Assembly: GCA_002722885.1 (NCBI GenBank)
Contig: PBNE01000003.1
Span: 74,090 to 138,089, forward strand
Direction: 5' to 3'
DNA length: 64,000 nt
From: Rhodospirillaceae bacterium
Lineage (GTDB): Bacteria; Pseudomonadota; Alphaproteobacteria; SP197
The translations under genes and the position numbers were made by a program. The notes under the pieces were generated by a model, which searched no databases, was not told the DNA's origin, and worked only from the letters and a program-made list of their open reading frames with translations. How positions within the stretch are numbered: position 1 is the first letter of the stretch; each line of letters begins with the position of its first letter. Of the stretch, positions 1-64,000 are shown one piece after another.

Positions 1-972
1 AAAGGTGCTGGCGACATACTTGGTGCAGATTCTGAGATCGGCTTTGCCCACCGCAACCGGTGGATAACCGTGCTCCGTCTGGAAGTCGGGATTGACGTGC
101 TGATAAGACGCACAGAAGCGGTCGCTGAGGTCGAGGAAGCGGAGATCGTAGCCGCTGATGCCCTGGGGGCCGGCGATGAAATTGTAGGGCAACCCCTCAT
201 CGCCATGGACGTCGAGCAGGAAGTCGACGCCGGTCTGTTCCATCCGGGCGCGGACATGGAAGACCTCGGGGCTTCGTTCAGCCGAGGGTTCCTGCCATTC
301 GCGGTTCAGATTGGCGCCCGCGGCATTGGTTCGGAGATTGCCGAGCACCCCGCCGTCGGGGTTCATGTGCGGCACGACGTTGAAGGTGGCGCGTTCGCGA
401 AGCGAACGGGCCAGCGCATCGTCCGGATCGGTCAGACGGCGGAGAAAGCCCTCCATCCACCAAGACGCCTGTGTCTCTCCGGGATGCTGGCGGCCGATGA
501 ACCACAGATTGAGCGGGCCCGAGCCGATTTCCAGAAGATCCATCTCCCGGCCCTCGACCGTGGCGCCGAGGATGCGCGCCGTCACGCCGGGACGCGCCTG
601 GATGGCCGCGACCAGCTCCCGGTGCCGGGCGTGGGGATAGGGCGCGAAATAGGCGAACTCGATGCTGTCGTGGGTGGGCGTGTGTCGGATCACGAGGTTC
701 TTGCCGTCATAGCTCGTCGTCACCCGGAACCAGTGCCTGAGATCGTCGCTGGCGACCGCCTGGTAACCTTCCCAGCCCTTCGGATAGCTGCTGTCGCCCG
801 CATTGGTGATCGTGATGACACAGGGAGTCCCCGCCACGCCTGTGAGCCGGAAATTGAACCACTGCAGAAAGTCGGCGGCGGAATCCTTGCGCAGGGCCAG
901 CCGGACGGCATCCGGTACCTGGGCGGACAGGACGTTGATGCTGCCGCCGTCGTATGCTGCACTGATCTTCAT
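1..972 (-). CDS. M14-family zinc carboxypeptidase (C-terminus beyond window)
   Basis: Reading leftward from an ATG at 972, the frame stays open to the window edge, so the stop and the protein's C-terminus are missing. About the first 110 residues form a β-rich N-terminal domain as in cytosolic-carboxypeptidase-like M14 proteins. The peptidase domain then shows RQHPGET (zinc-binding HxxE), a following HMNPDGG, and DVHGDEG supplying the third zinc ligand. This is the layout of bacterial M14 (subfamily D-like) peptidases that remove C-terminal residues from peptides. No signal peptide is visible, so a cytoplasmic place is likely. The substrate cannot be told. It diverges from the livF relic on its right. 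Confidence 0.85.
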   Translation of the reverse strand, partial: MKISAAYDGGSINVLSAQVPDAVRLALRKDSAADFLQWFNFRLTGVAGTPCVITITNAGDSSYPKGWEGYQAVASDDLRHWFRVTTSYDGKNLVIRHTPTHDSIEFAYFAPYPHARHRELVAAIQARPGVTARILGATVEGREMDLLEIGSGPLNLWFIGRQHPGETQASWWMEGFLRRLTDPDDALARSLRERATFNVVPHMNPDGGVLGNLRTNAAGANLNREWQEPSAERSPEVFHVRARMEQTGVDFLLDVHGDEGLPYNFIAGPQGISGYDLRFLDLSDRFCASYQHVNPDFQTEHGYPPVAVGKADLRICTKYVASTF

Positions 973-1034
973 GAATCCGGCCTCCCGAACCCGCACGACA
1001 CTATCGAGGCACCCTCGGCATGCAGATAGGCTAA

Positions 1035-1379
1035 AGGAGGCTGGCCGAACGGCGCAAGCAAGAGGCCGGCACCCCGTCGGGCGGCGAGCGGCGGCTTCTT
1101 GAGATTTCGCGCGCGGTGATCATGGAACCGCAGGTCTTGGTGGTGGACGAACCGTCGATCGGTCTGGAACCCCGGTTCATCGACATGGTCTTCGAGATCC
1201 TAGATGACCTGCAGAAAACCGACGGCAAGACCATCATCATGGTCGAACAGAATGCCAAGAAGGGGCTGGAGTTTGCCGACATCCGCTATGTCCTGGTGTC
1301 GGGCCAGCTTGCGAAGGCCGGTTATGGCCGCGATCTGCTGAACGACGAGGACGTCGGGCGGCTCTTCCTCGGGGGCTGA
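1035..1379 (+). pseudogene. livF: livF relic: C-terminal half of branched-chain amino acid ABC ATPase
   Basis: The frame beginning just after a TAA at 1032 encodes the second half of a LivF ATPase. It reads LAERRKQEAGTPSGGERRLL (linker and ABC signature), then VLVVDEPSIGLEP (Walker B and D-loop) and IIMVEQN (H-loop region, with Gln where most ABC ATPases have His, as is usual in LivF). The Walker A half (about 115 residues) is absent and no other liv gene is nearby. The conserved Leu before SGGE is Pro. A GTG at 1116 could start an 87-residue peptide, but this could not bind ATP. It is a truncated relic sitting 44 nt upstream of the next gene. Confidence 0.85.
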
Positions 1380-1423
1380 GCCTGAGGCAGACTGCGTCCC
1401 ATCATCAGCAAGGGTGCGGTTTC

Positions 1424-3823
1424 ATGGCGAAAAACAAGAAGAACAAAAAGACCGAGGACATCAAATTTCTGGTGGCCGACACGCCGCAGTTTCCCGAGGA
1501 GCAGGTCCACAAGATCGCCAAGAAGCTCTACGGCCGCGACGGTGACCTCAAGTACCTGGACTCGGATCGCGATCAGAACTTCCGCCTGCGCAACGACGAC
1601 GGCCAGTGGATCCTGAAGTTCTTCCATCCCCAGGAAGCCACCGATGTCATCGACTTCCAGACCAAGGCATTGCTCCACATCGAGCAAACCGATCCCGACC
1701 TGCTGGTGCCTCATGTGATCCCGACGAAGAAGGGCGAACCCTTCGGCAAGGCCAAAGCACCCGACGGGCGGACGAGCATTGTGCGCCTGCTGTCCTGGGT
1801 GCCGGGCATCGATCTTCATGAGGTCGAAAACTGCGCGCCGCTGCGGCGCGATGTCGGCCGGATTGTCGCTCGGCTCGACAAGGCCCTGCAAGGCTTCTTC
1901 CATGTCGCCGGGCTCCACACCATGCTGTGGGACATCAAACAGACCCCTCACCTGCGTATCCACACCGGCGACATCAAGACCAAACGCCATCGCAAGATGG
2001 CCGAGGGTGTGCTCGACCGGTTCATCGATACCGTCCTGCCGCGATGGACCCATCTGCGCAGCCAGGTCATTCACAACGACGCCAACATGGCCAATGTCGT
2101 GGTCGATCCGGCAGCACCGCAGATCGCAGCGGGCATCATCGACTTCGGCGATATGATCTATGGCCCGGTCGCTGCTGAGGTTGCGATGGCGGCAGACAAC
2201 TTCGGCATTAATGTCGATGACCCCATGGGCAATTTCATCGATGTTGCAGCGGGTTTTGATGCCCACTTCCCGCTGCACGAGGAAGAAGTCGAAGTGCTGT
2301 TCGACATGATCGCCGCGCGGATGGCATTGAGCGCGGTGATCGTTGCGCGACGGGCCGCGGCACGAGAGGGTTCGCCCGACTATCTGCCGGGCTTCGATCT
2401 CGACTGCTACAGGACCCTCGACAAGATGCTCAGTGTTGGTCGCGAGGCCGGCACGGCCATGTTCCGCGATGCCCTGCGCTTCCCGGCGCGCGGCAGGAAG
2501 GGCACCGTAAACACACCTGAAGCGACCGATTTCAAGGATCAGCTCAAGCGCCGACACAGGTATCTCGGCAAGCACCTGAGCCTTTTCTACAAGAACCCGC
2601 TCCACGTCGAGCGCGGTGAAGGCGCGATTCTCTACGATGCCAACGGCCGCGCCTTCGTCGACGCCTACAACAACGTTACCAGCGTGGGCCATTGCCATCC
2701 GCATGTCGTCAACGCCCTGACACGGCAGGCCTCGGCTCTGGGCACCAACACGCGTTATGTCTATTCCGCCCTCGCCGACTATGCCGAGCGGCTGCAGGGC
2801 ACCATGCCGGGCAACCTGCGCTGCTGCGTGATGGTGAACTCAGGCAGCGAGGCCAACGACATCGCCTGGCAGATGTCGACGATGCTGACCGGCAAGCACG
2901 GCGGCATCGTGATGGAGCACGCCTATCACGGCATCACCGAAGCCATTGTCGCCATGTCACCCGAGGGCGTCGACGCCATGGCGCCCGACAACCGGGAGCG
3001 GGTCGCACCCCATGTCCGGACCCTGATCGCGCCCGAACTCTATCGGGGGCCGTGGCGCAAGGGAGAGAAGGGCCTGGCCGACAAGTACGCCGCCGATGCC
3101 GACCGCGCGATCGACGAGCTGGACGAGGCCGGCTACGGTACGGCGAGTCTGATGGTCGACACCTCGTTCTGCAGCAACGGCATTCCCGATGTGCCGAAAG
3201 GCTACCTCAAGAAGGTCGCGGCCAAGGTGCGCGCCGCAGGCGGCATGATCATCGCCGATGAAGTGCAGTACGGCTTCGGCCGTCCGGGCACGCATATGTG
3301 GGGCTACGAATATCACGGCGTGAGGCCGGATATCGTGACCATCGGCAAGCCGGTCGGCGACGGCTTCCCGCTGGGCGTGGTCGTGACCACACCGGCAATC
3401 CTGCACGCCTTCATGGAACAGACAGGTCTGTTCAGCACCTTCGGCGGCAATCCCATGGCCTGTGCCGCCGGCCTGGCCGTGCTCGACGTCATCGAGCGCG
3501 AGGACCTCCTGGCGAACTGCCGGGATGTCAGCCAGCACATGAAGACAGGACTCACCGAACTGATGGCGCGCCACGAGTGCATCGGCGACGTGCGCGGCCA
3601 CGGCTTTGTCACCGGCGTCGAGATCGTGAGCAATCGCGACACCCGCGAGCCCGACGCCAAGACCATGGTGTGGGTGATGAACCGGATGCGCGAGCTGGGC
3701 GTTCTGACCGGCCGCGAAGGCCATCACGGCAACGTCTTCAAGATCCGCCCGCCCATGGTGTTCAGCCGCGACAATGCCGACGCCCTGGTCACCGCCATGG
3801 ACCAGGCGATGCGCGAACTCTGA
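1424..3823 (+). CDS. Fused APH-type kinase and class-III PLP aminotransferase/phospho-lyase
   Basis: This 799-residue protein joins two enzymes. Residues about 20–340 form an aminoglycoside-phosphotransferase (APH) fold kinase with the catalytic loop HNDANMANVV (H217, D219) and the metal motif DFGD. Residues about 370–799 are a class-III PLP enzyme with GSEAND, DEVQYGFGR and the PLP lysine in TIGKPVGDG (K642). In animals the same two families act in sequence: hydroxylysine kinase followed by phosphohydroxylysine phospho-lyase, and ethanolamine-phosphate phospho-lyase. The inferred role is phosphorylation of an amino alcohol or hydroxy-amino acid followed by PLP-dependent removal of phosphate and ammonia. 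Plain transamination remains possible. The N-terminus is lysine-rich. A VOC gene follows after 13 nt. Confidence 0.85.
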   Translation: MAKNKKNKKTEDIKFLVADTPQFPEEQVHKIAKKLYGRDGDLKYLDSDRDQNFRLRNDDGQWILKFFHPQEATDVIDFQTKALLHIEQTDPDLLVPHVIPTKKGEPFGKAKAPDGRTSIVRLLSWVPGIDLHEVENCAPLRRDVGRIVARLDKALQGFFHVAGLHTMLWDIKQTPHLRIHTGDIKTKRHRKMAEGVLDRFIDTVLPRWTHLRSQVIHNDANMANVVVDPAAPQIAAGIIDFGDMIYGPVAAEVAMAADNFGINVDDPMGNFIDVAAGFDAHFPLHEEEVEVLFDMIAARMALSAVIVARRAAAREGSPDYLPGFDLDCYRTLDKMLSVGREAGTAMFRDALRFPARGRKGTVNTPEATDFKDQLKRRHRYLGKHLSLFYKNPLHVERGEGAILYDANGRAFVDAYNNVTSVGHCHPHVVNALTRQASALGTNTRYVYSALADYAERLQGTMPGNLRCCVMVNSGSEANDIAWQMSTMLTGKHGGIVMEHAYHGITEAIVAMSPEGVDAMAPDNRERVAPHVRTLIAPELYRGPWRKGEKGLADKYAADADRAIDELDEAGYGTASLMVDTSFCSNGIPDVPKGYLKKVAAKVRAAGGMIIADEVQYGFGRPGTHMWGYEYHGVRPDIVTIGKPVGDGFPLGVVVTTPAILHAFMEQTGLFSTFGGNPMACAAGLAVLDVIEREDLLANCRDVSQHMKTGLTELMARHECIGDVRGHGFVTGVEIVSNRDTREPDAKTMVWVMNRMRELGVLTGREGHHGNVFKIRPPMVFSRDNADALVTAMDQAMREL

Positions 3824-3836
3824 GGGAGGCGACGCC

Positions 3837-4226
3837 ATGTTCAGCCACATCACGTTGGGCACAAACGATTTCCCCAAGGCGATGGCGTTCTACGACACCA
3901 TGCTGGCACCGCTGGGAAGCTTGCGCCAGCTCACGATAGAGGAGTATTCCTTCGCGGCCTGCGGCCCGGAGGAGCAGCCGCCCCAGTTTTTCATCGGCGC
4001 GCCGTTTGATGAAGAATCAGCCACGGCCGGCAACGGCACCCACATCGCCCTGCTGGCGCCGAACCGGGCGGCAGTCGGCGGACTCCATGACGCGGCCCTC
4101 GCCGAAGGCCGCAGCGACGAAGGCACCCCGGGTCCACGGCCGCACTATCACGAACACTACTACGGCGCGTATGTCCGCGACCTCGACGGCAACAAGATAC
4201 AAGCCTGCTGCCATACACCGGAGTAG
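3837..4226 (+). CDS. VOC-superfamily (glyoxalase-like) protein
   Basis: The 129-residue protein begins MFSHITLGTNDFPKAMAFYD, the typical first βαβββ unit of the vicinal-oxygen-chelate fold, and ends with YVRDLDGNKIQACCH, the typical last strand. A GAGGGAGG ribosome-binding site lies just before the ATG at 3837. An in-frame ATG further upstream at 3774 lies inside the previous gene and is not needed. Only 13 nt separate it from the kinase/PLP fusion gene, so the two are probably co-transcribed. Single-domain VOC proteins include lyases, dioxygenases and resistance proteins, and the reaction here is unknown. Confidence 0.85.
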   Translation: MFSHITLGTNDFPKAMAFYDTMLAPLGSLRQLTIEEYSFAACGPEEQPPQFFIGAPFDEESATAGNGTHIALLAPNRAAVGGLHDAALAEGRSDEGTPGPRPHYHEHYYGAYVRDLDGNKIQACCHTPE

Positions 4227-4232
4227 AAAGGT

Positions 4233-5240
4233 TCAGCCTGCCTTCGCGAGATCCTGATCCGGCTCGACAAACGCCAGCGCCTCCTCAACCACCCGAATGC
4301 CGGCACCGGGTTTCAGCGCCATGGTCGAGAGATGACGACGCCAGGCTCGGGCACCCGGCAAACCCTGATAAAGGCCGAGCATGTGGCGGGTCATGCTGTG
4401 GAGCGGCACGCCCTGACCAAGCTGCTGCTCAAGGTAGGGCAGATAGGCCTCCACCATGGCGCGGCGTGAGACGGACTTGCTGTCGTCACCAAAGATTCTG
4501 CTGTCGGCCTCGGCCAGGACGTGGGGGGTGTGATAGGCCGCGCGACCGAGCATGACGCCATCGACGTGGCGGAGATGATCCAGTGCCACATCAAGATCGG
4601 GAATGCCGCCGTTAATGATAATCTCCAGATCGGGAAATCGCTGCTGGGCGGCATATACGACGTCGTAGCGCAGGGGTGGAATCTCACGATTCTCCTTGGG
4701 TGAGAGGCCCTGAAGCCATGCCTTGCGGGCATGCACGGTGAAGCTCTTGCAGCCGGTTTCGGCAATCTCTGCGATGAACGACGGCAAGGTTTCCTCATCA
4801 TCCATATCATCGATGCCGATGCGGCACTTTACAGTCACGGGCACACCAACGGCCTTACGCATGGCGCTGATGCAACACGCCACGAGATCCGGTTCGGCCA
4901 TCAGGCAGGCGCCGAAGCGGCCCGCCTTCACTCGATTGCTGGGACAGCCGACGTTGAGGTTGATCTCGTCGTAACCAAACCCCTCGGCAATGCGCGAGGC
5001 TTCCGCCAGGGACCCGGGATCGGAACCTCCCAGCTGCAGGGCCAGCGGATGTTCATCGGCATCGAAGCCCAGAAGGCGCTCACGATTTCCATGAATCACC
5101 GCTTCGGCCACGACCATCTCGGTGTAGAGAAGCGTGCGTTTGGTGGCACAGCGCAGGAAGGCACGGTCATAACGATCCGTACAGTCCATCATGGGCGCGA
5201 CCGTTAGGCGGCGGTCGGGGTGCTTGCGCTGATTGGCCAT
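4233..5240 (-). CDS. dusA: tRNA-dihydrouridine(20/20a) synthase DusA
   Basis: This is the FMN enzyme that reduces uridine in the tRNA D-loop. From the chosen ATG (5240) the protein is 335 residues and opens with LTVAPMMDCTDRYDRAFLR, the DusA-type start. It carries the catalytic-cysteine segment INLNVGCPSNRV followed by GRFGACLM, the KCRIGIDDMD strand and the FMN phosphate-binding region INGGIPDLD...DGVMLGRAAY. An upstream ATG at 5315 would add 25 residues with no family likeness. It converges on the VOC gene with a 6-nt gap and is divergent from the secreted protein at 5362. Confidence 0.95.
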   Translation of the reverse strand: MANQRKHPDRRLTVAPMMDCTDRYDRAFLRCATKRTLLYTEMVVAEAVIHGNRERLLGFDADEHPLALQLGGSDPGSLAEASRIAEGFGYDEINLNVGCPSNRVKAGRFGACLMAEPDLVACCISAMRKAVGVPVTVKCRIGIDDMDDEETLPSFIAEIAETGCKSFTVHARKAWLQGLSPKENREIPPLRYDVVYAAQQRFPDLEIIINGGIPDLDVALDHLRHVDGVMLGRAAYHTPHVLAEADSRIFGDDSKSVSRRAMVEAYLPYLEQQLGQGVPLHSMTRHMLGLYQGLPGARAWRRHLSTMALKPGAGIRVVEEALAFVEPDQDLAKAG

Positions 5241-5361
5241 GGCTCCAGCTACCCCTGCCGCTCCGTGATGACAAGTCGGTGATTGCCCCGGGATCGCCAT
5301 GTTCGTGTTGGACATAGGATCCGTTTCGTCTTACGTCCCCGCGGCGCGTTCTGGAGGTTGT

Positions 5362-5853
5362 GTGCGTTTTTCCAAGGTTTCTGCCGCTCTTTCCGTATGG
5401 CTGGCGTCATGCGCCATACCGGCTGCCGTGACAGCGAATGACTTTTGCCTCGACGACAAGGCGCTTCACGACCTCGTGGTGATCGCCTATCCGCCGGCGC
5501 TAGTAATCGGCGTTCAGGCCTGCGGAGAGGCCCATTCGCAGGCCATGTCGGAACGCGGTAACACGTTGTTGCGTTCGTTTTTTACGACTTATGAAGACAA
5601 CCTCCTGGAAGCCAACGAGGCCAGCATTGCTTCGTTTGAACGTCACTTTCCGGGCGAGGGCCGTGAGGTTCTGGTAACGGTGCTGCAAATCGCCAGTGAG
5701 CAGTCGCTGGAGCCTTCGGCCCTGACGGCCGACAACTGCAAGCAACTTCTGGACGGTCTGGACGCGGCGGTTGCCGCTAACGACTGGGCAGCGGCCATCG
5801 CACCGGCCCTGGAAACCCTGCCTCTTCAACGCAGTCAGGTTCCAGTCTGCTAG
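5362..5853 (+). CDS. Small secreted protein of unknown function
   Basis: I do not recognise a family. The GTG at 5362 follows GGAGG and gives a 163-residue protein that begins VRFSKVSAALSVWLASC, a classical signal peptide, with likely cleavage near AAVTA|ND. The mature part is about 135 residues, mostly helical and acidic, with several cysteines (near FCLDD, QACGE, DNCK and the C-terminal VC) that could form disulfides in the periplasm. An earlier in-frame ATG at 5299 would add 21 residues in front of the signal peptide and overlaps the dusA leader. It lies just upstream of a broken exported-protein gene. Confidence 0.6.
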   Translation: MRFSKVSAALSVWLASCAIPAAVTANDFCLDDKALHDLVVIAYPPALVIGVQACGEAHSQAMSERGNTLLRSFFTTYEDNLLEANEASIASFERHFPGEGREVLVTVLQIASEQSLEPSALTADNCKQLLDGLDAAVAANDWAAAIAPALETLPLQRSQVPVC

Positions 5854-5891
5854 CCGTTCCGGATCTGCATGTTATCGTCTCGCCGGGGCAA

Positions 5892-6293
5892 TGGTGGAGA
5901 CAAGATATAAAGAGAGTCCTGAGCGGCCTGCTGGGCAGTGGCCTAGTTCTGTTGATGACCGGCAGCGGGGTTTTGAACACGCAAGACCATACAAGTCCGT
6001 GGGTAATCCCAAACGATGCTAATGCGGCCCTGGCGGATCCCGATCTTTATGCCTGGCAGACCTTCATTGCCCTGAACTGGCACGCCGACATCGACAGCAA
6101 GACGGCCGACAGTTCCAAGGCTCTGGGCGCCGATGGTACCGTCGTATGAGAAACCTGGGCGGAGGTGGATGAGGTGTTCCTGCCTAGTGCGGCCGATTCC
6201 AGCTCCTGGGAGGATCTGGGCGGTTCCGACACCCCACGGGCCAAGGACGAGCTCCCGACACAGCAGAAGATGCTGTTGGCCGACCCAATGTAA
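5892..6293 (+). pseudogene. Broken exported protein (N-terminal remnant with in-frame TGA)
   Basis: The frame starts with a signal-like stretch (KRVLSGLLGSGLVLLM) and continues PDLYAWQTFIALNWHAD, then GADGTVV, an in-frame TGA at 6147–6149, then ETWAEVDEVFLP, ending at a TAA at 6291. Reading the TGA as TGG restores the smooth sequence VVWETW. The WQTFIALNW...VVWETW pattern recalls larger exported proteins found in proteobacterial gene sets, some labelled cytochrome-c-family, but I cannot name the family with confidence. The remnant is about 130 codons, so most of the protein is also missing at the 3' end. No clear start codon is visible. Confidence 0.6.
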
Positions 6294-6318
6294 CGCATTC
6301 CCTGAACGCGAAGCGCGC

Positions 6319-6765
6319 TCATAGCGTCCAGTCGACGACGTGGTCCATCAGCCCTTCATCGCTGACATCACGTTCCGAAACGACCTTGCCGTGGAGTGAG
6401 ATGCCGGCCTTACGCACACTGTCGGGGTCGCCGGAAATCAGAGGGTGCCAGTCGTGAAGACTCCTGCCCTCGGCAATCAGGCGATAAGCGCAGGTCGAGG
6501 GCATCCAGGAAAGCTGTTCGATGTTTTCGGGTGTGAGCTTGACGCAGTCGGGCACGCGGCGCTTGCGGTGGTGGTAGTCGCTGCAGCGGCAGGTACCGAG
6601 ATCGAGCAGCTTGCAGGCGACATCGGTGATCTCGATCTCGCCGCTGCCTTCATCCTCGAGCTTCACGAGGCAGCATTTACCGCAGCCGTCGCAGAGTGAT
6701 TCCCACTGCCGCTTTGACATCCGTTCCAGTGGCACACGTTTCCAGAACGGCTCGTCCCAGTTCAA
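6319..6765 (-). CDS. ycgN: YcgN family cysteine-cluster protein
   Basis: The 148-residue protein matches the UPF0260/YcgN family along its length. It starts NWDEPFWKRVPLERMSKRQW, carries the first cysteine group CDGCGKCCL and later CRCSDYHHR and PDCVKL, and ends with the HPLISGD region. The eight-or-so cysteines are typical of CxxCxxCC zinc/iron-cluster proteins of unknown biochemical role. The start is a TTG overlapping the stop of the upstream glutamine-synthetase-like gene (TTGA), which implies translational coupling. Confidence 0.9.
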   Translation of the reverse strand: MNWDEPFWKRVPLERMSKRQWESLCDGCGKCCLVKLEDEGSGEIEITDVACKLLDLGTCRCSDYHHRKRRVPDCVKLTPENIEQLSWMPSTCAYRLIAEGRSLHDWHPLISGDPDSVRKAGISLHGKVVSERDVSDEGLMDHVVDWTL

Positions 6766-8075
6766 TAGACCTCCGCGTAGCGGCGGCAGATCTCATCAGC
6801 ATCGAGACCGTCGAGCGCCACGAGTTCGCCGCGCTTGTGCATGACATAGGTGCCGAAGAGATCGCCGGGCATCAGATCACCGATTCCTTCGGCGGCCTCC
6901 AGCCGGTCGAGCGCCTCACACATGGTGGCCGGCAACCGTTCGACACCGACGGCGGCGCGTTCGTCGTCGCTCATGGCTGCGGGGTCCGACGAGGTCGAAG
7001 GTGGAACCGGGAGCTTGTCGCGGATTCCCTCGAGCCCCGCACGCACCAGGATACCGAGTTGCAGGTAAGGGCTGGCGGAGGCATCGCCCGCGCGGAACTC
7101 GATATTGAACGCACCGGCGACATGAGCACCCGCGCGGTCAGAGACCGGGCAGATCCGGATCGCAGCCTCGCGGTCGCGGTAGCCCAGGTTGTTGAAGGAC
7201 GAGCTCCAGGCATTGGGCTTGAGGCGAAGGTATGATGCTGCCGACGGAGCAGTGACCGCCAGAATGGCAGGAAGACGGCGCAGGATACCGGCTGCAAACT
7301 GGCCCATGACCTCGGAAAGGCCGTGGGGGCCGTTGGCGTCGTAGGCGGCGGGCTGGCGCTCGCGGTCCCGGAAGCTCATGTGGATATGCACACCGTTCCC
7401 CGCACCGCCGGGAGAGACCATGGGCGAGAAGCTGACCTTGCGCCCCAGACGCACGGCGGTGGCATGGGCAAGCTGGCGCACAACGATGGCGCGGTCGGCC
7501 GCCGCGACACCCCGACCGGGTTTGACCGTAACCTCGAACTGGTTCGCGCCGTATTCGGGCAGAAAGGTCTCAGGCTCGGCATCGGCGGCACGCAGGGCAT
7601 AGAGATAGGCTTCAGGGAACTCGCCAGCCAGACGAACCTTTTCCAGACTGTAGGAATCACCGAGCCGCACACCCATACCGTCGTCATGAAACTCGTGCTC
7701 GAAGGCGGCGATCAGCGTCTGGCCTGTCTCGCGCTGGAGGTCGTTCACGGCGCTGCGGAGATAGTTGCGCAGACAGCAGTCCCAGGGACTGCCGTCCATG
7801 TGGTGCAGATCGCCCAGCATGAATCGCTCGGCGACCGAGCCGTCGCCGAAATCGACCTCAACCTCGGTCGCCGGGTCGGGGATCAGCACGAGATCACCCA
7901 GCGGACCGAAGGGTGTTGCCGGAATCTGACCCCAGCAGTTGATCATGGTGTTGGTGAAGGTCCAGCCGACGCCCTTCTCCAAACGTTCGTCGCGTTCGGT
8001 CGCGGGGAAGCCTTTGCCACGGGTCTGGCCCGCGAAGTCGCTTGTTACGGCTGTGATCAATGGAATGCGATGCAC
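6762..8075 (-). CDS. Glutamine synthetase family protein (γ-glutamylamide synthetase type)
   Basis: The 437-residue protein has the GS catalytic core: AAFEHEFHDD (metal-binding glutamates), GANQFEVTVKPG, then GAGNGVHIHMSF (ATP/ammonium region), LKPNAWSSSFNN and ICPVSDRAGAHVAGAFNIEFR. Length and motifs fit the GlnA-like/PuuA group that joins glutamate to an amine (putrescine, ethanolamine or another amine) or to ammonia. The N-terminus is shortened compared with true GlnA, and there is no adenylylation-loop signature that I can see. It overlaps ycgN by 4 nt. Given the many amine-related genes in the window, γ-glutamylation of an amine is a reasonable inference, but the substrate is unknown. 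Confidence 0.85.
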   Translation of the reverse strand: MHRIPLITAVTSDFAGQTRGKGFPATERDERLEKGVGWTFTNTMINCWGQIPATPFGPLGDLVLIPDPATEVEVDFGDGSVAERFMLGDLHHMDGSPWDCCLRNYLRSAVNDLQRETGQTLIAAFEHEFHDDGMGVRLGDSYSLEKVRLAGEFPEAYLYALRAADAEPETFLPEYGANQFEVTVKPGRGVAAADRAIVVRQLAHATAVRLGRKVSFSPMVSPGGAGNGVHIHMSFRDRERQPAAYDANGPHGLSEVMGQFAAGILRRLPAILAVTAPSAASYLRLKPNAWSSSFNNLGYRDREAAIRICPVSDRAGAHVAGAFNIEFRAGDASASPYLQLGILVRAGLEGIRDKLPVPPSTSSDPAAMSDDERAAVGVERLPATMCEALDRLEAAEGIGDLMPGDLFGTYVMHKRGELVALDGLDADEICRRYAEVY

Positions 8076-8145
8076 ACCTTGTCTCCCTGAAACGCATGAA
8101 CACAGCGAACTTAGAGCGAATTGACCACCGCTTGAACCACGACCG

Positions 8146-8769
8146 TCAGGCGCCGTCTTTCGCCTCTTCCAGGTAGGCGCAAAGGGTGCGGGGTGGTTGG
8201 CCGGTGAGGATTTCGGTCCAGCCGGAGATCACGGTGGCGGGGCGGGCTCGGTAGGACTGCCAGTGCACGACCATGGAGCGTGCAAAGACCTCGTCGTTGC
8301 CCGCCACCAGCAACCCGGCCAGGGCCTCGGCATCGGACACCAGGCGACAGGCTATCGGAACGGAGAAGACATCGGGGATCAGGGCCGCGAGCTGTTCCTG
8401 ACTGAACGCCTCAGTCTCCGTGAGATCGTAGATCTTGACGTGATGGCCCTTGCCCGTCAGCACCGCGACGGCGATGTCGCGGGCATCAATGAACGGCGTG
8501 GTGGAGCGGCCCTGAGTCGCGAGAATTTCGCCCTTCGCCACAATCGCGTGGGGATCGACGGACTGGCAAAACGCCGTGGGCCTCAGGACCGTCCAGTCGA
8601 GACCGGAGGTGCGAAGATGGCGGTCGGCCTCGCCGTTCCAAAGGCGGAAGTCGGAGGGGTTGTCGTCATGGGCCTCATAGGCCGAGAGCTTGACGACATG
8701 ACGAACGCCGTTGCGCAGGGCCGCATCGATCGCGAGCGCCTCAAACCGTATCTGATCGGACACGGGTGC
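8146..8769 (-). pseudogene. C-terminal remnant of an NmrA-type NAD(P)-binding protein
   Basis: About 205 residues match the distal part of an atypical short-chain dehydrogenase of the NmrA family: RNGVRHVVKLSAYEAHDDNP, then LDWTVLRPTAFCQSV, then FIDARDIAVAVLTGKGHHVK. The Rossmann start with the glycine motif is missing. Upstream, in the same frame, the coding sequence switches near position 8770 to an unrelated amidohydrolase. The only start available (8910) lies in that foreign part. This is therefore half of a chimeric fossil made by a deletion that joined two neighbouring genes. Confidence 0.8.
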
Positions 8770-9333
8770 ACAGGCGGCCCTGAAGCGTTCATAGGCCGGA
8801 AGGTTGTACGGCCGTGACGCCATGGTGAGCGGAATCTTGATGCTGCGGTAACCTACCTTGGCAACGCGTTCGACCTCATTGACAGCCTCGTCAAGATCAA
8901 TCACGGGCACAATGGCGACGGGAACAAAGCGGTCCTTACGCTGGCCGAAAAGTTCGATACCCTAGTCGTTGTAGGCCCGCGCCACGGCGAACTGATAGCC
9001 GGGATCGGACAAGTTGTAGAGAAAGAGCGAACTGTTGGGGTAGATCACCTCGGCCGACACGCCGTCGCGCTCCTGGTCGGCAAGCCGTCGTTCGATGTCT
9101 CGGCCACCGTTGGGATCATCGCGAAACTCACGGTTCTGGTCGTCTTCGTCGGACCGTTATTTGGCCAGATCCATGCGGCGGAGTTTCTTGCCGTCGACCA
9201 CAAAGTACCTTGCTCCATCGCGCTCTTCGATCCGCGGTGCGCGCTCCCGGTACTTCTTGTCGAGCCACTCGCTGTAAAGCTCCGGCGGCTCCTGAACGTG
9301 ACTGTAGGCGGAAATTATGGCATGCGCGGTCAT
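8770..9333 (-). pseudogene. 5' remnant of amidohydrolase-2 family gene, two in-frame stops
   Basis: From an ATG at 9333 the frame reads as the N-terminal half of a large amidohydrolase-2/TIM-barrel metal-dependent hydrolase: SHVQEPPELYSEWLDKKY, VDGKKLRRMDLAK, SAEVIYPNSSLFLYN and IKIPLTMASRPYNLPAYERF. It has a TAA at 9157–9159 (after MDLAK, where an acidic residue is expected) and a TAG at 8962–8964 (AYND*GIEL, where Trp is expected). At about 8770 it runs without a frame change into an NmrA-type sequence. The C-terminal half of the hydrolase is absent. Confidence 0.8.
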
Positions 9334-9493
9334 GACTGGCTCCCCTGCTTATCAGCAACGAGTGCAACCATGCGGTAATCAAGGCAAGAAGACCGACCGA
9401 GTTGTTGGCTGTGTAAGATGCGCGCTCTTCTGTCAGGAGTAGATTGTCTACGAAGTCACACGCCCTGTAGCGGCATACTGTGAGAGTAGTGCT

Positions 9494-10324
9494 CTAGTCG
9501 AAGGCTCGGGCAATCTGATCGGCACCCACGCCTTCTTTGGCGACACGGAGATCATGATAACCGACTGCGGCCACGGATGCGCCAAGGCCCATCATGACAG
9601 CTTGGACGATCGCGTTGATGATGACGCTGACGATCGAGCCAAGACCACCCTGGCCGGCAGCGAAACCGACGGCACCCACAACAGCGCCGGCGGTTATCCC
9701 GATCATCATGGATATGGCGATCCACAGTATAATGATACCCAACACGGACCAGCGATGCCCCTGGGTGAGTTGGGCGCTGCGCCCCAGCCCGGCGATCGGG
9801 CCCGCGCCTTCCACAACGATCGACGGCACCACGACCCAAAAAATGGCGTAGAGCCAAGTTCCGATCGCGACGAAGGCGATCGTCCCAAAGATAGGCACGA
9901 AGTTCAGGACGGCCAGAACAAGGAACACGGCAATTGCCATCAAGGTCAGCAGAAGAAGGCTGGGGACGGATTTCACAGACTGACAGAGGATTTCAACGCT
10001 GCCGGCCTGACGGCCACGCAGATACGACACGACACCGTATGTGACTCCGGCAGATAACCAGAGATAGGTTGCCACAGAGACAATCGTGACAGCGAGAAGA
10101 CCCCACATCATCGGGCCCATGGCCGCCAGCAGCTCTTCCTCATTGCCCGAAGTCAGCACCGCCTCGTCCAACGGCAACGCCACACCAACGATGACGATCG
10201 GGAGACTTGCCACGACAGCCAGTGGAATAAACCCAACAATGTTGGCAAAAAACACTGAGAAACTACGCGAAATCACTGCACCAACACGAAAACTACTCAC
10301 AGCGCCCGTACCAGCATCACTCAT
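9494..10324 (-). CDS. Polytopic membrane protein, glycerophosphodiesterase-membrane-domain-like
   Basis: The 276-residue protein has about six hydrophobic helices: IVGFIPLAVVASLPIVIVG, WGLLAVTIVSVATYLWL, LLLLTLMAIAVFLVLAVLNF, FVAIGTWLYAIFWVVV, SVLGIIILWIAISMMIGI and a glycine-rich last segment. The pattern, with a GLGRSAQLTQGHRW motif before the fifth helix, matches bacterial integral membrane proteins related to the membrane domain of glycerophosphoryl diester phosphodiesterases. The function is unknown. It ends YHDLRVAKEGVGADQIARAFD; a decayed paralogue with the same ending lies immediately upstream on the same strand. Confidence 0.75.
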   Translation of the reverse strand: MSDAGTGAVSSFRVGAVISRSFSVFFANIVGFIPLAVVASLPIVIVGVALPLDEAVLTSGNEEELLAAMGPMMWGLLAVTIVSVATYLWLSAGVTYGVVSYLRGRQAGSVEILCQSVKSVPSLLLLTLMAIAVFLVLAVLNFVPIFGTIAFVAIGTWLYAIFWVVVPSIVVEGAGPIAGLGRSAQLTQGHRWSVLGIIILWIAISMMIGITAGAVVGAVGFAAGQGGLGSIVSVIINAIVQAVMMGLGASVAAVGYHDLRVAKEGVGADQIARAFD

Positions 10325-10372
10325 GATTGCTCACTCCTCTCGTCGTGCTCCGTTGGGCCTTCCGGGCCCACT

Positions 10373-10846
10373 TCAGTCGAAGACACGGACGATCTCTTCG
10401 GTCCCCACACCGTCCTTCAGAGCCCGCGGGTCATGATAGCTCACGGCGACGATGCGCGACCAGATATCAGCAAAATTCATAAAGCCAAGATTCACGATCT
10501 ATATCTCGACAGCACCAGCGAACGCAAAGACAAGGTTGAAACCTCCTACAACGACGATGAGGGAGATGACAAAAATGGCCTGGAGTCCAAAAGCAGGCCA
10601 ACGATCGTCCGATGTGAGGTGAGCGCATCGCCGCATCGCGGAGCGGATGCGTTGTCTTTCGACAATGCAGGCAGGGATAGCGACCGAGAACATGACGGCC
10701 AGGTTGACCCCGGGAACGATCAACAGACTTAGGCCGAGAAAGATCAGAACATTAAGCACGAGCGAGAGAAGAATCACCGGCAGCAGGGCCATCAGCGTCC
10801 CTTGTCTGTTGGTAGATGCAGAGAGCGGCTGCCGAAACCTTCTCAA
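10373..10846 (-). pseudogene. Decayed paralogue of the adjacent membrane protein
   Basis: The frame encodes TLMALLPVILLSLVLNVLI, IPACIVERQRIRSAMRRCAH and LQAIFVISLIVVVGG, which align with helices three to five of the intact protein at 9494–10324. An in-frame TAG at 10499–10501 interrupts it. The same frame then ends SYHDPRALKDGVG...RVFD, parallel to the tail of the intact copy. The first two helices (about 100 residues) are missing. This is a tandem duplicate that has lost its 5' end and gained a stop. Confidence 0.8.
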
Positions 10847-10881
10847 CCGCCGGGGTCAAGAACAAGCATGATTTCCGACCT

Positions 10882-11505
10882 TCACGCCACCTGGAACAGC
10901 CAGTAGCGGTGGACCATGGCTTGGTCTTTTGCGGGCATGGTGGCCACGGGGTCGCCGCAGGCGACAAGGCGCCAGGCTCCTGATGCGATGTGCTTATCGA
11001 TCGCTTCCAGGAAGCCCGGCGGAGTTTCGTCGTCGCGCAGGGTGAAGGCGATCAGGCCGTCGGAACGGATGATGCGGATCAGTTCAACGAAGGACTCGGG
11101 CGGAGCGTGGCCGGGGGTGGAAACACCGCAGATGATGGCGACGTCGTGGGAATCGTCTGCATAGTCGAGTGGCTGGCCGAGCACCGAGACACGGACATCG
11201 CGATAGGCGCCGCGCACGCGGGCCTGCTCCAGCATACCGATGGAAAGATCGCTGGCGTCGACATGCGTGAACCCCTCTCGGTGCAGCGCCTAACCGACGA
11301 GCCCGCTGCCGGCGCCGGCATCGAGGATGCGATCGTCCTTGTTGAGGTGATCACGCAAGAAGGCGACCATGAGTTCGTGACCGACGTAACCGAAGTCACC
11401 AACCATCTGGTCGTCATAAGCCCCGGCCCAGTGGTCGTAGGTGTCACGCAGGCCGTCCTGAGACTCCGGACCGTAAACCTGGATGAGGTCGATCTTGTTG
11501 GCCAT
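10882..11505 (-). pseudogene. SAM-dependent methyltransferase with in-frame amber codon
   Basis: The protein would start MANKIDLIQVYGPESQDGLR at 11505 and reach the SAM-binding motif RILDAGAGSGLVG. An in-frame TAG at 11290–11292 falls directly after this motif. The same frame continues ALHREGFTHVDASDLSIGML, with the acidic motif-II residue, and ends HRYWLFQVA. Class-I methyltransferases usually have Glu or Lys at the stop position, so one base change explains it. Everything else looks sound, so the damage is recent or could be a sequencing error. The target molecule is unknown. Confidence 0.8.
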
Positions 11506-11529
11506 GGCTACGCTCCTACTACGCTGCTC

Positions 11530-11856
11530 TCAAGTCTGGTCCTGCAGACGCTCGAGGCGCAAGCGGTGGCGGCTGTCGGTCAGGCGGACCACGCCTCCCA
11601 TGACGGCGGCAATGGCGCCGAGGCCCGCGCCGCCAGCGATCAGGAACATGATGAGGATCTGGTATTTGACCGTCTCGACCCCGGAGAGAATCTCGCCTGT
11701 CATCATGCCCGGTAGCGAGACGATGCCTGCTGCCGCCATGGCGTTGATCACCGACACCAGTGCACTCGCGAGCGCATCACGCACGACGTAGCGTGCGGCG
11801 CCGAACCGTGTTTCACCCAGGGCCAGTCTTGCCTCAATACCCGCACGGCCGCTTAC
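11530..11856 (-). pseudogene. fetB: fetB relic (UPF0014 ABC permease, C-terminal part)
   Basis: About 108 codons match the end of FetB/YbbM-type permeases: EARLALGETRFGAARYVVRD, then SLPGMMTGEILSG, then VKYQILIMFLIAGGAGLGAI and a basic tail SRHRLRLERL. FetB works with the ATPase FetA in iron export in E. coli. The first half, with its transmembrane helices, is missing and no fetA is nearby. The frame stays open upstream of 11856, but that sequence has no likeness to the family and overlaps the opposite-strand DUF1330 relic. Confidence 0.8.
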
Positions 11857-11880
11857 CTTGAACACCGAAATCATCGACGA

Positions 11881-12226
11881 ATGGATTCCACCATGCCCGC
11901 TCTGCTGATCGCCACCGTGCGCGTGAACGACACCGAGATCTAAAAGAAGTACACAGCACTCACGCCCGACATCGTTGCAAAATACGGCGGCCGCTTCGTC
12001 GTGCGCGGTGGCGAGGTGGAAACCCGGGAGGGCGAGCCCTTCACCGAACGCATGGTGGTGATCGAGTATCCCGACATGGAAACCGCCCGGGCGATGTATC
12101 ACTCAGCCGAGTATCAGGCCGACGATGGCGCATCGGCAGGCCGCCTCCGACGCACGCTTCCTGCTGGTGGAGACGGTGCCGGAGGGTGCCGGCGCGCCCG
12201 ACGCCAATGTGTCGGTGTCTGGGTAA
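11881..12226 (+). pseudogene. DUF1330 family gene with nonsense codon and frameshift
   Basis: From ATG 11893 the frame reads MPALLIATVRVNDTEI, meets a TAA at 11941–11943, then continues KKYTALTPDIVAKYGGRF, GGEVETREGEPFTERMVVIE and MYHSAEYQA. Near 12122 the frame shifts by one and resumes as RQAASDARFLLVETV to a TAA at 12224. Joined, it is a complete DUF1330 protein of about 110 residues (a ferredoxin-like α/β fold of unknown function). The TAA replaces the Tyr of a usual YxxY segment. Two lesions make it a pseudogene. Confidence 0.85.
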
Positions 12227-12233
12227 TCGCACT

Positions 12234-13388
12234 CTAGCGCATGTACTTCGCGGTGAGTTTGGCGAAGTGCTGGGTGGCGGGGTCCCAGAAGGGAGAGAGG
12301 ACACCGCCGTCAAAGGCCGGTGAGCTGCGGGCCTGCTGCATGTTCTCGACGATGGTGAAGTCTTCGGTGTTGAGCTCATCCCACATCTCGTAGACAGCCT
12401 GACGGTTGGGCTCGTACTGCGGTTCGGTTGCTCCCTCGCCGATAAAGTAGAGGTGGATGTATTCGATCGTGCGGCCCGGCTCGAGCGCCTTGAGCTGGAA
12501 GATGGCGAGCTGGTCGGGCCAGATCTCGAAAAGCGTGGTCGGGAAGAGGTGGAAGTACCATTCCGTGCGCTGACCCTTTTCATCGAGCCCGGGATAGAAT
12601 GGCATACCCTCACCCCGACCCTCCTGGGGTTCGGTGATGGGATTGGTGTTGTGGAACCAGACACCATCGGTCTGGGTGCCGTCACGGGTATGTATCGGGG
12701 CGAACTCCTCAAGCTTCGGGTGCACCGACGGCACGTGATAGGCGTCGAAGAAGTTCTCCAGGATCAGCTTCCAGTTGCCCTTCACGTCGAATTCCAGTGT
12801 CTTGGCATAACGCAGGGCCGAAAAGTCGTAATCCTTGGTGCGCCGGGTGAACGGTTCCCAGTGCTCTTCAAAGGGCATCTCGTCGCCCGAGATGTTGACG
12901 AAAATCAGGTCGTGCCAGACGGCATGACGCACCGGCACGAGACCCGGCGCGTCGGGGCCAGGATCGGTGTCGTGCTTATCACCACCGTAGAAATGCGGGC
13001 GTGTGCGCAGCTTGCCGTCGAGGCCGTAGGCCCAGGCGTGATAGGGGCAGGTGAGGATACGCTGGGCCGAACACTTCTCGGGCACGACCACAGCACCGCG
13101 ATGGCGGCAGACATTGTGGAAAACCCCCACCTCGCCGTCGTTGTCGCGCAGGATCACCAGCGGCATGCCGCCCATCTCGACGGGGCAGACATCGCCCTTG
13201 TTCGGAATCTCGTGACAGAAGCCCGCCAGCATCCAGGTCCGGGCGAACAGGCGCTCGTTTTCCGCCTTAAGCCACTCGGGGCTGGTGTAACACGCGTTGG
13301 GCAGGCCCGTGGCCTGTTCGGTCTCAAGATCAAAACGCGACACGACATCGTCGGTCAGAACATTGCGTGTGATTTCCACATTCATCAC
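12234..13388 (-). CDS. Rieske ring-hydroxylating-type oxygenase α subunit, choline/betaine monooxygenase-like
   Basis: The 384-residue protein has a Rieske [2Fe-2S] site CRH (C94, H96) and CPYH (C114, H117). The mononuclear iron site is in NWKLILENFFDAYHVPSVHP (H218, H223). Overall layout matches the glycine-betaine/carnitine/choline monooxygenase branch (GbcA-, CntA-, CMO-like), which demethylates or hydroxylates quaternary amines with electrons from a separate flavin reductase. No reductase is adjacent. The choline-sulfatase and choline-dehydrogenase-like genes 2 kb away make a quaternary-amine substrate likely, but this is inference. Confidence 0.85.
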   Translation of the reverse strand: MMNVEITRNVLTDDVVSRFDLETEQATGLPNACYTSPEWLKAENERLFARTWMLAGFCHEIPNKGDVCPVEMGGMPLVILRDNDGEVGVFHNVCRHRGAVVVPEKCSAQRILTCPYHAWAYGLDGKLRTRPHFYGGDKHDTDPGPDAPGLVPVRHAVWHDLIFVNISGDEMPFEEHWEPFTRRTKDYDFSALRYAKTLEFDVKGNWKLILENFFDAYHVPSVHPKLEEFAPIHTRDGTQTDGVWFHNTNPITEPQEGRGEGMPFYPGLDEKGQRTEWYFHLFPTTLFEIWPDQLAIFQLKALEPGRTIEYIHLYFIGEGATEPQYEPNRQAVYEMWDELNTEDFTIVENMQQARSSPAFDGGVLSPFWDPATQHFAKLTAKYMR

Positions 13389-13415
13389 CAGACCTGCTTA
13401 GCTAGAGAATCGATG

Positions 13416-13787
13416 TTACGAATTATCCGAAAACGAATCAGAGCGACCAGAAAACAATGGAACCCTGCCACTCCTTCCACACAACCAACAACCATGAACC
13501 CAGAAATGGGCTAGTGCATCCCTACTTAACGAAGAGCCTTGCTCTGCTTCAATCCGGAAGCGAAGAAGTACGCTTGCAGAACCGTCTTCCTCGACAACCG
13601 GCGAACCAATTATACGGCTAACCTGAATGTAATCTCTCTCGAAAACCTCGATAACTCCACGCTCCAATTGGCCACGGAAGAAGCTGCCGTAAATGCGTAC
13701 GAAAAGTAGTGTATCACTCCCGTTCATTACACTTTGCCGCTTGACACTCAATTCATAGCGAGACCACTTTTTTGCAAAATCAAGCAA
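13416..13787 (-). CDS. Low-GC hypothetical protein, possibly 5'-truncated membrane-anchored
   Basis: I do not recognise this protein. From a TTG at 13787 it gives 123 residues including FVRIYGSFFRGQLERGVIEV and ASVLLRFRIEAEQG, a plausible soluble β-rich domain. The frame stays open further upstream to a TAG at 13833–13835, and that extra part encodes IGAIAGVIAVSVALLDF, a good transmembrane helix, but without any ATG/GTG/TTG before it. The gene may therefore have lost its start. The DNA is clearly AT-richer than its neighbours, suggesting acquisition from elsewhere. Confidence 0.35.
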   Translation of the reverse strand: MLDFAKKWSRYELSVKRQSVMNGSDTLLFVRIYGSFFRGQLERGVIEVFERDYIQVSRIIGSPVVEEDGSASVLLRFRIEAEQGSSLSRDALAHFWVHGCWLCGRSGRVPLFSGRSDSFSDNS

Positions 13788-14057
13788 GGCAACGCTGACA
13801 GCTATTACACCCGCTATCGCGCCGATTACCGTCTAATCAAAGGTCATCTTAATCTGATAAGCTTTCTTGAAGAAATGTTTTCCGCTGAAAAGAGAATCTC
13901 TGATCATGTACGGAGGACGAACAACCTATCTCGATATGTTATTTCATTTGAGGTAATGTCTTTGTCTGAAAGTTCATTCAAGAGAATGCGTTATTTTCTT
14001 TATGGCGTTTCGAAAGATGATCCATCTGAGCTTAGTGAATTTCTCGGCCAGATATGA
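13734..14057 (+). CDS. Low-GC hypothetical protein
   Basis: This 107-residue reading frame (SFLEEMFSAEKRISDHVRR, NLSRYVISFEVMSLSESSF) has a normal-looking composition and lies in the same AT-rich patch as the opposite-strand hypothetical, which it overlaps by 54 nt. No family is recognised and no strong ribosome-binding site is visible. One of the two overlapping frames may be spurious. Confidence 0.3.
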   Translation: MPLDTQFIARPLFCKIKQGNADSYYTRYRADYRLIKGHLNLISFLEEMFSAEKRISDHVRRTNNLSRYVISFEVMSLSESSFKRMRYFLYGVSKDDPSELSEFLGQI

Positions 14058-14161
14058 AAAATCGAAGATCAATCAAACAGACAATTGGCTTGGCGCATCT
14101 GATCCCCTGAATGAAGAACGAATTGAATCTCGTGGCCTAAGATGTAGTCGCGATCTGGGCT

Positions 14162-15394
14162 TTAGAGACGGCCGAACTTGTGCGCCACATCAATCGCCTT
14201 GGAAATGCCAACACGGCAAGGCCTCTGGCAACGGCCATGACTGGCTTTCTGATCCCGATGCCAAGCGTCAAAGTCGGGCACGACTTCAGCGACCACGGCG
14301 CCCCAGTGACCGGGTGTGCGGTTCCGGTCGAGCCACATATCGCGGTAGAGGTGCGTCGTGTGCCCCTCCCGGCCCCAGCGCCAGTCGGACTGGCAGGGCA
14401 GCAGAACCCAGCATGGCGTGCCCACAGCACCGACGATGTGGATCGTCGTGTTGTCGATCGAGATCACGAGATCGAGCGCCGCGATGCGGGCAGCGAGGCG
14501 GTCGATGTCATCTCTCGTGTCGCCGCCCCGATCGAAGACCAGCAGACTGCCAAGCCGGTCCGACAGCTCGGCCACAGCGGCTTCATCCATGTCGTATTGC
14601 AGGCTGTGGAACTGGATTCCTTCACGCTGAATCAGCGGGGCCAGCATCTCCGGCACCACACTCTTGGCGCGCCCGACGGCTTTGGCCCCGCTGTGCCAGG
14701 AGAGCCCGACCTGAAGCAGACGGCCGGGTGCGTTCCAGCGCTCGCGAAAGGCGGCAACACTCTCCGGGTCCAGCGTGAGGTAAGCGGCGAGGGATTCGGC
14801 GTCGGCGCCCTGCCCTGACGACGTCCAGCGCCAGGCCGACAGCATCGACGCGCGGTAGTCCGCCGGGTCCGCCTTGAGCCAGTTCTCTAGCTCCAGCAGC
14901 AGAGGCGTCGTGGTCACCGACGGAAAGGTTCTGTTTAGGAGAGGAAACAGCCGCGCATCGCCTTCCACAACAATGTCGGCTCCTTGGGCCAGCAACTCCG
15001 GCAGGACACGGGCCTGCATGATCTGGTCGCCGATGCCCTACTCGGCTGACAGGATCAGGCGTTTGCCGGTGACATTCTCGCCCTGCCAGAGCGGCTGCGG
15101 CAGGTTGCGCCAGATCTCCCTGAAGGCCGGGAGCTTCCAGCGGCCGCGATCGTAGAGTGTGAGCCCTTCACGCGGATTGCCGGTCCGGCAGAGCGCAAGG
15201 CCGAGAGCCCACAGAACTTTGGGATCATCGGGCGCGAGACGGTTTGCCTGCTCCAGGGTCCGCAGAGCAAGGTTGACCGAACCGGCGGCGTTAAGCTTTT
15301 CGGCCAGCCGGAGCAACAACGCCGGCTTGTCGCGATCCTCAGAACGCTGCAGAGCAACGAGCGTGTTGGTGACCGTCACGTCATGCGGGTTCAT
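14162..15394 (-). pseudogene. TPR/glycosyltransferase-like protein with in-frame amber codon
   Basis: From ATG 15394 the frame encodes about 118 residues with TPR-type helices (LALRTLEQANRLAPDDPKVL) up to GKRLILSAE. It meets TAG at 15038–15040 and continues GIGDQIMQARVLPELLAQGA. The rest is a glycosyltransferase-9/heptosyltransferase-like domain: VGLSWHSGAKAVGR, SLQYDMDEAAVAEL, LDLVISIDNTTIHIVGAVG and WRWGREG. The usual residue at the stop is Gln or Glu, one base from TAG. TPR plus this domain is a known combination in bacterial proteins related to surface-sugar transfer. It follows the GMC oxidoreductase gene by 20 nt, in the same direction. Confidence 0.8.
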
Positions 15395-15414
15395 GCAAGG
15401 TTCGGATCAGGGTG

Positions 15415-17082
15415 CTAGCGCTGCGCCGTCTCCCATTCCGGATGAATCCAGACCGGCGCCTCATCCCGTGGCAGCGGCGCACGTCCCTTGATCAGATCGG
15501 CTCCCTTCTCGCCAATCATAATGCTGGGCGCGTTGGTGTTGCCGCTCATCAGGTCCGGCATGATCGAGGCGTCGACAACACGAAGATTCTCCATGCCGTG
15601 GACCCTGAGGTCAGGGCCGACCACGGCCATGGGATCACTGTCGGGGCCCATGCGGCAGGTGCTGACGGGGTGATAGCCCGTACCGGTGTTGTCCCTAACC
15701 CATTCCTCGATCTCGGCATTACTGTCGACGCCGGAACCCGGCAGGAGTTCCTCGCCGCTGAACGGCGCAAGCGCAGGCTGGGCATGGACCTCCCGGATCA
15801 ATCTGACGCCGGTGACCATGGCGGCCATGTCTTCTGGCGTGGCCAGGAAATTCACCAGGATGCGCGGGTGCTCGTAGGGATCGGTAGACTTGAGGGTCAG
15901 CGCACCGCGGCTGGTCGGTCGCAAGAGGTCCACATAGGTTGAAAAGGCATGCTGGCCGATCGACGTGACATCCATGGCCGCGTCACCGCCGAGCCCGACC
16001 GGAATGAAAGTAAGCTGCAGGTCCGGGTGCTCCATGCCAGGGCGGCTGCGGATGAAGGCGCCGGCCTCGAAATGGTTGGAAGCACCGGGACCGTCGCGGA
16101 ACAGCAACCAGCGGACGCCAACCTTAAGCTTGCCCCAATTGCTCAGGGTATCGTGGAGCGACACCGGTTGTTTGCAGGCCTGAACCACAGCGAGATCGGG
16201 GTGATCCTGCAAGTTGGCGCCCACGCCCGGCAGCTCGCGCACGACATCGATGCCGTGTTCACGCAGATGTTCGGCCGGGCCGATGCCCGAGAGCATCAGA
16301 AGCTGCGGCGAGTTGATGGCCCCACCCGACAGAATCACCTCGCGGGAGGCCTCAGCTTCGCGACCGATGCCTTCGTGGTCATAGGCAATGCCAACCGCCC
16401 GCCTGCCCTTCATCAGGATGCGGGTCGCCATGGCCTCGCTATGGATCGTGAGGTTGGCCCGGCCCATGACGGGATCGAGATACATACGGGCCGTGCTGGC
16501 GCGCTTACCATCCGGACTGGCTGTTCGGTTGTTGGGACCGAAGCCTTCCTGCTGCTTGCCATTGCAGTCCGGCGTGTAGGGATATCCGGCTTCAACCCCG
16601 GCCTGGATGAAGGCGTCATAGAGCGGGTTGTCGCTGTCCTTCGAGCGGACCGCCAGCGGCCCCTGCCACCCGTGATAGTCGTCCCCGCCCTTGTCGTGAC
16701 ACTCGGCCTTCTTGAAGTAGGGCAGGACATCGGCATAGGACCAGCCGGTACAGTCGGACTGGGCCCAACGGTCGTAATCCCGCGCGTGGCCCCGGATGTA
16801 GAGCATGCCGTTGATCGAGCTCGAGCCGCCAAGAACCTTGCCGCGATCCTGCTCGATGCGCCGGTTGTTTAGGTGGGGTTCCGGCTCGGTCATGTAGTGC
16901 CAGTTGAAGCGGTGCGACTTGATGGCCAGAGACATCGCCGTCGGCATCTGGATGCGCCAGTCGTGATGTTTCGGCCCAGCCTCGAGCAGCAGAACCCGCA
17001 CTGCCGGATCTTCGGTCAGCCGGTGCGCCAGAACGGACCCGGCGGAACCGGCGCCAACAATGATGTAATCGTAAGTGCTCAT
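15415..17082 (-). CDS. GMC-family FAD oxidoreductase, choline-dehydrogenase-like
   Basis: The 555-residue protein has the FAD-binding start YIIVGAGSAGSVLAHRL, the GMC signature GGSSSINGMLYIRG, the second signature SGGAINSPQLLMLSGIGP and the catalytic-histidine region GTGYHPVSTCRMG followed by GNTNAPSIMIGEK. These are the marks of BetA-type choline dehydrogenases, though GMC members also oxidise other alcohols. Its ATG overlaps the stop of the upstream sulfatase by 4 nt, so sulfatase and dehydrogenase are translated together. That pairing fits release of choline from choline-O-sulfate and then oxidation to betaine aldehyde. No betB is present in the window. Confidence 0.85.
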   Translation of the reverse strand: MSTYDYIIVGAGSAGSVLAHRLTEDPAVRVLLLEAGPKHHDWRIQMPTAMSLAIKSHRFNWHYMTEPEPHLNNRRIEQDRGKVLGGSSSINGMLYIRGHARDYDRWAQSDCTGWSYADVLPYFKKAECHDKGGDDYHGWQGPLAVRSKDSDNPLYDAFIQAGVEAGYPYTPDCNGKQQEGFGPNNRTASPDGKRASTARMYLDPVMGRANLTIHSEAMATRILMKGRRAVGIAYDHEGIGREAEASREVILSGGAINSPQLLMLSGIGPAEHLREHGIDVVRELPGVGANLQDHPDLAVVQACKQPVSLHDTLSNWGKLKVGVRWLLFRDGPGASNHFEAGAFIRSRPGMEHPDLQLTFIPVGLGGDAAMDVTSIGQHAFSTYVDLLRPTSRGALTLKSTDPYEHPRILVNFLATPEDMAAMVTGVRLIREVHAQPALAPFSGEELLPGSGVDSNAEIEEWVRDNTGTGYHPVSTCRMGPDSDPMAVVGPDLRVHGMENLRVVDASIMPDLMSGNTNAPSIMIGEKGADLIKGRAPLPRDEAPVWIHPEWETAQR

Positions 17083-18605
17083 GAATCGAACCTCAGGAAG
17101 TCGCGGGCTTCGGCTTCATGCCAGTTACCATAACCACGGTAGTAGCGTTTTGACGCATCGTCATGGGGCTGGAAGTCCAACGGTGTGATTTCGCCGGACA
17201 TAAGCGCCTTGAACACCAGCGCGTTACGCCGCTGTTTCAGCAGAATGCGTTCAGTGAGTTCCTCGAGCCGCCAGCGCTGGCGGACCTCGGCCTCGAAGGC
17301 CCTGACCTCTTCAGCGTGAGCCGGGTCATCGACGAGGTTGTTGCTTTCCTCGGGATCGTGGGCGACGTCGAACAGGCTGCAGGGGCCGCCTTCCCAATGG
17401 ACGTACTTGCGTGTGCCGCGCCGGATCAGCATACCCGGCGCACGGGCCCCTTCGAAGAAAATCTCCGACGCGGTTTCATCATTCCAGCCGCTGCCGTCGC
17501 CATCCATCAGCGGCATCAGGCTGCGACCATCAATGGACTCGACGAGATGGTCGGTGCCTCCGTCCAGGGTCATATCCAGCAGGGTCGGCATCAGGTCCAT
17601 CAGCGAGGTGCACTGACTGACACGGCGCGAGCCCTTCTGTCCGGGCATCGAAATCATCAGGGGCACGCGGCAGGCCCGCTCATAGAAGCTCATCTTGTAC
17701 CAGCAACCACGCTCGCCGAGCATGTCGCCGTGATCGGCCGTGAAGACGATGGCGGTGTTTTCATCGAGTCGGGCCGCGTTCAAGGCATCAAGCACCTTGC
17801 CGATGAGATCATCAACCAGCGCGATCGAGCCGTAGTAGCCGTGACGCGAGGTGCGGATGTGTTCGTCCGTGACCTCGTACTCGCTGCGGTCGTAGTGGCT
17901 GTAGAGCCACTGGCCGTGGCTGTCCCGCTCTTCGGGCGCCATGAAAGGCGTCACCGGCATGTCGATGTCGTCGTGGCGGTAGCGATCCCAGTAGGCCTGG
18001 GGCGTGACATAGGGATCGTGCGGATGGGTGAATGAGACCTTCAGCATAAACGGCCGCTGGTCGGGGCTGCGCGCATAGTCGTAGATCCAGCGCTCTGCGG
18101 CGTGAGCAGCGTCGTAGTCGTGATCCTGCTGGCTGGCGCGCGGAGCGACACCGGCGGTGACGACGTTCTTGAGGGTATGGAACCAGTCGAGCGTGCGGTC
18201 GAGATCGTCCCAGAAACCGAACCAGCAATTGTCGGCAGGGCAGATGTCCATGGTGAGGCGCTTCTCGAGACCATGAAGCTGATCAGCACCGATGTAATGA
18301 GCCTTGCCCGACTGCACCGTGACGTAGCCGTTGGCACGCAGGTAGTGCGCAAAGGTCGGCACCGAAAACTCGTAGTCGCAGCCGCTGTCGAAACAGTTCA
18401 CGGCCGAGGGAAGCTGGCCGGTCAGGAGCCCGGCGCGGGCCGGCACACACAAGGGCGAATTGGAGTAGTGGGCATCGAAGATCGTGCTGTTGGCGGCGAT
18501 CTCGTCGAGCCGCGGCGTTTTCACCACTCTGTGGCCGTAGGCCGGCAAAAAATGCGGCGCGAGCTGGTCGGCCATCAGGAACAGGATGTTCATCGGTTGC
18601 GCCAT
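17079..18605 (-). CDS. betC: Sulfatase, choline-sulfatase-like
   Basis: The 508-residue protein opens NILFLMADQLAPHFLPAYGH and carries the sulfatase motif CVPARAGLLTG, with C53 the residue converted to formylglycine. Metal-site regions include VSFTHPHDPYV and VFTADHGDMLGERGCWYKMS. The C-terminal segment (KRYYRGYGNWHEAEARDFLRF) resembles the conserved tail of choline sulfatases. No signal peptide is present, as expected for cytoplasmic BetC. The 4-nt overlap with a BetA-like gene supports a role in choline-O-sulfate use. A perfect palindrome lies 35 nt upstream of the start. Confidence 0.85.
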   Translation of the reverse strand: MAQPMNILFLMADQLAPHFLPAYGHRVVKTPRLDEIAANSTIFDAHYSNSPLCVPARAGLLTGQLPSAVNCFDSGCDYEFSVPTFAHYLRANGYVTVQSGKAHYIGADQLHGLEKRLTMDICPADNCWFGFWDDLDRTLDWFHTLKNVVTAGVAPRASQQDHDYDAAHAAERWIYDYARSPDQRPFMLKVSFTHPHDPYVTPQAYWDRYRHDDIDMPVTPFMAPEERDSHGQWLYSHYDRSEYEVTDEHIRTSRHGYYGSIALVDDLIGKVLDALNAARLDENTAIVFTADHGDMLGERGCWYKMSFYERACRVPLMISMPGQKGSRRVSQCTSLMDLMPTLLDMTLDGGTDHLVESIDGRSLMPLMDGDGSGWNDETASEIFFEGARAPGMLIRRGTRKYVHWEGGPCSLFDVAHDPEESNNLVDDPAHAEEVRAFEAEVRQRWRLEELTERILLKQRRNALVFKALMSGEITPLDFQPHDDASKRYYRGYGNWHEAEARDFLRFDS

Positions 18606-18639
18606 GGCGCCTCTCTCAAAGGGACCGCAGTGAACCCCG

Positions 18640-18659
18640 GATTGAACGGCTGTTCAATC
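18640..18659. promoter_or_regulatory. Palindromic operator candidate between betC-like and BVMO genes
   Basis: GATTGAAC-GGCT-GTTCAATC is a perfect 8-bp inverted repeat with a 4-nt spacer. It sits in the 112-bp divergent gap between the sulfatase (start 18605) and the monooxygenase (start 18718). The half-site resembles TTGAAC/GTTCAA operators bound by TetR-family regulators such as BetI of choline operons. No such regulator is encoded in this window. Confidence 0.5.
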
Positions 18660-18717
18660 ACCCGTTGCCTGCCTCACGGCTCCCCGACTAGGCTGTCGGC
18701 GGTGACGAGGGAGCGAT

Positions 18718-20310
18718 GTGGTGCCCCATCTCGATGCGGTTGTGGTCGGCGCGGGCTTTTCCGGCCTCTACATGATGCACAGGCTGCGCCAACGGGGCCT
18801 GAACGCACAGGGGTTCGAGGCCGGCAAGGATGTCGGCGGCACGTGGTACTGGAACCGCTATCCCGGCGCACGCTGCGACAGCGAGAGCCTGAGCTATTCC
18901 TACTCGTTCCTGCCGGAGCTCGACCAGGCCTGGCACTGGCCCGAGCGGTACTCCGAACAGCCTGAAATTCTGAAGTACATCGAGCACGTCGCCACCACCC
19001 AGGACCTGCGCCGACACTTCCGCTTCCAAACTCGTGTCACCACCGCCGACTTCGACGAAACAGCCGATCTCTGGACCATCGGCACGGACCAGGGCGACCA
19101 AGTGACGGCACGGTTCCTGATCATGGCCACCGGCTGTCTCTCCCAACCCAACTGGCCGGCCATCGAAGGCCTTGCCGATTTCAAGGGAGAGACCTTCCAC
19201 ACAGGTCTGTGGCCCCATGAAGGCGTCGACTTTGCCGGCAAACAAGTTGCGGTCATCGGCACCGGCTCCAGCGCAATCCAGTCCATCCCGCGGATCGCAA
19301 AACAGGCCGACGTGCTCTTCGTGTTCCAGCGTACGGCGAACCACTGCGTGCCGGCCCAGAACCACGCCATGGATCCCGAGGCCGAGCGTGCCTACAAGGC
19401 CGACTATATGGCCAAGCGTGAGCAAGCCAGGCACTCCTTTGCCGGCGATGTGGTGCCTGAGCTCTACATCACGATCATGGACCTGTCGGACGACGAACTT
19501 GAACGCGAGCTCGACCGGACCTGGGGCCAGGGCGGGTTCTACACTCAGTACCCCTACACCGACATTTTCACGGACAAGCGGGCCAACGACCGTGTCATGG
19601 CCTATTCCCACAGGCACATTCGCAGCCGCGTGAACGACCCCGGTGTCGCTGATCTTCTGTGTGCCAAGGATCACCCGATCGGCACCAAGCGGCTCTGCGC
19701 CGACACCTTGTACTTCGAGACCTACAACGAAGATAACGTTCATCTCGTTGATCTCAATGACACCCCGATCCGTGCAATCAGGGAAGACGGTATCGCCACG
19801 AGCGATCGCGCCTATGAGGTCGATGCCATCGTCTACGCGACCGGGTTCAACGCCATGACCGGCGCGCTGACCTCGGTCGACATCCGGGGCTGCGACGGAC
19901 GCGTGCTCAAGGAGGTCTGGAACGACGGACCCGTGAACTATCTGGGTCTGGGAGTTCATGGTTTTCCGAACCTGTTCACGGTCACGGGTCCGGGCAGCCC
20001 GTCGGTTCTGACAAACATGGTCAGTTCCATCGAGCAACATGTCGAGTGGGTCGACCGCTGCATGACATGGCTGGGGGACCGGGGCGCGACGCGGATCGAG
20101 GCAGATCAGGAAGCCCAGGGCCGATGGGTCGGTTATCTCAACGATTCCGCCAACGCGACTATCTTCCCGCTGGCAAACTCCTGGTACATCGGGGCCAACA
20201 TTCCGGGCAAGGCGCGGGTCTTTCTGCCCTATGTGAACGGGCTCAAGACCTATCGCGACGAATGTGACGCGGTGGCCGAAGACGGCTATGCAGGGTTCGC
20301 GATTGCCTGA
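18718..20310 (+). CDS. Baeyer-Villiger-type flavin monooxygenase, copy 1
   Basis: The 530-residue protein begins with an FAD Rossmann motif (VVVGAGFSGLYMMHRLRQRG). It carries the Baeyer-Villiger fingerprint FKGETFHTGLWPHE (FxGxxxHxxxWP) and the NADPH-binding motif VIGTGSSAIQSIP, and it has the cyclohexanone-monooxygenase-like GGTWYWNRYPGARCDSES segment. These enzymes insert oxygen next to a ketone to form an ester or lactone using NADPH and O2. The start is a GTG at 18718 preceded by GAGGGAG. A close paralogue follows after 27 nt, in the same direction. The ketone substrate is unknown. Confidence 0.9.
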   Translation: MVPHLDAVVVGAGFSGLYMMHRLRQRGLNAQGFEAGKDVGGTWYWNRYPGARCDSESLSYSYSFLPELDQAWHWPERYSEQPEILKYIEHVATTQDLRRHFRFQTRVTTADFDETADLWTIGTDQGDQVTARFLIMATGCLSQPNWPAIEGLADFKGETFHTGLWPHEGVDFAGKQVAVIGTGSSAIQSIPRIAKQADVLFVFQRTANHCVPAQNHAMDPEAERAYKADYMAKREQARHSFAGDVVPELYITIMDLSDDELERELDRTWGQGGFYTQYPYTDIFTDKRANDRVMAYSHRHIRSRVNDPGVADLLCAKDHPIGTKRLCADTLYFETYNEDNVHLVDLNDTPIRAIREDGIATSDRAYEVDAIVYATGFNAMTGALTSVDIRGCDGRVLKEVWNDGPVNYLGLGVHGFPNLFTVTGPGSPSVLTNMVSSIEQHVEWVDRCMTWLGDRGATRIEADQEAQGRWVGYLNDSANATIFPLANSWYIGANIPGKARVFLPYVNGLKTYRDECDAVAEDGYAGFAIA

Positions 20311-20337
20311 CCGTCACCATAAGGAACCGGAGTTTTT

Positions 20338-21927
20338 ATGACCCAACACGATGCCATCGTTGTCGGCACCGGTTTTGCCGGACTCTACATGCTGCATCGG
20401 CTCCACGCGCAGGGCCTGAACGCCATCGTGCTGGAACAGGGTTCCGACGTGGGTGGCACCTGGTACTGGAACCGTTATCCCGGTGCCCGCTGCGATAACG
20501 AAAGCCTGGGTTACTCCTATTCGTTTCTGCCCGACCTCGACCAGGAATGGAGTTGGCCTGAGCGCTACTCCGAACAACCCGTCATCCTGCGCTATCTCAA
20601 CACCGTGGCCGACCGGCTCGATCTGCGCCGCGACATCCGGTTCGACACACGGGTCGAGGCGGCCCGGTTCGATGAGCAATCCAGCACATGGGCCGTCAGC
20701 ACGGCACAGGGTGAGACCCTCACTGCGCGCTATCTGGTCATGGCGACCGGCTGCCTTTCGGTGCCGAATTGGCCCGAGATTCCTGGCCGTGACGACTTTG
20801 ACGGTGATGTGCTGCATACGGCTCTGTGGCCTCACGAAGACTATGACTTCACGGGCAAGACAGTTGCGGTGATAGGCACGGGGTCAACGGCAATCCAGTC
20901 GATCCCGAAGATCGCGGAACAGGCCCGCACGCTCACCGTGTTCCAGCGCACCGCGAACCACTGCGTGCCAGCGCAGAACATGCCGATGGACCCGGAGGTC
21001 GAAGCCGAGCGCAAGGCGCATTATCCCGAGATCAGGGCCAAGTCGCGTTTGACCCGCTCAGGCGATTTCGTGCCGCAGGGTGAAGTGACACTGATGGCAC
21101 TCAGTTCGGATAAACAGCAACGCATTCTGGAAGACTGCTGGCAGCAGGGCGGCTTCTACACGCAATACCCGTTCAACGATGTTCTGACCGACCCCAATGC
21201 GAACGCCATCGTCACCGCCTTCTCCCACGATCAAATTCGCAAGCGGGTGAAGGACCCCGCTGTTGCCGAACTGCTGTGCGCAAAAGACCACCCCTTCGGG
21301 ACCAAGCGGCTCTGTGCCGACACAAACTATTTCGAGACCTACAACCTCGATCATGTGCATCTGGTCAATCTGAAGAGCACGCCGATAAAGGCAATCACGG
21401 CAAGCGGCATACGGACCTCCGCACGTGATCACGAGGTCGATGTCATCGTCTTTGCCACCGGCTTCGATGCCATGACGGGCGCGTTGACCTCCATCGACAT
21501 CGAGGGGCGAGACGGGTTGCGGCTGCGGGACAAATGGGCCGAAGGCACACGCGCCCTGCTGGGTGTGGCCATGAACGGGTTCCCGAACCTCTTCACAGTC
21601 ACGGGGCCGGGCAGCCCGTCTGTGATGATCAACGTGGTACCCGCCATCGAGCAGCATGTCGAATGGATCGACCGGTGCATCGATTGGATGGAGCAACGCG
21701 GCGCGCAAACGATCGAGCCGGAAGCCCGGGCCGAAGACGCCTGGGTCGAGCATGTGAACGAAACGGCCAATGCCACCCTCTTCCCCCAGGCGAACTCCTG
21801 GTACATGGGTGCCAACATTCCCGGCAAACCGCGTATGTTCATGCCCTATGTCGGTGGCCTGGGTGACTTCCGCCGCCGCTGCGACGAAATTGCCGATGAG
21901 GGCTACAGCGGATTTGCTGTGACCTGA
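20338..21927 (+). CDS. Baeyer-Villiger-type flavin monooxygenase, copy 2
   Basis: The 529-residue protein is a close paralogue of the preceding gene along its full length. It has VVGTGFAGLYMLHRLHAQG (FAD), FDGDVLHTALWPHE (fingerprint) and VIGTGSTAIQSIP (NADPH). Differences gather in the region around residues 220–270 and in the C-terminal 60 residues, which shape the substrate pocket in this family. A GGAACCGGAG site lies upstream of the ATG. The pair is probably one transcript. It ends 3 nt from the converging broken sulfotransferase gene. Confidence 0.9.
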   Translation: MTQHDAIVVGTGFAGLYMLHRLHAQGLNAIVLEQGSDVGGTWYWNRYPGARCDNESLGYSYSFLPDLDQEWSWPERYSEQPVILRYLNTVADRLDLRRDIRFDTRVEAARFDEQSSTWAVSTAQGETLTARYLVMATGCLSVPNWPEIPGRDDFDGDVLHTALWPHEDYDFTGKTVAVIGTGSTAIQSIPKIAEQARTLTVFQRTANHCVPAQNMPMDPEVEAERKAHYPEIRAKSRLTRSGDFVPQGEVTLMALSSDKQQRILEDCWQQGGFYTQYPFNDVLTDPNANAIVTAFSHDQIRKRVKDPAVAELLCAKDHPFGTKRLCADTNYFETYNLDHVHLVNLKSTPIKAITASGIRTSARDHEVDVIVFATGFDAMTGALTSIDIEGRDGLRLRDKWAEGTRALLGVAMNGFPNLFTVTGPGSPSVMINVVPAIEQHVEWIDRCIDWMEQRGAQTIEPEARAEDAWVEHVNETANATLFPQANSWYMGANIPGKPRMFMPYVGGLGDFRRRCDEIADEGYSGFAVT

Positions 21928-21930
21928 GCT

Positions 21931-23149
21931 TCAGCCGGCGTGGTGGTGGCGTTGGATCCAGTCCATGCCGCCCATGGCCTCGATCATCGGCGCAAGCTCA
22001 TCTTCACAGCGTTTCCAACGTCCCACAGAGCGATCACTGATCGGCCGGCACACCTGTGTGACCGAGGCGGTCTTGATCAGCCCGCCCTGTTCTCCGGGCG
22101 CGGCACAGTCGGGATGGAAGGCCATGCCGCAGTGCTCGAGACGACGGGCGATCTCGTCCGCTGGGTTCGAAACCAGTTTCTCGTAGCGCACGGCATGGAT
22201 TCGGCTTCCGAGCAACGCGTGCCAGCGATCCATGATGTCGGCGAAGACGCGGTGGGCCCGGCCCGTGTCGGCGAGGTCGCTGGCGTAGCCGTAGCCGAAG
22301 CCCGCCTGGAAACACGACAGGCCGAAATCTAGCGGATGGCGGCGCATCAGCGCGATCAACGGCGCGAAGAGGTGTTTCACCGGCATCTTGTCGACGATGC
22401 GCGAGGCCTTGTCGTCGTGAATGCGAGGCGCGATGGCTTCGAAGTAGAATCGGGCCGCACTGTGCAATTAGCGAGGCCCAAGGGCCTTCGCGATCTCCGT
22501 GCCTGGCGTGTCACGGCCGAAACGGGTCAGCGGGGTCTGCCAGAGATCACCGATACCGGTGCTCTCGCCCACGCCGATGATGTCGGGATGGGCCGAGAGC
22601 ATACGCTCGACGAGCGATGTGCCCGAACGCGGCATGCCGATGATGAAGATCATGCGATCGTCGGGAACCGCCTCGTCCCGCCGCTCCAAAAGAAACTCCG
22701 GCGTGATGATCTCTGCCGGCGGATCAGCCAGGGCGAGATCGCCGTTCGAGTTCGCCCCTAAGGTCGCTGCTTTCCTCTGGGCCATGAGCGAGCACCAGTT
22801 CATGCCAGGCAGAGGTGTGTCCGGAATCGGCAGCGAGCGTAGTCCGTGCCGCTGTGGCGGCGTCAGCCCTGCGACCAAGCGAGTTGTTGATCTGGGTCGC
22901 CGTGTGGTGGAGCGCCGCGTTGCCCGGATACTGCTCGGCGATGGCCGTGATTTCGGCCAGCGCCTCCTCGGCGTGGTGTTCGCCATGCCACAGGGCCGTG
23001 GCATGGCGGTATCGGACCGTGGGGTTATCGGGCGCGAGCGTGAGCGCATCACGATAGATCGCAACCGCGGCGGTCGTGCGACCGACCGCGTAGAGCTTCG
23101 TGCCACGCTGCAGCAGTTCGTCGAGCACCTCGGGATCGTGATCGACCAT
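21931..23149 (-). pseudogene. TPR–sulfotransferase, broken by frameshift and stop
   Basis: From ATG 23149 a TPR region (AVAIYRDALTLAPDNPTVRY, ALHHTATQINNSLGRRADAA) runs to about 22756, where the frame shifts. The next frame gives FIIGMPRSGTSLVERMLSAH, the PAPS-binding loop of sulfotransferases, and HPDIIGVGESTGIGDLW, until a TAA at 22468–22470. After the stop the same frame resumes ASRIVDKMPVKHLFAPLIAL, RIHAVRYEKLVSNPADEIAR and SVGRWKRCEDELAPMIEAMG, the typical C-terminal PAPS/substrate region. Sequence normally found between the TPR and the catalytic domain is also missing. At least two lesions make it non-functional. Confidence 0.85.
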
Positions 23150-23181
23150 CGCCAGACGTTAGTTCTGGCAAAACGGAAACC

Positions 23182-23215
23182 AAAAGAAAAGGGCCGGTCC
23201 CGAAGGACCGACCCC
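23182..23215 (-). terminator. Rho-independent terminator of the SBP gene
   Basis: On the minus strand GGGTCGGTCC-TTC-GGGACCGGCCC forms a strong hairpin (one G–U pair) followed by TTTTCTTTTG. It lies 24 nt downstream of the substrate-binding-protein stop codon (23239). Confidence 0.85.
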
Positions 23216-23238
23216 ATTCAATCGAAACAGGAACGCGA

Positions 23239-24849
23239 TCAGGCCTGGCTGTCGTCGATCCAGATCTCATCCCAGAAGAAGTAACCCATCGCACCGTACG
23301 GATTGGCTTCCAGTCCCTGGATGCGATTGGACTTGCCGTCGAGCCACGGCACGAAGACTGGCAGGATCTGCGCGCTTTCGTTGTAGAGCATCCACTGCAT
23401 CTCGCAGTACATCTCCTTGCGCAGATCGGGGTCCTTCTCGCCGCGCGCCGCGACCAGAAGTTCGTCGAAGCGCTCGTTGTTCCAGAACGATTCGTTCCAG
23501 TCGCCACCACCCTTGTAGGCGATCGAGAGGATCATGTCGGCAACCGGACGGCCGGCCCAGGATGAACCGGACCACGGCGCGGTCATCCAGACCGCACCCC
23601 AGTAACCATCCGACGGGTTGACCTTGGCCTTGACGTTCAGGCCGCTCTCGCGGGCCAGCGCGGCAAAGGCCTCACCGGCCGCAGAACCGCCAAAGGTACT
23701 GTCGGCAACATTAAGCTCGAGCTCGATGTTCTCCATGCCGGCCTGCTTGAGGTGATAGGCCACCTTGTCGGGATCGGCCATGCGCTGCGGGATATCATCG
23801 CAGTGCATGGGATCGAACGGCGGGATCGGGTGGTCGTTACCCACAGCACCCTGACCGTTGAACGCGATCTCAAGGAACTTCTCGCGATCAACCGCATTCT
23901 TCACAGCCAAACGAAGGTCCATGTTGGTGTACGGGTCCGTGTCGCCACGCATCGGGAATGTCAGATGCGAGCCGCTGGGAGCAACCATCATGCTGGCACG
24001 ATCCGACTCCTCGACATTCTGGATGAAGGCCGAATCGACGGTACGAATGATGTCGACTTCACCGGCCACCAGCGCGTTCACACGCGAGGTGTTGTCCGGA
24101 ATACCGATGATCTCGATCGAGTCCGTGTAGGCCCCGTCTTCCTTCCAGTAGTTCTCATGACGCGTGAAGATCGAACCGATGCCGGGTTCGTACTCTTCAA
24201 TCTTCCAAGGACCGGTCCCGACATAACCGTGGTTGTAGTCTTCCAAGTCCGCGGGCTGGACCGAGAAGTGGTATTCGCTGAGCACGATCGGCAGGTCGGC
24301 GTTCGGCGAATCGAGTTCGGCCACCAGCACGTTCGGGCCGTCGGCACGGAACTGGGTCACGCTGGTGATGTAGCTGCGCGCCGGAGACGGGCTGTCTTCC
24401 GCATGGTGGCGGTTGAACGAGTGCACAACATCTTCGGCCGTCATGGTCTTGCCGTTGTGGAACTCTACGCCTTCACGCAGTTCGAAATGCCACACCGTCG
24501 AATCGGCATTGCCTTCCCAGCCTGTCGCCAGCGCGCCGACGAGGCCATTGTCGCCCTGGCCGGGCTTGGTTTCGGTCAAGCGGTTCGACAGGGCGCCGTT
24601 CCGGTCGAGATCCGACCAGTTGACGATGAGGGTCGGATCGACCGTGCCGCCCGCAGAATCGTCCGACGATGCCATCACAATATGCCCGCCGCGCTGCGGC
24701 GTGGCTGCCTGGGCTTCCTTGATCGTAGCCTCAATGAAGGTTCCGGCAGCAGCAGCCGTCAGGCCCATGCCCATCAAGCCGGCATTGAAGTCGCGGCGCG
24801 ACACCTTGCCCTTAATAAACTCTGACTTGAGTACTTCTTTCTTATCCAC
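23239..24849 (-). CDS. Tat-exported peptide-type ABC transporter substrate-binding protein (SBP family 5)
   Basis: The chosen GTG (24849) is preceded by GGAGG at 6 nt and gives 536 residues. Upstream in-frame codons to 24930 lack family likeness. The N-terminus has a twin-arginine signal (VSRRDFNAGLMGMGLTAAAA). The mature protein is a DppA/OppA-type binding protein: HFELREGVEFHNGKTMTAED, VGTGPWKIEEYEPG, LRLAVKNAVDREKFLEIAFN and a C-terminal YNESAQILPVFVPW. It would capture peptides, opines or related amines in the periplasm. No permease or ATPase genes adjoin it, so it stands alone here. Confidence 0.9.
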   Translation of the reverse strand: MDKKEVLKSEFIKGKVSRRDFNAGLMGMGLTAAAAGTFIEATIKEAQAATPQRGGHIVMASSDDSAGGTVDPTLIVNWSDLDRNGALSNRLTETKPGQGDNGLVGALATGWEGNADSTVWHFELREGVEFHNGKTMTAEDVVHSFNRHHAEDSPSPARSYITSVTQFRADGPNVLVAELDSPNADLPIVLSEYHFSVQPADLEDYNHGYVGTGPWKIEEYEPGIGSIFTRHENYWKEDGAYTDSIEIIGIPDNTSRVNALVAGEVDIIRTVDSAFIQNVEESDRASMMVAPSGSHLTFPMRGDTDPYTNMDLRLAVKNAVDREKFLEIAFNGQGAVGNDHPIPPFDPMHCDDIPQRMADPDKVAYHLKQAGMENIELELNVADSTFGGSAAGEAFAALARESGLNVKAKVNPSDGYWGAVWMTAPWSGSSWAGRPVADMILSIAYKGGGDWNESFWNNERFDELLVAARGEKDPDLRKEMYCEMQWMLYNESAQILPVFVPWLDGKSNRIQGLEANPYGAMGYFFWDEIWIDDSQA

Positions 24850-25064
24850 GTGATGCCTCCTTGCATCTGTAGTGACCGCAAACAGACCCTTTACGAGCCG
24901 TTTTACACTGATCGTTACCCTACGGCGCATGCATGAACAAACAATAGGTTATTTTACGTCGTAGGTTCAGTTTTTCTAATGATGTGATGTGGCAGAACCT
25001 TGGCAATGGAATAAAGAAGACGTCATGATGAGGTTCGAACCGACGAACGGACATGGGGGATGTC
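24850..25064. other. Divergent intergenic region
   Basis: This AT-richer stretch separates the divergent substrate-binding-protein gene and the Sel1-repeat relic. It must hold both promoters, but I cannot assign a −35/−10 pair with confidence and see no clear operator. Confidence 0.4.
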
Positions 25065-25559
25065 ATGCTCGCGACGTTCGGGATCGTTATTCTTGTAGTG
25101 TTTTCGGCCCTGCCGGTTCGTGCAGTGTATCTGGAGGTCGTCGAGGCCTTCATCCAGGGCGACTACGAGACCGCCTACCGTGACCTTGCACCGTTTGCCA
25201 ACAGCGGCGAGGCCGAAGCTCAGCTCTTTATGGGAATCATGGAGCAGAACGGGTTCGGGGCTCAGAAGAACCTGGAAGATACAGCGAACTGGTACCAGCT
25301 GGTAGGCAGCCAGGGCAACCCGGATGCTCAGTACAATCTGGCGCTGCTCTACGGCAACGGCCTCGGGGTCCCGCTGGACCACAGCCAGTCTGCGGCCTGG
25401 CTGCGCAAGGCGGCCGAACAGGGCCACGCCGAGACACAGTATCGTCTTGGGATGCTGCTGATCGCCGGACAGGGTGTCAGCCAGGACGTCGCCGAAGCCG
25501 CGGTCTGACAACACGAGGCGGCCGAACAGATGATCGATGGCACGCAACCAGCTTTGTAG
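25065..25559 (+). pseudogene. Sel1-repeat protein, 5' half of a split gene
   Basis: From ATG 25065 a signal peptide (MLATFGIVILVVFSALPVRA) leads into Sel1-like repeats: GDYETAYRDLAPFANSGEAE, NPDAQYNLALLYGNGLGVPL and HAETQYRLGMLLIAGQGVSQ. A TGA at 25506–25508 interrupts the last visible repeat (AEAAV*QHEAAEQ), and the frame ends at a TAG at 25557. Sel1 proteins are solenoid adaptors for protein–protein contacts. The matching C-terminal repeat is found in the same orientation at 32727–32950, with the photolyase island between them. Confidence 0.85.
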
Positions 25560-25653
25560 AGTTTTTAGCACTCACGGACTTTTGCAGGTTTTCTAGTGGT
25601 CTAAATTCGCCCGGTGCGCAGAATTAGCCGCCTTAAGCTCGATAGAGGTAGAA

Positions 25654-26160
25654 ATGGTAGAACCAGCGAGGGATAGTCCCAAGAGGAGCCGTGATCTGTT
25701 CGGTCTCCTCGCGTTCATCACTCTTTGCCTTGCGGTATCCGGTGGTGGTGGCGCCATCACGGCAACCAGCGTCGATACCTGGTATCAAGCGCTCGAGAAG
25801 CCGCCTTTTAATCCGCCAGATTGGTTATTCGCGCCCGTTTGGACCACACTTTATATCCTGATGGGCATCGCGGCTTGGCGAGTATGGAGACTTCGGTCAT
25901 TCGAGGCGACGCGGATGGCTTTTGCGGTCTTCGGCGCACAGCTCTGCCTCAACCTCGCTTGGTCGTTCCTGTTTTTCGCGTTGCAGCGGATCGACCTAGC
26001 GTTGCTCGAGATTATCATTTTGCTCATTGCGATCATCACCAACACGATCGTGTTCTGGCGGATCGAACGCCTGGCGGGCCTGCTGTTCGTGCCCTACGCT
26101 GTCTGGGTCACCTACGCGACAATACTCAATGCCGCACTCTGGCTGCTAAACGCAACTTAG
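25654..26160 (+). CDS. tspO: TspO/MBR family membrane protein
   Basis: The 168-residue protein has the five hydrophobic helices of TspO/translocator proteins and the family hallmarks WYQALEKPPFNPPDWLFAPV and WTTLYILMGIAAWRVW. NLAWSFLFFALQRIDLALLE and PYAVWVTYATILNAALWLLN follow in helices three and five. TspO binds porphyrins and other tetrapyrroles; in Rhodobacter it down-regulates photopigment genes. Its place at the head of a photolyase cluster suits a light- or oxygen-stress role. The end overlaps the convergent CIA30-like gene by 4 nt. Confidence 0.95.
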   Translation: MVEPARDSPKRSRDLFGLLAFITLCLAVSGGGGAITATSVDTWYQALEKPPFNPPDWLFAPVWTTLYILMGIAAWRVWRLRSFEATRMAFAVFGAQLCLNLAWSFLFFALQRIDLALLEIIILLIAIITNTIVFWRIERLAGLLFVPYAVWVTYATILNAALWLLNAT

Positions 26161-26663
26161 CGATAGAAGGTAAGCTCGGTAACCGCGAGGTCCGCGTAGA
26201 ACGCGCATCCAATAGCGACCAGACCGATGCGGCGGAGCCGCGTCTTGTCCAAAGGGGCTTCGAGCCGATATGGCACAAAGGCCTCGAAGGGAAGATCAAT
26301 AGTCTTCCAGTCCGACCCTGCGGTGAAATGATTCCGATAGGACTGCCACGGCCGGACATTATCTGGTGTCCGGAGATGAACAGAGTATTTCTCGCCATTG
26401 CCGCGGACGACGATCCGCACCCCGGAGAAGCCAGATGCGTCAAGAGTATCTCCCGAGGGGGCTAGATCGAGCGCCGCTTGGATGAAGCCCCCATCATTCT
26501 CTAGTCGAACATCGCCCGTCATGCACAGACTGGGGCGGCCATCTATCACGCCGTGAGATACGTTGGCCTTGGAGATTCCGCCCATGACTTGGTCGCTGAC
26601 ACCACCCCACCGGGCGCCCAGCTTGGAGACAAGGCGGTAATCGGTAAAGTCGTCGATCAGCAT
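26157..26663 (-). CDS. CIA30 (NDUFAF1-like) family protein
   Basis: The 168-residue protein begins MLIDDFTDYRLVSKLGARWG and continues VSDQVMGGISKANVSH, the hallmark start of the CIA30 family, with GFSGVRIVVRGNGEKYSVHL and WKTIDLPFEAFVPYR in the galactose-binding-like β-sandwich. In mitochondria the family helps assemble complex I. Bacterial versions are often found in light-stress gene sets, with unknown role. The ATG at 26663 is chosen because the 20 residues added by an earlier start are not family-like. It is the only gene of the island on the minus strand. Confidence 0.85.
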   Translation of the reverse strand: MLIDDFTDYRLVSKLGARWGGVSDQVMGGISKANVSHGVIDGRPSLCMTGDVRLENDGGFIQAALDLAPSGDTLDASGFSGVRIVVRGNGEKYSVHLRTPDNVRPWQSYRNHFTAGSDWKTIDLPFEAFVPYRLEAPLDKTRLRRIGLVAIGCAFYADLAVTELTFYR

Positions 26664-27012
26664 AGCGACACTCTGCGCCAAGACCTCGAAATTGCGCAAG
26701 GTGATCGAGGTGGACAGCCTCATATTGACGATATTTCATTGGGCGGTGGCTCGAGGAAGATAGGCGTCAGATCAAGCGCTGGAAGGCGTTTCGACGGCGC
26801 ACCGCTCAAATCAGACAAAACTATGAGCCGGGCGATCCTTTTTGCAGGCCGCGCCAGCGGCAGGCATTGCTGCACCGAACTTTAGACAGCCGCCAGGTAT
26901 CAGCGATCCACCAGGGTCCATCATGAGATCGTGCCGCTGACCAATTCCATGACCTGATCCAACCGGCCGATCGGGACGTATGCATCGTACCGGCAAACGA
27001 TGGGATCTTATC
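26664..27012. other. Gap without recognised gene
   Basis: This 349-nt stretch lies between the CIA30-like gene and the small membrane protein and should hold divergent promoters. No recognisable coding sequence, repeat or operator was found by eye. Confidence 0.4.
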
Positions 27013-27309
27013 ATGTTCTACTCCACTCGCAGGGTTGTCGCGCACTGCTGGAATTTTGTGTTCAACAATGAGGTGAGCCCACTTCGGCACATTCCTGATG
27101 TCGCCATGCGGCATTATGTTTTGCAGGCCCTGGGGCTGATGTGGGCCGTAGCTGTTGCGGTAGCGGCTGGAAGTTACACGTTCTTGGCCGTTAGCGTGAT
27201 CGGACACACCGTTCTGATAGCGGCTGCGGCCATCACGGTGACGACCTGGACGGCCGCTACCGCGAAACCTGACTTATTTGTCCGCGGTTCTATCAAGAAG
27301 GAAGCTTAA
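27013..27309 (+). CDS. Small membrane protein of unknown function
   Basis: The 98-residue protein starts MFYSTRRVVAHCWNFVFNNE and then has two hydrophobic segments, VLQALGLMWAVAVAVAAGS and YTFLAVSVIGHTVLIAAAAI, ending with a charged tail KPDLFVRGSIKKEA. This is consistent with a two-helix inner-membrane protein. I do not recognise the family. An earlier in-frame ATG (26980) would add 11 polar residues. It sits in the photolyase island in the same direction as most of its genes. Confidence 0.6.
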   Translation: MFYSTRRVVAHCWNFVFNNEVSPLRHIPDVAMRHYVLQALGLMWAVAVAVAAGSYTFLAVSVIGHTVLIAAAAITVTTWTAATAKPDLFVRGSIKKEA

Positions 27310-27614
27310 AGTCCCAAAAGTCCGCTCAACAATGGATAATCGCCCCTTCACCGACCCGCCGGGGTTGCCATCCAGCGCGAGGGGTTGGTCATCTGAGCGA
27401 TCGCCTCGCAGAAAACTTGGTTCGGGTGATTGGGATCCGGTTAGCTTCCAAACGAAGGCAGAAGCGTGTTTCGAGCTCAGCATTTGGCGCGCACCTATCC
27501 GTCGACAGGAAATCGCTGGGACGGGCCAGCTAAAACGCCGCCATGTTCGGCACCTGCATCGCCACCCAGGCTGGCGTCGGGCTGTACCAATGTCTTTGAT
27601 ATAGCAGGTTCATC
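27310..27614. other. Gap without recognised gene
   Basis: About 305 nt precede the NmrA-like gene. A reading frame of about 100 codons crosses it, but its Arg/Ser/Pro-rich product has no family likeness and I do not call it. No clear promoter or terminator is seen. Confidence 0.4.
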
Positions 27615-28247
27615 ATGCGTGTATTGATTATCGGCGCTAGCAAGGGCATCGGGTTGGAGACGACTCGTCAAGCCCTCGATGCTGGTCATGATGTGCGCGC
27701 CTTTGCTCGATCCGCTACCGCGATTGCTATCTCAAACCGTAGCCTCGAGAAGATGCGGGGCAACGCGTTGAAAACCGAGGATCTAGAGGCGGCTCTTGTG
27801 GGGGTGGACGTTGTGATCCAGGCCCTCGGCGTTGGATTAGGAGAGTTGTTCCGGCCTGTTCACCTGTTCTCGGACGCGACCCGAGTGCTGATCCAGGCAA
27901 TGAAAATCCAAGGTGTCAAACGTCTGATCTGTGTAACCGGTTATGGCGCTGGTGATAGCCGCGCGAGCATCAGCTGCCTGCAACGTCTGCCTTTCCAGAT
28001 CGTCTTTGGCCGCGCTTATGACGATAAGAGTTTGCAAGAGCAACTGATCGAGGAAAGTGAACTTGATTGGACGATCGCGAGGCCCGGAGTTTTGACCAGT
28101 GGACCGCGGACCGGTCACTACCAGATTCTTTCCGAGGCATCTCAGTGGCACAACGGAATCATCTCGCGCGCGGATGTCGCAGAGTTCCTCGTTCGACAGA
28201 TTGGAGATCAGACGTACATCCGTAAAGCTCCGGTTCTGATTAACTGA
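27615..28247 (+). CDS. NAD(P)-binding protein, atypical SDR (NmrA-like)
   Basis: The 210-residue protein begins MRVLIIGASKGIGLETTRQA, a Rossmann dinucleotide-binding start. DVVIQALGVGL, GVKRLICVTGYGAGDSRA and LDWTIARPGVLTSGPRTGHY follow, as in the NmrA/SDR_a5 group that includes biliverdin-reductase-B-like and redox-sensor proteins. Its substrate or sensing role is unknown. It is the first of a tight run of six genes with the same orientation that ends with two photolyases. Confidence 0.85.
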   Translation: MRVLIIGASKGIGLETTRQALDAGHDVRAFARSATAIAISNRSLEKMRGNALKTEDLEAALVGVDVVIQALGVGLGELFRPVHLFSDATRVLIQAMKIQGVKRLICVTGYGAGDSRASISCLQRLPFQIVFGRAYDDKSLQEQLIEESELDWTIARPGVLTSGPRTGHYQILSEASQWHNGIISRADVAEFLVRQIGDQTYIRKAPVLIN

Positions 28248-28270
28248 CGATTAATTTTTAGGAGATCAGC

Positions 28271-28681
28271 GTGGAGTCAGAGCTACCGAAATCGACGGTG
28301 TATTTTGACGGCTCCTGTTCCCTGTGTCGGGCAGAGATCGGATACTATCGGCTCAAGGATCAAGACCACGCTCTTTGTTTTGTCGACATTTCTGAAACCA
28401 GCACCGCTCCTCCGGAAGGAATTACCCAAGAGCGTGCAATGAAGCGCTTCCATGTTCGCGCAAGTAATGGGCGCGTTCTTTCCGGCGCAGCAGCATTCGT
28501 AGAGGTTTGGACTCGTTTGCCCAGATGGCGCTGGGCAGCGCGCGCCGCATCCCTGCCGGGAGCCATCATTGCCCTGGAGTGGGGCTACAGGCTTTTTCTC
28601 CCGGTTCGACCGTTCATCTCCCGTTTCTTTTGGCGAGTTCTGCGACTTTATGCCGTCATTGGCGGAGTCAAGAGCCTGTGA
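28271..28681 (+). CDS. DCC-family thiol-disulfide oxidoreductase (DUF393)
   Basis: The 136-residue protein begins with a GTG (28271) preceded by TTAGGAGATC, and has the DCC motif FDGSCSLCRAEIGYY with its two cysteines in a thioredoxin-like fold, followed by GRVLSGAAAFVEVW. Family members are presumed thiol-disulfide oxidoreductases. The gene ends in a GTGA overlap with the following SDR, showing translational coupling. DCC genes commonly accompany photolyase clusters in proteobacteria. Confidence 0.9.
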   Translation: MESELPKSTVYFDGSCSLCRAEIGYYRLKDQDHALCFVDISETSTAPPEGITQERAMKRFHVRASNGRVLSGAAAFVEVWTRLPRWRWAARAASLPGAIIALEWGYRLFLPVRPFISRFFWRVLRLYAVIGGVKSL

Positions 28682-29427
28682 CGGGGCAATTCGAATCCGA
28701 AGGCATACTGGCTGCTGACGTTGGCCTTGGGTCGTTTCCCCAGGCCGGCGTGGCGGTCGTTTTCGGTGCGAGTGGAGGTATTGGAGGGGCATTGGTCGAA
28801 GCCATCAAGGCCGCGGAACAGTTTAAGCATGTAGTCTCGTTCAGCCGCAACACTTCACCAGCGATAGACCTTCTGGACGAAGACAGTCTCGCACGTGCCG
28901 CGGCGTGCGCCGCCGATCAGGGTGAGCTTCGTCTGGTGATCGATGCGACGGGATTTCTGCATGATGAACGCCAAGAACCCGAGAAGAGCTGGCGGCAACT
29001 CGATGCGACCAATCTCGCGCGCGCCTTTGCGCTGAATGCGATCGGACCCGCACTCATCATAAAGCATGTACTGCCGCGGTTGCCGCGGTCGGACAAAGCC
29101 GTCTTTGCAACGCTTTCCGCCAGGGTTGGAAGCATCGAGGACAATCGTCTAGGTGGATGGTATTCCTACCGGGCTTCGAAAGCCGCTCTCAACCAACTGG
29201 TTCGGACAGCGGCTGTTGAATTGACACGTCGATCTCCGGACGCACTTTGCGCCGCCCTGCATCCCGGGACGGTTGCCACGACGCTATCCGCTCCGTTCGC
29301 GACGGCTGGGTTGAAGGTTCATTCTCCAGCTGTGGCGGCTCGACATCTGCTCGCCGTTATCGATCAACTCACGGCGGATGCCAACGGCGGGTTTTTCGAC
29401 TGGCGCGGCCAGCCCGTGCCTTGGTGA
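28678..29427 (+). CDS. Short-chain dehydrogenase/reductase
   Basis: The GTG at 28678 overlaps the stop of the DCC gene and gives 249 residues. The protein has the SDR cofactor motif [33 protein letters not shown], and the catalytic [20 protein letters not shown] (YxxxK). The C-terminus [13 protein letters not shown] and [13 protein letters not shown] resembles the CsgA-type SDRs that often accompany photolyase genes. The substrate is unknown. Earlier in-frame starts lie inside the DCC gene and are unlikely. Confidence 0.85.
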
Positions 29428-29431
29428 CCCC

Positions 29432-29584
29432 ATGGCTGGGATGCGTCTCAAGTCTGATCTGCCGACTAAGCTCTGCGTGGTTTGCGGTCGGCCCTTCGTC
29501 TGGCACAAGAAATGGGCGTGCGACTGGGTGAACGTGAAATACTGCTCGGCGCGCTGCGACATCCCGCCCTGTGTCCGAGCGTAA
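29432..29584 (+). CDS. DUF2256 zinc-finger-like small protein
   Basis: This 50-residue protein has the complete DUF2256 pattern: [19 protein letters not shown] followed by VKYCSARC, a CxxC…CxxxC arrangement likely to bind zinc. The ATG at 29432 lies 4 nt after the SDR stop. DUF2256 is very often encoded directly before an FeS-type cryptochrome/photolyase, as here (12-nt gap), which suggests a partner role, but its biochemistry is unknown. Confidence 0.9.
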
Positions 29585-29596
29585 ACTCGCCTCGTC

Positions 29597-31156
29597 ATGA
29601 ATGTTCTGAGAATTATTCTCGGCGACCAACTGTCTCTGGACATGTCCGCGCTGGACGACCTCGATCCACGCAGTGACGTTGTCCTGATGATGGAGGTGAT
29701 GGAAGAAAACACCTACGTCGGGCATCACAAACAGAAAATAGTACTGGTGCTGGCGGCGATGCGCCATTTCGCCGAGACGCTTCGCGAGCGCGGTCTGACT
29801 GTCGACTATGTAAGCCTAGAAGAGCATCACAATACCGGCAGCTTCACAACCGAGATCCAACGCGCGGTAGCGCGGCATCGCCCAAGCCGCATTGTGGTGA
29901 CCGAACCTTCGGAATGGCGCGTCCAGGCGATGGCCAAAAGCTGGGAAGCTCTCACCGGCGTGCCCGTCAAAATCCGTTCCGATCGTCGTTTTTTCGCGAG
30001 CCGTACGAGGTTCGCTGCCTGGGCCAATGGCCGACGCAGCTGGCGAATGGAACATTTCTACCGCGAAATGCGTCGAGAGCATCACATTCTGATGGACGTC
30101 GATCAGCCGGAGGGCGGGAAATGGAATTTTGATTCGGAAAATCGCAAAAGCTTGCCAGTCGACGCATCCCTTCCAGAACGACTTCGCTTTGCGCCGGACT
30201 CCGCGACACGTGAGGTCATGGCGCTCGTCGCACAGCGCTTCGGCGAGCATTTTGGCACACTCGATACATTCAGTTGGCCGGTGACCCGTGCCCAGGCACT
30301 GGAGGCATTGCAGGATTTCATAGCCAATGCCCTGCCTTGGTTCGGCGATTACCAGGACGCTATGAAGGCGGGCGAGACCTTTCTCTATCATTCTCTACTT
30401 GCGCCATCCCTAAATCTCGGCCTGCTGTCACCGCGTGAAGTTTGCTCCGCGGTCGAAGATGCATGGCGCGCAGGCCGGATACCGATCAACGCCGCCGAGG
30501 GTTTTATTCGTCAGATATTGGGCTGGCGGGAATATGTCCGCGGGGTCTACTGGACGATGATGCCAAGTTATGCCGATGCTAATGCGTTAGGCGCAAGCCG
30601 GCCCCTGCCGGGATTCTACTGGACCGGCGAAACTGATATGCGATGCCTAAGTGAAGCAATCAAAAGCACCCGCGAGACCGCACACTCTCACCATATTCAG
30701 CGGCTGATGATAACGGGAAACTTCGCGCTGCTTGCGGGCATAGCTCCGAGGGAGATCGAACGCTGGTATCTCGCTGTTTACGCCGACGCTGTCGAGTGGG
30801 TCGAGATGCCGAATACGCTTGGCATGGCCGTATTCGCCGACGGTGGCAAGATGACATCCAAACCTTACGCTTCGTCAGGCGCTTACATCAATCGCATGTC
30901 AGATTTCTGCAAAGGTTGTGCCTACGACGTAAAGAAAAAAACTGGGCCGAAGGCATGTCCTTTCAATTACCTGTATTGGGCGTTCTTAATTCAAAACCAA
31001 TCTCATCTTCATAAAAATCCCCGCATGGCGATGCCTTATCGCACACTTGCGAAATGGTCCTCGGAGAAAAAGGCGAGTTACTTAAATGAAGCGGGGACCT
31101 TTCTTGAATCCCTCACTGACAAGCTATCGTCATTAGGTGGAACTCACGAGGAATGA
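29597..31156 (+). CDS. phrB: FeS-cluster bacterial cryptochrome/photolyase (PhrB/CryB type)
   Basis: The 519-residue protein belongs to the FeS-BCP group ((6-4) photolyase type) that binds FAD, a ribolumazine antenna and a [4Fe-4S] cluster. It starts LRIILGDQLSLDMSALDDLD. The four cluster cysteines are C350 (DMRCLSEAI), C438 and C441 (SDFCKGCAYDVKKKTG) and C454 (KACPFNYLYW), at the same numbers as in Agrobacterium PhrB. ETFLYHSLLAPSLNLGLL and FIRQILGWREYVRG line the FAD site. It would repair (6-4) photoproducts with light, or act as a photoreceptor as Rhodobacter CryB does. It is the sixth gene of the cluster. Confidence 0.95.
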   Translation: MNVLRIILGDQLSLDMSALDDLDPRSDVVLMMEVMEENTYVGHHKQKIVLVLAAMRHFAETLRERGLTVDYVSLEEHHNTGSFTTEIQRAVARHRPSRIVVTEPSEWRVQAMAKSWEALTGVPVKIRSDRRFFASRTRFAAWANGRRSWRMEHFYREMRREHHILMDVDQPEGGKWNFDSENRKSLPVDASLPERLRFAPDSATREVMALVAQRFGEHFGTLDTFSWPVTRAQALEALQDFIANALPWFGDYQDAMKAGETFLYHSLLAPSLNLGLLSPREVCSAVEDAWRAGRIPINAAEGFIRQILGWREYVRGVYWTMMPSYADANALGASRPLPGFYWTGETDMRCLSEAIKSTRETAHSHHIQRLMITGNFALLAGIAPREIERWYLAVYADAVEWVEMPNTLGMAVFADGGKMTSKPYASSGAYINRMSDFCKGCAYDVKKKTGPKACPFNYLYWAFLIQNQSHLHKNPRMAMPYRTLAKWSSEKKASYLNEAGTFLESLTDKLSSLGGTHEE

Positions 31157-31169
31157 GGTGGTTTAGCAA

Positions 31170-32624
31170 ATGACAACTCTTCTCTGGTTACGCCGTGACC
31201 TCCGCCTCGCCGATAATCCAGCCCTCGATGCGGCCGTCGCGATCGGACGGCCAGTCATACCAGTTTACATTTGTGATGACGCTGACGCTGGCGAATGGTC
31301 GCCGGGCGGCGCCTCGCGCTGGTGGCTCCACGGCTCGTTGTCCGCTCTCTCCTCTGAGATCGAAGCACGCGGTAACAGACTCATCTTGAAGACCGGCCCT
31401 GCAGAAGCCGTCATCAACGAGCTCATATCTGAAACAGGCATTGCGAGCGTTTATTGGAATCGGCGTTATGAGCCATGGGCAAGGCGGCGAGATGAAAAAA
31501 TAAAAACAGCGCTGAAAGGCAAAGGCATAGATGCGCGCAGCTTCAACGCGGGCCTGCTCAGAGAACCCTGGTCGATTACCACGCACAAAGGTGAGCCATA
31601 CAAGGTCTTTACACCTTTCTGGAAAGCATTGCGCGCGAGCGGAGTGCCCGAGCAGCTAAAGCCTGCACCCCAGCAGATTCCAGCGCTGAACGATTTTGCC
31701 AAGAGTGACGATTTGAACTCGTGGGGTTTGATCCCGACAAAACCAGACTGGGCAAGTGGCTTACGGGATGCATGGACACCGGGAGAGGACGCGGCACAAT
31801 CGCGTTTGCATGACTTCACCGGCGCTGCGGTTTTCAACTACCAGGACAAACGAAACCTGCCTGGGGTTTCCGGCACCTCGCGTCTCTCTCCTCATTTGCA
31901 TTTTGGTGAAATCGGGCCGCGCCAGGTATGGCATACGGTCATCGCCAGTGCGCTTGCTCAGACAGGCAGTCCAATGCCTCGCGGAGCCGAGACTTATCTC
32001 TCTGAAATCGCCTGGCGAGAGTTCTCTTACCACCTACTCTTTCATTTTCCAGAGCTGCCTCTAAAGCCGCTCCGCACGGAATTTTCCGATTTTCTGTGGT
32101 CAAATGATCGTAACGCTCTATCCGCTTGGCAGCGCGGAGCAACCGGTTTTCCAATCGTCGATGCCGGCATGCGTGAATTGTGGACCACCGGATGGATGCA
32201 CAACCGCGTCCGCATGATCGTTGCTTCGTTTCTGGTCAAGGATTTACTGATCGATTGGCAAACCGGTGAGAAGTGGTTTTGGGATACGCTTGTTGATGCC
32301 GATCTCGCAAGCAATGCAGCAAGCTGGCAATGGGTCGCGGGCTGCGGCGCTGATGCGGCTCCCTATTTCCGTATTTTCAACCCTACCATTCAAGGAACGA
32401 AGTTCGATCCCGATGGCACCTATGTACGGAAGTGGGTGCCGGAAATATCCAAGCTTCCAGACAAATTGATCCATGCGCCTTGGACGGCCAAACCGATTGA
32501 ACTAGCGGAAGCAGGGGTTGAGCTCGGTAGAGACTATCCAGCACCCATCGTCGATCACGCGATGGCGAGAAATCGGGCGCTGGAAAAATACAAGCTGCTC
32601 AAGGCAGGTAAAAATGGCAACTGA
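31170..32624 (+). CDS. Cyclobutane pyrimidine dimer photolyase
   Basis: The 484-residue class-I photolyase begins TTLLWLRRDLRLADNPALDA, with an N-terminal antenna domain (about 1–130) and a helical FAD domain: SRLSPHLHFGEIGPRQVWH, EIAWREFSYHLLFHFPELPL, GMRELWTTGWMHNRVRMIVA, DADLASNAASWQWVAGCGAD and FNPTIQGTKFDPDGTYVRKW. These are the hallmark FAD and dimer-binding segments. It repairs UV-induced cyclobutane dimers using blue light. It follows the FeS photolyase by 13 nt, so one operon could supply repair of both main UV lesions. Confidence 0.95.
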   Translation: MTTLLWLRRDLRLADNPALDAAVAIGRPVIPVYICDDADAGEWSPGGASRWWLHGSLSALSSEIEARGNRLILKTGPAEAVINELISETGIASVYWNRRYEPWARRRDEKIKTALKGKGIDARSFNAGLLREPWSITTHKGEPYKVFTPFWKALRASGVPEQLKPAPQQIPALNDFAKSDDLNSWGLIPTKPDWASGLRDAWTPGEDAAQSRLHDFTGAAVFNYQDKRNLPGVSGTSRLSPHLHFGEIGPRQVWHTVIASALAQTGSPMPRGAETYLSEIAWREFSYHLLFHFPELPLKPLRTEFSDFLWSNDRNALSAWQRGATGFPIVDAGMRELWTTGWMHNRVRMIVASFLVKDLLIDWQTGEKWFWDTLVDADLASNAASWQWVAGCGADAAPYFRIFNPTIQGTKFDPDGTYVRKWVPEISKLPDKLIHAPWTAKPIELAEAGVELGRDYPAPIVDHAMARNRALEKYKLLKAGKNGN

Positions 32625-32726
32625 TTACGCGCAATTTCCTTTCCTCTTGCTTCCACGGGTGCGATTAGATGATTAGGCCCAGAATAAAAAAGTTCCTAAC
32701 CTATTGAAGTTAAAGGTTTAATTGAT

Positions 32727-32950
32727 TTCAGGGGCGCGATACATAACCTGGGCGTCATGTATGCCCAGGGCGCCGGTGTCGACCCGATGTGATCGAGGCC
32801 TAAATGTGGTTCGATATCGCGGCCACGCTGGACTACGGGGATGTCGCGCCGGCCCACCAGACCGTCGCCAACATCCTGACGGGCGACGAGATCGATGAAG
32901 GCGAGAGCCGGTCGCTCGCCTGGCTGCGCAACAAAGGTTACGCGAGCTAG
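32727..32950 (+). pseudogene. Sel1-repeat protein, 3' half of the split gene
   Basis: The frame FRGAIHNLGVMYAQGAGVDP is a typical Sel1 repeat. A one-base loss near 32788 shifts it to VIEA*MWFDIAATLDYG (with TAA where Tyr is usual), and the rest APAHQTVANILTGDEIDEGE ends at a TAG at 32948. This is the standard C-terminal end of Sel1-repeat proteins (AYMWFDIAA…A). There is no signal peptide or start. It matches the missing end of the Sel1 gene at 25065–25559, in the same direction. Confidence 0.8.
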
Positions 32951-32954
32951 CGGT

Positions 32955-33776
32955 TCAGGCTAACTGCCGCAAGGGCTCCGTGCGGCCATAAAAGAGCTGA
33001 CGCACCTCGGGGCTGTTGGTCATCCCGGGGCGGTCGCGATAACACAACACCGAGACGTGACGCGTGGTACCGCCCTCGACCCGTGAGACACGGTGCAGCA
33101 GGTTTCGGCCACCGAACAGCAGCATGGCGCCGGGCGTGATCGGGATCGTGGTGACACCGGAACGATCGCCGTCGAGAACCCGGGCAAGGCCATCGTAGTC
33201 ATCGAAGTCGTCGCCGCGCAGCCCGGGCACATACTCGAAATGCCCCCCGGAGTCCGGAGCCTGGAGCATGACGGAGATCGTGAACTGGGCCTCGTCGAAG
33301 TGCCAGCCGTGGCCGTCGCCGTCGTTCATGACATTGATGGTGACCGCGCCGACCGGATCTTCGAAGCGGTGAAAACTGTCATAGCCCAGAACCCGCCCCA
33401 GAAAGTCGCACAGGGGCTGCCAGGCGTGGAGGCGCATCAACAGGTTTTGTGACGAAAGCTGATCACAGCCCAGAACATCAAGCTTCGTGGCTTCGGCGCG
33501 ACGGCGCGGGTGATCGTCGCCTAAGTCCGGGTTGTCGGGCTCGAGATAGGGATTGTGCTGGTCGTCGCAGCGGAAGGCGTCGGACGACACGGCATCGGCT
33601 TCGGCGGCCATCAGTGCGACGGTCCCGGGCCGCAGGAAACCGGGAAGCAGGCAGGCACCCTCGCGGGCGTAACGCTCGGCGGCCCTGGCGATGAGGGCTT
33701 TCGCTTCCGTGCTTTCCAGATCGGTGATCGGGTAGGTATCGAGATCGATGATCCGGTCGATGGGAAGGCTTTCCAT
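32955..33776 (-). CDS. Phytanoyl-CoA dioxygenase-like Fe(II)/2-oxoglutarate oxygenase
   Basis: From ATG 33776 the protein has 273 residues in the PhyH double-stranded β-helix fold. The iron triad is visible as H159 and D161 (GHGWHFDEAQF) and H228 (NLLHRV), with R239 (TTRHVSVLCY) placed to bind 2-oxoglutarate. The N-terminus (IIDLDTYPITDLESTEAKAL) is typical of bacterial PhyH proteins that hydroxylate small molecules. An earlier in-frame ATG at 33893 would run through the LexA boxes and is unlikely. It diverges from imuA; whether it shares SOS control is open. The substrate is unknown. Confidence 0.8.
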   Translation of the reverse strand: MESLPIDRIIDLDTYPITDLESTEAKALIARAAERYAREGACLLPGFLRPGTVALMAAEADAVSSDAFRCDDQHNPYLEPDNPDLGDDHPRRRAEATKLDVLGCDQLSSQNLLMRLHAWQPLCDFLGRVLGYDSFHRFEDPVGAVTINVMNDGDGHGWHFDEAQFTISVMLQAPDSGGHFEYVPGLRGDDFDDYDGLARVLDGDRSGVTTIPITPGAMLLFGGRNLLHRVSRVEGGTTRHVSVLCYRDRPGMTNSPEVRQLFYGRTEPLRQLA

Positions 33777-33853
33777 GGCGGGCGATCCTGCTGGTCCGGG
33801 CGGACTATATGGACCGGAGAACAGAGGGTCAAACGCCGGGACAGACTCCATAT

Positions 33854-33868
33854 GTTCTTGACTTGTTC
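33854..33868. promoter_or_regulatory. LexA (SOS) box 1
   Basis: GTTC-TTGACTT-GTTC is an exact match to the alphaproteobacterial LexA operator GTTC-N7-GTTC. It lies 25 nt upstream of the imuA ATG and 78 nt upstream of the divergent dioxygenase start. Confidence 0.85.
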
Positions 33869-33876
33869 CTTCTTTG

Positions 33877-33891
33877 GAACAAATAAAGAAC
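33877..33891. promoter_or_regulatory. LexA (SOS) box 2
   Basis: GAAC-AAATAAA-GAAC is the same operator read on the other strand. It ends one base before the imuA ATG, so bound LexA would also block the ribosome-binding region's transcription start. Two boxes 8 nt apart suggest tight repression. Confidence 0.8.
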
Positions 33892-33892
33892 A

Positions 33893-34738
33893 ATGAATCG
33901 AGTCACCCCCACCGCCCCCGATGACACGCGTGATTCCACGCTCGAGGCCCTGCGTCGTCAGATCGCCGGGATCGAGCGGCCTGCAGCGCAGTTCGGTGCC
34001 GATGGCGAGGACAACACCAGCCCCCTGCCCTGGCGGTTCGGCTGCGAAGAGGCCGATGCCGTGCTGCCCCCGGCTGGCCTCGCCGTCGCAGGACTGCACG
34101 AGGCCGCCGGTGACGACCACCGCGACGGCCCCGCGGCCTCATCCTTTGCCCTGGCGCTTCTGCGCCGCCTGCGGCACCGGGACGGGCGCGACACCGTTCT
34201 TGTCTGCCAGAGCGGCAAGGCCGAGTACCGGTTCGGCAGCCTCTACGGCCACGGCCTGGCCGACCGGGGTCTCGACCCCGACCACATCCTGTTTGTCACG
34301 ATCCACCACGACCGAGATGTTCTGTGGGCCGTGGAGGAAGGCCTTGCCTCCGGCGCGCTGGCCGCCGTGGTGGGCGAGGTCGACACCATGACCTTTGCCG
34401 CCAGCCGCCGCCTTTCCCTTGCCGCACAGGAGACTGGCACCCCCGCCCTTCTCTTGCGTGCCGATGGCCTGGGCCCCGCCAGTGCGGCCATGACCCGCTG
34501 GCGGGTCAGCACGCGGCCCGGCGCGCCCGATGCGCTGGACCGCCGCGCACCAGGCGATCCTTGCTGGCGGCTCGATCTCGTTCGTTGTCGTGGCGGGCGT
34601 CCCGCAACCCTTGATCTGGAGTGGAATCGTGAGACGGGTGATTTCCGTCTGGCTGCCCCGTTGGCCGGTCGACCGGCTGCGCCGAGAGCACAGGATCCGG
34701 CGGAAGTCATCGACCTCGCCCTCCGTCAGGCCGGATGA
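33893..34738 (+). CDS. imuA: ImuA, SOS mutagenesis protein
   Basis: The 281-residue protein matches ImuA, the RecA-fold-related partner of the ImuB–DnaE2 translesion synthesis machinery: LEALRRQIAGIERPAAQFG, LPWRFGCEEADAVLPPAGL, GLHEAAGDDHRDGPAASSFA, VLVCQSGKAEYRFGSLYGHG and SRRLSLAAQETGTPALLLRA. In Caulobacter the imuA-imuB-dnaE2 operon is under LexA and carries out DNA-damage-induced mutagenesis. Here two LexA boxes directly precede the gene and the other two members follow in the same order, with imuB overlapping imuA by 110 nt. Confidence 0.95.
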   Translation: MNRVTPTAPDDTRDSTLEALRRQIAGIERPAAQFGADGEDNTSPLPWRFGCEEADAVLPPAGLAVAGLHEAAGDDHRDGPAASSFALALLRRLRHRDGRDTVLVCQSGKAEYRFGSLYGHGLADRGLDPDHILFVTIHHDRDVLWAVEEGLASGALAAVVGEVDTMTFAASRRLSLAAQETGTPALLLRADGLGPASAAMTRWRVSTRPGAPDALDRRAPGDPCWRLDLVRCRGGRPATLDLEWNRETGDFRLAAPLAGRPAAPRAQDPAEVIDLALRQAG

Positions 34739-36209
34739 TACGCAACCTTTCGCCCTGGCAACAGCCGGACGTGACGGCCTGGTGCTCTCGGCCGTCAACC
34801 AGCAGGCCGAGATCGAGGGCCTCAAATCCGGCATGCGGCTGGCCGATGCCCATGCGCTCTTTCCCGCGCTCCGGGTCCACCAGGCCGACGAGGAGGCCGA
34901 TCGCCAGAGTTTGCTGCGGCTGGCCCTGTGGTGTGGCCGCTTCACTCCCTGGACCGCGCCCAACGGCACCGACGGCCTGGTGCTCGACATCACAGGCTGC
35001 GCCCATCTTTTCGGCGGCGAGGAGGCTCTGATGGCCGAACTCGTAGGCGCTCTTGTCGGACTCGGCTTCGAAGCACGGCTGGGTCTCGCCGACACCGCCG
35101 CCGCAGCCTGGGCCTGTGCCCGGTTTGCCGACGATCCCGTGACAATCCTGCCCGTGGACGGCACGGCTACGGCACTGGCGCCCTTTCCCGTGGAGGGTCT
35201 CGACCTCAACAAAGACGCCGCCATGGTTCTGCGCCGCATGGGACTTTCGACCATCGGGGCGCTTTACGACATTCCGCGCACCTCCCTGGGCCGCCGCTTC
35301 CGTACCACCAAGGAGGGCGAGACCGTGCTGGAACGACTGGACCGCGCCCTAGGCCGGATCTCCGAACCGCTGTCACCTTTGATGCCCCAGCCGCAGTACC
35401 TCCGCCGCATGGCCTTCAGCGAACCGCTGATGCTGCGTGACGGGCTCGAGGCCGCCCTGCGGCATCTCGCCGCCGAGCTCACGCAGGCTCTGGACAGGGA
35501 CCACAAGGGTGCGCGGCGGTATACGCTTTGGTGCTACCGGGTCGACGGCGGCATCGAACAGCGCCCCATTTCCCTTGCCCGTTCCAGTCACGATCCCGAG
35601 CACCTGCTGCGTCTGTTTGCCGAGCGGCTTGACGACATCGATGCCGGGTTCGGGATTGATGTCGTGACACTTCATGCCAGCCGCATCGAGACCACGATCA
35701 ACGACCAGCTCTCCCTGACCCGTGGCGGTCGTGCGCGTGACGGGGTCGATCGGCTGGTCGACCGCCTGATCAACAGGCTCGGCACCGCAGCCGTGATCCG
35801 GCCGCAGCCGGTCGAAAGCCACCTGCCCGAACGCGCCTGCCGCCGTGTCCCTCCCGATATTGCCGAAGACACGGCATGGTCCGACCACATGCCGCCGGAA
35901 CGCCAGGCCCGGCCCTTCCGCCTTTTCATGCGCCCCGAAGCCATCGAGGTCATGGCCGAGGTGCCCGACGGACCACCGCTGATCTTCACCTGGCGGCGGG
36001 TCACCCGCCGGGTGGCGCATGCCGCCGGGCCCGAACGCATCGCCCCGGAGTGGTGGACCACCCCGGTCGAACCCGATGAAGCCCTGCGCGATTACTACCA
36101 GGTCGAAGACACCGCCGGCCGCCGCTACTGGCTCTTTCGCGCCGGTCTCTATCAGGACAGCGCCACCAAGAGCCCGCCGTCCTGGTACGTCCACGGCCTC
36201 GACGGATGA
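34629..36209 (+). CDS. imuB: ImuB, Y-family polymerase-like mutagenesis protein
   Basis: From the GTG at 34629, preceded by GGAG, the protein has 526 residues. It begins RRVISVWLPRWPVDRLRR, then DGLVLSAVNQQAEIEGLKSG, DGLVLDITGCAHLFGGEEAL and GFEARLGLADTAAAAWACAR, the Y-polymerase-like N-half. It ends with the ImuB-specific tail LIFTWRRVTRRVAHAAGPER and YYQVEDTAGRRYWLFRAGLY. ImuB lacks catalytic polymerase acidic residues and links DnaE2 and ImuA to the β-clamp. An upstream ATG at 34530 would extend deep into imuA. A 28-nt gap separates it from dnaE2. Confidence 0.95.
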   Translation: MRRVISVWLPRWPVDRLRREHRIRRKSSTSPSVRPDDTQPFALATAGRDGLVLSAVNQQAEIEGLKSGMRLADAHALFPALRVHQADEEADRQSLLRLALWCGRFTPWTAPNGTDGLVLDITGCAHLFGGEEALMAELVGALVGLGFEARLGLADTAAAAWACARFADDPVTILPVDGTATALAPFPVEGLDLNKDAAMVLRRMGLSTIGALYDIPRTSLGRRFRTTKEGETVLERLDRALGRISEPLSPLMPQPQYLRRMAFSEPLMLRDGLEAALRHLAAELTQALDRDHKGARRYTLWCYRVDGGIEQRPISLARSSHDPEHLLRLFAERLDDIDAGFGIDVVTLHASRIETTINDQLSLTRGGRARDGVDRLVDRLINRLGTAAVIRPQPVESHLPERACRRVPPDIAEDTAWSDHMPPERQARPFRLFMRPEAIEVMAEVPDGPPLIFTWRRVTRRVAHAAGPERIAPEWWTTPVEPDEALRDYYQVEDTAGRRYWLFRAGLYQDSATKSPPSWYVHGLDG

Positions 36210-36237
36210 CGACGATGACAAGCAAGGAGACAACGCC

Positions 36238-39200
36238 ATGACCGCCTATGCCGAACTGCAGGTCACGACGAACTTCAGCTTTCTGCGCGGGGGCTCGCAT
36301 CCCGAAGAGCTGGTGGAGCAGGCCGCTGCGCTGGGCATGCAGGCCATCGGTGTCACCGACCGCAACACGCTGTCAGGTGTCGTGCGTGCCCATGTCGCGG
36401 CCAAGGCGGCCGGCATCAAGATCCTGGTCGGCGCCAGGCTGGACCTTCAGGATGGCCCCAGCCTGCTGTGTTACCCGCGCGACCGTGCGGCCTATGGCCG
36501 GCTCAGCCGCCTGCTCACCCTGGGCCAGAGGCGCACGGGAAAGGGTCAGTGCCTGCTGTTCACCGATGACGTCATCGCCCACGCCGAAGGTCAAGTCCTG
36601 ATCGCGCTCGCCCCCGCCAACCTACCGGACGAGGGTTTTGCACAGAAACTGCTCCGTTTGAAGGAACGGCTGGAGCGGGCGACCGGCTACGTCCAAGGGC
36701 ATTCCGGTCACTCTCTTCCGTCATCGCCCCACGTGATGGGGCAATCCATCTCCCACCGGTGCAGCCCGCACGATCAGGAGTTGGGTGCCCCGGTTAAGCC
36801 GGGGCATGACGGGTTGGTTGAGGCAAAGGAAAGCCAGGGAACGCGCCTCTACCTTGCCTGCCATCAGCTTTACCGGGGAAACGACAGGGCCCACCTGGCG
36901 GCATTGAGTACACTTGCGGATACGACCGACATCCCTCTGGTGGCGACCAACGACGTGCACCATCACGTCGCCGAACGGCGGGCCCTACAGGATGTTCTGA
37001 CGGCGATCCGCGAACACACCAGCGTGCAGCAGGCCGGTTACCGCTTGAGCGCCAATGCCGAGCGACATCTGAAGCAGCCCGGGGAGATGACGCGGCTGTT
37101 CGCCGATCAACCCGATGCGCTGGCCCGCACGGTGGAGATCACCGATCTCATCACCTTCAATCTCGACGAACTGCGCTACGAGTACCCCGACGAGCCCGTG
37201 CCCGACGGCCTCAGCGCCCAGAAGCATCTGACCGACCTGGCGCGCAAGGGCGCTGCCTGGCGTTTTCCCAGAGGTGTGCCCGAGAAGATCAGGGCCGTGC
37301 TGGAACATGAACTCAGCTTGATCGACTCACTCGACTATGCGCCCTACTTCCTCACCGTCTACGACATCGTGCGGTTCGCCCGCAGCCAGAACATCCTGTG
37401 CCAGGGCCGTGGCTCGGCCGCCAACTCAGCGGTCTGCTACTGCCTGGGTATCACCTCGGTCGACCCGACCAAGATCGACCTGCTGTTCGAGCGGTTCGTC
37501 TCGGCCGAACGCAAGGAACCGCCCGATATCGACGTCGACTTCGAACACGAGCGGCGCGAGGAGGTCATTCAGTATCTCTATCGCCGCTACGGCCGCGACC
37601 GGGCGGGCCTGGCCGCGACCGTGATCAGCTATCGCGCACGAAGCGCGGTACGCGAGGTCGGCAAGGCCATGGGCCTGAGTGAGGACACGGTCGCCGCACT
37701 CGCCAGCACGGTCTGGGGCATGCATGGCGAAACCGAGTTTCCCGAGGAGCGGGTGCGCGAGGCCGGGCTCGATCCGGCCGACCCGTTGCTGCGCCGCACG
37801 GTCGAACTGGCGGCCGAACTGATCGGCTTTCCGCGCCATCTCTCCCAGCATGTCGGCGGCTTTGTCCTGACCCGCGGACCGTTGAGCGAGATCGTGCCGA
37901 TCGGCAACGCCGCCATGGAGGACCGCACCGTGGTGGAATGGGACAAGGATGACCTGCAGGCCCTGGGCCTTCTGAAGGTCGATGTCCTGGGGCTCGGCAT
38001 GCTGACCTGCATCCGCAAGGCCTTCAGCCTGCTGAGCCACCACAAGAACCTTCATTACACGCTGGCCACGCTGCCAACCGAGGACCCGATGGTCTATGAC
38101 ATGCTGTGTCGGGCCGATTCCCTGGGTGTCTTCCAGGTCGAAAGCCGGGCGCAGATGAACATGCTGCCGCGTCTGAAGCCACGGAAGTTCTATGACCTCG
38201 TCATCGAGGTCGCGATCGTGCGGCCCGGCCCGATCCAGGGCGACATGGTCCATCCCTATCTGCGCCGGCGCGACGGGATCGAGGAGATCATCTATCCCGC
38301 ACCGGCCCCTGAACACGGGCCTGAGGACGAGCTGAAGAGGGTTCTGGAGAAAACGCTGGGCGTGCCGCTGTTCCAGGAGCAGGCCATGAAGATCGCCATC
38401 GAGGCGGCGAAGTTCACGCCGGACGAAGCCAATGCCCTGCGCCATTCCATGGCGACCTTCCGCAAGCGCGGCACACTGCACCTGCTGAAGGACAAGATGG
38501 TCGGGCGCATGGCCAAGCGCGGCTATAACGCGGAGCTTGCCGAGCGCTGCTTCAGCCAGATCGAAGGCTTCGGCGAATACGGCTTTCCCGAATCCCACGC
38601 CGCCAGCTTCGCCCTGCTGGTTTATGTCTCGTCATGGCTGAAGTGCCATCATCCCGAGGTCTTCGCCTGCGCCCTGCTGAACGCGCAGCCCATGGGCTTT
38701 TACGCCCCTGCCCAGATCGTGCGCGGCGCCCGTGACCACGGTGTCGAGGTGCGTGCGGTCGACGTGAATCACAGCCACTGGGACAACACACTGGAGCCCA
38801 CGCCCGACGGCCGTTTCGCCCTCCGCCTGGGCATGCGCCAGGTCGACGGGATGCGCGAGGACGATGCCGGGCGCATCATGGCCGCCCGGCACGAACCCTA
38901 TCCCGATGTCGAAGAGGTCTGGCGCCGCGCCGGGGTCAACGCCGCCTGTGTCGAACGGCTGGCTTCGGCTGATACCTTCCGCTCTATCGGGCTGGACCGG
39001 CGCCAGGCGCTGTGGGATGCTCGCGCCCTCGTGAAGGGCCCTACCCTGCCCCTGTTCGAAGCCGCAGACCAGCGCGAACAGGGTGGTGAACCCGAGGTCC
39101 TGCTGCCCGCGATGGCGTTGTCCGAACATGTCGTCGCCGACTACCAGACCGCCAGGCTGTCGCTGAAGGCGCACCCAGTCTCGTTCCTGCGCCGCAAACT

Positions 39201-39657
39201 GGCGCGTATGGGTTGCCTCGACGCCGGCACCATCGCCCGGGCCCGCGACGGCCAGCGTGCCGTGATGACCGGGATTGTTCTGGTGCGGCAGCGCCCGGGC
39301 AGCGCCAAAGGCGTGATCTTCATGACCCTGGAGGATGAAACCGGTGTCGTGAATGCAGTGGTCAGGCCCAAGACCATGGAGGCCTACCGCAAGGTCGTCA
39401 TAAAGGCCCGGCTGGTTCTGATCCGGGGGCGGATTCAGCGCGCCGGCGACATCATCCATCTGGTCGCCGACAAGCTGGAGGACATGACACCCGAACTGGC
39501 CGTGCTGGCCGAAGGCGGCGAGACCCTGCGCCAGGCGCTGGACCGCGCCGACGAGGTCACCCGGCCGAGCCTGCGCGACGAGGCCTATCTCGGCGCAACC
39601 CTGTCACGGCACCCCCGGAACCAGCGCGTGACCCCGAAGTCACGGGATTTTCACTAA
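36238..39657 (+). CDS. dnaE2: Error-prone DNA polymerase DnaE2
   Basis: The 1139-residue C-family polymerase starts TAYAELQVTTNFSFLRGGSH (PHP domain). It contains the palm motifs ILCQGRGSAANSAVCYCLGI and PPDIDVDFEHERREEVIQYL, then ESHAASFALLVYVSSWLKCH and a C-terminal OB fold (TGIVLVRQRPGSAKGVIFMT). It performs translesion synthesis after DNA damage together with ImuA/ImuB. Residues about 155–200 (GYVQGHSGHSLPSSPHVMGQ… to …GLVEAKESQGT) are foreign to the family: they are encoded by a palindromic repeat element inserted in frame within the PHP domain. The reading frame stays open, so the polymerase is probably still made. Confidence 0.95.
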   Translation: MTAYAELQVTTNFSFLRGGSHPEELVEQAAALGMQAIGVTDRNTLSGVVRAHVAAKAAGIKILVGARLDLQDGPSLLCYPRDRAAYGRLSRLLTLGQRRTGKGQCLLFTDDVIAHAEGQVLIALAPANLPDEGFAQKLLRLKERLERATGYVQGHSGHSLPSSPHVMGQSISHRCSPHDQELGAPVKPGHDGLVEAKESQGTRLYLACHQLYRGNDRAHLAALSTLADTTDIPLVATNDVHHHVAERRALQDVLTAIREHTSVQQAGYRLSANAERHLKQPGEMTRLFADQPDALARTVEITDLITFNLDELRYEYPDEPVPDGLSAQKHLTDLARKGAAWRFPRGVPEKIRAVLEHELSLIDSLDYAPYFLTVYDIVRFARSQNILCQGRGSAANSAVCYCLGITSVDPTKIDLLFERFVSAERKEPPDIDVDFEHERREEVIQYLYRRYGRDRAGLAATVISYRARSAVREVGKAMGLSEDTVAALASTVWGMHGETEFPEERVREAGLDPADPLLRRTVELAAELIGFPRHLSQHVGGFVLTRGPLSEIVPIGNAAMEDRTVVEWDKDDLQALGLLKVDVLGLGMLTCIRKAFSLLSHHKNLHYTLATLPTEDPMVYDMLCRADSLGVFQVESRAQMNMLPRLKPRKFYDLVIEVAIVRPGPIQGDMVHPYLRRRDGIEEIIYPAPAPEHGPEDELKRVLEKTLGVPLFQEQAMKIAIEAAKFTPDEANALRHSMATFRKRGTLHLLKDKMVGRMAKRGYNAELAERCFSQIEGFGEYGFPESHAASFALLVYVSSWLKCHHPEVFACALLNAQPMGFYAPAQIVRGARDHGVEVRAVDVNHSHWDNTLEPTPDGRFALRLGMRQVDGMREDDAGRIMAARHEPYPDVEEVWRRAGVNAACVERLASADTFRSIGLDRRQALWDARALVKGPTLPLFEAADQREQGGEPEVLLPAMALSEHVVADYQTARLSLKAHPVSFLRRKLARMGCLDAGTIARARDGQRAVMTGIVLVRQRPGSAKGVIFMTLEDETGVVNAVVRPKTMEAYRKVVIKARLVLIRGRIQRAGDIIHLVADKLEDMTPELAVLAEGGETLRQALDRADEVTRPSLRDEAYLGATLSRHPRNQRVTPKSRDFH
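36718..36812. repeat. Palindromic intergenic-type repeat inserted in frame in dnaE2
   Basis: The 95-nt element has terminal inverted ends CCGTCAT…ATGACGG and two inner hairpins: GCCCC-ACGTGAT-GGGGC (36726–36742) and TGCCCCGG-TTAAG-CCGGGGCA (36786–36806). This is the build of the dispersed palindromic repeats common between genes in alphaproteobacteria. Here it lies within dnaE2 codons 161–192 without breaking the frame. Confidence 0.75.
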
Positions 39658-39763
39658 GTCGTTCCTCTTCCTAGACACCGCAACGAGACCGAACTCGAGG
39701 CATCGTCTGTCCGAGATCCCGGATGTCGCTGTGCTCCTCCGGGATGACAAAGCGGAGATGAGG

Positions 39764-41011
39764 CTAGAACCGGTCGGCCCGGAACGGAGCAAGGTCGAGG
39801 CCGGGATCGCGACCCGAAACGATCTCGGCGACGATTTCGCCGGTACGGGCGCCGAGCGTGAGGCCGAGATGCTGGTGGCCGAAGGCGAACCAACAATCCG
39901 ACACACCAGGGGCCGGTCCGATCACAGGACGGAAATCGGGCATGGTCGGACGGCATCCCATCCAGACCGTGGCGAAATGATCGTCAACCGACTGCGTTTC
40001 CTTGAGCAGACCGCAGCTGCGACGCCAGATCGACCACGCACGATCGTCGTTCTCGACGCCGTCAACACCGGCAAACTCGACCGTCCCGGCAAAACGCAGG
40101 CCCGTCGTCATCGGGTTGATGCCACAGGCCAGTTCGTAGTGGATCGCAGGCCGTGACAGGCGCGTCTCCACCTCGGGCACCTCAATGTGATAGCCCCGCT
40201 CGGTGTCGAGCAGCACCTTGATGCCCATCATACGTGCGACCTGATTCGAGAACGCACCGGCGGCGACCACCAGCTTGTCGACAGGATGCTCGCCCTGGTC
40301 ACTCAAAACAGCCGTGGGACGACCGTTTTCGATGCGGATTCCTGTCACATCGGCCTGAATCACCTGACCGCCGGCCACCACGGTCTCATCGGCAATGGCC
40401 CGGGTCAGAAGTGAGGGATTGGTCGTGCTGTAGGACATCGGAAAGTAGACCGCGCGCGGCACCGCGTCAGTGAACGAGGGTTCGAGCTGCCGCAGTTCCT
40501 CGGTGCTCAACTCCTCTTGCACGGCGCCCAGTGCGGCATTCGCTTCGCGCCGTCCGGCGTCAGCCTGAAACTGCTCTTCGGTTCGATAAATGCCGAGCGA
40601 TCCGTTGCGACGGATGAACGCATCTGCCGGTGTGTCTCGCACGACGGCATCATAAGCCTCCTGCGTACCGGCGAGTAGATCGGACATCGCCGCGGCGGTG
40701 CGCTGTTTGTCGGCCGAGGTGCAGCCCTTCGTCATGGCCAGAAGCCAGGGCATGAACCGCAGGAGATAGGACCAGCGGATCGTCACCGTGGCATCGCTGC
40801 CGAACAGCATGCCCGGGATATCCCGCAGAAGATCGGGACCCGGCGGCTGAACCGATGACCCGCGCCCGGAGATCACGCCGGCGTTGCCGAAGGAGCAGCC
40901 CATGCCGGGCTCAAGCCGGTCGATCAGCGTCGTCTCGTGGCCTGATTTCTGGAGAAACCGTGCGCAACTGGCGCCGACAATGCCGGCGCCGATGACCGTG
41001 ACATGACCCAT
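39764..41011 (-). CDS. D-amino-acid dehydrogenase-like FAD oxidoreductase (DadA family)
   Basis: From ATG 41011 the 415-residue protein begins GHVTVIGAGIVGASCARFLQ, a DAO-type FAD-binding start. GCSFGNAGVISGRGSSVQPP, TTNPSLLTRAIADETVVAGG, DKLVVAAGAFSNQVARMMGI and RPTMPDFRPVIGPAPGVSDC follow, ending GHQHLGLTLGARTGEIVAEI, as in DadA. Such enzymes oxidise D-amino acids or related secondary amines such as hydroxyproline to imines and pass electrons to the respiratory chain. An earlier in-frame start (41086) adds 25 residues without likeness. It diverges from the CoA-transferase gene across a 73-nt gap. Confidence 0.9.
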   Translation of the reverse strand: MGHVTVIGAGIVGASCARFLQKSGHETTLIDRLEPGMGCSFGNAGVISGRGSSVQPPGPDLLRDIPGMLFGSDATVTIRWSYLLRFMPWLLAMTKGCTSADKQRTAAAMSDLLAGTQEAYDAVVRDTPADAFIRRNGSLGIYRTEEQFQADAGRREANAALGAVQEELSTEELRQLEPSFTDAVPRAVYFPMSYSTTNPSLLTRAIADETVVAGGQVIQADVTGIRIENGRPTAVLSDQGEHPVDKLVVAAGAFSNQVARMMGIKVLLDTERGYHIEVPEVETRLSRPAIHYELACGINPMTTGLRFAGTVEFAGVDGVENDDRAWSIWRRSCGLLKETQSVDDHFATVWMGCRPTMPDFRPVIGPAPGVSDCWFAFGHQHLGLTLGARTGEIVAEIVSGRDPGLDLAPFRADRF

Positions 41012-41084
41012 GGTGTTCTGCCGCCCCGTTCCAGACCAGACGGGAGTATTGCAGCATGGCAGGCGCGCGGCCATCCTTGTCGCC

Positions 41085-42521
41085 ATGACTAGCCACTCAG
41101 AACCGCATTCGACCGATCACGTCCTCTTTCAGTCCATGATCGAAGCGTTGACCGGTGGCGAACGCGAGATCGCCTTCCACGGCGACGGCGATCTGCCCTC
41201 GGCCTTTGCGATCACGGATCTGGCGGCGGCGGCCTTCGGGGCCGCGGGCACGGCGCTGGCCGACTTCTGCGATCTTCACACCTATGACATCTCGCCCTGG
41301 CGCGCGATCAAGTCGCTCTTCATGCCGTCGCAACGCCATCGTCGTCTGGATGTCAGCGTCGATCGCAGGCTGGCGTCGTTCTGGTTCGGCTGGTCGATCC
41401 ACCCGCACGGTTGGGAAATGCCAAGCCTCTGGGACCCCATCGCCGGTGTCTATGAAGCGACCGACGGCTGGATCTGGCTTCACACCAACGCCCCCCATCA
41501 TCGCGACGCCGCGCTGCGCGTGCTCGGCTGCGACAATGACCGGGAGAGTGTCGCTGCGGCTGTGAAGACCTGGGAGATGACAGAGCTGGAGAGCGCCATC
41601 GTGGCCGAACACGGCTGTGCTGCGGCGATACTCTCGCTCGATGCCTGGGCAGCCCACCCCCAGGGCCAGGCGGTGGCCAGCGAACCGCTGATCGCCAAGG
41701 AGTGGCATCAGCCGCAGGATCCGCGCCAGTGGTCGTTCGATCCGGAACGACCACTGGCTGATTTCAAGGTTCTCGATCTGACGCGTGTGCTGGCCGGACC
41801 GATCGCGGGCCGCTTCCTGGCAGCCTATGGCGCCAAGGTCCTGCGCATCGATCCGCCGTGGTGGAGTGAGCCCGGCGTGGTGCCCGAAATGACGCTGGGC
41901 AAACGCTGCGCCGGCCTCGACCTCTCAAAGGATGATGGCCGAGAGGTCTTCCGGACCTTGATCTCCGAGTGTGATGTGATGCTGCACGGCTACCGCGCCG
42001 ATGCCCTGGAACGGCTCGGCTTCGGCGCCGAGGAACGGCGTGCGATCAACCCGAACGTCATCGACGTCTCGCTCAATGCCTATGGTTGGACGGGCCCGTG
42101 GCGCGACCGGCGCGGCTTCGACAGCCTGGTTCAAATGTCGAGCGGCATTGCCGATCAGGGCATGGCCTGGGCCGGCGCCGACAAACCCACGCCGCTACCG
42201 GTCCAGGCCCTGGACCACGCCACCGGCCACCTGCTGGCCGCCGCCGCCATCGGCGGACTCTCGAGCCGCCTTCTGACCGGCGATGTCATGACCCTGCGCC
42301 TGTCGCTGGCTCGCACAGCGCATCTGCTGACATCCCAGGGACGCGTTGCTTCCGGTGACGCGCTGAAGGCGGAAACAGCCGATGATCTCGACCCCACGAT
42401 CGAGCAGACAGACTGGGGCCCGGCACAACGCCTGCGCTGGCCCCTCGCCATCCAGGACTGCCCGGCCCGCTGGGATCGACCCGCTACGGATCTGAGGTCA
42501 GCTCCACCAGAGTGGCCCTAG
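41085..42521 (+). CDS. Class-III CoA-transferase (CaiB/BaiF family)
   Basis: The 478-residue protein has a divergent N-terminal half (SAFAITDLAAAAFGAAGTAL, GWIWLHTNAPHHRDAALRVL). The C-terminal half carries the clearest family segments: LADFKVLDLTRVLAGPIAGR, FLAAYGAKVLRIDPP, GKRCAGLDLSKDDGREVFRT and VIDVSLNAYGWTGPWRDRRG. Members move CoA between carboxylic acids such as carnitine or bile acids. The order of segments suggests a two-part CaiB-like protein with a degenerate first half. The start (ATG 41085) avoids overlap with the divergent DadA-like gene. It converges on the LacI gene with a 4-nt overlap. The substrate is unknown. Confidence 0.85.
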   Translation: MTSHSEPHSTDHVLFQSMIEALTGGEREIAFHGDGDLPSAFAITDLAAAAFGAAGTALADFCDLHTYDISPWRAIKSLFMPSQRHRRLDVSVDRRLASFWFGWSIHPHGWEMPSLWDPIAGVYEATDGWIWLHTNAPHHRDAALRVLGCDNDRESVAAAVKTWEMTELESAIVAEHGCAAAILSLDAWAAHPQGQAVASEPLIAKEWHQPQDPRQWSFDPERPLADFKVLDLTRVLAGPIAGRFLAAYGAKVLRIDPPWWSEPGVVPEMTLGKRCAGLDLSKDDGREVFRTLISECDVMLHGYRADALERLGFGAEERRAINPNVIDVSLNAYGWTGPWRDRRGFDSLVQMSSGIADQGMAWAGADKPTPLPVQALDHATGHLLAAAAIGGLSSRLLTGDVMTLRLSLARTAHLLTSQGRVASGDALKAETADDLDPTIEQTDWGPAQRLRWPLAIQDCPARWDRPATDLRSAPPEWP

Positions 42522-43558
42522 GTCGTCTCGCCCAGAAGCAGGCTGGTCTCCAGCACGGTGCGCCTGCGAGGGAAGCCGCCTTTGCTGAGGCGCGTGATCA
42601 TAGCCTCTGCTGCCTGCTGCCCGAGGTCGAACCCCGGCGAACGGACCGTCGTGAGAACAGGGTCGGAGAACTGCCAGAAGTCGAAGGCGTTAAAACCGGT
42701 CACGAGGACGTCGTGAGGAGCCGAGAGACCCCGAACCTTGAGATCTTTCAGCACCGCAATCCCGATCTGGTCGTTGGTCGCCATGATCGCGTCGGGCAGG
42801 CCGTTTGATTCGAGGCAGGAGATCATGGCCGCTGACGTCTGGCCGAAATCTCCGGTGCCGCAGGCCATAGACTCCATCGAGGCGCCGGGGACCGCCGCGA
42901 CCGCCTCGGCGATCCCGCGCTCACGCTCGGTGACCGCCTGCCAGTGATTGTGCGACTGCTTGAGCAGGAGGATCGACCGTGCGCCTCGACCAAGAACATG
43001 GTCGCCAAGCTCACGGGCGCCGGCGCGGTCGCTCTGCAGGACACAGCACGCATCACGATGCTCGGACGGCAGGGATTCAAGAAGCAGAACGAACGGCTGC
43101 CCTGTGGCTGCTGCGGTGCGCACGATGTCACGCCGCACTGCACGGTCGCCAGACGGAAGGATGCACAAGCCATCGGTCTGCCGGTGGCGGATGAGTCTGG
43201 AAGTCCTAACGCGGTCGGCCGTGAGGCCTTCGATCTGCAGGGTGTAACCGTTGTGGTTCAGCGCATCACCGAGCCCTGAGACAAGCTGCGTCGTGTAACC
43301 ATCCGAAAGATAGGTCGGCGATTCATCGACCACGATGAGACCGACCGAACGGGTCTCGGCCATGCGGATGCTGCGCGCGGCGCTGTGCGGACGGTAGTTC
43401 AGGTCACTGACGGCCGCGGCGATCCGTTCGCGTGTCTCGTCGGTCATCGTACCGTCGCGACCGTTGATGAAGTTCGAGACACTCATCGCCGAAACCTCGG
43501 CGCGGCGTGCGACGTCGTTCAGCGTTGTGCGTCGGCCCGGTGGAGCCGTTTCAACCAT
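42518..43558 (-). CDS. LacI-family transcriptional regulator
   Basis: The 346-residue repressor has an N-terminal helix-turn-helix and hinge (TLNDVARRAEVSAMSVSNFI, then YRPHSAARSIRMAETRSVGL) and a periplasmic-binding-like effector domain (VLGRGARSILLLKQSHNHWQ, PDAIMATNDQIGIAVLKDLK, TVRSPGFDLGQQAAEAMITR). It is 3 nt downstream of the MttB-family gene on the same strand, so it probably controls this methylamine/betaine-type operon in response to its substrate. Confidence 0.9.
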   Translation of the reverse strand: MVETAPPGRRTTLNDVARRAEVSAMSVSNFINGRDGTMTDETRERIAAAVSDLNYRPHSAARSIRMAETRSVGLIVVDESPTYLSDGYTTQLVSGLGDALNHNGYTLQIEGLTADRVRTSRLIRHRQTDGLCILPSGDRAVRRDIVRTAAATGQPFVLLLESLPSEHRDACCVLQSDRAGARELGDHVLGRGARSILLLKQSHNHWQAVTERERGIAEAVAAVPGASMESMACGTGDFGQTSAAMISCLESNGLPDAIMATNDQIGIAVLKDLKVRGLSAPHDVLVTGFNAFDFWQFSDPVLTTVRSPGFDLGQQAAEAMITRLSKGGFPRRRTVLETSLLLGETT

Positions 43559-43561
43559 GGC

Positions 43562-45010
43562 TCAGATATCCAGGATCTCGGCGAGCCGGGCTTTGATCTT
43601 GTCCTGCATGGTAACCGCACCATCGTCGCGCCACATCATGGCATCCGACCGCTCGAACATCGGCGGAAACCAGCTCTCTGTGAGATAACGTTCGGTCGTG
43701 TGATCGTCGGTCAGGTAGGTGTTGTCCTTGGCCGCACGTTTGACGACCTCGACACCAATGGTCTCTTCAGTGACCTCGATCCCATGGGCGAACCGGCTGG
43801 CCCATCCGGCCAGCTCATCGCAGAGCACGAGCATTTCGAGCGATCCCGTGCGGCCAGATGACAGAAAGCCCAGATTGTGAATGAAGGACGTGCCCGCAAG
43901 GTTGGCCAGCACGAGGTTGGCGCCGACCTCGGAGGCTGCCTGAGCATCGACTGCATGAGCGTCCGAACAGCCAGCGCCAACCCAGGTCGGCAACCCGATG
44001 GCGTTGTAGTAGTCGGTGCCGCCAAGGTTCCCCAGCATATACTCGGGTCCGCCATAAGCTATGGTCGCGGTCTTCATGTCCATGGGCAGCACGGACGAGC
44101 CCGCCAGCACCGGCGCCCCGGGCGCTGCGATCTGATGGATCACGACACCGGCCAGCGTTTCGGCCGCCGACTGCGCCAGCACACCAGCCATGGTGATGGG
44201 ACCGGCCATGCCCGGAAAAATGGCGGGATAGCAGACAACGGGAAGGTTGTTGCGCGCGCCCAGTTGCAGGCGGCGGCAGAGTTCGTCGCCCAGCTTCAGG
44301 GGTGAGACCGGCCCCGTGAGATCGAGACCGCACGGCGTGTCGCCCAGGGCCTGCCAGCCACCGACCCGTTCGGCCATCGACTGCCAGATGGCCTGGGCCT
44401 TGATCTCGTCATGGGCGGTGAAGGCGATCGGTTTGATGGTGTTGTCCATCATGGCATTGACCGAACTGCGCGCCTCTTCTTCGGCCGGTACATCTGTGGG
44501 GTAACCCAGCGAACAGGCGACATCGAGATGGGGCAATGCCTCACAGACCTTTGCCGTGTTGGCAAGGTCCTGCAGTACGCCTGGGCGCAGCTCGCCCGTG
44601 CGATGGTCGAGCACGTTGACGCAGTTGTGGCCGGCACAATAGGCAGCCGTGTCCGAGCGCGTGTCGACAACCTGCTTGCCGTCGCGATTGTGGAGCAGGA
44701 CGCGGTCAGGAATGGTCGAAAGGGCATCGCTCACCCGCTCGGCCGGAATCTGGATATAGCCGTCCTCGTCGGCGCAGCACCCGTGATTTTCCAACAGGTC
44801 TTTGCGGGTCGCCTCGTCATCGATCTTGACGCCGACCTCCTCGAGGATGCGCAGCGCGCCATTGTGGATCGCCATAGCCTTGTCCTGGCCGATGACCGGC
44901 AGACGAAGATTCTGCGTCCGCCGCAGGTCCTGGGCGGGCTGTGCGTCGCGCGCGAGCGCGGTGTTGCGTCCGCCACGGCGTTTGCCGCGCCGCGTTGCTG
45001 TCTCACTCAT
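43562..45010 (-). CDS. MttB-family corrinoid methyltransferase, non-pyrrolysine type
   Basis: The 482-residue protein matches the trimethylamine methyltransferase (MttB) superfamily: RILEEVGVKIDDEATRKDLL, AYCAGHNCVNVLDHRTGELR, TAHDEIKAQAIWQSMAERVG and YMLGNLGGTDYYNAIGLPTW. The frame has no internal TAG, so it lacks the pyrrolysine of archaeal MttB. Non-Pyl members demethylate glycine betaine, proline betaine, carnitine and similar quaternary amines, passing methyl to a corrinoid protein. No corrinoid protein is encoded next to it. It overlaps the AhpD-like gene by 4 nt and lies upstream of the LacI gene. Confidence 0.9.
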   Translation of the reverse strand: MSETATRRGKRRGGRNTALARDAQPAQDLRRTQNLRLPVIGQDKAMAIHNGALRILEEVGVKIDDEATRKDLLENHGCCADEDGYIQIPAERVSDALSTIPDRVLLHNRDGKQVVDTRSDTAAYCAGHNCVNVLDHRTGELRPGVLQDLANTAKVCEALPHLDVACSLGYPTDVPAEEEARSSVNAMMDNTIKPIAFTAHDEIKAQAIWQSMAERVGGWQALGDTPCGLDLTGPVSPLKLGDELCRRLQLGARNNLPVVCYPAIFPGMAGPITMAGVLAQSAAETLAGVVIHQIAAPGAPVLAGSSVLPMDMKTATIAYGGPEYMLGNLGGTDYYNAIGLPTWVGAGCSDAHAVDAQAASEVGANLVLANLAGTSFIHNLGFLSSGRTGSLEMLVLCDELAGWASRFAHGIEVTEETIGVEVVKRAAKDNTYLTDDHTTERYLTESWFPPMFERSDAMMWRDDGAVTMQDKIKARLAEILDI

Positions 45011-45594
45011 ACTGGATCTCCGTACATGCCGATGATCTCGCCCTCGGCCGTCACGCCGAGCCCATTGAGCATGCGCGCCCAGTAGCAGAAGTTGGCGACG
45101 ATCTGGTTGACCTCGAAGATCTGAGCGTCGTCGAGCCCGGCTTCGCGCAGAGCGACAACATCGGTCTCGACCATGTCGCCGGGATGAAGGGTGAGCTTTT
45201 CCGTGTAGGCGGCAATCGCCGTGATTCTGGCGTCATCGGGATCGGGCGTACTATCCGTATCCATCGCGGCCATCATGGCTTCGCCCCTTTCGCGATCGCC
45301 CAGGAGATCGACAAAGTTCGAGCCGTGGTTGTCGCGCGCGTAGGCACAACCGCACAGGATCGCCGTGTGGGTCGCGATGAGCTCCTGCAACCAGTCCTCC
45401 AAACTGCGGCGCGGGTTGTGCAGGAGCTCACGGTAGAAGCGGTCGGCGAGAATCAAAAGGTCGGGCCGTGAGGCAAAGACCTGATACATGTTGTGCACGC
45501 TTCCGTCGGTCCGGCAGACCTCGCCATAGGCCGCGTTCAGTTCATCGTCGGCACCGTCACGGTCCACGGCTTTGATCCAACTGAAACCAGACAT
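45007..45594 (-). CDS. AhpD-like/carboxymuconolactone decarboxylase-family protein lacking one cysteine
   Basis: The 195-residue protein resembles peroxidase-related AhpD-like proteins (MYQVFASRPDLLILADRFYR, LEDWLQELIATHTAIL, RITAIAAYTEKLTLHPGDM, FEVNQIVANFCYWARMLNGL). In the active-site segment the usual CxxCxxxH is CAYARDNH, so the second cysteine is Ala. A thiol-disulfide peroxidase cycle as in AhpD is therefore doubtful. The stop overlaps the MttB gene start by 4 nt, so the two are coupled. It is the first gene of the operon on this strand. Confidence 0.8.
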   Translation of the reverse strand: MSGFSWIKAVDRDGADDELNAAYGEVCRTDGSVHNMYQVFASRPDLLILADRFYRELLHNPRRSLEDWLQELIATHTAILCGCAYARDNHGSNFVDLLGDRERGEAMMAAMDTDSTPDPDDARITAIAAYTEKLTLHPGDMVETDVVALREAGLDDAQIFEVNQIVANFCYWARMLNGLGVTAEGEIIGMYGDPV

Positions 45595-45685
45595 GGTATT
45601 TCCCCTTCCGAGCGCATCGAGACAGTCGCTTTAACGATAAAGTCAATGCATGGCAAGTCACTGCAAAGAACGATGAGACCTTTCA

Positions 45686-46098
45686 TCAAACGGCGGTTGG
45701 CCGAGCCGCCTCGACCCGGCCGTCGCGGGGCAACAGAGTCAGATCATCACCGGTCCTGATCAGGCTGCAGGGATCATCCTGCAGCTGATGGATCAGAGGC
45801 ATCCCGGCAAAGAGGGCTCCCTGGGCGAAGATCGGACTGGCTTCGCGAAAAACGATACCCAGAGGGGCGAGGCCAGTGCCCACGACGCTGCGATTACACC
45901 CTTCGGTTTGGTGAAGACAAGGATGTGATCGGCGATAGCCTGACCAAAGAGATCGTGGTCTCTGTTGGAGATGATCCCTGTCGTGGCATCGAGGTCATAG
46001 CGCAACCCGAACCCATGCGCCGAGACCAGGGCGGGGCCACGCACAATCTCACCCATGCCGCGCCCTCCGGACAGACTGAAGCTGGTACCTTCGGTCAT
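45686..46098 (-). pseudogene. Aconitase X swivel-domain subunit (DUF126), frameshifted
   Basis: From ATG 46098, which overlaps the stop of the catalytic subunit (ATGA), the frame reads EIVRGPALVSAHGFGLRYDL, DATTGIISNRDHDLFGQAIA and DHILVFTKPKGV. One base is then missing near 45895 and the next frame continues GLAPLGIVFREASPIFAQGA and GDDLTLLPRDGRVEAARP to the stop at 45686. Joined, this is a complete DUF126 swivel domain of about 135 residues. It partners DUF521 in aconitase-X dehydratases. Confidence 0.8.
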
Positions 46099-47349
46099 GC
46101 GCTGATCCGTCCCGCCACAGCGGCATCGAGACAGGCACCCAGGCGGCGCCAGGCCACATCGTATCCGGCCGACGCCAGCGTGTTCACGAGCTTGGCCGAA
46201 TTGGTCACAAGATTCTTCCATCCCGTCGCCTCTCGCAACATCGGCGCTTTAGGATAGAAGCAGGTGCCGGTCGAGAAGGTCTCGCCAGCGTCTTCGAGAG
46301 CAGCGGTCAGTCCGTCCCTGTCGGACAAAGCCCTGACCTGCGGATCGACCGCCAGAAGGAGCCTGGTGTCCTGGTGGATGCGGCGTCCCTGCAGACCCGC
46401 GACAACAGCCCTGACCTCATCGATGGAGAGTTGCGGCGCGGCAAACACGACAAAATCCACGACACCGTCGTGCAACGTGCTGCCTTCCCGGAATGACGCA
46501 TCGAGATCGGATGGCCGCACAACATCGTCCTCGTCAGGCACCGCGCCGCCGAAGGCCGCCTCCGTCGTCAGCGCTTCGGGTGTCACAACGACCAAATGGA
46601 ACATCGCATGCCCGCCGTAACTCGCCAGAGCGACCGCAAGCTGTTTGAGCCCGTCAAAGTCCGGCGCCGCAACATCGCCGTCCATCACCGGCACGGTGTC
46701 GTAACCCACTGCGAGACGCCCGACGATGGCCGCCAACGCCCCCCAATTCCACTATCTCGGACGGTGCACATTCCAGCAGGACCGACAGGTTGCCGCGGCG
46801 GTTCTCCCGCCGATGCATGCCATAATCCGGCGAGCAGCCGATCAGGGCCGACGCCAGAGCCGAAGGGCCACCTTCGAAGTTTGTCCGCGCGCCAAAGATC
46901 GCGTTGGCAGCGATCGCCGCGCCGGTGTCACCCCACGCCAGATGATCGCCGAAGGCAGGGGCTTCGATGGTCTGGTAGTTGATGCAGGTGTGGGTCGGAC
47001 AGAAACCGAGCGCTTGGCAAAGACGTTGTGTCTCGCGGTCCTTTTCAACGAACACCGTGTCGACGCCATAGGACGTGACCCATTCGGCCGCACGTCCGAA
47101 GTCGACCGCACAGGGATCAAGCCAGGCGGGGACGGCAACCCTGGCCCCTTCCCGTTCCAGAAACGACAACAACTCCGCACCGGGCTGCCGGGCCAGAACG
47201 GTGTCAGCCGCAAGATGGGCCGAGGCGACCGGCACCATCCGCTCGGCATCGAAGAACGATCCGAGATCATAGTTGAAGGCCATTGCCCACTGGCGGGCGG
47301 CTCCACCCTCACCGTCGAACCAGCTTTGTTGTTGATCCGTCAGCTGCAT
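46095..47349 (-). pseudogene. Aconitase X catalytic subunit (DUF521), frameshifted
   Basis: From ATG 47349 the frame reads QLTDQQQSWFDGEGGAARQW, then CPTHTCINYQTIEAPAFGDH, AWGDTGAAIAANAIFGARTN and FEGGPSALASALIGCSPDYG, the cluster-binding and substrate parts of aconitase X. At a run of six C (46739–46744, G on the coding strand) an extra base shifts the frame. One G fewer restores LGALAAIVGRLAVGYDTVPV through to CFYPKAPMLREATGWKNLVT and the stop at 46095. Bacterial relatives dehydrate cis-3-hydroxy-L-proline. The homopolymer lesion could also be an assembly error. Confidence 0.8.
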
Positions 47350-47374
47350 TGCTCTGACATCGACCGGCGAAGCT

Positions 47375-48979
47375 TCACCAGACACCTATCGGCCAGACGG
47401 AGAGGCTGGGCTTGGGCCGGGCGGTCGCGGCTTCGACCCTGTCATCGGAGAGTGTGACGCGCAGCTTGCGGGTCATCATCCAGGTGAACAGCCGATCCTT
47501 CAGTTCTGCACAGACCGAGGCATAAGCGGGATCGCGCCCGAGGTCCCGACGCTCCTGAGGGTCGTTGCGGAGGTCAAAAAGCATCGGCAGTGCGGCCTGG
47601 AAGTGGATGTATTTCCAGTCGTTGGTCCGGACCATGAAACTGCGGGCCTGCGAGCCCGTCAGACCCAGCGCGACACGGGCCGGTTTCATGCCGAAGCAGC
47701 CGTCGCTGAACACAGCATCACGCCATTCATCCGGTGCCTCGCCTTCCAGCAGCGGCACCAGAGAGCGACCCTCCAGGCGATGGGGCATCGGCTCGCCTCC
47801 GGCCCAATCGAGGAAGGTGGCGGCGAGATCGATGCACTCGGCAAAACGGTCGTCATCGCGGCCGCGCGTGACATCAGCCTGTCTGCGGGGGTCCATCACA
47901 ATCAGCGGCACCCGCACAATCTCCTCGTGATAGAGGTCCTTTTCGCCGAGCCAGTGATCCCCGAGATAATCACCGTGGTCCGAGGTGAATACGACGATGG
48001 TGTTGTCGTCCAGTCCCTGCTCGTTCAGGAACGTCATCAGGCGGCCAATGTGGTGATCGATCTCCGCGATCAGCCCGAGATAGGTCGGGATGACGTTCTC
48101 GCGCACACCGGGTTTGCTGAAGGTCTTGCTCTCCCAATGCTCCATGAAAGCCGCGTAGACCGGATTGGCCTCCTCTTTCTCCGTGTCAGCCCGGTTCACG
48201 TCGGCGACTGGAACCTCGCGGTAGAGATCGTTCCAGGGAGCCGCCGCGATGTAGGGCCAATGCGGCTTGATGTAGGAGAGATGCAGGCACCACGGGCCAT
48301 CACCTGCCTCACGGATGAAATCCATCGCGCGATCGGTCATCCAGGCCGTCTCGCTGTGTTCCGGCGCCACCACAGCCGGCAGGTGAGCGTTGCGCATCTG
48401 CCAGCCTGAGAGGATTTCACCATCGGGACCGGCTGCGGCGTTGGCAACGTCGTGCCAGGGATGGCGCGCGCGATAGCCCTGGTCCCACAGGAACCGGTTG
48501 TAGGCGAGGTCAGGATCAAACAGCGGCTCCGGGTATAGGCCGTCGTCGCGCTCGAAGGCCTCGAATCCGATCTCACGCGCGAGCGCACCCGGCCCCGATT
48601 GCGGGTCGAGACCAAGGCGTTCGAAAGCCTTCTTGTCATAGACGAAGTGGGTCTTGCCGGTGAGCGCGGTGCGGTAACCCTGCGGGCGCAGCAGATCACC
48701 AATTCCCATCTCGTCGGGACGCAGGGGATAACCGTTGCCGTGACCTCCATGGCTGAAGGCGTAGCGACCGGTATAGGTGGAGTTGCGCGAACCGCCGCAG
48801 ACCGGCGCCTGCACGAAGGTCCGCGTGAAGCGCACGCCACGTGCCGCGAGAGCGTCGATGGCGGGGGTCTTGAGATGCGGATGGCCGGCACAACCCAGAC
48901 AATCAGCGCGCAACTGATCAGCCATGATGAACAGGATGTTGGGCCGACGGGGCCCATCCGAGGTGTCAGTCGATGCCAT
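47375..48979 (-). CDS. Sulfatase/phosphonate-monoester-hydrolase-like protein with altered FGly motif
   Basis: From ATG 48979 the 534-residue protein begins RRPNILFIMADQLRADCLGC. It has KTPAIDALAARGVRFTRTFV, LTGKTHFVYDKKAFERLG, LHLSYIKPHWPYIAAAPWND, VVFTSDHGDYLGDHWLGEKD and a PMH-like C-terminus. The active-site segment is VCGGSRNSTYTGRY, where phosphonate monoester hydrolases and sulfatases have C-x-(P/S)-x-R; here the middle residue is Gly63 after Cys61. Whether the formylglycine enzyme still modifies it is open. The start overlaps the end of the cytochrome c gene by 14 nt. No signal peptide is seen. Confidence 0.8.
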   Translation of the reverse strand: MASTDTSDGPRRPNILFIMADQLRADCLGCAGHPHLKTPAIDALAARGVRFTRTFVQAPVCGGSRNSTYTGRYAFSHGGHGNGYPLRPDEMGIGDLLRPQGYRTALTGKTHFVYDKKAFERLGLDPQSGPGALAREIGFEAFERDDGLYPEPLFDPDLAYNRFLWDQGYRARHPWHDVANAAAGPDGEILSGWQMRNAHLPAVVAPEHSETAWMTDRAMDFIREAGDGPWCLHLSYIKPHWPYIAAAPWNDLYREVPVADVNRADTEKEEANPVYAAFMEHWESKTFSKPGVRENVIPTYLGLIAEIDHHIGRLMTFLNEQGLDDNTIVVFTSDHGDYLGDHWLGEKDLYHEEIVRVPLIVMDPRRQADVTRGRDDDRFAECIDLAATFLDWAGGEPMPHRLEGRSLVPLLEGEAPDEWRDAVFSDGCFGMKPARVALGLTGSQARSFMVRTNDWKYIHFQAALPMLFDLRNDPQERRDLGRDPAYASVCAELKDRLFTWMMTRKLRVTLSDDRVEAATARPKPSLSVWPIGVW

Positions 48980-49349
48980 GCGCGACCTGCACCTCGCGGA
49001 CAAAGGCGATCACGGCCTGGATGCCGGCATTCGTGAGCCCTTCTACCGGCGCCATGTCTCCATAGGGCCAGTGATGGGCCCGGACGCCGTTTCTGATGGC
49101 GTTCACGAAGGCAAAGTCGGCGTGGTGGCTGGGTTCGTAGATGATGTGGATGAGCGGTGGCCCCTGCTCCGTGCCGCCGCCGGCCACACCGTGGCAGCTC
49201 GAGCAATTCGCTTCGAAGATCGTCTGGCCGCCCTGCGCCAGACCGCTGAGATCGGGCACTGTGATCGAAACAAGATGGTCGTTGCCGAACGCTGTCCCGC
49301 TAACGAGCAGACAAAGAACCAAAGCGGCACGATGTGAAAATCTTGTCAT
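48966..49349 (-). CDS. Exported monoheme cytochrome c
   Basis: From ATG 49349 the 127-residue protein has a signal peptide (FSHRAALVLCLLVSGTAFG), a class-I heme site CSSCH (IFEANCSSCHGVAGGG) and a distal-methionine region PYGDMAPVEGL. It would be a periplasmic electron carrier. It overlaps the sulfatase start, so they are likely co-translated, although a functional link between a cytochrome and a sulfatase is not obvious. It may serve a missing partner such as the MbnH-like relic nearby or a Rieske or GMC enzyme. Confidence 0.85.
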   Translation of the reverse strand: MTRFSHRAALVLCLLVSGTAFGNDHLVSITVPDLSGLAQGGQTIFEANCSSCHGVAGGGTEQGPPLIHIIYEPSHHADFAFVNAIRNGVRAHHWPYGDMAPVEGLTNAGIQAVIAFVREVQVAHGID

Positions 49350-49502
49350 AATGCCAGCCTCACGAAATACACTCTTCAATTCAAGGACTTACGATCTTGC
49401 GCACCACATTTCTCGGAGTTGGCACGGGCTCTGCTGGTACCCAGCCAACGCAGCTTTGTTCAACAGAGCCCTCGGGGCTCAACAGAAACAAGGAACCAAA
49501 CG

Positions 49503-49634
49503 ATGGCCATCAACGAACGCTGGAACAGCATGTCCCGCCTTAACTGCACCCGGATTTCCGTGGGTGCCTTCCTCGTCGTCTGCATCCTGGCGGTCTCAGC
49601 CGTGCCGGTCGCGTTGATCAGCGGAGTTCTCTAG
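49503..49634 (+). CDS. Small single-helix membrane protein
   Basis: This 43-residue frame starts MAINERWNSMSRLNCTRISV and has one hydrophobic helix GAFLVVCILAVSAVPVALIS. An AAGGAA site precedes the ATG. A strong terminator follows 46 nt after the stop, which supports a separate short transcript. The family is unknown. Confidence 0.5.
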   Translation: MAINERWNSMSRLNCTRISVGAFLVVCILAVSAVPVALISGVL

Positions 49635-49679
49635 CCGGGCGCGCATGTCCCAAAAAGAAACAAACGCTTGAAACACCTT

Positions 49680-49716
49680 GGCCCGCGGTTCGAAAGACCG
49701 ACGGGCCGCTTCTTTT
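49680..49716 (+). terminator. Rho-independent terminator
   Basis: GGCCCG-CGGT-TCGAAAG-ACCG-A-CGGGCC forms a 10-bp hairpin with one bulge, followed by GCTTCTTTT. It ends the transcript of the 43-residue membrane protein. Confidence 0.8.
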
Positions 49717-49804
49717 GGTCAAGAATCAGGCAGCCACGTCGACCTCTTCCCAGCTTGCACCTTTGCACACTAAACTTCTCTAACCGGCAGGGAGGCAAAA
49801 CCTC

Positions 49805-50773
49805 ATGATTCTCGATGACAGACTGAACCGAGGCGATCTGATCGTGCTCGATGGTGCGACCGGCTCGGAAATCCCCAACTTCGGCGGTGTGGTCGATCCC
49901 GTGGCGTGGTGTGGTGTCTCGAACATCAAGTCTCCGGATGCGGTACGGAGCGTCCACGAGGCCTATATCCGCGAAGGTGCGGATATCATCACCACGAACA
50001 CCTTCGCGACCTGCCGCCACGTACTCAACGGTGCCGGTCACGGTGACCGAACGGTCGAGATCAACCGCCGTGCCGCCGAACTGGCCCATGAGGCTCGAAC
50101 CAACGCCGCAGACGGCCGAGAGATCGCCGTCGCCGGGTCACTAGCCAACATGGCCGCGTGGATTCCCGGCACGATCAAGTCCGATCCCCGCTACCTTCCC
50201 GCCGACAACGAGGCCTATGCCGCGAACTTCCGTGAACAGGCACAGACACTGGCCGACAGCGGCGTCGACTTCCTGATCCTGGAGATGATGACCGGACGCG
50301 ATGTCGATATGATCCTGGCTGAGGCTGCCTGGGAGACCGGACTCCCGGTCTGGGTTGGTCTGAGTGCATCGCTCGGGCCCGACGGAGATGTGGTCCCATG
50401 GGATCCGAAGATTGAACATCCTACCCAGTCCGACGGGCGCGACGGCCAGATTGAAAGTTTCGAGACGTCCATCGAACGGTTCGCCGTGCTCGAACCTCAG
50501 GTGATGGGCGTGATGCACAGCACGCTCGCAGCCACTGCGCCGGCGCTTGCGATCCTCAAGGACCATTGGTCCGGTCCGATCATGACCTATCCCGAAACGA
50601 TCGGGACCGAGGCTGGCGGCAATCGATCGGGAGTCTCCTGCGCGCCGGACCACTTTGCCGACGCGTGCAGCCAATTGGTCGATGACAGGGTACATGTCGT
50701 CGGCGGCTGCTGCGGCACCACCGTGGCGCATCTCGCGGCGCTGGCCGAAAAACTGGGCCGCCGGCCGCACTGA
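49805..50773 (+). CDS. Homocysteine S-methyltransferase family protein
   Basis: The 322-residue TIM-barrel protein begins RGDLIVLDGATGSEIPNFGG, with AYIREGADIITTNTFATCRH, GVDFLILEMMTGRDVDMILA and the zinc-binding end VHVVGGCCGTTVAHLAALAE (paired cysteines). Members move a methyl group from S-methylmethionine, betaine or another donor to homocysteine to make methionine. In a region with MttB-like, Rieske and choline genes, a betaine-type donor is possible, but the sequence alone does not tell. A GGGAGG site lies before the ATG. Confidence 0.9.
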   Translation: MILDDRLNRGDLIVLDGATGSEIPNFGGVVDPVAWCGVSNIKSPDAVRSVHEAYIREGADIITTNTFATCRHVLNGAGHGDRTVEINRRAAELAHEARTNAADGREIAVAGSLANMAAWIPGTIKSDPRYLPADNEAYAANFREQAQTLADSGVDFLILEMMTGRDVDMILAEAAWETGLPVWVGLSASLGPDGDVVPWDPKIEHPTQSDGRDGQIESFETSIERFAVLEPQVMGVMHSTLAATAPALAILKDHWSGPIMTYPETIGTEAGGNRSGVSCAPDHFADACSQLVDDRVHVVGGCCGTTVAHLAALAEKLGRRPH

Positions 50774-50842
50774 AACGGCTTACAATAGTCCTGCGACCGT
50801 CAACATCCGCAAAAGTGCGTTCAGTTTCCAGAATCACACAGG

Positions 50843-51145
50843 GGCGTCTTCAAGGCGCCGGCTCTTCGGAACATCGCTGTGACCGGGCCCTACATGCACG
50901 ACGGCCGGTTCGAAACAATCGAAGACGTCCTGGTGCACTACAACGCAGGGATCCAGCACAGCAGCACGGTAAGCCCGCTGACCCTTCAGGCCGACAATGT
51001 CACCAGCGACCCGGACGCATCATTCGGCCTCAATCTGGAACCGTTCGAGGTCGACGCCATCGTTGCCTTCCTTGACACGCTGACCGATGAATCATTTCTG
51101 ACGAACCCGCGGTTCTCCAACCCGTTCCTGACGGAGTTGCCATGA
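50843..51145 (+). pseudogene. Diheme cytochrome-c peroxidase/MauG-family relic (MbnH-like C-terminus)
   Basis: The frame GVFKAPALRNIAVTGPYMHD, GRFETIEDVLVHYNAG and EPFEVDAIVAFLDTLTDESF is the C-terminal fifth of a MauG/cytochrome-c-peroxidase family protein. Both heme-binding CxxCH motifs and about 250 N-terminal residues are missing. The stop overlaps the start of an MbnP-like gene by 4 nt. In other bacteria the MauG-type protein MbnH is encoded with MbnP, so this relic was very probably mbnH-like. Confidence 0.75.
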
Positions 51146-51873
51146 AACGACGGATGACAGTCCTGTTAGCTCTCGTTGCGGCCGTCGGGCTTGGTGCCTA
51201 CACCATAGCTGCTCTGCTGTTTTCCGGGCCACGGGGCGTAACCCTCGTCTTCCAGGCTGTCGCCCAGGGCGACCATCTCGTTTTCAATGATGCGCGCTAC
51301 GACAATCCCAGAGGCGCGGGCGAACTCGAAATCAACGCGTTTCGGTTCTTTGTTTCGAACCTGCGCCTCGAGGGTGAAGAAAAGACCTATCTGGTTCCGG
51401 ACAGCTATCACATCGTTCGCTTCGACGGCCCGGATGAGGCCTTCAGGATTCATCTTCCCTAGACCGAGCTGAACCGGATCGAGCCCGTTTATCTCTCCTT
51501 GGGAATTGATGAGACCAGGAACACGTCGCTCGACGTTGTCGGCGATCTCGATCCCAACAACCGCATGGCCTGGAACTGGGAGGTCGACTACAAGTTCGTG
51601 CTCTTCGAAGGTGCTATGATGAACGAGGCTGAACGCCTGCCGGTGGTTTAGCACATCGGTTTCGACGAGAATCGCCGCGATCTTACCTTCGAGTTCACTC
51701 AGGCTGTTCGCACCGGCACGGACACCGAGCTTCATTTCATCGCCGACGCCATGAAACTCTTCGAGGGACAAACGACCATCGACCTCTCCCGGAAACCTGC
51801 CGTCCTTTTCGACCGGCAGAACGCGGCAGCGGTCGCAGCGAGCTATCAGAGCCTGATCCACCTCGCCGAGTGA
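51142..51873 (+). pseudogene. MbnP-like copper-binding protein with two in-frame amber codons
   Basis: From ATG 51142 a signal peptide (RMTVLLALVAAVGLGAYTIA) leads to VTLVFQAVAQGDHLVFNDAR, ELEINAFRFFVSNLRLEGEE and TYLVPDSYHIVRFDGPDEAF. After TAG (51460–51462) it continues VYLSLGIDETRNTS, VVGDLDPNNRMAWNWEVDYK, then TAG (51649–51651), then ENRRDLTFEFTQAVRTGTDT to TGA at 51871. The FxVSNLxL, GID and DLDPNxxMxWxW motifs are those of MbnP-family periplasmic copper proteins. Family members become copper-binding after the diheme enzyme MbnH oxidises a tryptophan to kynurenine. Both partners are broken here. Confidence 0.75.
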
Positions 51874-51930
51874 AACGCCCGACAAGCGCGACCTGACGTG
51901 AGGAGCAGAGCAACCGGCCCGGCCGATCAC

Positions 51931-53850
51931 CTACTTTTTGTGCGGCGGGGCCAGATCCAGGGCGGGATTGCGGTCGAAGAAGCCCAGCGGCTTGAGTTTG
52001 AAGCCGGTGTATTCCATCGGCATGATCGGAAAGTCCTCCAGCCGTGGCACGTGGAACACACCCATCGTGTACCAGAGCACAAGGTCTTCATCCTTGAGCG
52101 AGCGATCGGCCCTGGTCCATTTCGGCAACCCGTCCCCGCCCAGGCTCTGTGACACATAACTCCCGCAAGGAAAGTCCTCGCCTTCCGCGTAACGGGTCAC
52201 CCAGAGGTCATGTTCGACAAACCCAGCCCGGTTCATGAACGGTGACCCCGGCTGGTGCATGGGTTTGATGTTGGCTTCGGGCATCAGCTTGTAGGCCGTG
52301 TGGCCACCCATTCGGTTCGTACGACCGCGGTTGATGACCTTCCAGTAACGTCCCAACTCCGGCTTGATGTCGCGCGCTGCCTGCGTCTCGCTTTCCAGCA
52401 GTGTTTCCCTCGCGCCATGGGCGTTGCCATGGGGGTTGTCGGGACCGGTCGGCACAAGGTCGGTCTCGACCTCGACCACAGCGTTGTCCGGACCATCGAC
52501 CTCCATGTCCAGACGCACATTGAAGTAGTGCTCGTGGATCATGCCGTTGACGTTGGGCGCGACCATCCGGCCATAGGCCGTCGGCTGGCCATCCTCGACC
52601 GCGCCGCAATAGAGGATGCCGGTTAGCTTGGCCTCGAACTCGATCGTGCCGTCCTGATAGAAGTACCAGAAGATGCCGTAGTCGTAGTTGCCCACCGTGT
52701 AGAACGACGACACCACCATCCGCCGGGACCGGCGCACCACGGTCTGGTGCGTGATCGGATTGGTGTGTTTCCAGAGAACACCATAGTCCTCTTCGTGCAT
52801 GCAGATGGCGTTGGGATAACGCACCACCTCACCTCGGCCATTAGCGATGTGGACATCGAGATAGTGGATCTCGCCCAGGCAGTCGCAGCCCAGCGTCAGC
52901 GCGTTCACGCAGGTGCCGAACACGGTCTCGCCCAGATCGAACGAATGGTTGCGAAAGTAGTCGTTGGCGGTTTCCGCGTAGGGCACCACCAGTTCGGTGA
53001 GTGAAGCCCGATAGATGATCGGCCGATCGTTCTCGCCGTCGCGATAGCCGATGGTGTGAAGCACCATGCCTTCGCGTGGCGTGAAGCCGACGCGGAACGA
53101 CCAGTTTTCCCAGGTCACGAGCTGTCCGTCGACCTGGAAGCCCGGGCCGTCCGGCTGGGTGATGTCGAGACGGGCCGGCGCGGCACGAAGCTGTTCCTGT
53201 GACTCCGACTGGTAGTTGCCGGTTTCCGGCGGGATCGGTTTGACGCCGAAGTCCTCGACCCGCAGCACGGTCATCTCGTTGAGGTCGACCACCGGAACGA
53301 GGCCATCGATCGCGCGGACGTGGGGGTTGTCGCCGGGCGTTTCGACATAAAAGGCATGGGCGCGCATCAGCCGCCGCGTCGCCTCTTCCTCGGTCCCGAA
53401 GTTGCCCTGCGTCATGTTCTCGACATTGACCTTGTCGAGGTCGGTGATGCCGCGCTTCCTGAGGCCTTCGATGAAATCGGGATGGACTTTGACCAGTGCG
53501 GCCATCTCCTCAAGTTCTTCGTTAATGATCCTCGTCTGGACACCCGGAAGGTATTCCCAGGAGACGAGGCGGTCGTCATCGAGCGAGACCCGCCCTTCAA
53601 ACACCTTGCCTGCCGTACGGTCCTGCACCGCCACAAAAGCATCACGCCGGATCGCCTGACTGTCCCTGAAGGCGCGAACAACTGATTTGTCGGGCTCCTG
53701 AAGCATCACGGTTTCGAAAAGGGCACGCTCGTCGATCGAGGTCTCGCGACGGACGATCGCAATGACCTGCTCGAGCTCATCGGGCGTCAGCGGATCCAGC
53801 GGATGCTTTACCTCGATCGTGTCCGGAATCTCAATGCTCTTGGTGGCCAT
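51931..53850 (-). CDS. Copper amine oxidase (primary-amine oxidase)
   Basis: From ATG 53850 the 639-residue protein is a full copper/topaquinone amine oxidase. The cofactor tyrosine is Y389 in VGNYDYGIFWYFYQDG. Copper-ligand histidines appear in GMIHEHYFNVRLDME and MGVFHVPRLEDFPIMP. It has the upstream DLNEMTVLRVEDFGVKP and REGMVLHTIGYRDGENDRPI regions. There is no signal peptide, so it is probably cytoplasmic, as for Arthrobacter-type enzymes. It oxidises primary amines such as tyramine or phenethylamine to aldehydes, releasing NH3 and H2O2. It converges on the MbnP-like relic. Confidence 0.95.
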   Translation of the reverse strand: MATKSIEIPDTIEVKHPLDPLTPDELEQVIAIVRRETSIDERALFETVMLQEPDKSVVRAFRDSQAIRRDAFVAVQDRTAGKVFEGRVSLDDDRLVSWEYLPGVQTRIINEELEEMAALVKVHPDFIEGLRKRGITDLDKVNVENMTQGNFGTEEEATRRLMRAHAFYVETPGDNPHVRAIDGLVPVVDLNEMTVLRVEDFGVKPIPPETGNYQSESQEQLRAAPARLDITQPDGPGFQVDGQLVTWENWSFRVGFTPREGMVLHTIGYRDGENDRPIIYRASLTELVVPYAETANDYFRNHSFDLGETVFGTCVNALTLGCDCLGEIHYLDVHIANGRGEVVRYPNAICMHEEDYGVLWKHTNPITHQTVVRRSRRMVVSSFYTVGNYDYGIFWYFYQDGTIEFEAKLTGILYCGAVEDGQPTAYGRMVAPNVNGMIHEHYFNVRLDMEVDGPDNAVVEVETDLVPTGPDNPHGNAHGARETLLESETQAARDIKPELGRYWKVINRGRTNRMGGHTAYKLMPEANIKPMHQPGSPFMNRAGFVEHDLWVTRYAEGEDFPCGSYVSQSLGGDGLPKWTRADRSLKDEDLVLWYTMGVFHVPRLEDFPIMPMEYTGFKLKPLGFFDRNPALDLAPPHKK

Positions 53851-54337
53851 GGCTGTCCTCATGCGTCAGAAGCCCAGAGGTTACGCCGGAGACCGAGGGA
53901 ATCAAGAAAGCTGACCATGACTTTCCCCAAGCTTGCCCCGGGAGACGATGAGGTTGTCCGCAGGCCAGCGGCATGACCAGGTTGGCGGGAGATTCCTAGG
54001 GGAACCTAGATGTCACAGACCAACGTCGTGATCTTCCACACCGGCGACCATCGCCGCCATGTATAGATCGATGGCTCCCAGGGATCCGAAATCCGCACGG
54101 GCGTGTTCGCCCGGCGCGGTGCAGTGTTTTGCTGATGCGGGGGCTATCTAGATGCAAACGGTACCCATCTTAAATGAGGGTTCCATTTAGACGTCTGTGT
54201 TGGTGGGCTGGCGAAGAGAGCGCTCGGGATCCCGGTTCCTGATGTCTGAGGCGGCGAACCAAGAACACGTTTTCCGTAGATTTTCCGTACGAAATCTTTT
54301 TGGCCGTCGTCGAATCAAGTTAAGTGCTTGAAAAACC
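53851..54337. other. Gene-poor region left of the tRNA-Glu island
   Basis: Between the amine oxidase start and the left att repeat no intact gene is seen. It holds the possible sulfatase start relic at 54010–54135 and AT-richer DNA near 54270–54320. No promoter or repeat could be assigned with confidence. Confidence 0.45.
54010..54135 (+). pseudogene. Possible sulfatase N-terminal relic
   Basis: The frame SQTNVVIFHTGDHRRHV, TAG (54064–54066), IDGSQGSEIRTGVFARRGAV ends at TGA 54133. It resembles the start of formylglycine sulfatases (NVVxxHTDDxG … IRTPVFDRLAREGAVF), but it is short and diverged. The call rests on this likeness only. Confidence 0.3.
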
Positions 54338-54354
54338 TTGGCGACCCCTAGGGG
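54338..54354. repeat. Left direct repeat of the tRNA-Glu 3' end (att site)
   Basis: TTGGCGACCCCTAGGGG is identical to 60892–60908, the 3' end of the tRNA-Glu gene (acceptor and part of the T stem). The upstream neighbour CTTGAAAAACC is also similar to CTTGAGAAAGCT at the right copy. It is the expected mark of integration at a tRNA gene. Confidence 0.75.
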
Positions 54355-54604
54355 CTACACCGCCAAATAGAAGAAATTCAGGTTTTCTGCGGGCTAGAGC
54401 CCACCCAGTGTGTCAGAATTAGTGAGGGTTTGTACCAGTATCCTATACCAGACATCATCATTTCTAATATGGTAACGCCCTGGGTAGGAGCGTGTCGTCG
54501 ACCACTGCAGAGAGACCACGGATAGTGCCGTCATCTTCGACCAGGGCGGGCTGTTCCGTTCCCTTAGGGCCATGGCGCAACAGTCGCATGGATGTGCTTC
54601 TCTC
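54355..54604. other. Left inner end of the island, no gene seen
   Basis: About 250 nt between the left att repeat and the stop of the hydratase gene. It carries the two TTGTACCAG/TATACCAG motifs near 54430–54451 and otherwise nothing I can assign. Confidence 0.45.
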
Positions 54605-55387
54605 TCAGCCGAAGGTCACGCTAACTGAGCCCAACCCGGCAAAGTCGGCGCGGAAACGATCGCCCGGCACGGCGTCGGTAGCCCGCACGCAGGAACCAGG
54701 CAGCACGATCTGGCCCGCCTCCAGCACGACGTTGAACGCCGCCAGACGATTGGCGAGCCACGCGATCGCATTGGCAGGATGGTTCAGGATCGCGGCGCCT
54801 GCACCGGTCTCCGCAACCTCGCCATTTTTCCACATCACGGCACCGAGCGTTGGCAAGTCCATCGCGCCCGGCTGCACGGGCTGACCACCCAGCACGACCG
54901 CGGCCGAGGATGCGTTGTCGGCCACTGTGTCAAGCAAGCCTATCTTCCAGTCTCGAACGCGGCTGTCGACGATTTCGAACGACGGTAGCAAAAACTCAGT
55001 AGCCCGCATCACGTCGGCCAACGTGCAGCCAGGACCACATAGCTCGCGGCCGAGAACAAACGCGATCTCGATCTCCACCTTTGGTGCGCAAAAACGTGTG
55101 GCTGCTACGGTCGCGCCATCGTCGATGAACATGTCGTCAAGCAGATGTCCGTAGTCAGGCTCGTCGACGCCGAGAAGCTGTTGCATAACGCGTGCGGTGA
55201 GACCGACCTTGTGGCCCTTAATGGTGCGACCATCGTCGACTCGGCGATTGATGTTCAGCAGCTGTATGGCATAGGCGTCGTCCAGATCTATCTCAGGCCA
55301 GGTCGTGATCAGCGGGTCGATGGGCGCCGATGATTGCTCAGCCTCGAAGAGGGCATCAGCGGCAGACTGACGCTGTGATTCATTCAT
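54605..55387 (-). CDS. 2-Hydroxypenta-2,4-dienoate hydratase-type enzyme
   Basis: The 260-residue protein matches MhpD/BphH-type hydratases of the fumarylacetoacetase-related family: DAYAIQLLNINRRVDDGRTI, GHKVGLTARVMQQLLGVDEP, DYGHLLDDMF, PKVEIEIAFVLGRELCGPGC and SFEIVDSRVRDWKIGLLDTV. The KVG and E-x-E metal-binding residues are present. It adds water to the dienoate left after meta-cleavage and C–C hydrolysis, giving 4-hydroxy-2-oxo acids. It is the last gene of the operon, and the aldolase that should follow is missing. Confidence 0.9.
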   Translation of the reverse strand: MNESQRQSAADALFEAEQSSAPIDPLITTWPEIDLDDAYAIQLLNINRRVDDGRTIKGHKVGLTARVMQQLLGVDEPDYGHLLDDMFIDDGATVAATRFCAPKVEIEIAFVLGRELCGPGCTLADVMRATEFLLPSFEIVDSRVRDWKIGLLDTVADNASSAAVVLGGQPVQPGAMDLPTLGAVMWKNGEVAETGAGAAILNHPANAIAWLANRLAAFNVVLEAGQIVLPGSCVRATDAVPGDRFRADFAGLGSVSVTFG

Positions 55388-55402
55388 GGTCCTTCGCTTT
55401 CC

Positions 55403-55951
55403 TTAGAAGAGCACCGAAAGGCTCGGCGCCAGAATGACCGACTGGTCGAGCAGAACCCGGCGGTCCGCGATGCGCCAGTCGCCCTGCTCGTCAGCTACAA
55501 GCCGATCGTGGCGTTCGCCGGCGAAGACATGGGTCCGTGTCTCCAGACGATTGGCATAGAGGATGAAGTTGGAGCGAACTTTGCGAGAGCCATCAGACTG
55601 TGGTGCCACACGCACGTTACCGATGATACGACGTGTCCGGGTCGCCGGCTGCTCGGACCAGTCGACCTCGGATTTGAGACGCGCGACGCGGTATCCAAGC
55701 GTTGTCCGATCATCGTCAAAATGGGCGAGTTCATCGGGTGCGCCTACGGCTCGCTCGGCGTTCTTGTAATCGACATTGCGTCGGATGGGGACGACGTACG
55801 ACGTTTCGTCAGTGAAGAGGTCGAGCCAATCATCGAAAAGTCGGTCATCGAGGAGCTCGGCCTCGTGGAAGAGAAAGCTCTCGATCTGATGCTGGAGTTC
55901 AAGGGTGGCGGCCTCGCCCTCTCGCGCAGCCTGCACCTTACTCTGCGGCAT
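55403..55951 (-). CDS. Aromatic-ring-hydroxylating dioxygenase β subunit
   Basis: The 182-residue protein has the cystatin-like β-subunit fold: LQHQIESFLFHEAELLDDRL, FDDWLDLFTDETSYVVPIRR and VDWSEQPATRTRRIIGNVRV, ending DWRIADRRVLLDQSVILAPS. It lacks metal sites, as expected, and supports the α subunit in an α3β3 oxygenase. It overlaps the α-subunit gene by 14 nt. The hydratase gene follows after 15 nt. Confidence 0.95.
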   Translation of the reverse strand: MPQSKVQAAREGEAATLELQHQIESFLFHEAELLDDRLFDDWLDLFTDETSYVVPIRRNVDYKNAERAVGAPDELAHFDDDRTTLGYRVARLKSEVDWSEQPATRTRRIIGNVRVAPQSDGSRKVRSNFILYANRLETRTHVFAGERHDRLVADEQGDWRIADRRVLLDQSVILAPSLSVLF

Positions 55952-57284
55952 CGATCATAGCCTCCTCGAGATTGTGCGTTTGTGGGCGATCCCGGGACGA
56001 CATGAGGCTAAGCCAACGGTGGAAGAAGCCACGCGATGCCATCTCGCCAATCACCGGTCCCATCCGGCCGTCGCTGTCCGGAGACGAACCGTTGCGCCCA
56101 AGACTCGACTGTAGGTTCATGGGCGTCTTGCGCACCTGCGGGCTGGTGAGGTTGTTCTGGATGGTGACCCAGTTCTCGCCGTCATCCTGCTCATAGAGCC
56201 CGCTCGCACCGAAGGTGAGCACCGTAAAGCGGCGAAAGGCGTCTTTCACATCATCGGGCGCGTCTGCGTCGACAAAGACATAAGCCCACACCTCCATCTC
56301 ATCGGGCGATTTGGGATGCCACACGCGAAGCGTCGGAATGGACGAGTAGAGCCAGGAGAAGTTGGGAAAGATCGTGCCGTGGCTTTCCATGCGCCGTCGG
56401 TCGTCGCCAATGCGTTCTGTGACAGCGGCCCGTGTTTTCTCGATGTAGCGCAGCAGAACCGTCGGAAGCAGTGCGGCGTCAGACGGTCGTTCCTCTTCGG
56501 CAATCCACCATCCGAAGCCGTGCCCGTGCGGACTGCTGTACTGGTGCCCATGGATTGTGTCCTTCAGCGGATCATGGTCTAGATCATCCGCAGAGAGCAG
56601 CGAGTAGGGCGACTTGTGCGTCGTATATGTATGGTACATGTCGCTGGCAAACTGTTCGGCAGCGAACTTCCAGTTGGCTCGGATACGCCATTTGATGATT
56701 CCGCCAACAAACTCAATCCCTGCCGGAGACCGGTCGAGCGACGCGTCGAGATAGTACGCGATATCGCCCATCTCTTCGGCGAGCGGCGGCACGTCCTCAT
56801 CAAAGCAGCCGAAAATCAGACCCCTGTAACTCTCGATACGCGGTACTTGTTTAAGACCCCAGGCAGCCTTGTCGACGATACCCTCGTACTGATCCTTGAG
56901 CGGCATACCAGTGAGCCGGCCGTCGGCGGCATACGACCAGCCGTGATACTTGCATGTGAAGGCCCGAGCGTTGCCCTCATCCTCGCGGCAGACGCGCATG
57001 CCGCGATGCCGACACATGTTGAGGAACGCCTTCACCGAGCCGTCCCGCTGGCGCACGACGATGACCGGATCAAGGCCCATATAGGTCGTCACATAGTCGC
57101 CGGCCTTCGGAAGCTGGCTGTCATGGGCAAGAAACAGCCAGCTTCGACCAAAGATACGCTCCATTTCCACGTCGAAAATGGCTTGGTCGGTGTAGACCTC
57201 AGGACCGATCAAACCGTGTTCGGCGTCAACCAAGCGCTGCAGGTCAGGTGTCATTTCGTCCGCATGCTGTGCTCGGGGTGTCAT
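55938..57284 (-). CDS. Aromatic-ring-hydroxylating dioxygenase α subunit
   Basis: The 448-residue protein has a Rieske cluster CRH (C91, H93) and CKYH (C111, H114) and a mononuclear iron site in AAEQFASDMYHTYTTH (H218, H223). IESYRGLIFGCFDEDVPPL and RANWKFAAEQFASDMYHTY are typical of biphenyl/benzene-type dioxygenases. It would make a cis-dihydrodiol from an aromatic substrate with O2. The ferredoxin and reductase that supply electrons are not encoded in the island, so they would have to come from elsewhere. It adjoins the extradiol dioxygenase gene with a 1-nt gap. Confidence 0.95.
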   Translation of the reverse strand: MTPRAQHADEMTPDLQRLVDAEHGLIGPEVYTDQAIFDVEMERIFGRSWLFLAHDSQLPKAGDYVTTYMGLDPVIVVRQRDGSVKAFLNMCRHRGMRVCREDEGNARAFTCKYHGWSYAADGRLTGMPLKDQYEGIVDKAAWGLKQVPRIESYRGLIFGCFDEDVPPLAEEMGDIAYYLDASLDRSPAGIEFVGGIIKWRIRANWKFAAEQFASDMYHTYTTHKSPYSLLSADDLDHDPLKDTIHGHQYSSPHGHGFGWWIAEEERPSDAALLPTVLLRYIEKTRAAVTERIGDDRRRMESHGTIFPNFSWLYSSIPTLRVWHPKSPDEMEVWAYVFVDADAPDDVKDAFRRFTVLTFGASGLYEQDDGENWVTIQNNLTSPQVRKTPMNLQSSLGRNGSSPDSDGRMGPVIGEMASRGFFHRWLSLMSSRDRPQTHNLEEAMIDAAE

Positions 57285-57285
57285 G

Positions 57286-58152
57286 TCAGCTCTCCAAAGG
57301 TCGTTGGTGTCCCCAAACGCTTTCGGCTGTCATATCGGTGACTTCCCAACTCGCCTCGTCTACCTGCAGGCCGCCCCAACCTAGTTCGACGGCAAAATCG
57401 GAGGGCGATTGGGCATAGAAGGAAAACATGCGGTCATTGGTATGGCGGCCCAGCTCGTAGGCGATCGGTGCCTTCCCCGCGCGGCAAGCGTCGCGGGCAA
57501 GGCCAACACCGTCCATGTCGTCGACCTCGACCATGAGATGATCGAACCCGACGTCGAGTCCGAGCTTGGCGTCTGCGTTACCAATAGCAATCGCGTGCTC
57601 GCGCGGCCCACAACGATAGAAGTGTACGTCGCCGCCAGCGAAACGATCGCTGAGACGAAACCCAAGAGCCTCGTAGAGCTCACACGTTTCGGTGTAGCGC
57701 TGCGCGACGACAAAGACATGCCCCATGCCCAGGTCACCGGTGACGAATCCGTGGCCGTGGCCGCAGCGCGTGGGCAGTGGACCCCGCTCTCGGCCATGGA
57801 AAATCTCAACCGGCTGCCCTCCTGGGTCGCTGAAGGTAATCATGCCGGCCACACCGCGAGAGGCACTGAGTTCGTCTCCGTCATGATAACTGACGTCCAG
57901 GCCTCGATTTTCTACAACAATCGCCGCGGCCTTTAGGCCGTCTGGCGTCGCAGCTTCCCAGCCGATCGCTGCGACGCGCTCAGTTTTTCCGCTTTCAACC
58001 TTCAGGCGCCAGACGTGATCGTCCATACGCAAGTGCAGACAACCGTTCTCGCCCTCGATTACTTCCATCCCGAGAACTTCGGACCCAAAGCCGCGCCACT
58101 CGGCGATGCGTTGGGTCTCGAGGACGAGATATCCCAATCCGGTTACATTCAT
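57286..58152 (-). CDS. Extradiol (meta-cleavage) ring dioxygenase, BphC-like
   Basis: The 288-residue two-domain VOC protein starts NVTGLGYLVLETQRIAEWRG. It has the iron ligands H145 (MGHVFVVAQ), H205 (GFDHLMVEVDD) and E256 (FAVELGWGG), the class-I extradiol pattern of 2,3-dihydroxybiphenyl 1,2-dioxygenase and HsaC. It opens a catechol ring next to the hydroxyls. The start overlaps the end of the dehydrogenase gene by 4 nt. Confidence 0.93.
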   Translation of the reverse strand: MNVTGLGYLVLETQRIAEWRGFGSEVLGMEVIEGENGCLHLRMDDHVWRLKVESGKTERVAAIGWEAATPDGLKAAAIVVENRGLDVSYHDGDELSASRGVAGMITFSDPGGQPVEIFHGRERGPLPTRCGHGHGFVTGDLGMGHVFVVAQRYTETCELYEALGFRLSDRFAGGDVHFYRCGPREHAIAIGNADAKLGLDVGFDHLMVEVDDMDGVGLARDACRAGKAPIAYELGRHTNDRMFSFYAQSPSDFAVELGWGGLQVDEASWEVTDMTAESVWGHQRPLES

Positions 58153-58973
58153 GGCTGTCTCCCATTGGCGTTAACGGCTGCAGCGGCATCGCGTCCCCAG
58201 ACGCCTGCGCCCGCATCGCACGCATGGATCGAGCCTGTCACGACGCTGCCGTCTCGCCGCGATGCGAGCAGTACATAGTGCCCAGCATAGTCCTCTGGCC
58301 GCGGCGCGATAACGAGCGGCGACCAGTTGCGCATGATGCCGTCAACATCCTGCGCGCCATAGGAGGTCGACTCCAGGTCGAATGCCGCCGGTCCGCGAAG
58401 ATCTGTGGCCATGCCGGAAGGTGCTACCCCGTTGACGCGCACCTCAGGTGCCAATTCCCAGGCAAGCTGGCGCACCAAACCGACAAGGGCGTGTTTGGTG
58501 GCCGTGTACAGCGCGCCCCCGCCACCCGGATAGAAGGCCGCATTCGACAGCGTGAAGAGCAACGTGCCGCGAGTGGCGCGCAGGTCGTTGAGAGCAGCTC
58601 GCGCCCCCAAAAGGCCGGCCTTTACGTTTACACCGAAGAGCTGATCAAAGGCCGGACCGATCGTCTCAGGCGCCATCTTCGCGATGCCGGTGTCGAAGTC
58701 CCAGAGACCGGCATTCGCGATAAAGCAGTCCAGCGCACCGAAACGCTCCACCGTGGCGGCGACCGCTGAGGCGTTATCATCGTAATGCGTTGCGTCGCCT
58801 GTTGTGACTGAAATGTCGTCGCCGAAGTCGAACTGCAACGCCGCTGACTTCTCCTTAGAGATCTCCAGTACGCCAACGCGGGCGCCTTCCTCGAGAAAAC
58901 GCGCGACGATGGCACGGCCGAGGCCAGAACCTCCACCGGTCACCACGGTGACTTGTCCGTCAAGGGCGCCCAT
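58149..58973 (-). CDS. cis-Dihydrodiol dehydrogenase (SDR, BphB-like)
   Basis: The 274-residue SDR starts ALDGQVTVVTGGGSGLGRAI, with FGALDCFIANAGLWDFDTGI, FTLSNAAFYPGGGGALYTAT and KHALVGLVRQLAWELAPEVR (YxxxK) followed by VNGVAPSGMATDLRGP, close to BphB/BnzE-type dehydrogenases. It oxidises the cis-dihydrodiol to a catechol with NAD. It sits 6 nt after the hydrolase gene and overlaps the extradiol gene, in pathway order. Confidence 0.92.
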   Translation of the reverse strand: MGALDGQVTVVTGGGSGLGRAIVARFLEEGARVGVLEISKEKSAALQFDFGDDISVTTGDATHYDDNASAVAATVERFGALDCFIANAGLWDFDTGIAKMAPETIGPAFDQLFGVNVKAGLLGARAALNDLRATRGTLLFTLSNAAFYPGGGGALYTATKHALVGLVRQLAWELAPEVRVNGVAPSGMATDLRGPAAFDLESTSYGAQDVDGIMRNWSPLVIAPRPEDYAGHYVLLASRRDGSVVTGSIHACDAGAGVWGRDAAAAVNANGRQP

Positions 58974-58979
58974 CGGCGA

Positions 58980-59921
58980 TCACCTGCCACCTTTGATGAA
59001 GTCGATGAGCACCTGATCGTGCTCCTCAGGTTTTTCCCACTGGGGCCAATGGGCCGCATCTTCCATCAGGTAGAACTTGCAGCCCGGGATGGCCGACGCG
59101 AAGTACTCGCCCAGATCCGGGCCCTCGCCGGGGTTGTGCTCGGTCCAGAACACCAAGCCCTCCGGCTCGAAGTGCTTGAGGTCGCTCTCGACCCACTGAG
59201 GATCGAGATCCCAGGGATCGTCCTTGCCCATGTCGACACTGAAGAACTGACGCATCGCGGCGTTGATATCGGGATCCTGGTAAAGCCGCACCCGGATTTC
59301 CGCCATCTCATCAGTCATGCGGTCGGGCGAGACCACCAGCCACTCGAGCCGCTTTCGCATGATTTCGAAGGTCGGTTTGGTGATCGCCTGATAGGACAGC
59401 GCAGCAAGTTCGCTGTGATCGGACTCAGGCGTCACGAAGTCGGTCTTATCGAGCTTCACGCGGCCTACCCCGGTGTTCATGATCATCTTGCCGGAGCGTT
59501 CCGGATAGCGCAGGCCGAACTCGAAGGCGATCTGGCCGCCCATGGATTCGCCTTCGATATGTGCGCGCTCGAAGCCATAAGCGTCCATGAGGTCGACAAC
59601 CGCATCGACTTGGAGGTCGTGGCGTTTCTTTGCGTCATAAGGCTCTTTTGAGCTGTAGCCGTGATAGAGCGCGTCGATCGCCAGAACATGAAAATGTTGG
59701 CCAAGGTTGGCCATGTTGCGGGCAAACGTCTCAGCATGGCCGCCGACGCCGTGGATCAGAATGAGCGGTTCGCCGGACCCGCACTCGATGACGCGGTGTT
59801 GCCAGCGCGGCCCCTTGACCATGCGCGTTTGGCAACCCAGAAGCTCCACAGCGATCGTGCTCCACCGATCGAGAGGCTGGCAGTCGACGGTGCGTGACAG
59901 ACTGAAATGCGGTGTGCCCAT
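58980..59921 (-). CDS. α/β-hydrolase, meta-cleavage-product hydrolase-like
   Basis: From ATG 59921, preceded by GGGGAGA, the 313-residue protein has LILIHGVGGHAETFARNM (oxyanion region), the nucleophile elbow GESMGG (S126) and the C-terminal histidine in EDAAHWPQWEKPEEHD. This is the BphD/MhpC/HsaD-type layout, splitting the ring-opened dienone into a dienoate and a carboxylic acid. It is the first gene of the operon and is divergent from tetR. An earlier start (59969) would run into the operator region. Confidence 0.88.
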   Translation of the reverse strand: MGTPHFSLSRTVDCQPLDRWSTIAVELLGCQTRMVKGPRWQHRVIECGSGEPLILIHGVGGHAETFARNMANLGQHFHVLAIDALYHGYSSKEPYDAKKRHDLQVDAVVDLMDAYGFERAHIEGESMGGQIAFEFGLRYPERSGKMIMNTGVGRVKLDKTDFVTPESDHSELAALSYQAITKPTFEIMRKRLEWLVVSPDRMTDEMAEIRVRLYQDPDINAAMRQFFSVDMGKDDPWDLDPQWVESDLKHFEPEGLVFWTEHNPGEGPDLGEYFASAIPGCKFYLMEDAAHWPQWEKPEEHDQVLIDFIKGGR

Positions 59922-59978
59922 GGTGGCGTCTCCCCTTTGGCCAAATTGGTTAGGGAGTCTTAGCGGCATTTAATAATA

Positions 59979-60005
59979 AAGCCAATATTCATTTTAATAT
60001 GGCTT
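59979..60005. promoter_or_regulatory. Inverted-repeat operator candidate for the TetR regulator
   Basis: AAGCCAATATT…AATATGGCTT forms an imperfect inverted repeat (one-base bulge) in the AT-rich 147-bp gap between the catabolic operon and the divergent tetR. Its size and place suit a TetR-type operator controlling both directions. Confidence 0.5.
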
Positions 60006-60068
60006 GGGTCTGCCGTTTGTAGGCTGCGCGTGCTATGCGTCTCGAACCTCCAAGGACGGTGACAGGAT

Positions 60069-60722
60069 ATGTGTGTTACGAAGATACGGACAGAGAGACT
60101 GATCGACCTTGACCAGCGGGGGGCACCGCAGCAGAAGCGTGCTCGCGAGGCGTTCGAGCGCATTTTGGCCGCGACCACGGACCTAATCGACGAGATCGGC
60201 ATCGACCGCATCACGACCATCAACGTGGCCGAGCGCGCCGGCGTCAACGTCAGCTCTCTCTATCGCTACTTTCCGAACAAATACGCTCTTGTGCAGTACT
60301 TGGCACGCCGGCTGGGCGAACGACAAAACGTCGCCGTCAATGCCTATTTGGAAACGGTTAACCCCGAGCGTCCGTGGCAGGAGGTCCTCGACGGCATCGT
60401 TGATGCGATGGTGGACGTGAGCTGCAAAGAGCGTGGCGCGGTGCCGTTGCAACGCGCACTTCTCGCTGTGCCGGAACTCCGCGAGGAGTATCGTCGCTCC
60501 GCCGAGGACGTAGGCACCAATCTGGAAAAGTTCCTGCAACGCTGGGGCGTCGACCTGCCCAGGGACCGGATCAACCTCATCATCATGTCCATGGGCGAGT
60601 GTTCGGCAGCCATGCTTGATCTCGCCGTTTCAAAAGGTGCGTCCTACAACAGGGATGTGGTGAGAGAGCTAAAACGCGTCTTCCGCGGGTATTTGGAGAC
60701 TTATCTCCATACAGACAACTGA
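60069..60722 (+). CDS. TetR-family transcriptional regulator
   Basis: The 217-residue protein has an N-terminal helix-turn-helix: ILAATTDLIDEIGIDRITTI, VAERAGVNVSSLYRYFPNKY, followed by a helical ligand domain. The preceding basic stretch (RGAPQQKRAREAFERI) is also typical. It diverges from the aromatic operon and probably represses it until a pathway intermediate binds. It is the last gene before the right end of the island. Confidence 0.92.
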   Translation: MCVTKIRTERLIDLDQRGAPQQKRAREAFERILAATTDLIDEIGIDRITTINVAERAGVNVSSLYRYFPNKYALVQYLARRLGERQNVAVNAYLETVNPERPWQEVLDGIVDAMVDVSCKERGAVPLQRALLAVPELREEYRRSAEDVGTNLEKFLQRWGVDLPRDRINLIIMSMGECSAAMLDLAVSKGASYNRDVVRELKRVFRGYLETYLHTDN

Positions 60723-60891
60723 GCCCGAAACGCAGACATAACTGTTACGCAAGCGGTCAACTTTACTGCTGTTAACCCCAATCAAGTTAATAGGCATCGC
60801 GACCAACTTTGTACCACCCCTTGTACCAGAAGGGGGCTCTGAACATCACAGAAGTCCTAAGAGTAAGGCGTATCAACGCCTTGAGAAAGCT
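60723..60891. other. Right inner end of the island
   Basis: Between tetR and tRNA-Glu there are two TTGTACCA motifs (60808–60816, 60821–60829) and no coding sequence. They mirror those at the left end of the island. Confidence 0.5.
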
Positions 60892-60908
60892 TTGGCGACC
60901 CCTAGGGG
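60892..60908. repeat. Right direct repeat (att) within tRNA-Glu 3' end
   Basis: TTGGCGACCCCTAGGGG overlaps the 3' 16 nt of the tRNA-Glu gene, including the encoded CCA, and matches 54338–54354 exactly. Confidence 0.75.
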
Positions 60909-60967
60909 AATCGAACCCCTGTCTCAACCGTGAAAGGGTTGTGTCCTAACCTCTAGACGAAGGGGTC
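60893..60967 (-). tRNA. tRNA-Glu (anticodon TTC), CCA encoded
   Basis: On the minus strand GACCCCT pairs with AGGGGTC as acceptor stem, followed by discriminator G and encoded CCA. The D-arm region CGTCTAGAGGTTAGGAC, the anticodon arm ACCCTTTCACGGT with anticodon TTC (complement of 60932–60934) and the T-arm CAGGGGTTCGATTCCCCT are complete. It is the integration site of the adjacent island, and its 3' end is intact. Confidence 0.95.
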
Positions 60968-61047
60968 GCGGAAGGTGGCGGTGAGATAGACGCTCATCGG
61001 CATGAAATCAAGGGTTATCGGGTGTTTTGCCGCAGCAGTCTGTGACA

Positions 61048-62808
61048 TCACGCCGTGGCAACATCATCGATCACGAGCTGGACGTTTTCACGGCCCTGCC
61101 AGCGGTTCATGCGCAGGTGACCGGCGATATGGAGATCGCCCCCGCCGCGCACCAACAGGGCATCCCCGATCGGCTGGGCGGCAGCGCGGAAGGCAATGGC
61201 CTGAAGCCGTGAACCATCACCGCCTGTGAGAACGCAGCGGACGTGTTTTTCGCCGACGAGATCGGCGCGCACAACACGGGCCCCCACCACGGCGAAACGC
61301 GGCTCGGCGTTGCCCACACCGAACGGACCGATCCGTTCGACGGTACGGACGAGGTCATCATTGGCCGCCCCCACCGCCACGGCTCCATCGATCCCCAGCT
61401 CCGGCGTCGCGGGACGGGCCGCAACCTGGGCGGCGATCCGGTCATCGAGAAAGGCCGAGAGCTCAGCCAGCTTGTCCTGCTCGACCGTCAGGCCTGCCGC
61501 CATGGGATGGCCACCACCGTTCACCAGCAGACCGCTCTGGCGCGCCGCCGTGACCGCACCACCGAGATCAACCCCAGCCAGCGATCGGCCCGAGCCCTTG
61601 CCGATGCCGTCCTGCAGCGCAATCACAAAGGCCGGGCGGTTGAACCGTTCGACGACACGGCTGGCCACGATGCCGATGACACCGGGATGCCAGCCCTCGC
61701 CCGCCAGCACCAGACAGTTGCGACCCACTTGCTCCTCACCGGCCCTGAGCGCGGCATCGAGCACGGCCTTCTCGATCGCCTGACGTTCGGCATTGAGACC
61801 GTCGAGCTTCATGGCAAGGCTGGTGGCTTCATCGGCATCGGTGGTGGTCAGCAGGCGCACGCCGAGATCCGGCGCGCCGATCCGTCCACCGGCATTGATG
61901 CGCGGCCCCAGAATGAACCCGGCGTGGTAGGCCGTGGGGCGCTCGTTGATGCGCCCGACATCAGACAGCGCCGTCAGCCCTGGGTTGGCGCGCGCCGCCA
62001 TGGCCTTGAGACCCTGAGCCGCCAGCGCCCGGTTGAGCCCGGTAAGCGGAACGGAATCGCAGATCGTGCCCAGCGCGACGATGTCCAGCCATTGCATCAG
62101 ATCGGGCTCGGGGCGTTCGGAGAACCAGCCGCGAGACCGCAGCTCCCGGTTCAGCGCGACGATGGTCATGAAGGTCACGCCGACGGCTGCCAGCGCGCCG
62201 AGCCCGCTTGTGTCATCCAGACGATTGGGGTTTACCACCGCAAAGGCTGGCGGTAGACCGGCTTCGGCCGTGTGGTGGTCCAGCACGATGACATCGATGC
62301 CTGCATTGGAAGCCAGACGCAGCGGCTCGAAGGCCGAGATGCCGCAGTCGACCGTGACCACCGGCCCTGCCCCGCGATCCCGCAGCGCCACCAGAGCCGG
62401 CGCATTGGGGCCGTAACCTTCTTTCTGGCGGTCGGGGATATGCACGGTGGCACGGCCACCGATGGCATCGAGATAGCGCATCAGAAGCGCCGATGACGTG
62501 GCGCCGTCGACATCGTAGTCACCGAAGATGCCGACCATCTCGTCGGCCATCACCGTATCGGCTAGGCGCGCGGCGGCACGATCCATATCCTGCAGAACGG
62601 CAGGATCAGGAAGAAACTGCTTTAGGCGCGGATCGAGAAACTGAGCGGCTTCGTCGGGGCCGACACCACGCGCGGCAAGAACACGTCCCAGAACCTCGGG
62701 GCAGTCGAGACGTTGCGAAAGCGCCAGTGCGGCGCGTTCGTCATCGACCCTGGCACGCCAGCGCCGCCCGGTGACCGAATGCTCGACGCCCAGGACCGCC
62801 GATGGCAC
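61048..62808 (-). CDS. recJ: Single-stranded-DNA-specific exonuclease RecJ
   Basis: The 586-residue DHH-family nuclease has MVGIFGDYDVDGATSSALLM (motif I), VTVDCGISAFEPLRLASNAG, VLDHHTAEAGLPPAFAVVNP (DHH), GPRINAGGRIGAPDLGVRLL and VNGGGHPMAAGLTVEQDKLA (GGGH), ending in the OB-fold RFAVVGARVVRADLVGEKHV. RecJ degrades single-stranded DNA 5'→3' in mismatch, base-excision and recombination repair. It follows glpX with a 3-nt gap. Confidence 0.97.
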   Translation of the reverse strand: MPSAVLGVEHSVTGRRWRARVDDERAALALSQRLDCPEVLGRVLAARGVGPDEAAQFLDPRLKQFLPDPAVLQDMDRAAARLADTVMADEMVGIFGDYDVDGATSSALLMRYLDAIGGRATVHIPDRQKEGYGPNAPALVALRDRGAGPVVTVDCGISAFEPLRLASNAGIDVIVLDHHTAEAGLPPAFAVVNPNRLDDTSGLGALAAVGVTFMTIVALNRELRSRGWFSERPEPDLMQWLDIVALGTICDSVPLTGLNRALAAQGLKAMAARANPGLTALSDVGRINERPTAYHAGFILGPRINAGGRIGAPDLGVRLLTTTDADEATSLAMKLDGLNAERQAIEKAVLDAALRAGEEQVGRNCLVLAGEGWHPGVIGIVASRVVERFNRPAFVIALQDGIGKGSGRSLAGVDLGGAVTAARQSGLLVNGGGHPMAAGLTVEQDKLAELSAFLDDRIAAQVAARPATPELGIDGAVAVGAANDDLVRTVERIGPFGVGNAEPRFAVVGARVVRADLVGEKHVRCVLTGGDGSRLQAIAFRAAAQPIGDALLVRGGGDLHIAGHLRMNRWQGRENVQLVIDDVATA

Positions 62809-62811
62809 GGA

Positions 62812-63783
62812 TCAATCGCCCAGATCGAAGGACTTGCGATGGAGATTGTGCTCCGCCGAAACCACCCGCACGGTGCCTGAGCGCGACCGCATCACAATCG
62901 ACTCGGTGGAGATGTGGTTGCCATGGCTGTGCACACCACGCAGCATCCAGCCATCGGTCACACCGGTGGCGCAGAAGAAGATGTCGCCGTGGGCGAGTTC
63001 CTCGATGGCGTATTTCTTGTTGAGGTCCTCGATGCCCATCTTGCCCGCGCGGACCTTCTCTTCGTCGTTGCGAAAGTTGAGACGGCCCTGGAACTGTCCA
63101 CCGATGCACTGCAGCGCCGCAGCAGCCAGCACACCTTCGGGCGCGCCACCGATCCCCATGTAGAGATCGATGCCGGTCTCAGGCCGGGTCGTGGCGATAA
63201 CGCCTGCAACATCGCCGTCGGAGATCAGGCGGATGCGGGCCCCGGCCGCACGCACGGCACTGATCAGGGCTTCATGGCGCGGACGGTTCAGGATCAGAAC
63301 GACGAGATCACTGACAGCCACGCCCTTGGCGTCTGCCAGGCTCACGAGGTTCTCGGCCGGCGATCGGTCAAGGTCGACGACGCCGACAGGCAGGCCACCT
63401 CCGACAGCGATTTTGTCCATGTAGGTGTCAGGCGCGTTCAGAAAGCCACCGTGTTCTGCAAGGGCCAGGACCGCCAGCGAGTTGGCCCCGCCGGTGGCGC
63501 AGATCGTGGTGCCTTCCAGAGGATCGAGTGCGATGTCGACTTCCGGGCCAGAGCCGGTGCCGACCTTCTCGCCAATGTAGAGCATGGGCGCTTCATCGCG
63601 TTCGCCCTCGCCGATCACAACTGTGCCATCCATCTCAAGGCCGTTGAGACCCCGGCGCATCGCATCGACCGCCACCTGATCGGCGGCCTTTTCATCTCCG
63701 CGGCCCATTAGTTTGGCCGCCGCAATCGCCGCTGCCTCGCTCACGCGCACGGCTTCCAGGGCAAGGTCACGGTCCAGCGTCAT
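62812..63783 (-). CDS. glpX: Class-II fructose-1,6-bisphosphatase GlpX
   Basis: From ATG 63783 the 323-residue protein has AIAAAKLMGRGDEKAADQVA, GTVVIGEGERDEAPMLYIGE, VDIALDPLEGTTICATGGAN (metal-binding DPLEGT), GIGGAPEGVLAAAALQCIGG and GDIFFCATGVTDGWMLRGVH. It removes phosphate from fructose-1,6-bisphosphate in gluconeogenesis. The order hom–glpX–recJ on one strand is conserved in many alphaproteobacteria. An in-frame ATG 17 codons upstream lacks family likeness. Confidence 0.97.
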   Translation of the reverse strand: MTLDRDLALEAVRVSEAAAIAAAKLMGRGDEKAADQVAVDAMRRGLNGLEMDGTVVIGEGERDEAPMLYIGEKVGTGSGPEVDIALDPLEGTTICATGGANSLAVLALAEHGGFLNAPDTYMDKIAVGGGLPVGVVDLDRSPAENLVSLADAKGVAVSDLVVLILNRPRHEALISAVRAAGARIRLISDGDVAGVIATTRPETGIDLYMGIGGAPEGVLAAAALQCIGGQFQGRLNFRNDEEKVRAGKMGIEDLNKKYAIEELAHGDIFFCATGVTDGWMLRGVHSHGNHISTESIVMRSRSGTVRVVSAEHNLHRKSFDLGD

Positions 63784-63893
63784 CGTCGTCTCACTTGCTC
63801 GATTCGGGAGCCGGAATGTAGCGCGGAGCGCCAACCCGTGTCGCGTGAGAGTTCATGAACCATCAACAGGACGGAGGGGAAAACTCCGGGGGC

Positions 63894-64000
63894 TCAGAGC
63901 TCTTCGATGCGAATCGTCATAGGCGCCTCGGTGACCGAGTCAAGATCGGCGATCCGCTCGAGCGCACGGCGCATCGCGGCCTCTTCGGCTTCATGGGTCG
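63894..64000 (-). CDS. hom: Homoserine dehydrogenase, C-terminal end (continues beyond window)
   Basis: The last 35 codons of a gene enter from the right edge: THEAEEAAMRRALERIADLD, SVTEAPMTIRIEEL, then TGA. This is the end of the ACT domain of homoserine dehydrogenase, as expected directly upstream of glpX. The enzyme makes homoserine for threonine and methionine. Only this fragment is visible. Confidence 0.85.
   Translation of the reverse strand, partial: THEAEEAAMRRALERIADLDSVTEAPMTIRIEEL

Follow-up and report, generated by a model that had tools for sequence, protein, structure and literature searches.

A small aromatic-catabolism island at tRNA-Glu that probably derives from a DUF6538-type integrative element and lacks an integrase gene

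Aromatic catabolic genes are well-known cargo of integrative elements, among them the bph/nah ICEs, which often occupy tRNA genes (e.g. PMC6563109, PMC9960961). These ICEs span tens of kilobases and combine their cargo with conjugation genes and an integrase. Cis-mobilizable elements (CIMEs), described as decayed ICEs or IMEs, retain attL and attR but have lost the genes for integration and transfer, and they may lie in tandem at the 3' end of a tRNA gene (PMC5704250).

The island reported here lies in a 64,000-nt window (the whole stretch of DNA that was analysed) from a Rhodospirillaceae bacterium whose draft genome (G000) comprises 3.71 Mb in 23 contigs, with 8.7% estimated contamination. 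Relative to the bph/nah ICEs it is short, at 6.5 kb, and contains cargo only. It matches the structural part of the CIME definition in that attL and attR are present and integration and transfer genes are absent; it differs in that the evidence speaks to an integrase-type ancestor alone and cis-mobilization is putative. The former presence of an integrase is something we infer, whereas a conjugative or mobilizable past is not seen here. Because the CIME definition fits structurally and catabolic cargo on integrative elements is known, the island is a new, very small case of an already known kind, namely a tRNA-anchored mobile island that is grounded or relies on borrowed machinery. We propose that it is best read as an integrative element that depended on a DUF6538 tyrosine integrase and has lost the gene for it, and from sequence comparison we place the probability of this reading at roughly 0.8. 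The features of the locus and of two complete counterparts are listed in Table 1.

Table 1. Features of the tRNA-Glu island, its flank and two integrase-bearing counterparts (window positions unless a genome and contig are named)
Feature	Position	Strand	Basis or remark
tRNA-Glu (TTC), intact; integration target is its 3' end at 60893	60893..60967	-	ARAGORN; recJ-tRNA-Glu adjacency kept in relatives
Proximal att core copy (tRNA 3' end + 1 nt)	60892..60908	-	Exact 17-bp repeat
Proximal candidate arm-type site 1 (TGGTACAA on minus strand), 64 nt from tRNA end	60821..60828	-	Same position in G051, G009 (65 nt)
Proximal candidate arm-type site 2, 12-bp period	60809..60816	-	Tandem pairs at 12-13 bp precede DUF6538 integrases
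Expected integrase start position, no integrase sequence left	60723..60808	-	Layout in G009, G292, G051
TetR-family regulator, divergent from operon	60069..60722	+	PF00440, PF17918
Candidate TetR operator, imperfect inverted repeat AAGCCAATATT-CATTTT-AATATGGCTT, between tetR and operon	59979..60005	.	Sequence; putative function
Alpha/beta hydrolase (C-C bond hydrolase, HsaD/BphD-like)	58980..59921	-	
cis-Dihydrodiol dehydrogenase (HcaB/BphB-like SDR)	58149..58973	-	PRK06200 above cut-off; HcaB 347 bits, below cut-off
Extradiol dioxygenase (BphC-like)	57286..58152	-	TIGR03213 247 bits, below cut-off; BphC structures
Rieske oxygenase alpha subunit (biphenyl/3-phenylpropionate dioxygenase group)	55938..57284	-	
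Rieske oxygenase beta subunit	55403..55951	-	PRK10069 above cut-off
2-Hydroxydienoate hydratase (HpaH/DmpE-like)	54605..55387	-	TIGR02312 301 bits, below cut-off
Degenerate second distal arm (CTATACCA on +), 13-bp period, 6/8 bases	54443..54450	-	Sequence
Distal candidate arm-type site, 75 nt from distal core	54430..54437	-	Distal arms 65 nt in G051, 63 nt in G251
Distal att core copy (displaced tRNA 3' end)	54338..54354	-	Exact 17-bp repeat
Sequence left of 54338: CCAAGGTTTTTCAAGCAC			
Tandem motif GTACGGAAAATCTACGGAAAA just outside distal core	54270..54290	-	Same spacing as tRNA-Glu downstream flank of G010
Complete DUF6538 island, tRNA-Ser, 5.0 kb	G051:C13:451090-456104		Last 17 nt of tRNA recur 5.0 kb away
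Complete DUF6538 island, tRNA-Ser, 29.4 kb	G251:C124:308-29697		Same plan as G051

The boundaries of the island are drawn by the 17-mer TTGGCGACCCCTAGGGG, which occurs exactly at 54338-54354 and 60892-60908. The first-pass annotation had described this copy of the tRNA-Glu 3' end and asked whether the repeat recurs elsewhere; the pair holds and is unique, with only two copies in the draft genome (≤1 mismatch) and no third in the window (≤3 mismatches), where a given 17-mer would be expected by chance about 1e-6 times in 6.5 kb. The locus thus has the arrangement by which tRNA islands are recognized: an intact tRNA has been restored, and its displaced 3' fragment bounds the insert as a direct repeat. 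Base composition changes modestly across these boundaries (GC 0.595 in the island vs 0.636 in the left and 0.654 in the right flank), a weak contrast. Integration at tRNA-Glu, as originally suggested, is supported by the repeat, by arm-type sites at both ends and by complete relatives. A small integrative element probably entered the chromosome by tyrosine-integrase recombination targeted to the tRNA-Glu 3' end, with the 17-bp core as recombination site; judging from the repeat and the complete relatives, the incoming element would have rebuilt the tRNA end, and the displaced copy would mark the far boundary.

Inside the core copies lie candidate arm-type sites. The motif TTGTACCA occurs four times in the window vs 0.43 expected, and three of these copies fall within 85 bp of a repeat copy, as a tandem pair (60809/60821) and a single site (54430). 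The window therefore has tandem TGGTACA-type arms near its tRNA-proximal end and a further distal arm, all in one orientation. Motif pairs had been claimed inside both ends; the proximal tandem pair is exact, but CTATACCA, the second distal copy, is degenerate, so that the left "pair" consists of one exact and one weak site. The accompanying suggestion that these motifs act like integrase arms gained independent backing, since a tandem pair at equal distance from a tRNA precedes the N-termini of DUF6538 integrases elsewhere.

Among ten genomes of the genus, one other tandem TTGTACCA pair was found (G009:C146:338-358). Its distance from the 3' end of a tRNA-Met is 65 nt, and an integrase-like reading frame that encodes a DUF6538 domain begins within it or directly after it. 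Likewise, in a class-wide sample, a tandem TTGTACCA pair stands before the DUF6538 N-terminus of G292. The truncated G009 N-terminus was too narrow as a class-wide protein query (one match), and 68 DUF6538 loci were collected with family PF20172 instead; a phmmer search with the G292 protein returned no match because that gene is itself a remnant. On the coding strand, 20-110 nt upstream of DUF6538, TGGTACA (the reverse complement of TGTACCA) is present at 7 of the 68 loci (11 copies, vs 0.38 expected) and at 1 of 66 in the control interval. Most of the TGGTACA-bearing integrase loci adjoin a tRNA (at least seven loci in the class). Exact tandem 7-mers 10-16 nt apart, mostly 12-13, are found at 23/68 DUF6538 loci vs 10/66 controls. 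Other loci feature related words such as TGGTAGA, TAGTACA and TGTTACA, and the arm word is not universal in DUF6538 integrases. In an alignment of ten of the integrases, the R, K, HxxR and Y residues typical of tyrosine recombinases are kept, and two of the ten are labelled integrases in PHROGs. Separately, a scan of IMG/VR for the paired TTGTACCA pattern returned 120 stretches whose nearby genes are unrelated phage genes, and was uninformative on integrases.

Through this association the type of integrase missing from the window could be named. The element was presumably moved by an integrase whose N-terminal DUF6538 domain would recognize TGGTACA-type arm sites; the assignment draws on the sequence, spacing and position of the arms by comparison, and arm binding is predicted. 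Our literature search found no paper naming DUF6538, and the link between these integrases and TGGTACA-type tandem arms appears to be undescribed in the literature searched. Such arms offer a sequence handle on island ends that would escape finders relying on the integrase, and arm sites alone can indicate which integrase family delivered an island.

Two complete islands feature the same plan with the integrase in place. In G051, a TGGTACA arm pair starts 65 nt after tRNA-Ser and is followed by the integrase start, and 65 nt separate the distal arm from the core copy; the integrase is a 494-aa DUF6538 protein that PF00589 barely detects (16.7 bits), and the other genes of the island have no Pfam match. 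In G251, the proximal arms (one exact, one weak) stand 74 nt from the tRNA and the distal pair 63 nt from the core. The cargo of the G251 island is defence-like: DEAD-box and SNF2 helicases, an Eco57I-type methylase, an HNH protein, a RelA/SpoT-domain protein and a reverse transcriptase. Both islands resemble the window in their 17-nt core repeat of the tRNA end and in TGGTACA-type arms at 63-75 nt from both ends in direct orientation; unlike the window, they retain the integrase, sit at tRNA-Ser and harbor unassigned or defence-like cargo. The similarity of the spacings (64 nt proximal and 75 nt distal in the window) suggests that the window contains the two ends of such an element, with the integrase missing.

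The absence of a recombinase, noted in the first-pass annotation, is confirmed: none is encoded between the 17-bp copies, the whole window holds no DUF6538 or other integrase match, and no integrase remnant is left in the 86 nt that separate the proximal arms from the tetR stop codon. The integrase gene, which would be expected to begin right behind the proximal pair, has probably been deleted, which would leave attL, attR, the arms and a cargo of seven genes, a putative TetR-controlled operon for ring hydroxylation and meta-cleavage. With these parts kept and the integrase gone, the locus would be a CIME-like grounded island, mobile only if a matching integrase were supplied. It would also illustrate how loss of the integrase can leave a metabolic operon fixed at a tRNA site.

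Such an integrase could in principle reside elsewhere in the same cell. A PF00589 search of the source genome, of the kind the first-pass annotation had called for, recovered two full-length genes, both XerC/XerD-like, and two broken pieces. Because PF00589 can miss this family, as its score for the G051 integrase illustrates, the genome was searched again with PF20172 and the ten-sequence alignment; these matched only two short fragments (C13:253692 and C8:170051) and no intact integrase, so no helper integrase is visible in the draft assembly. One decayed fragment (G000:C8:170051-170158) lies beside a tRNA-Leu after a TGACGTAC tandem pair, and another (G000:C15:96196) is near a tRNA-Ser.

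These searches bear on whether the island was ever complete. It could be a satellite, naturally devoid of an integrase and moved in trans by the DUF6538 integrase of another element in the same cell; exact arms and core are kept at both ends, every cargo gene is intact, and the class does contain integrases with this arm word. However, the matching intact integrase was not found in the island's own genome, neither a second copy of the island nor an integrase-less unit of arms and core with other cargo has come to light, and the arms sit where an integrase start is expected, which fits loss. We consider the satellite unlikely, and equally doubtful is its broader form, in which catabolic operons would travel as minimal tRNA cassettes of core and arms that borrow a DUF6538 integrase in trans as a metabolic satellite system. 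The island had been thought either stripped down or mobilised in trans; with only XerC/D-like genes and decayed pieces in its genome, the former is favoured, and mobilisation in trans is possible but unsupported.

On the upstream side of tRNA-Glu, adjacency to recJ is conserved among relatives; the sequence downstream is different in most, which marks the site as a hotspot. The operon is absent from tRNA-Glu in 13 relatives, most of which differ in downstream sequence, and different blocks of the window's left half adjoin the tRNA-Glu of G003, G008 and G014. Overall, the whole stretch left of the tRNA seems to be accessory. None of the 16 other genomes searched (10 of the genus or family and 6 of the class) has the copper amine oxidase gene found directly left of the island (51931-53862).

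In relatives, the region left of the tRNA is variable across more than 20 kb, and neighbouring genes, the amine oxidase among them, likewise belong to the accessory genome. Homologous exchange could alternatively have brought the operon into this variable region, and the second 17-bp copy would then be a duplicate of the tRNA end that arose by chance or by recombination. The layout of the arms already contradicts this origin: they stand at both ends with the spacing of integrase-bearing islands. The repeat is, moreover, unique, and the flank beyond it matches G010. We regard homologous exchange as very improbable and retain integration by a DUF6538-type element.

That flank served as a proxy for the empty-site comparison proposed at the outset. 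Among the relatives compared, neither a clean empty tRNA-Glu site nor the same island with an integrase was found in a close relative; a 21-nt stretch in G010, a family-mate from another genus, stands in for one. There, GTACGGAACATCTGCGGAAAA lies 48 nt beyond tRNA-Glu, the same offset as GTACGGAAAATCTACGGAAAA beyond the distal core. The two agree at 19 of 21 bases (E = 0.045 against a small database, with the equal position as added support), and the tandem motif in this form occurs only in the window and G010 within 3.6 Mb of sequence, with a few looser look-alikes in Acinetobacter loci. The match at equal spacing supports the view that the sequence left of 54338 once directly followed tRNA-Glu.

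The same motif hints at repeated use of the site, with either an older element or native flank behind the distal core. Because it is itself tandem and at an arm-like distance, GTACGGAAAATCTACGGAAAA could stem from an older element, in which case the site would be a tandem array built by accretion; a search of IMG/VR for the motif found nothing. The repeat-bounded unit would then be the last of several elements at tRNA-Glu and its left neighbour part of a larger composite island, as the motif's recurrence after tRNA-Glu in G010 and the varied blocks in G003, G008 and G014 could suggest. The window, however, contains no further core copy (≤3 mismatches) and no integrase remnant left of 54338. 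We hold accretion as a tentative prospect, somewhat short of even odds, that is compatible with the loss of a DUF6538 integrase and not opposed to it.

Finally, the cargo described in the first-pass annotation is present in full: six codirectional catabolic genes and a divergent tetR lie between the 17-bp copies, each of them full-length and bounded by a proper start and stop codon. The closest enzyme families for the alpha and beta subunits, the dehydrogenase and the extradiol enzyme are those of the hca (3-phenylpropionate) and bph (biphenyl) systems. Relative to these, the window enzymes mostly score below curated equivalog cut-offs, the gene order is not matched among the best 30 of 82 loci compared, and ferredoxin, reductase and aldolase genes are absent from the element, which makes it a module rather than a complete pathway, as first surmised. 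Biphenyl/phenylpropionate is the closest candidate substrate group, at a level where most family matches fall below those cut-offs. The operon would carry an aromatic ring through dioxygenation, dehydrogenation, extradiol cleavage, C-C hydrolysis and hydration, served by a host ferredoxin and reductase and by a host aldolase or other downstream enzymes. For 4-hydroxy-2-oxovalerate aldolase (TIGR03217), the source genome holds no match over the cut-off (best 59 of 286 bits), so the module would have to lean on other host enzymes or end at the 4-hydroxy-2-oxo acid.

Island DNA has no match among phages and only short, gene-level matches among plasmids. The gene order of the window (hydrolase-dehydrogenase-extradiol-alpha-beta-hydratase) is absent among the best 30 of 82 homologous loci compared. 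The nearest relatives of the alpha subunit, 49-52% identical, occur in two congeners, in Immundisolibacter-type MAGs and in Cycloclasticus. The 3.7-Mb source genome has at least 27 Rieske-type oxygenase loci, and most relatives in the genus have similar numbers.
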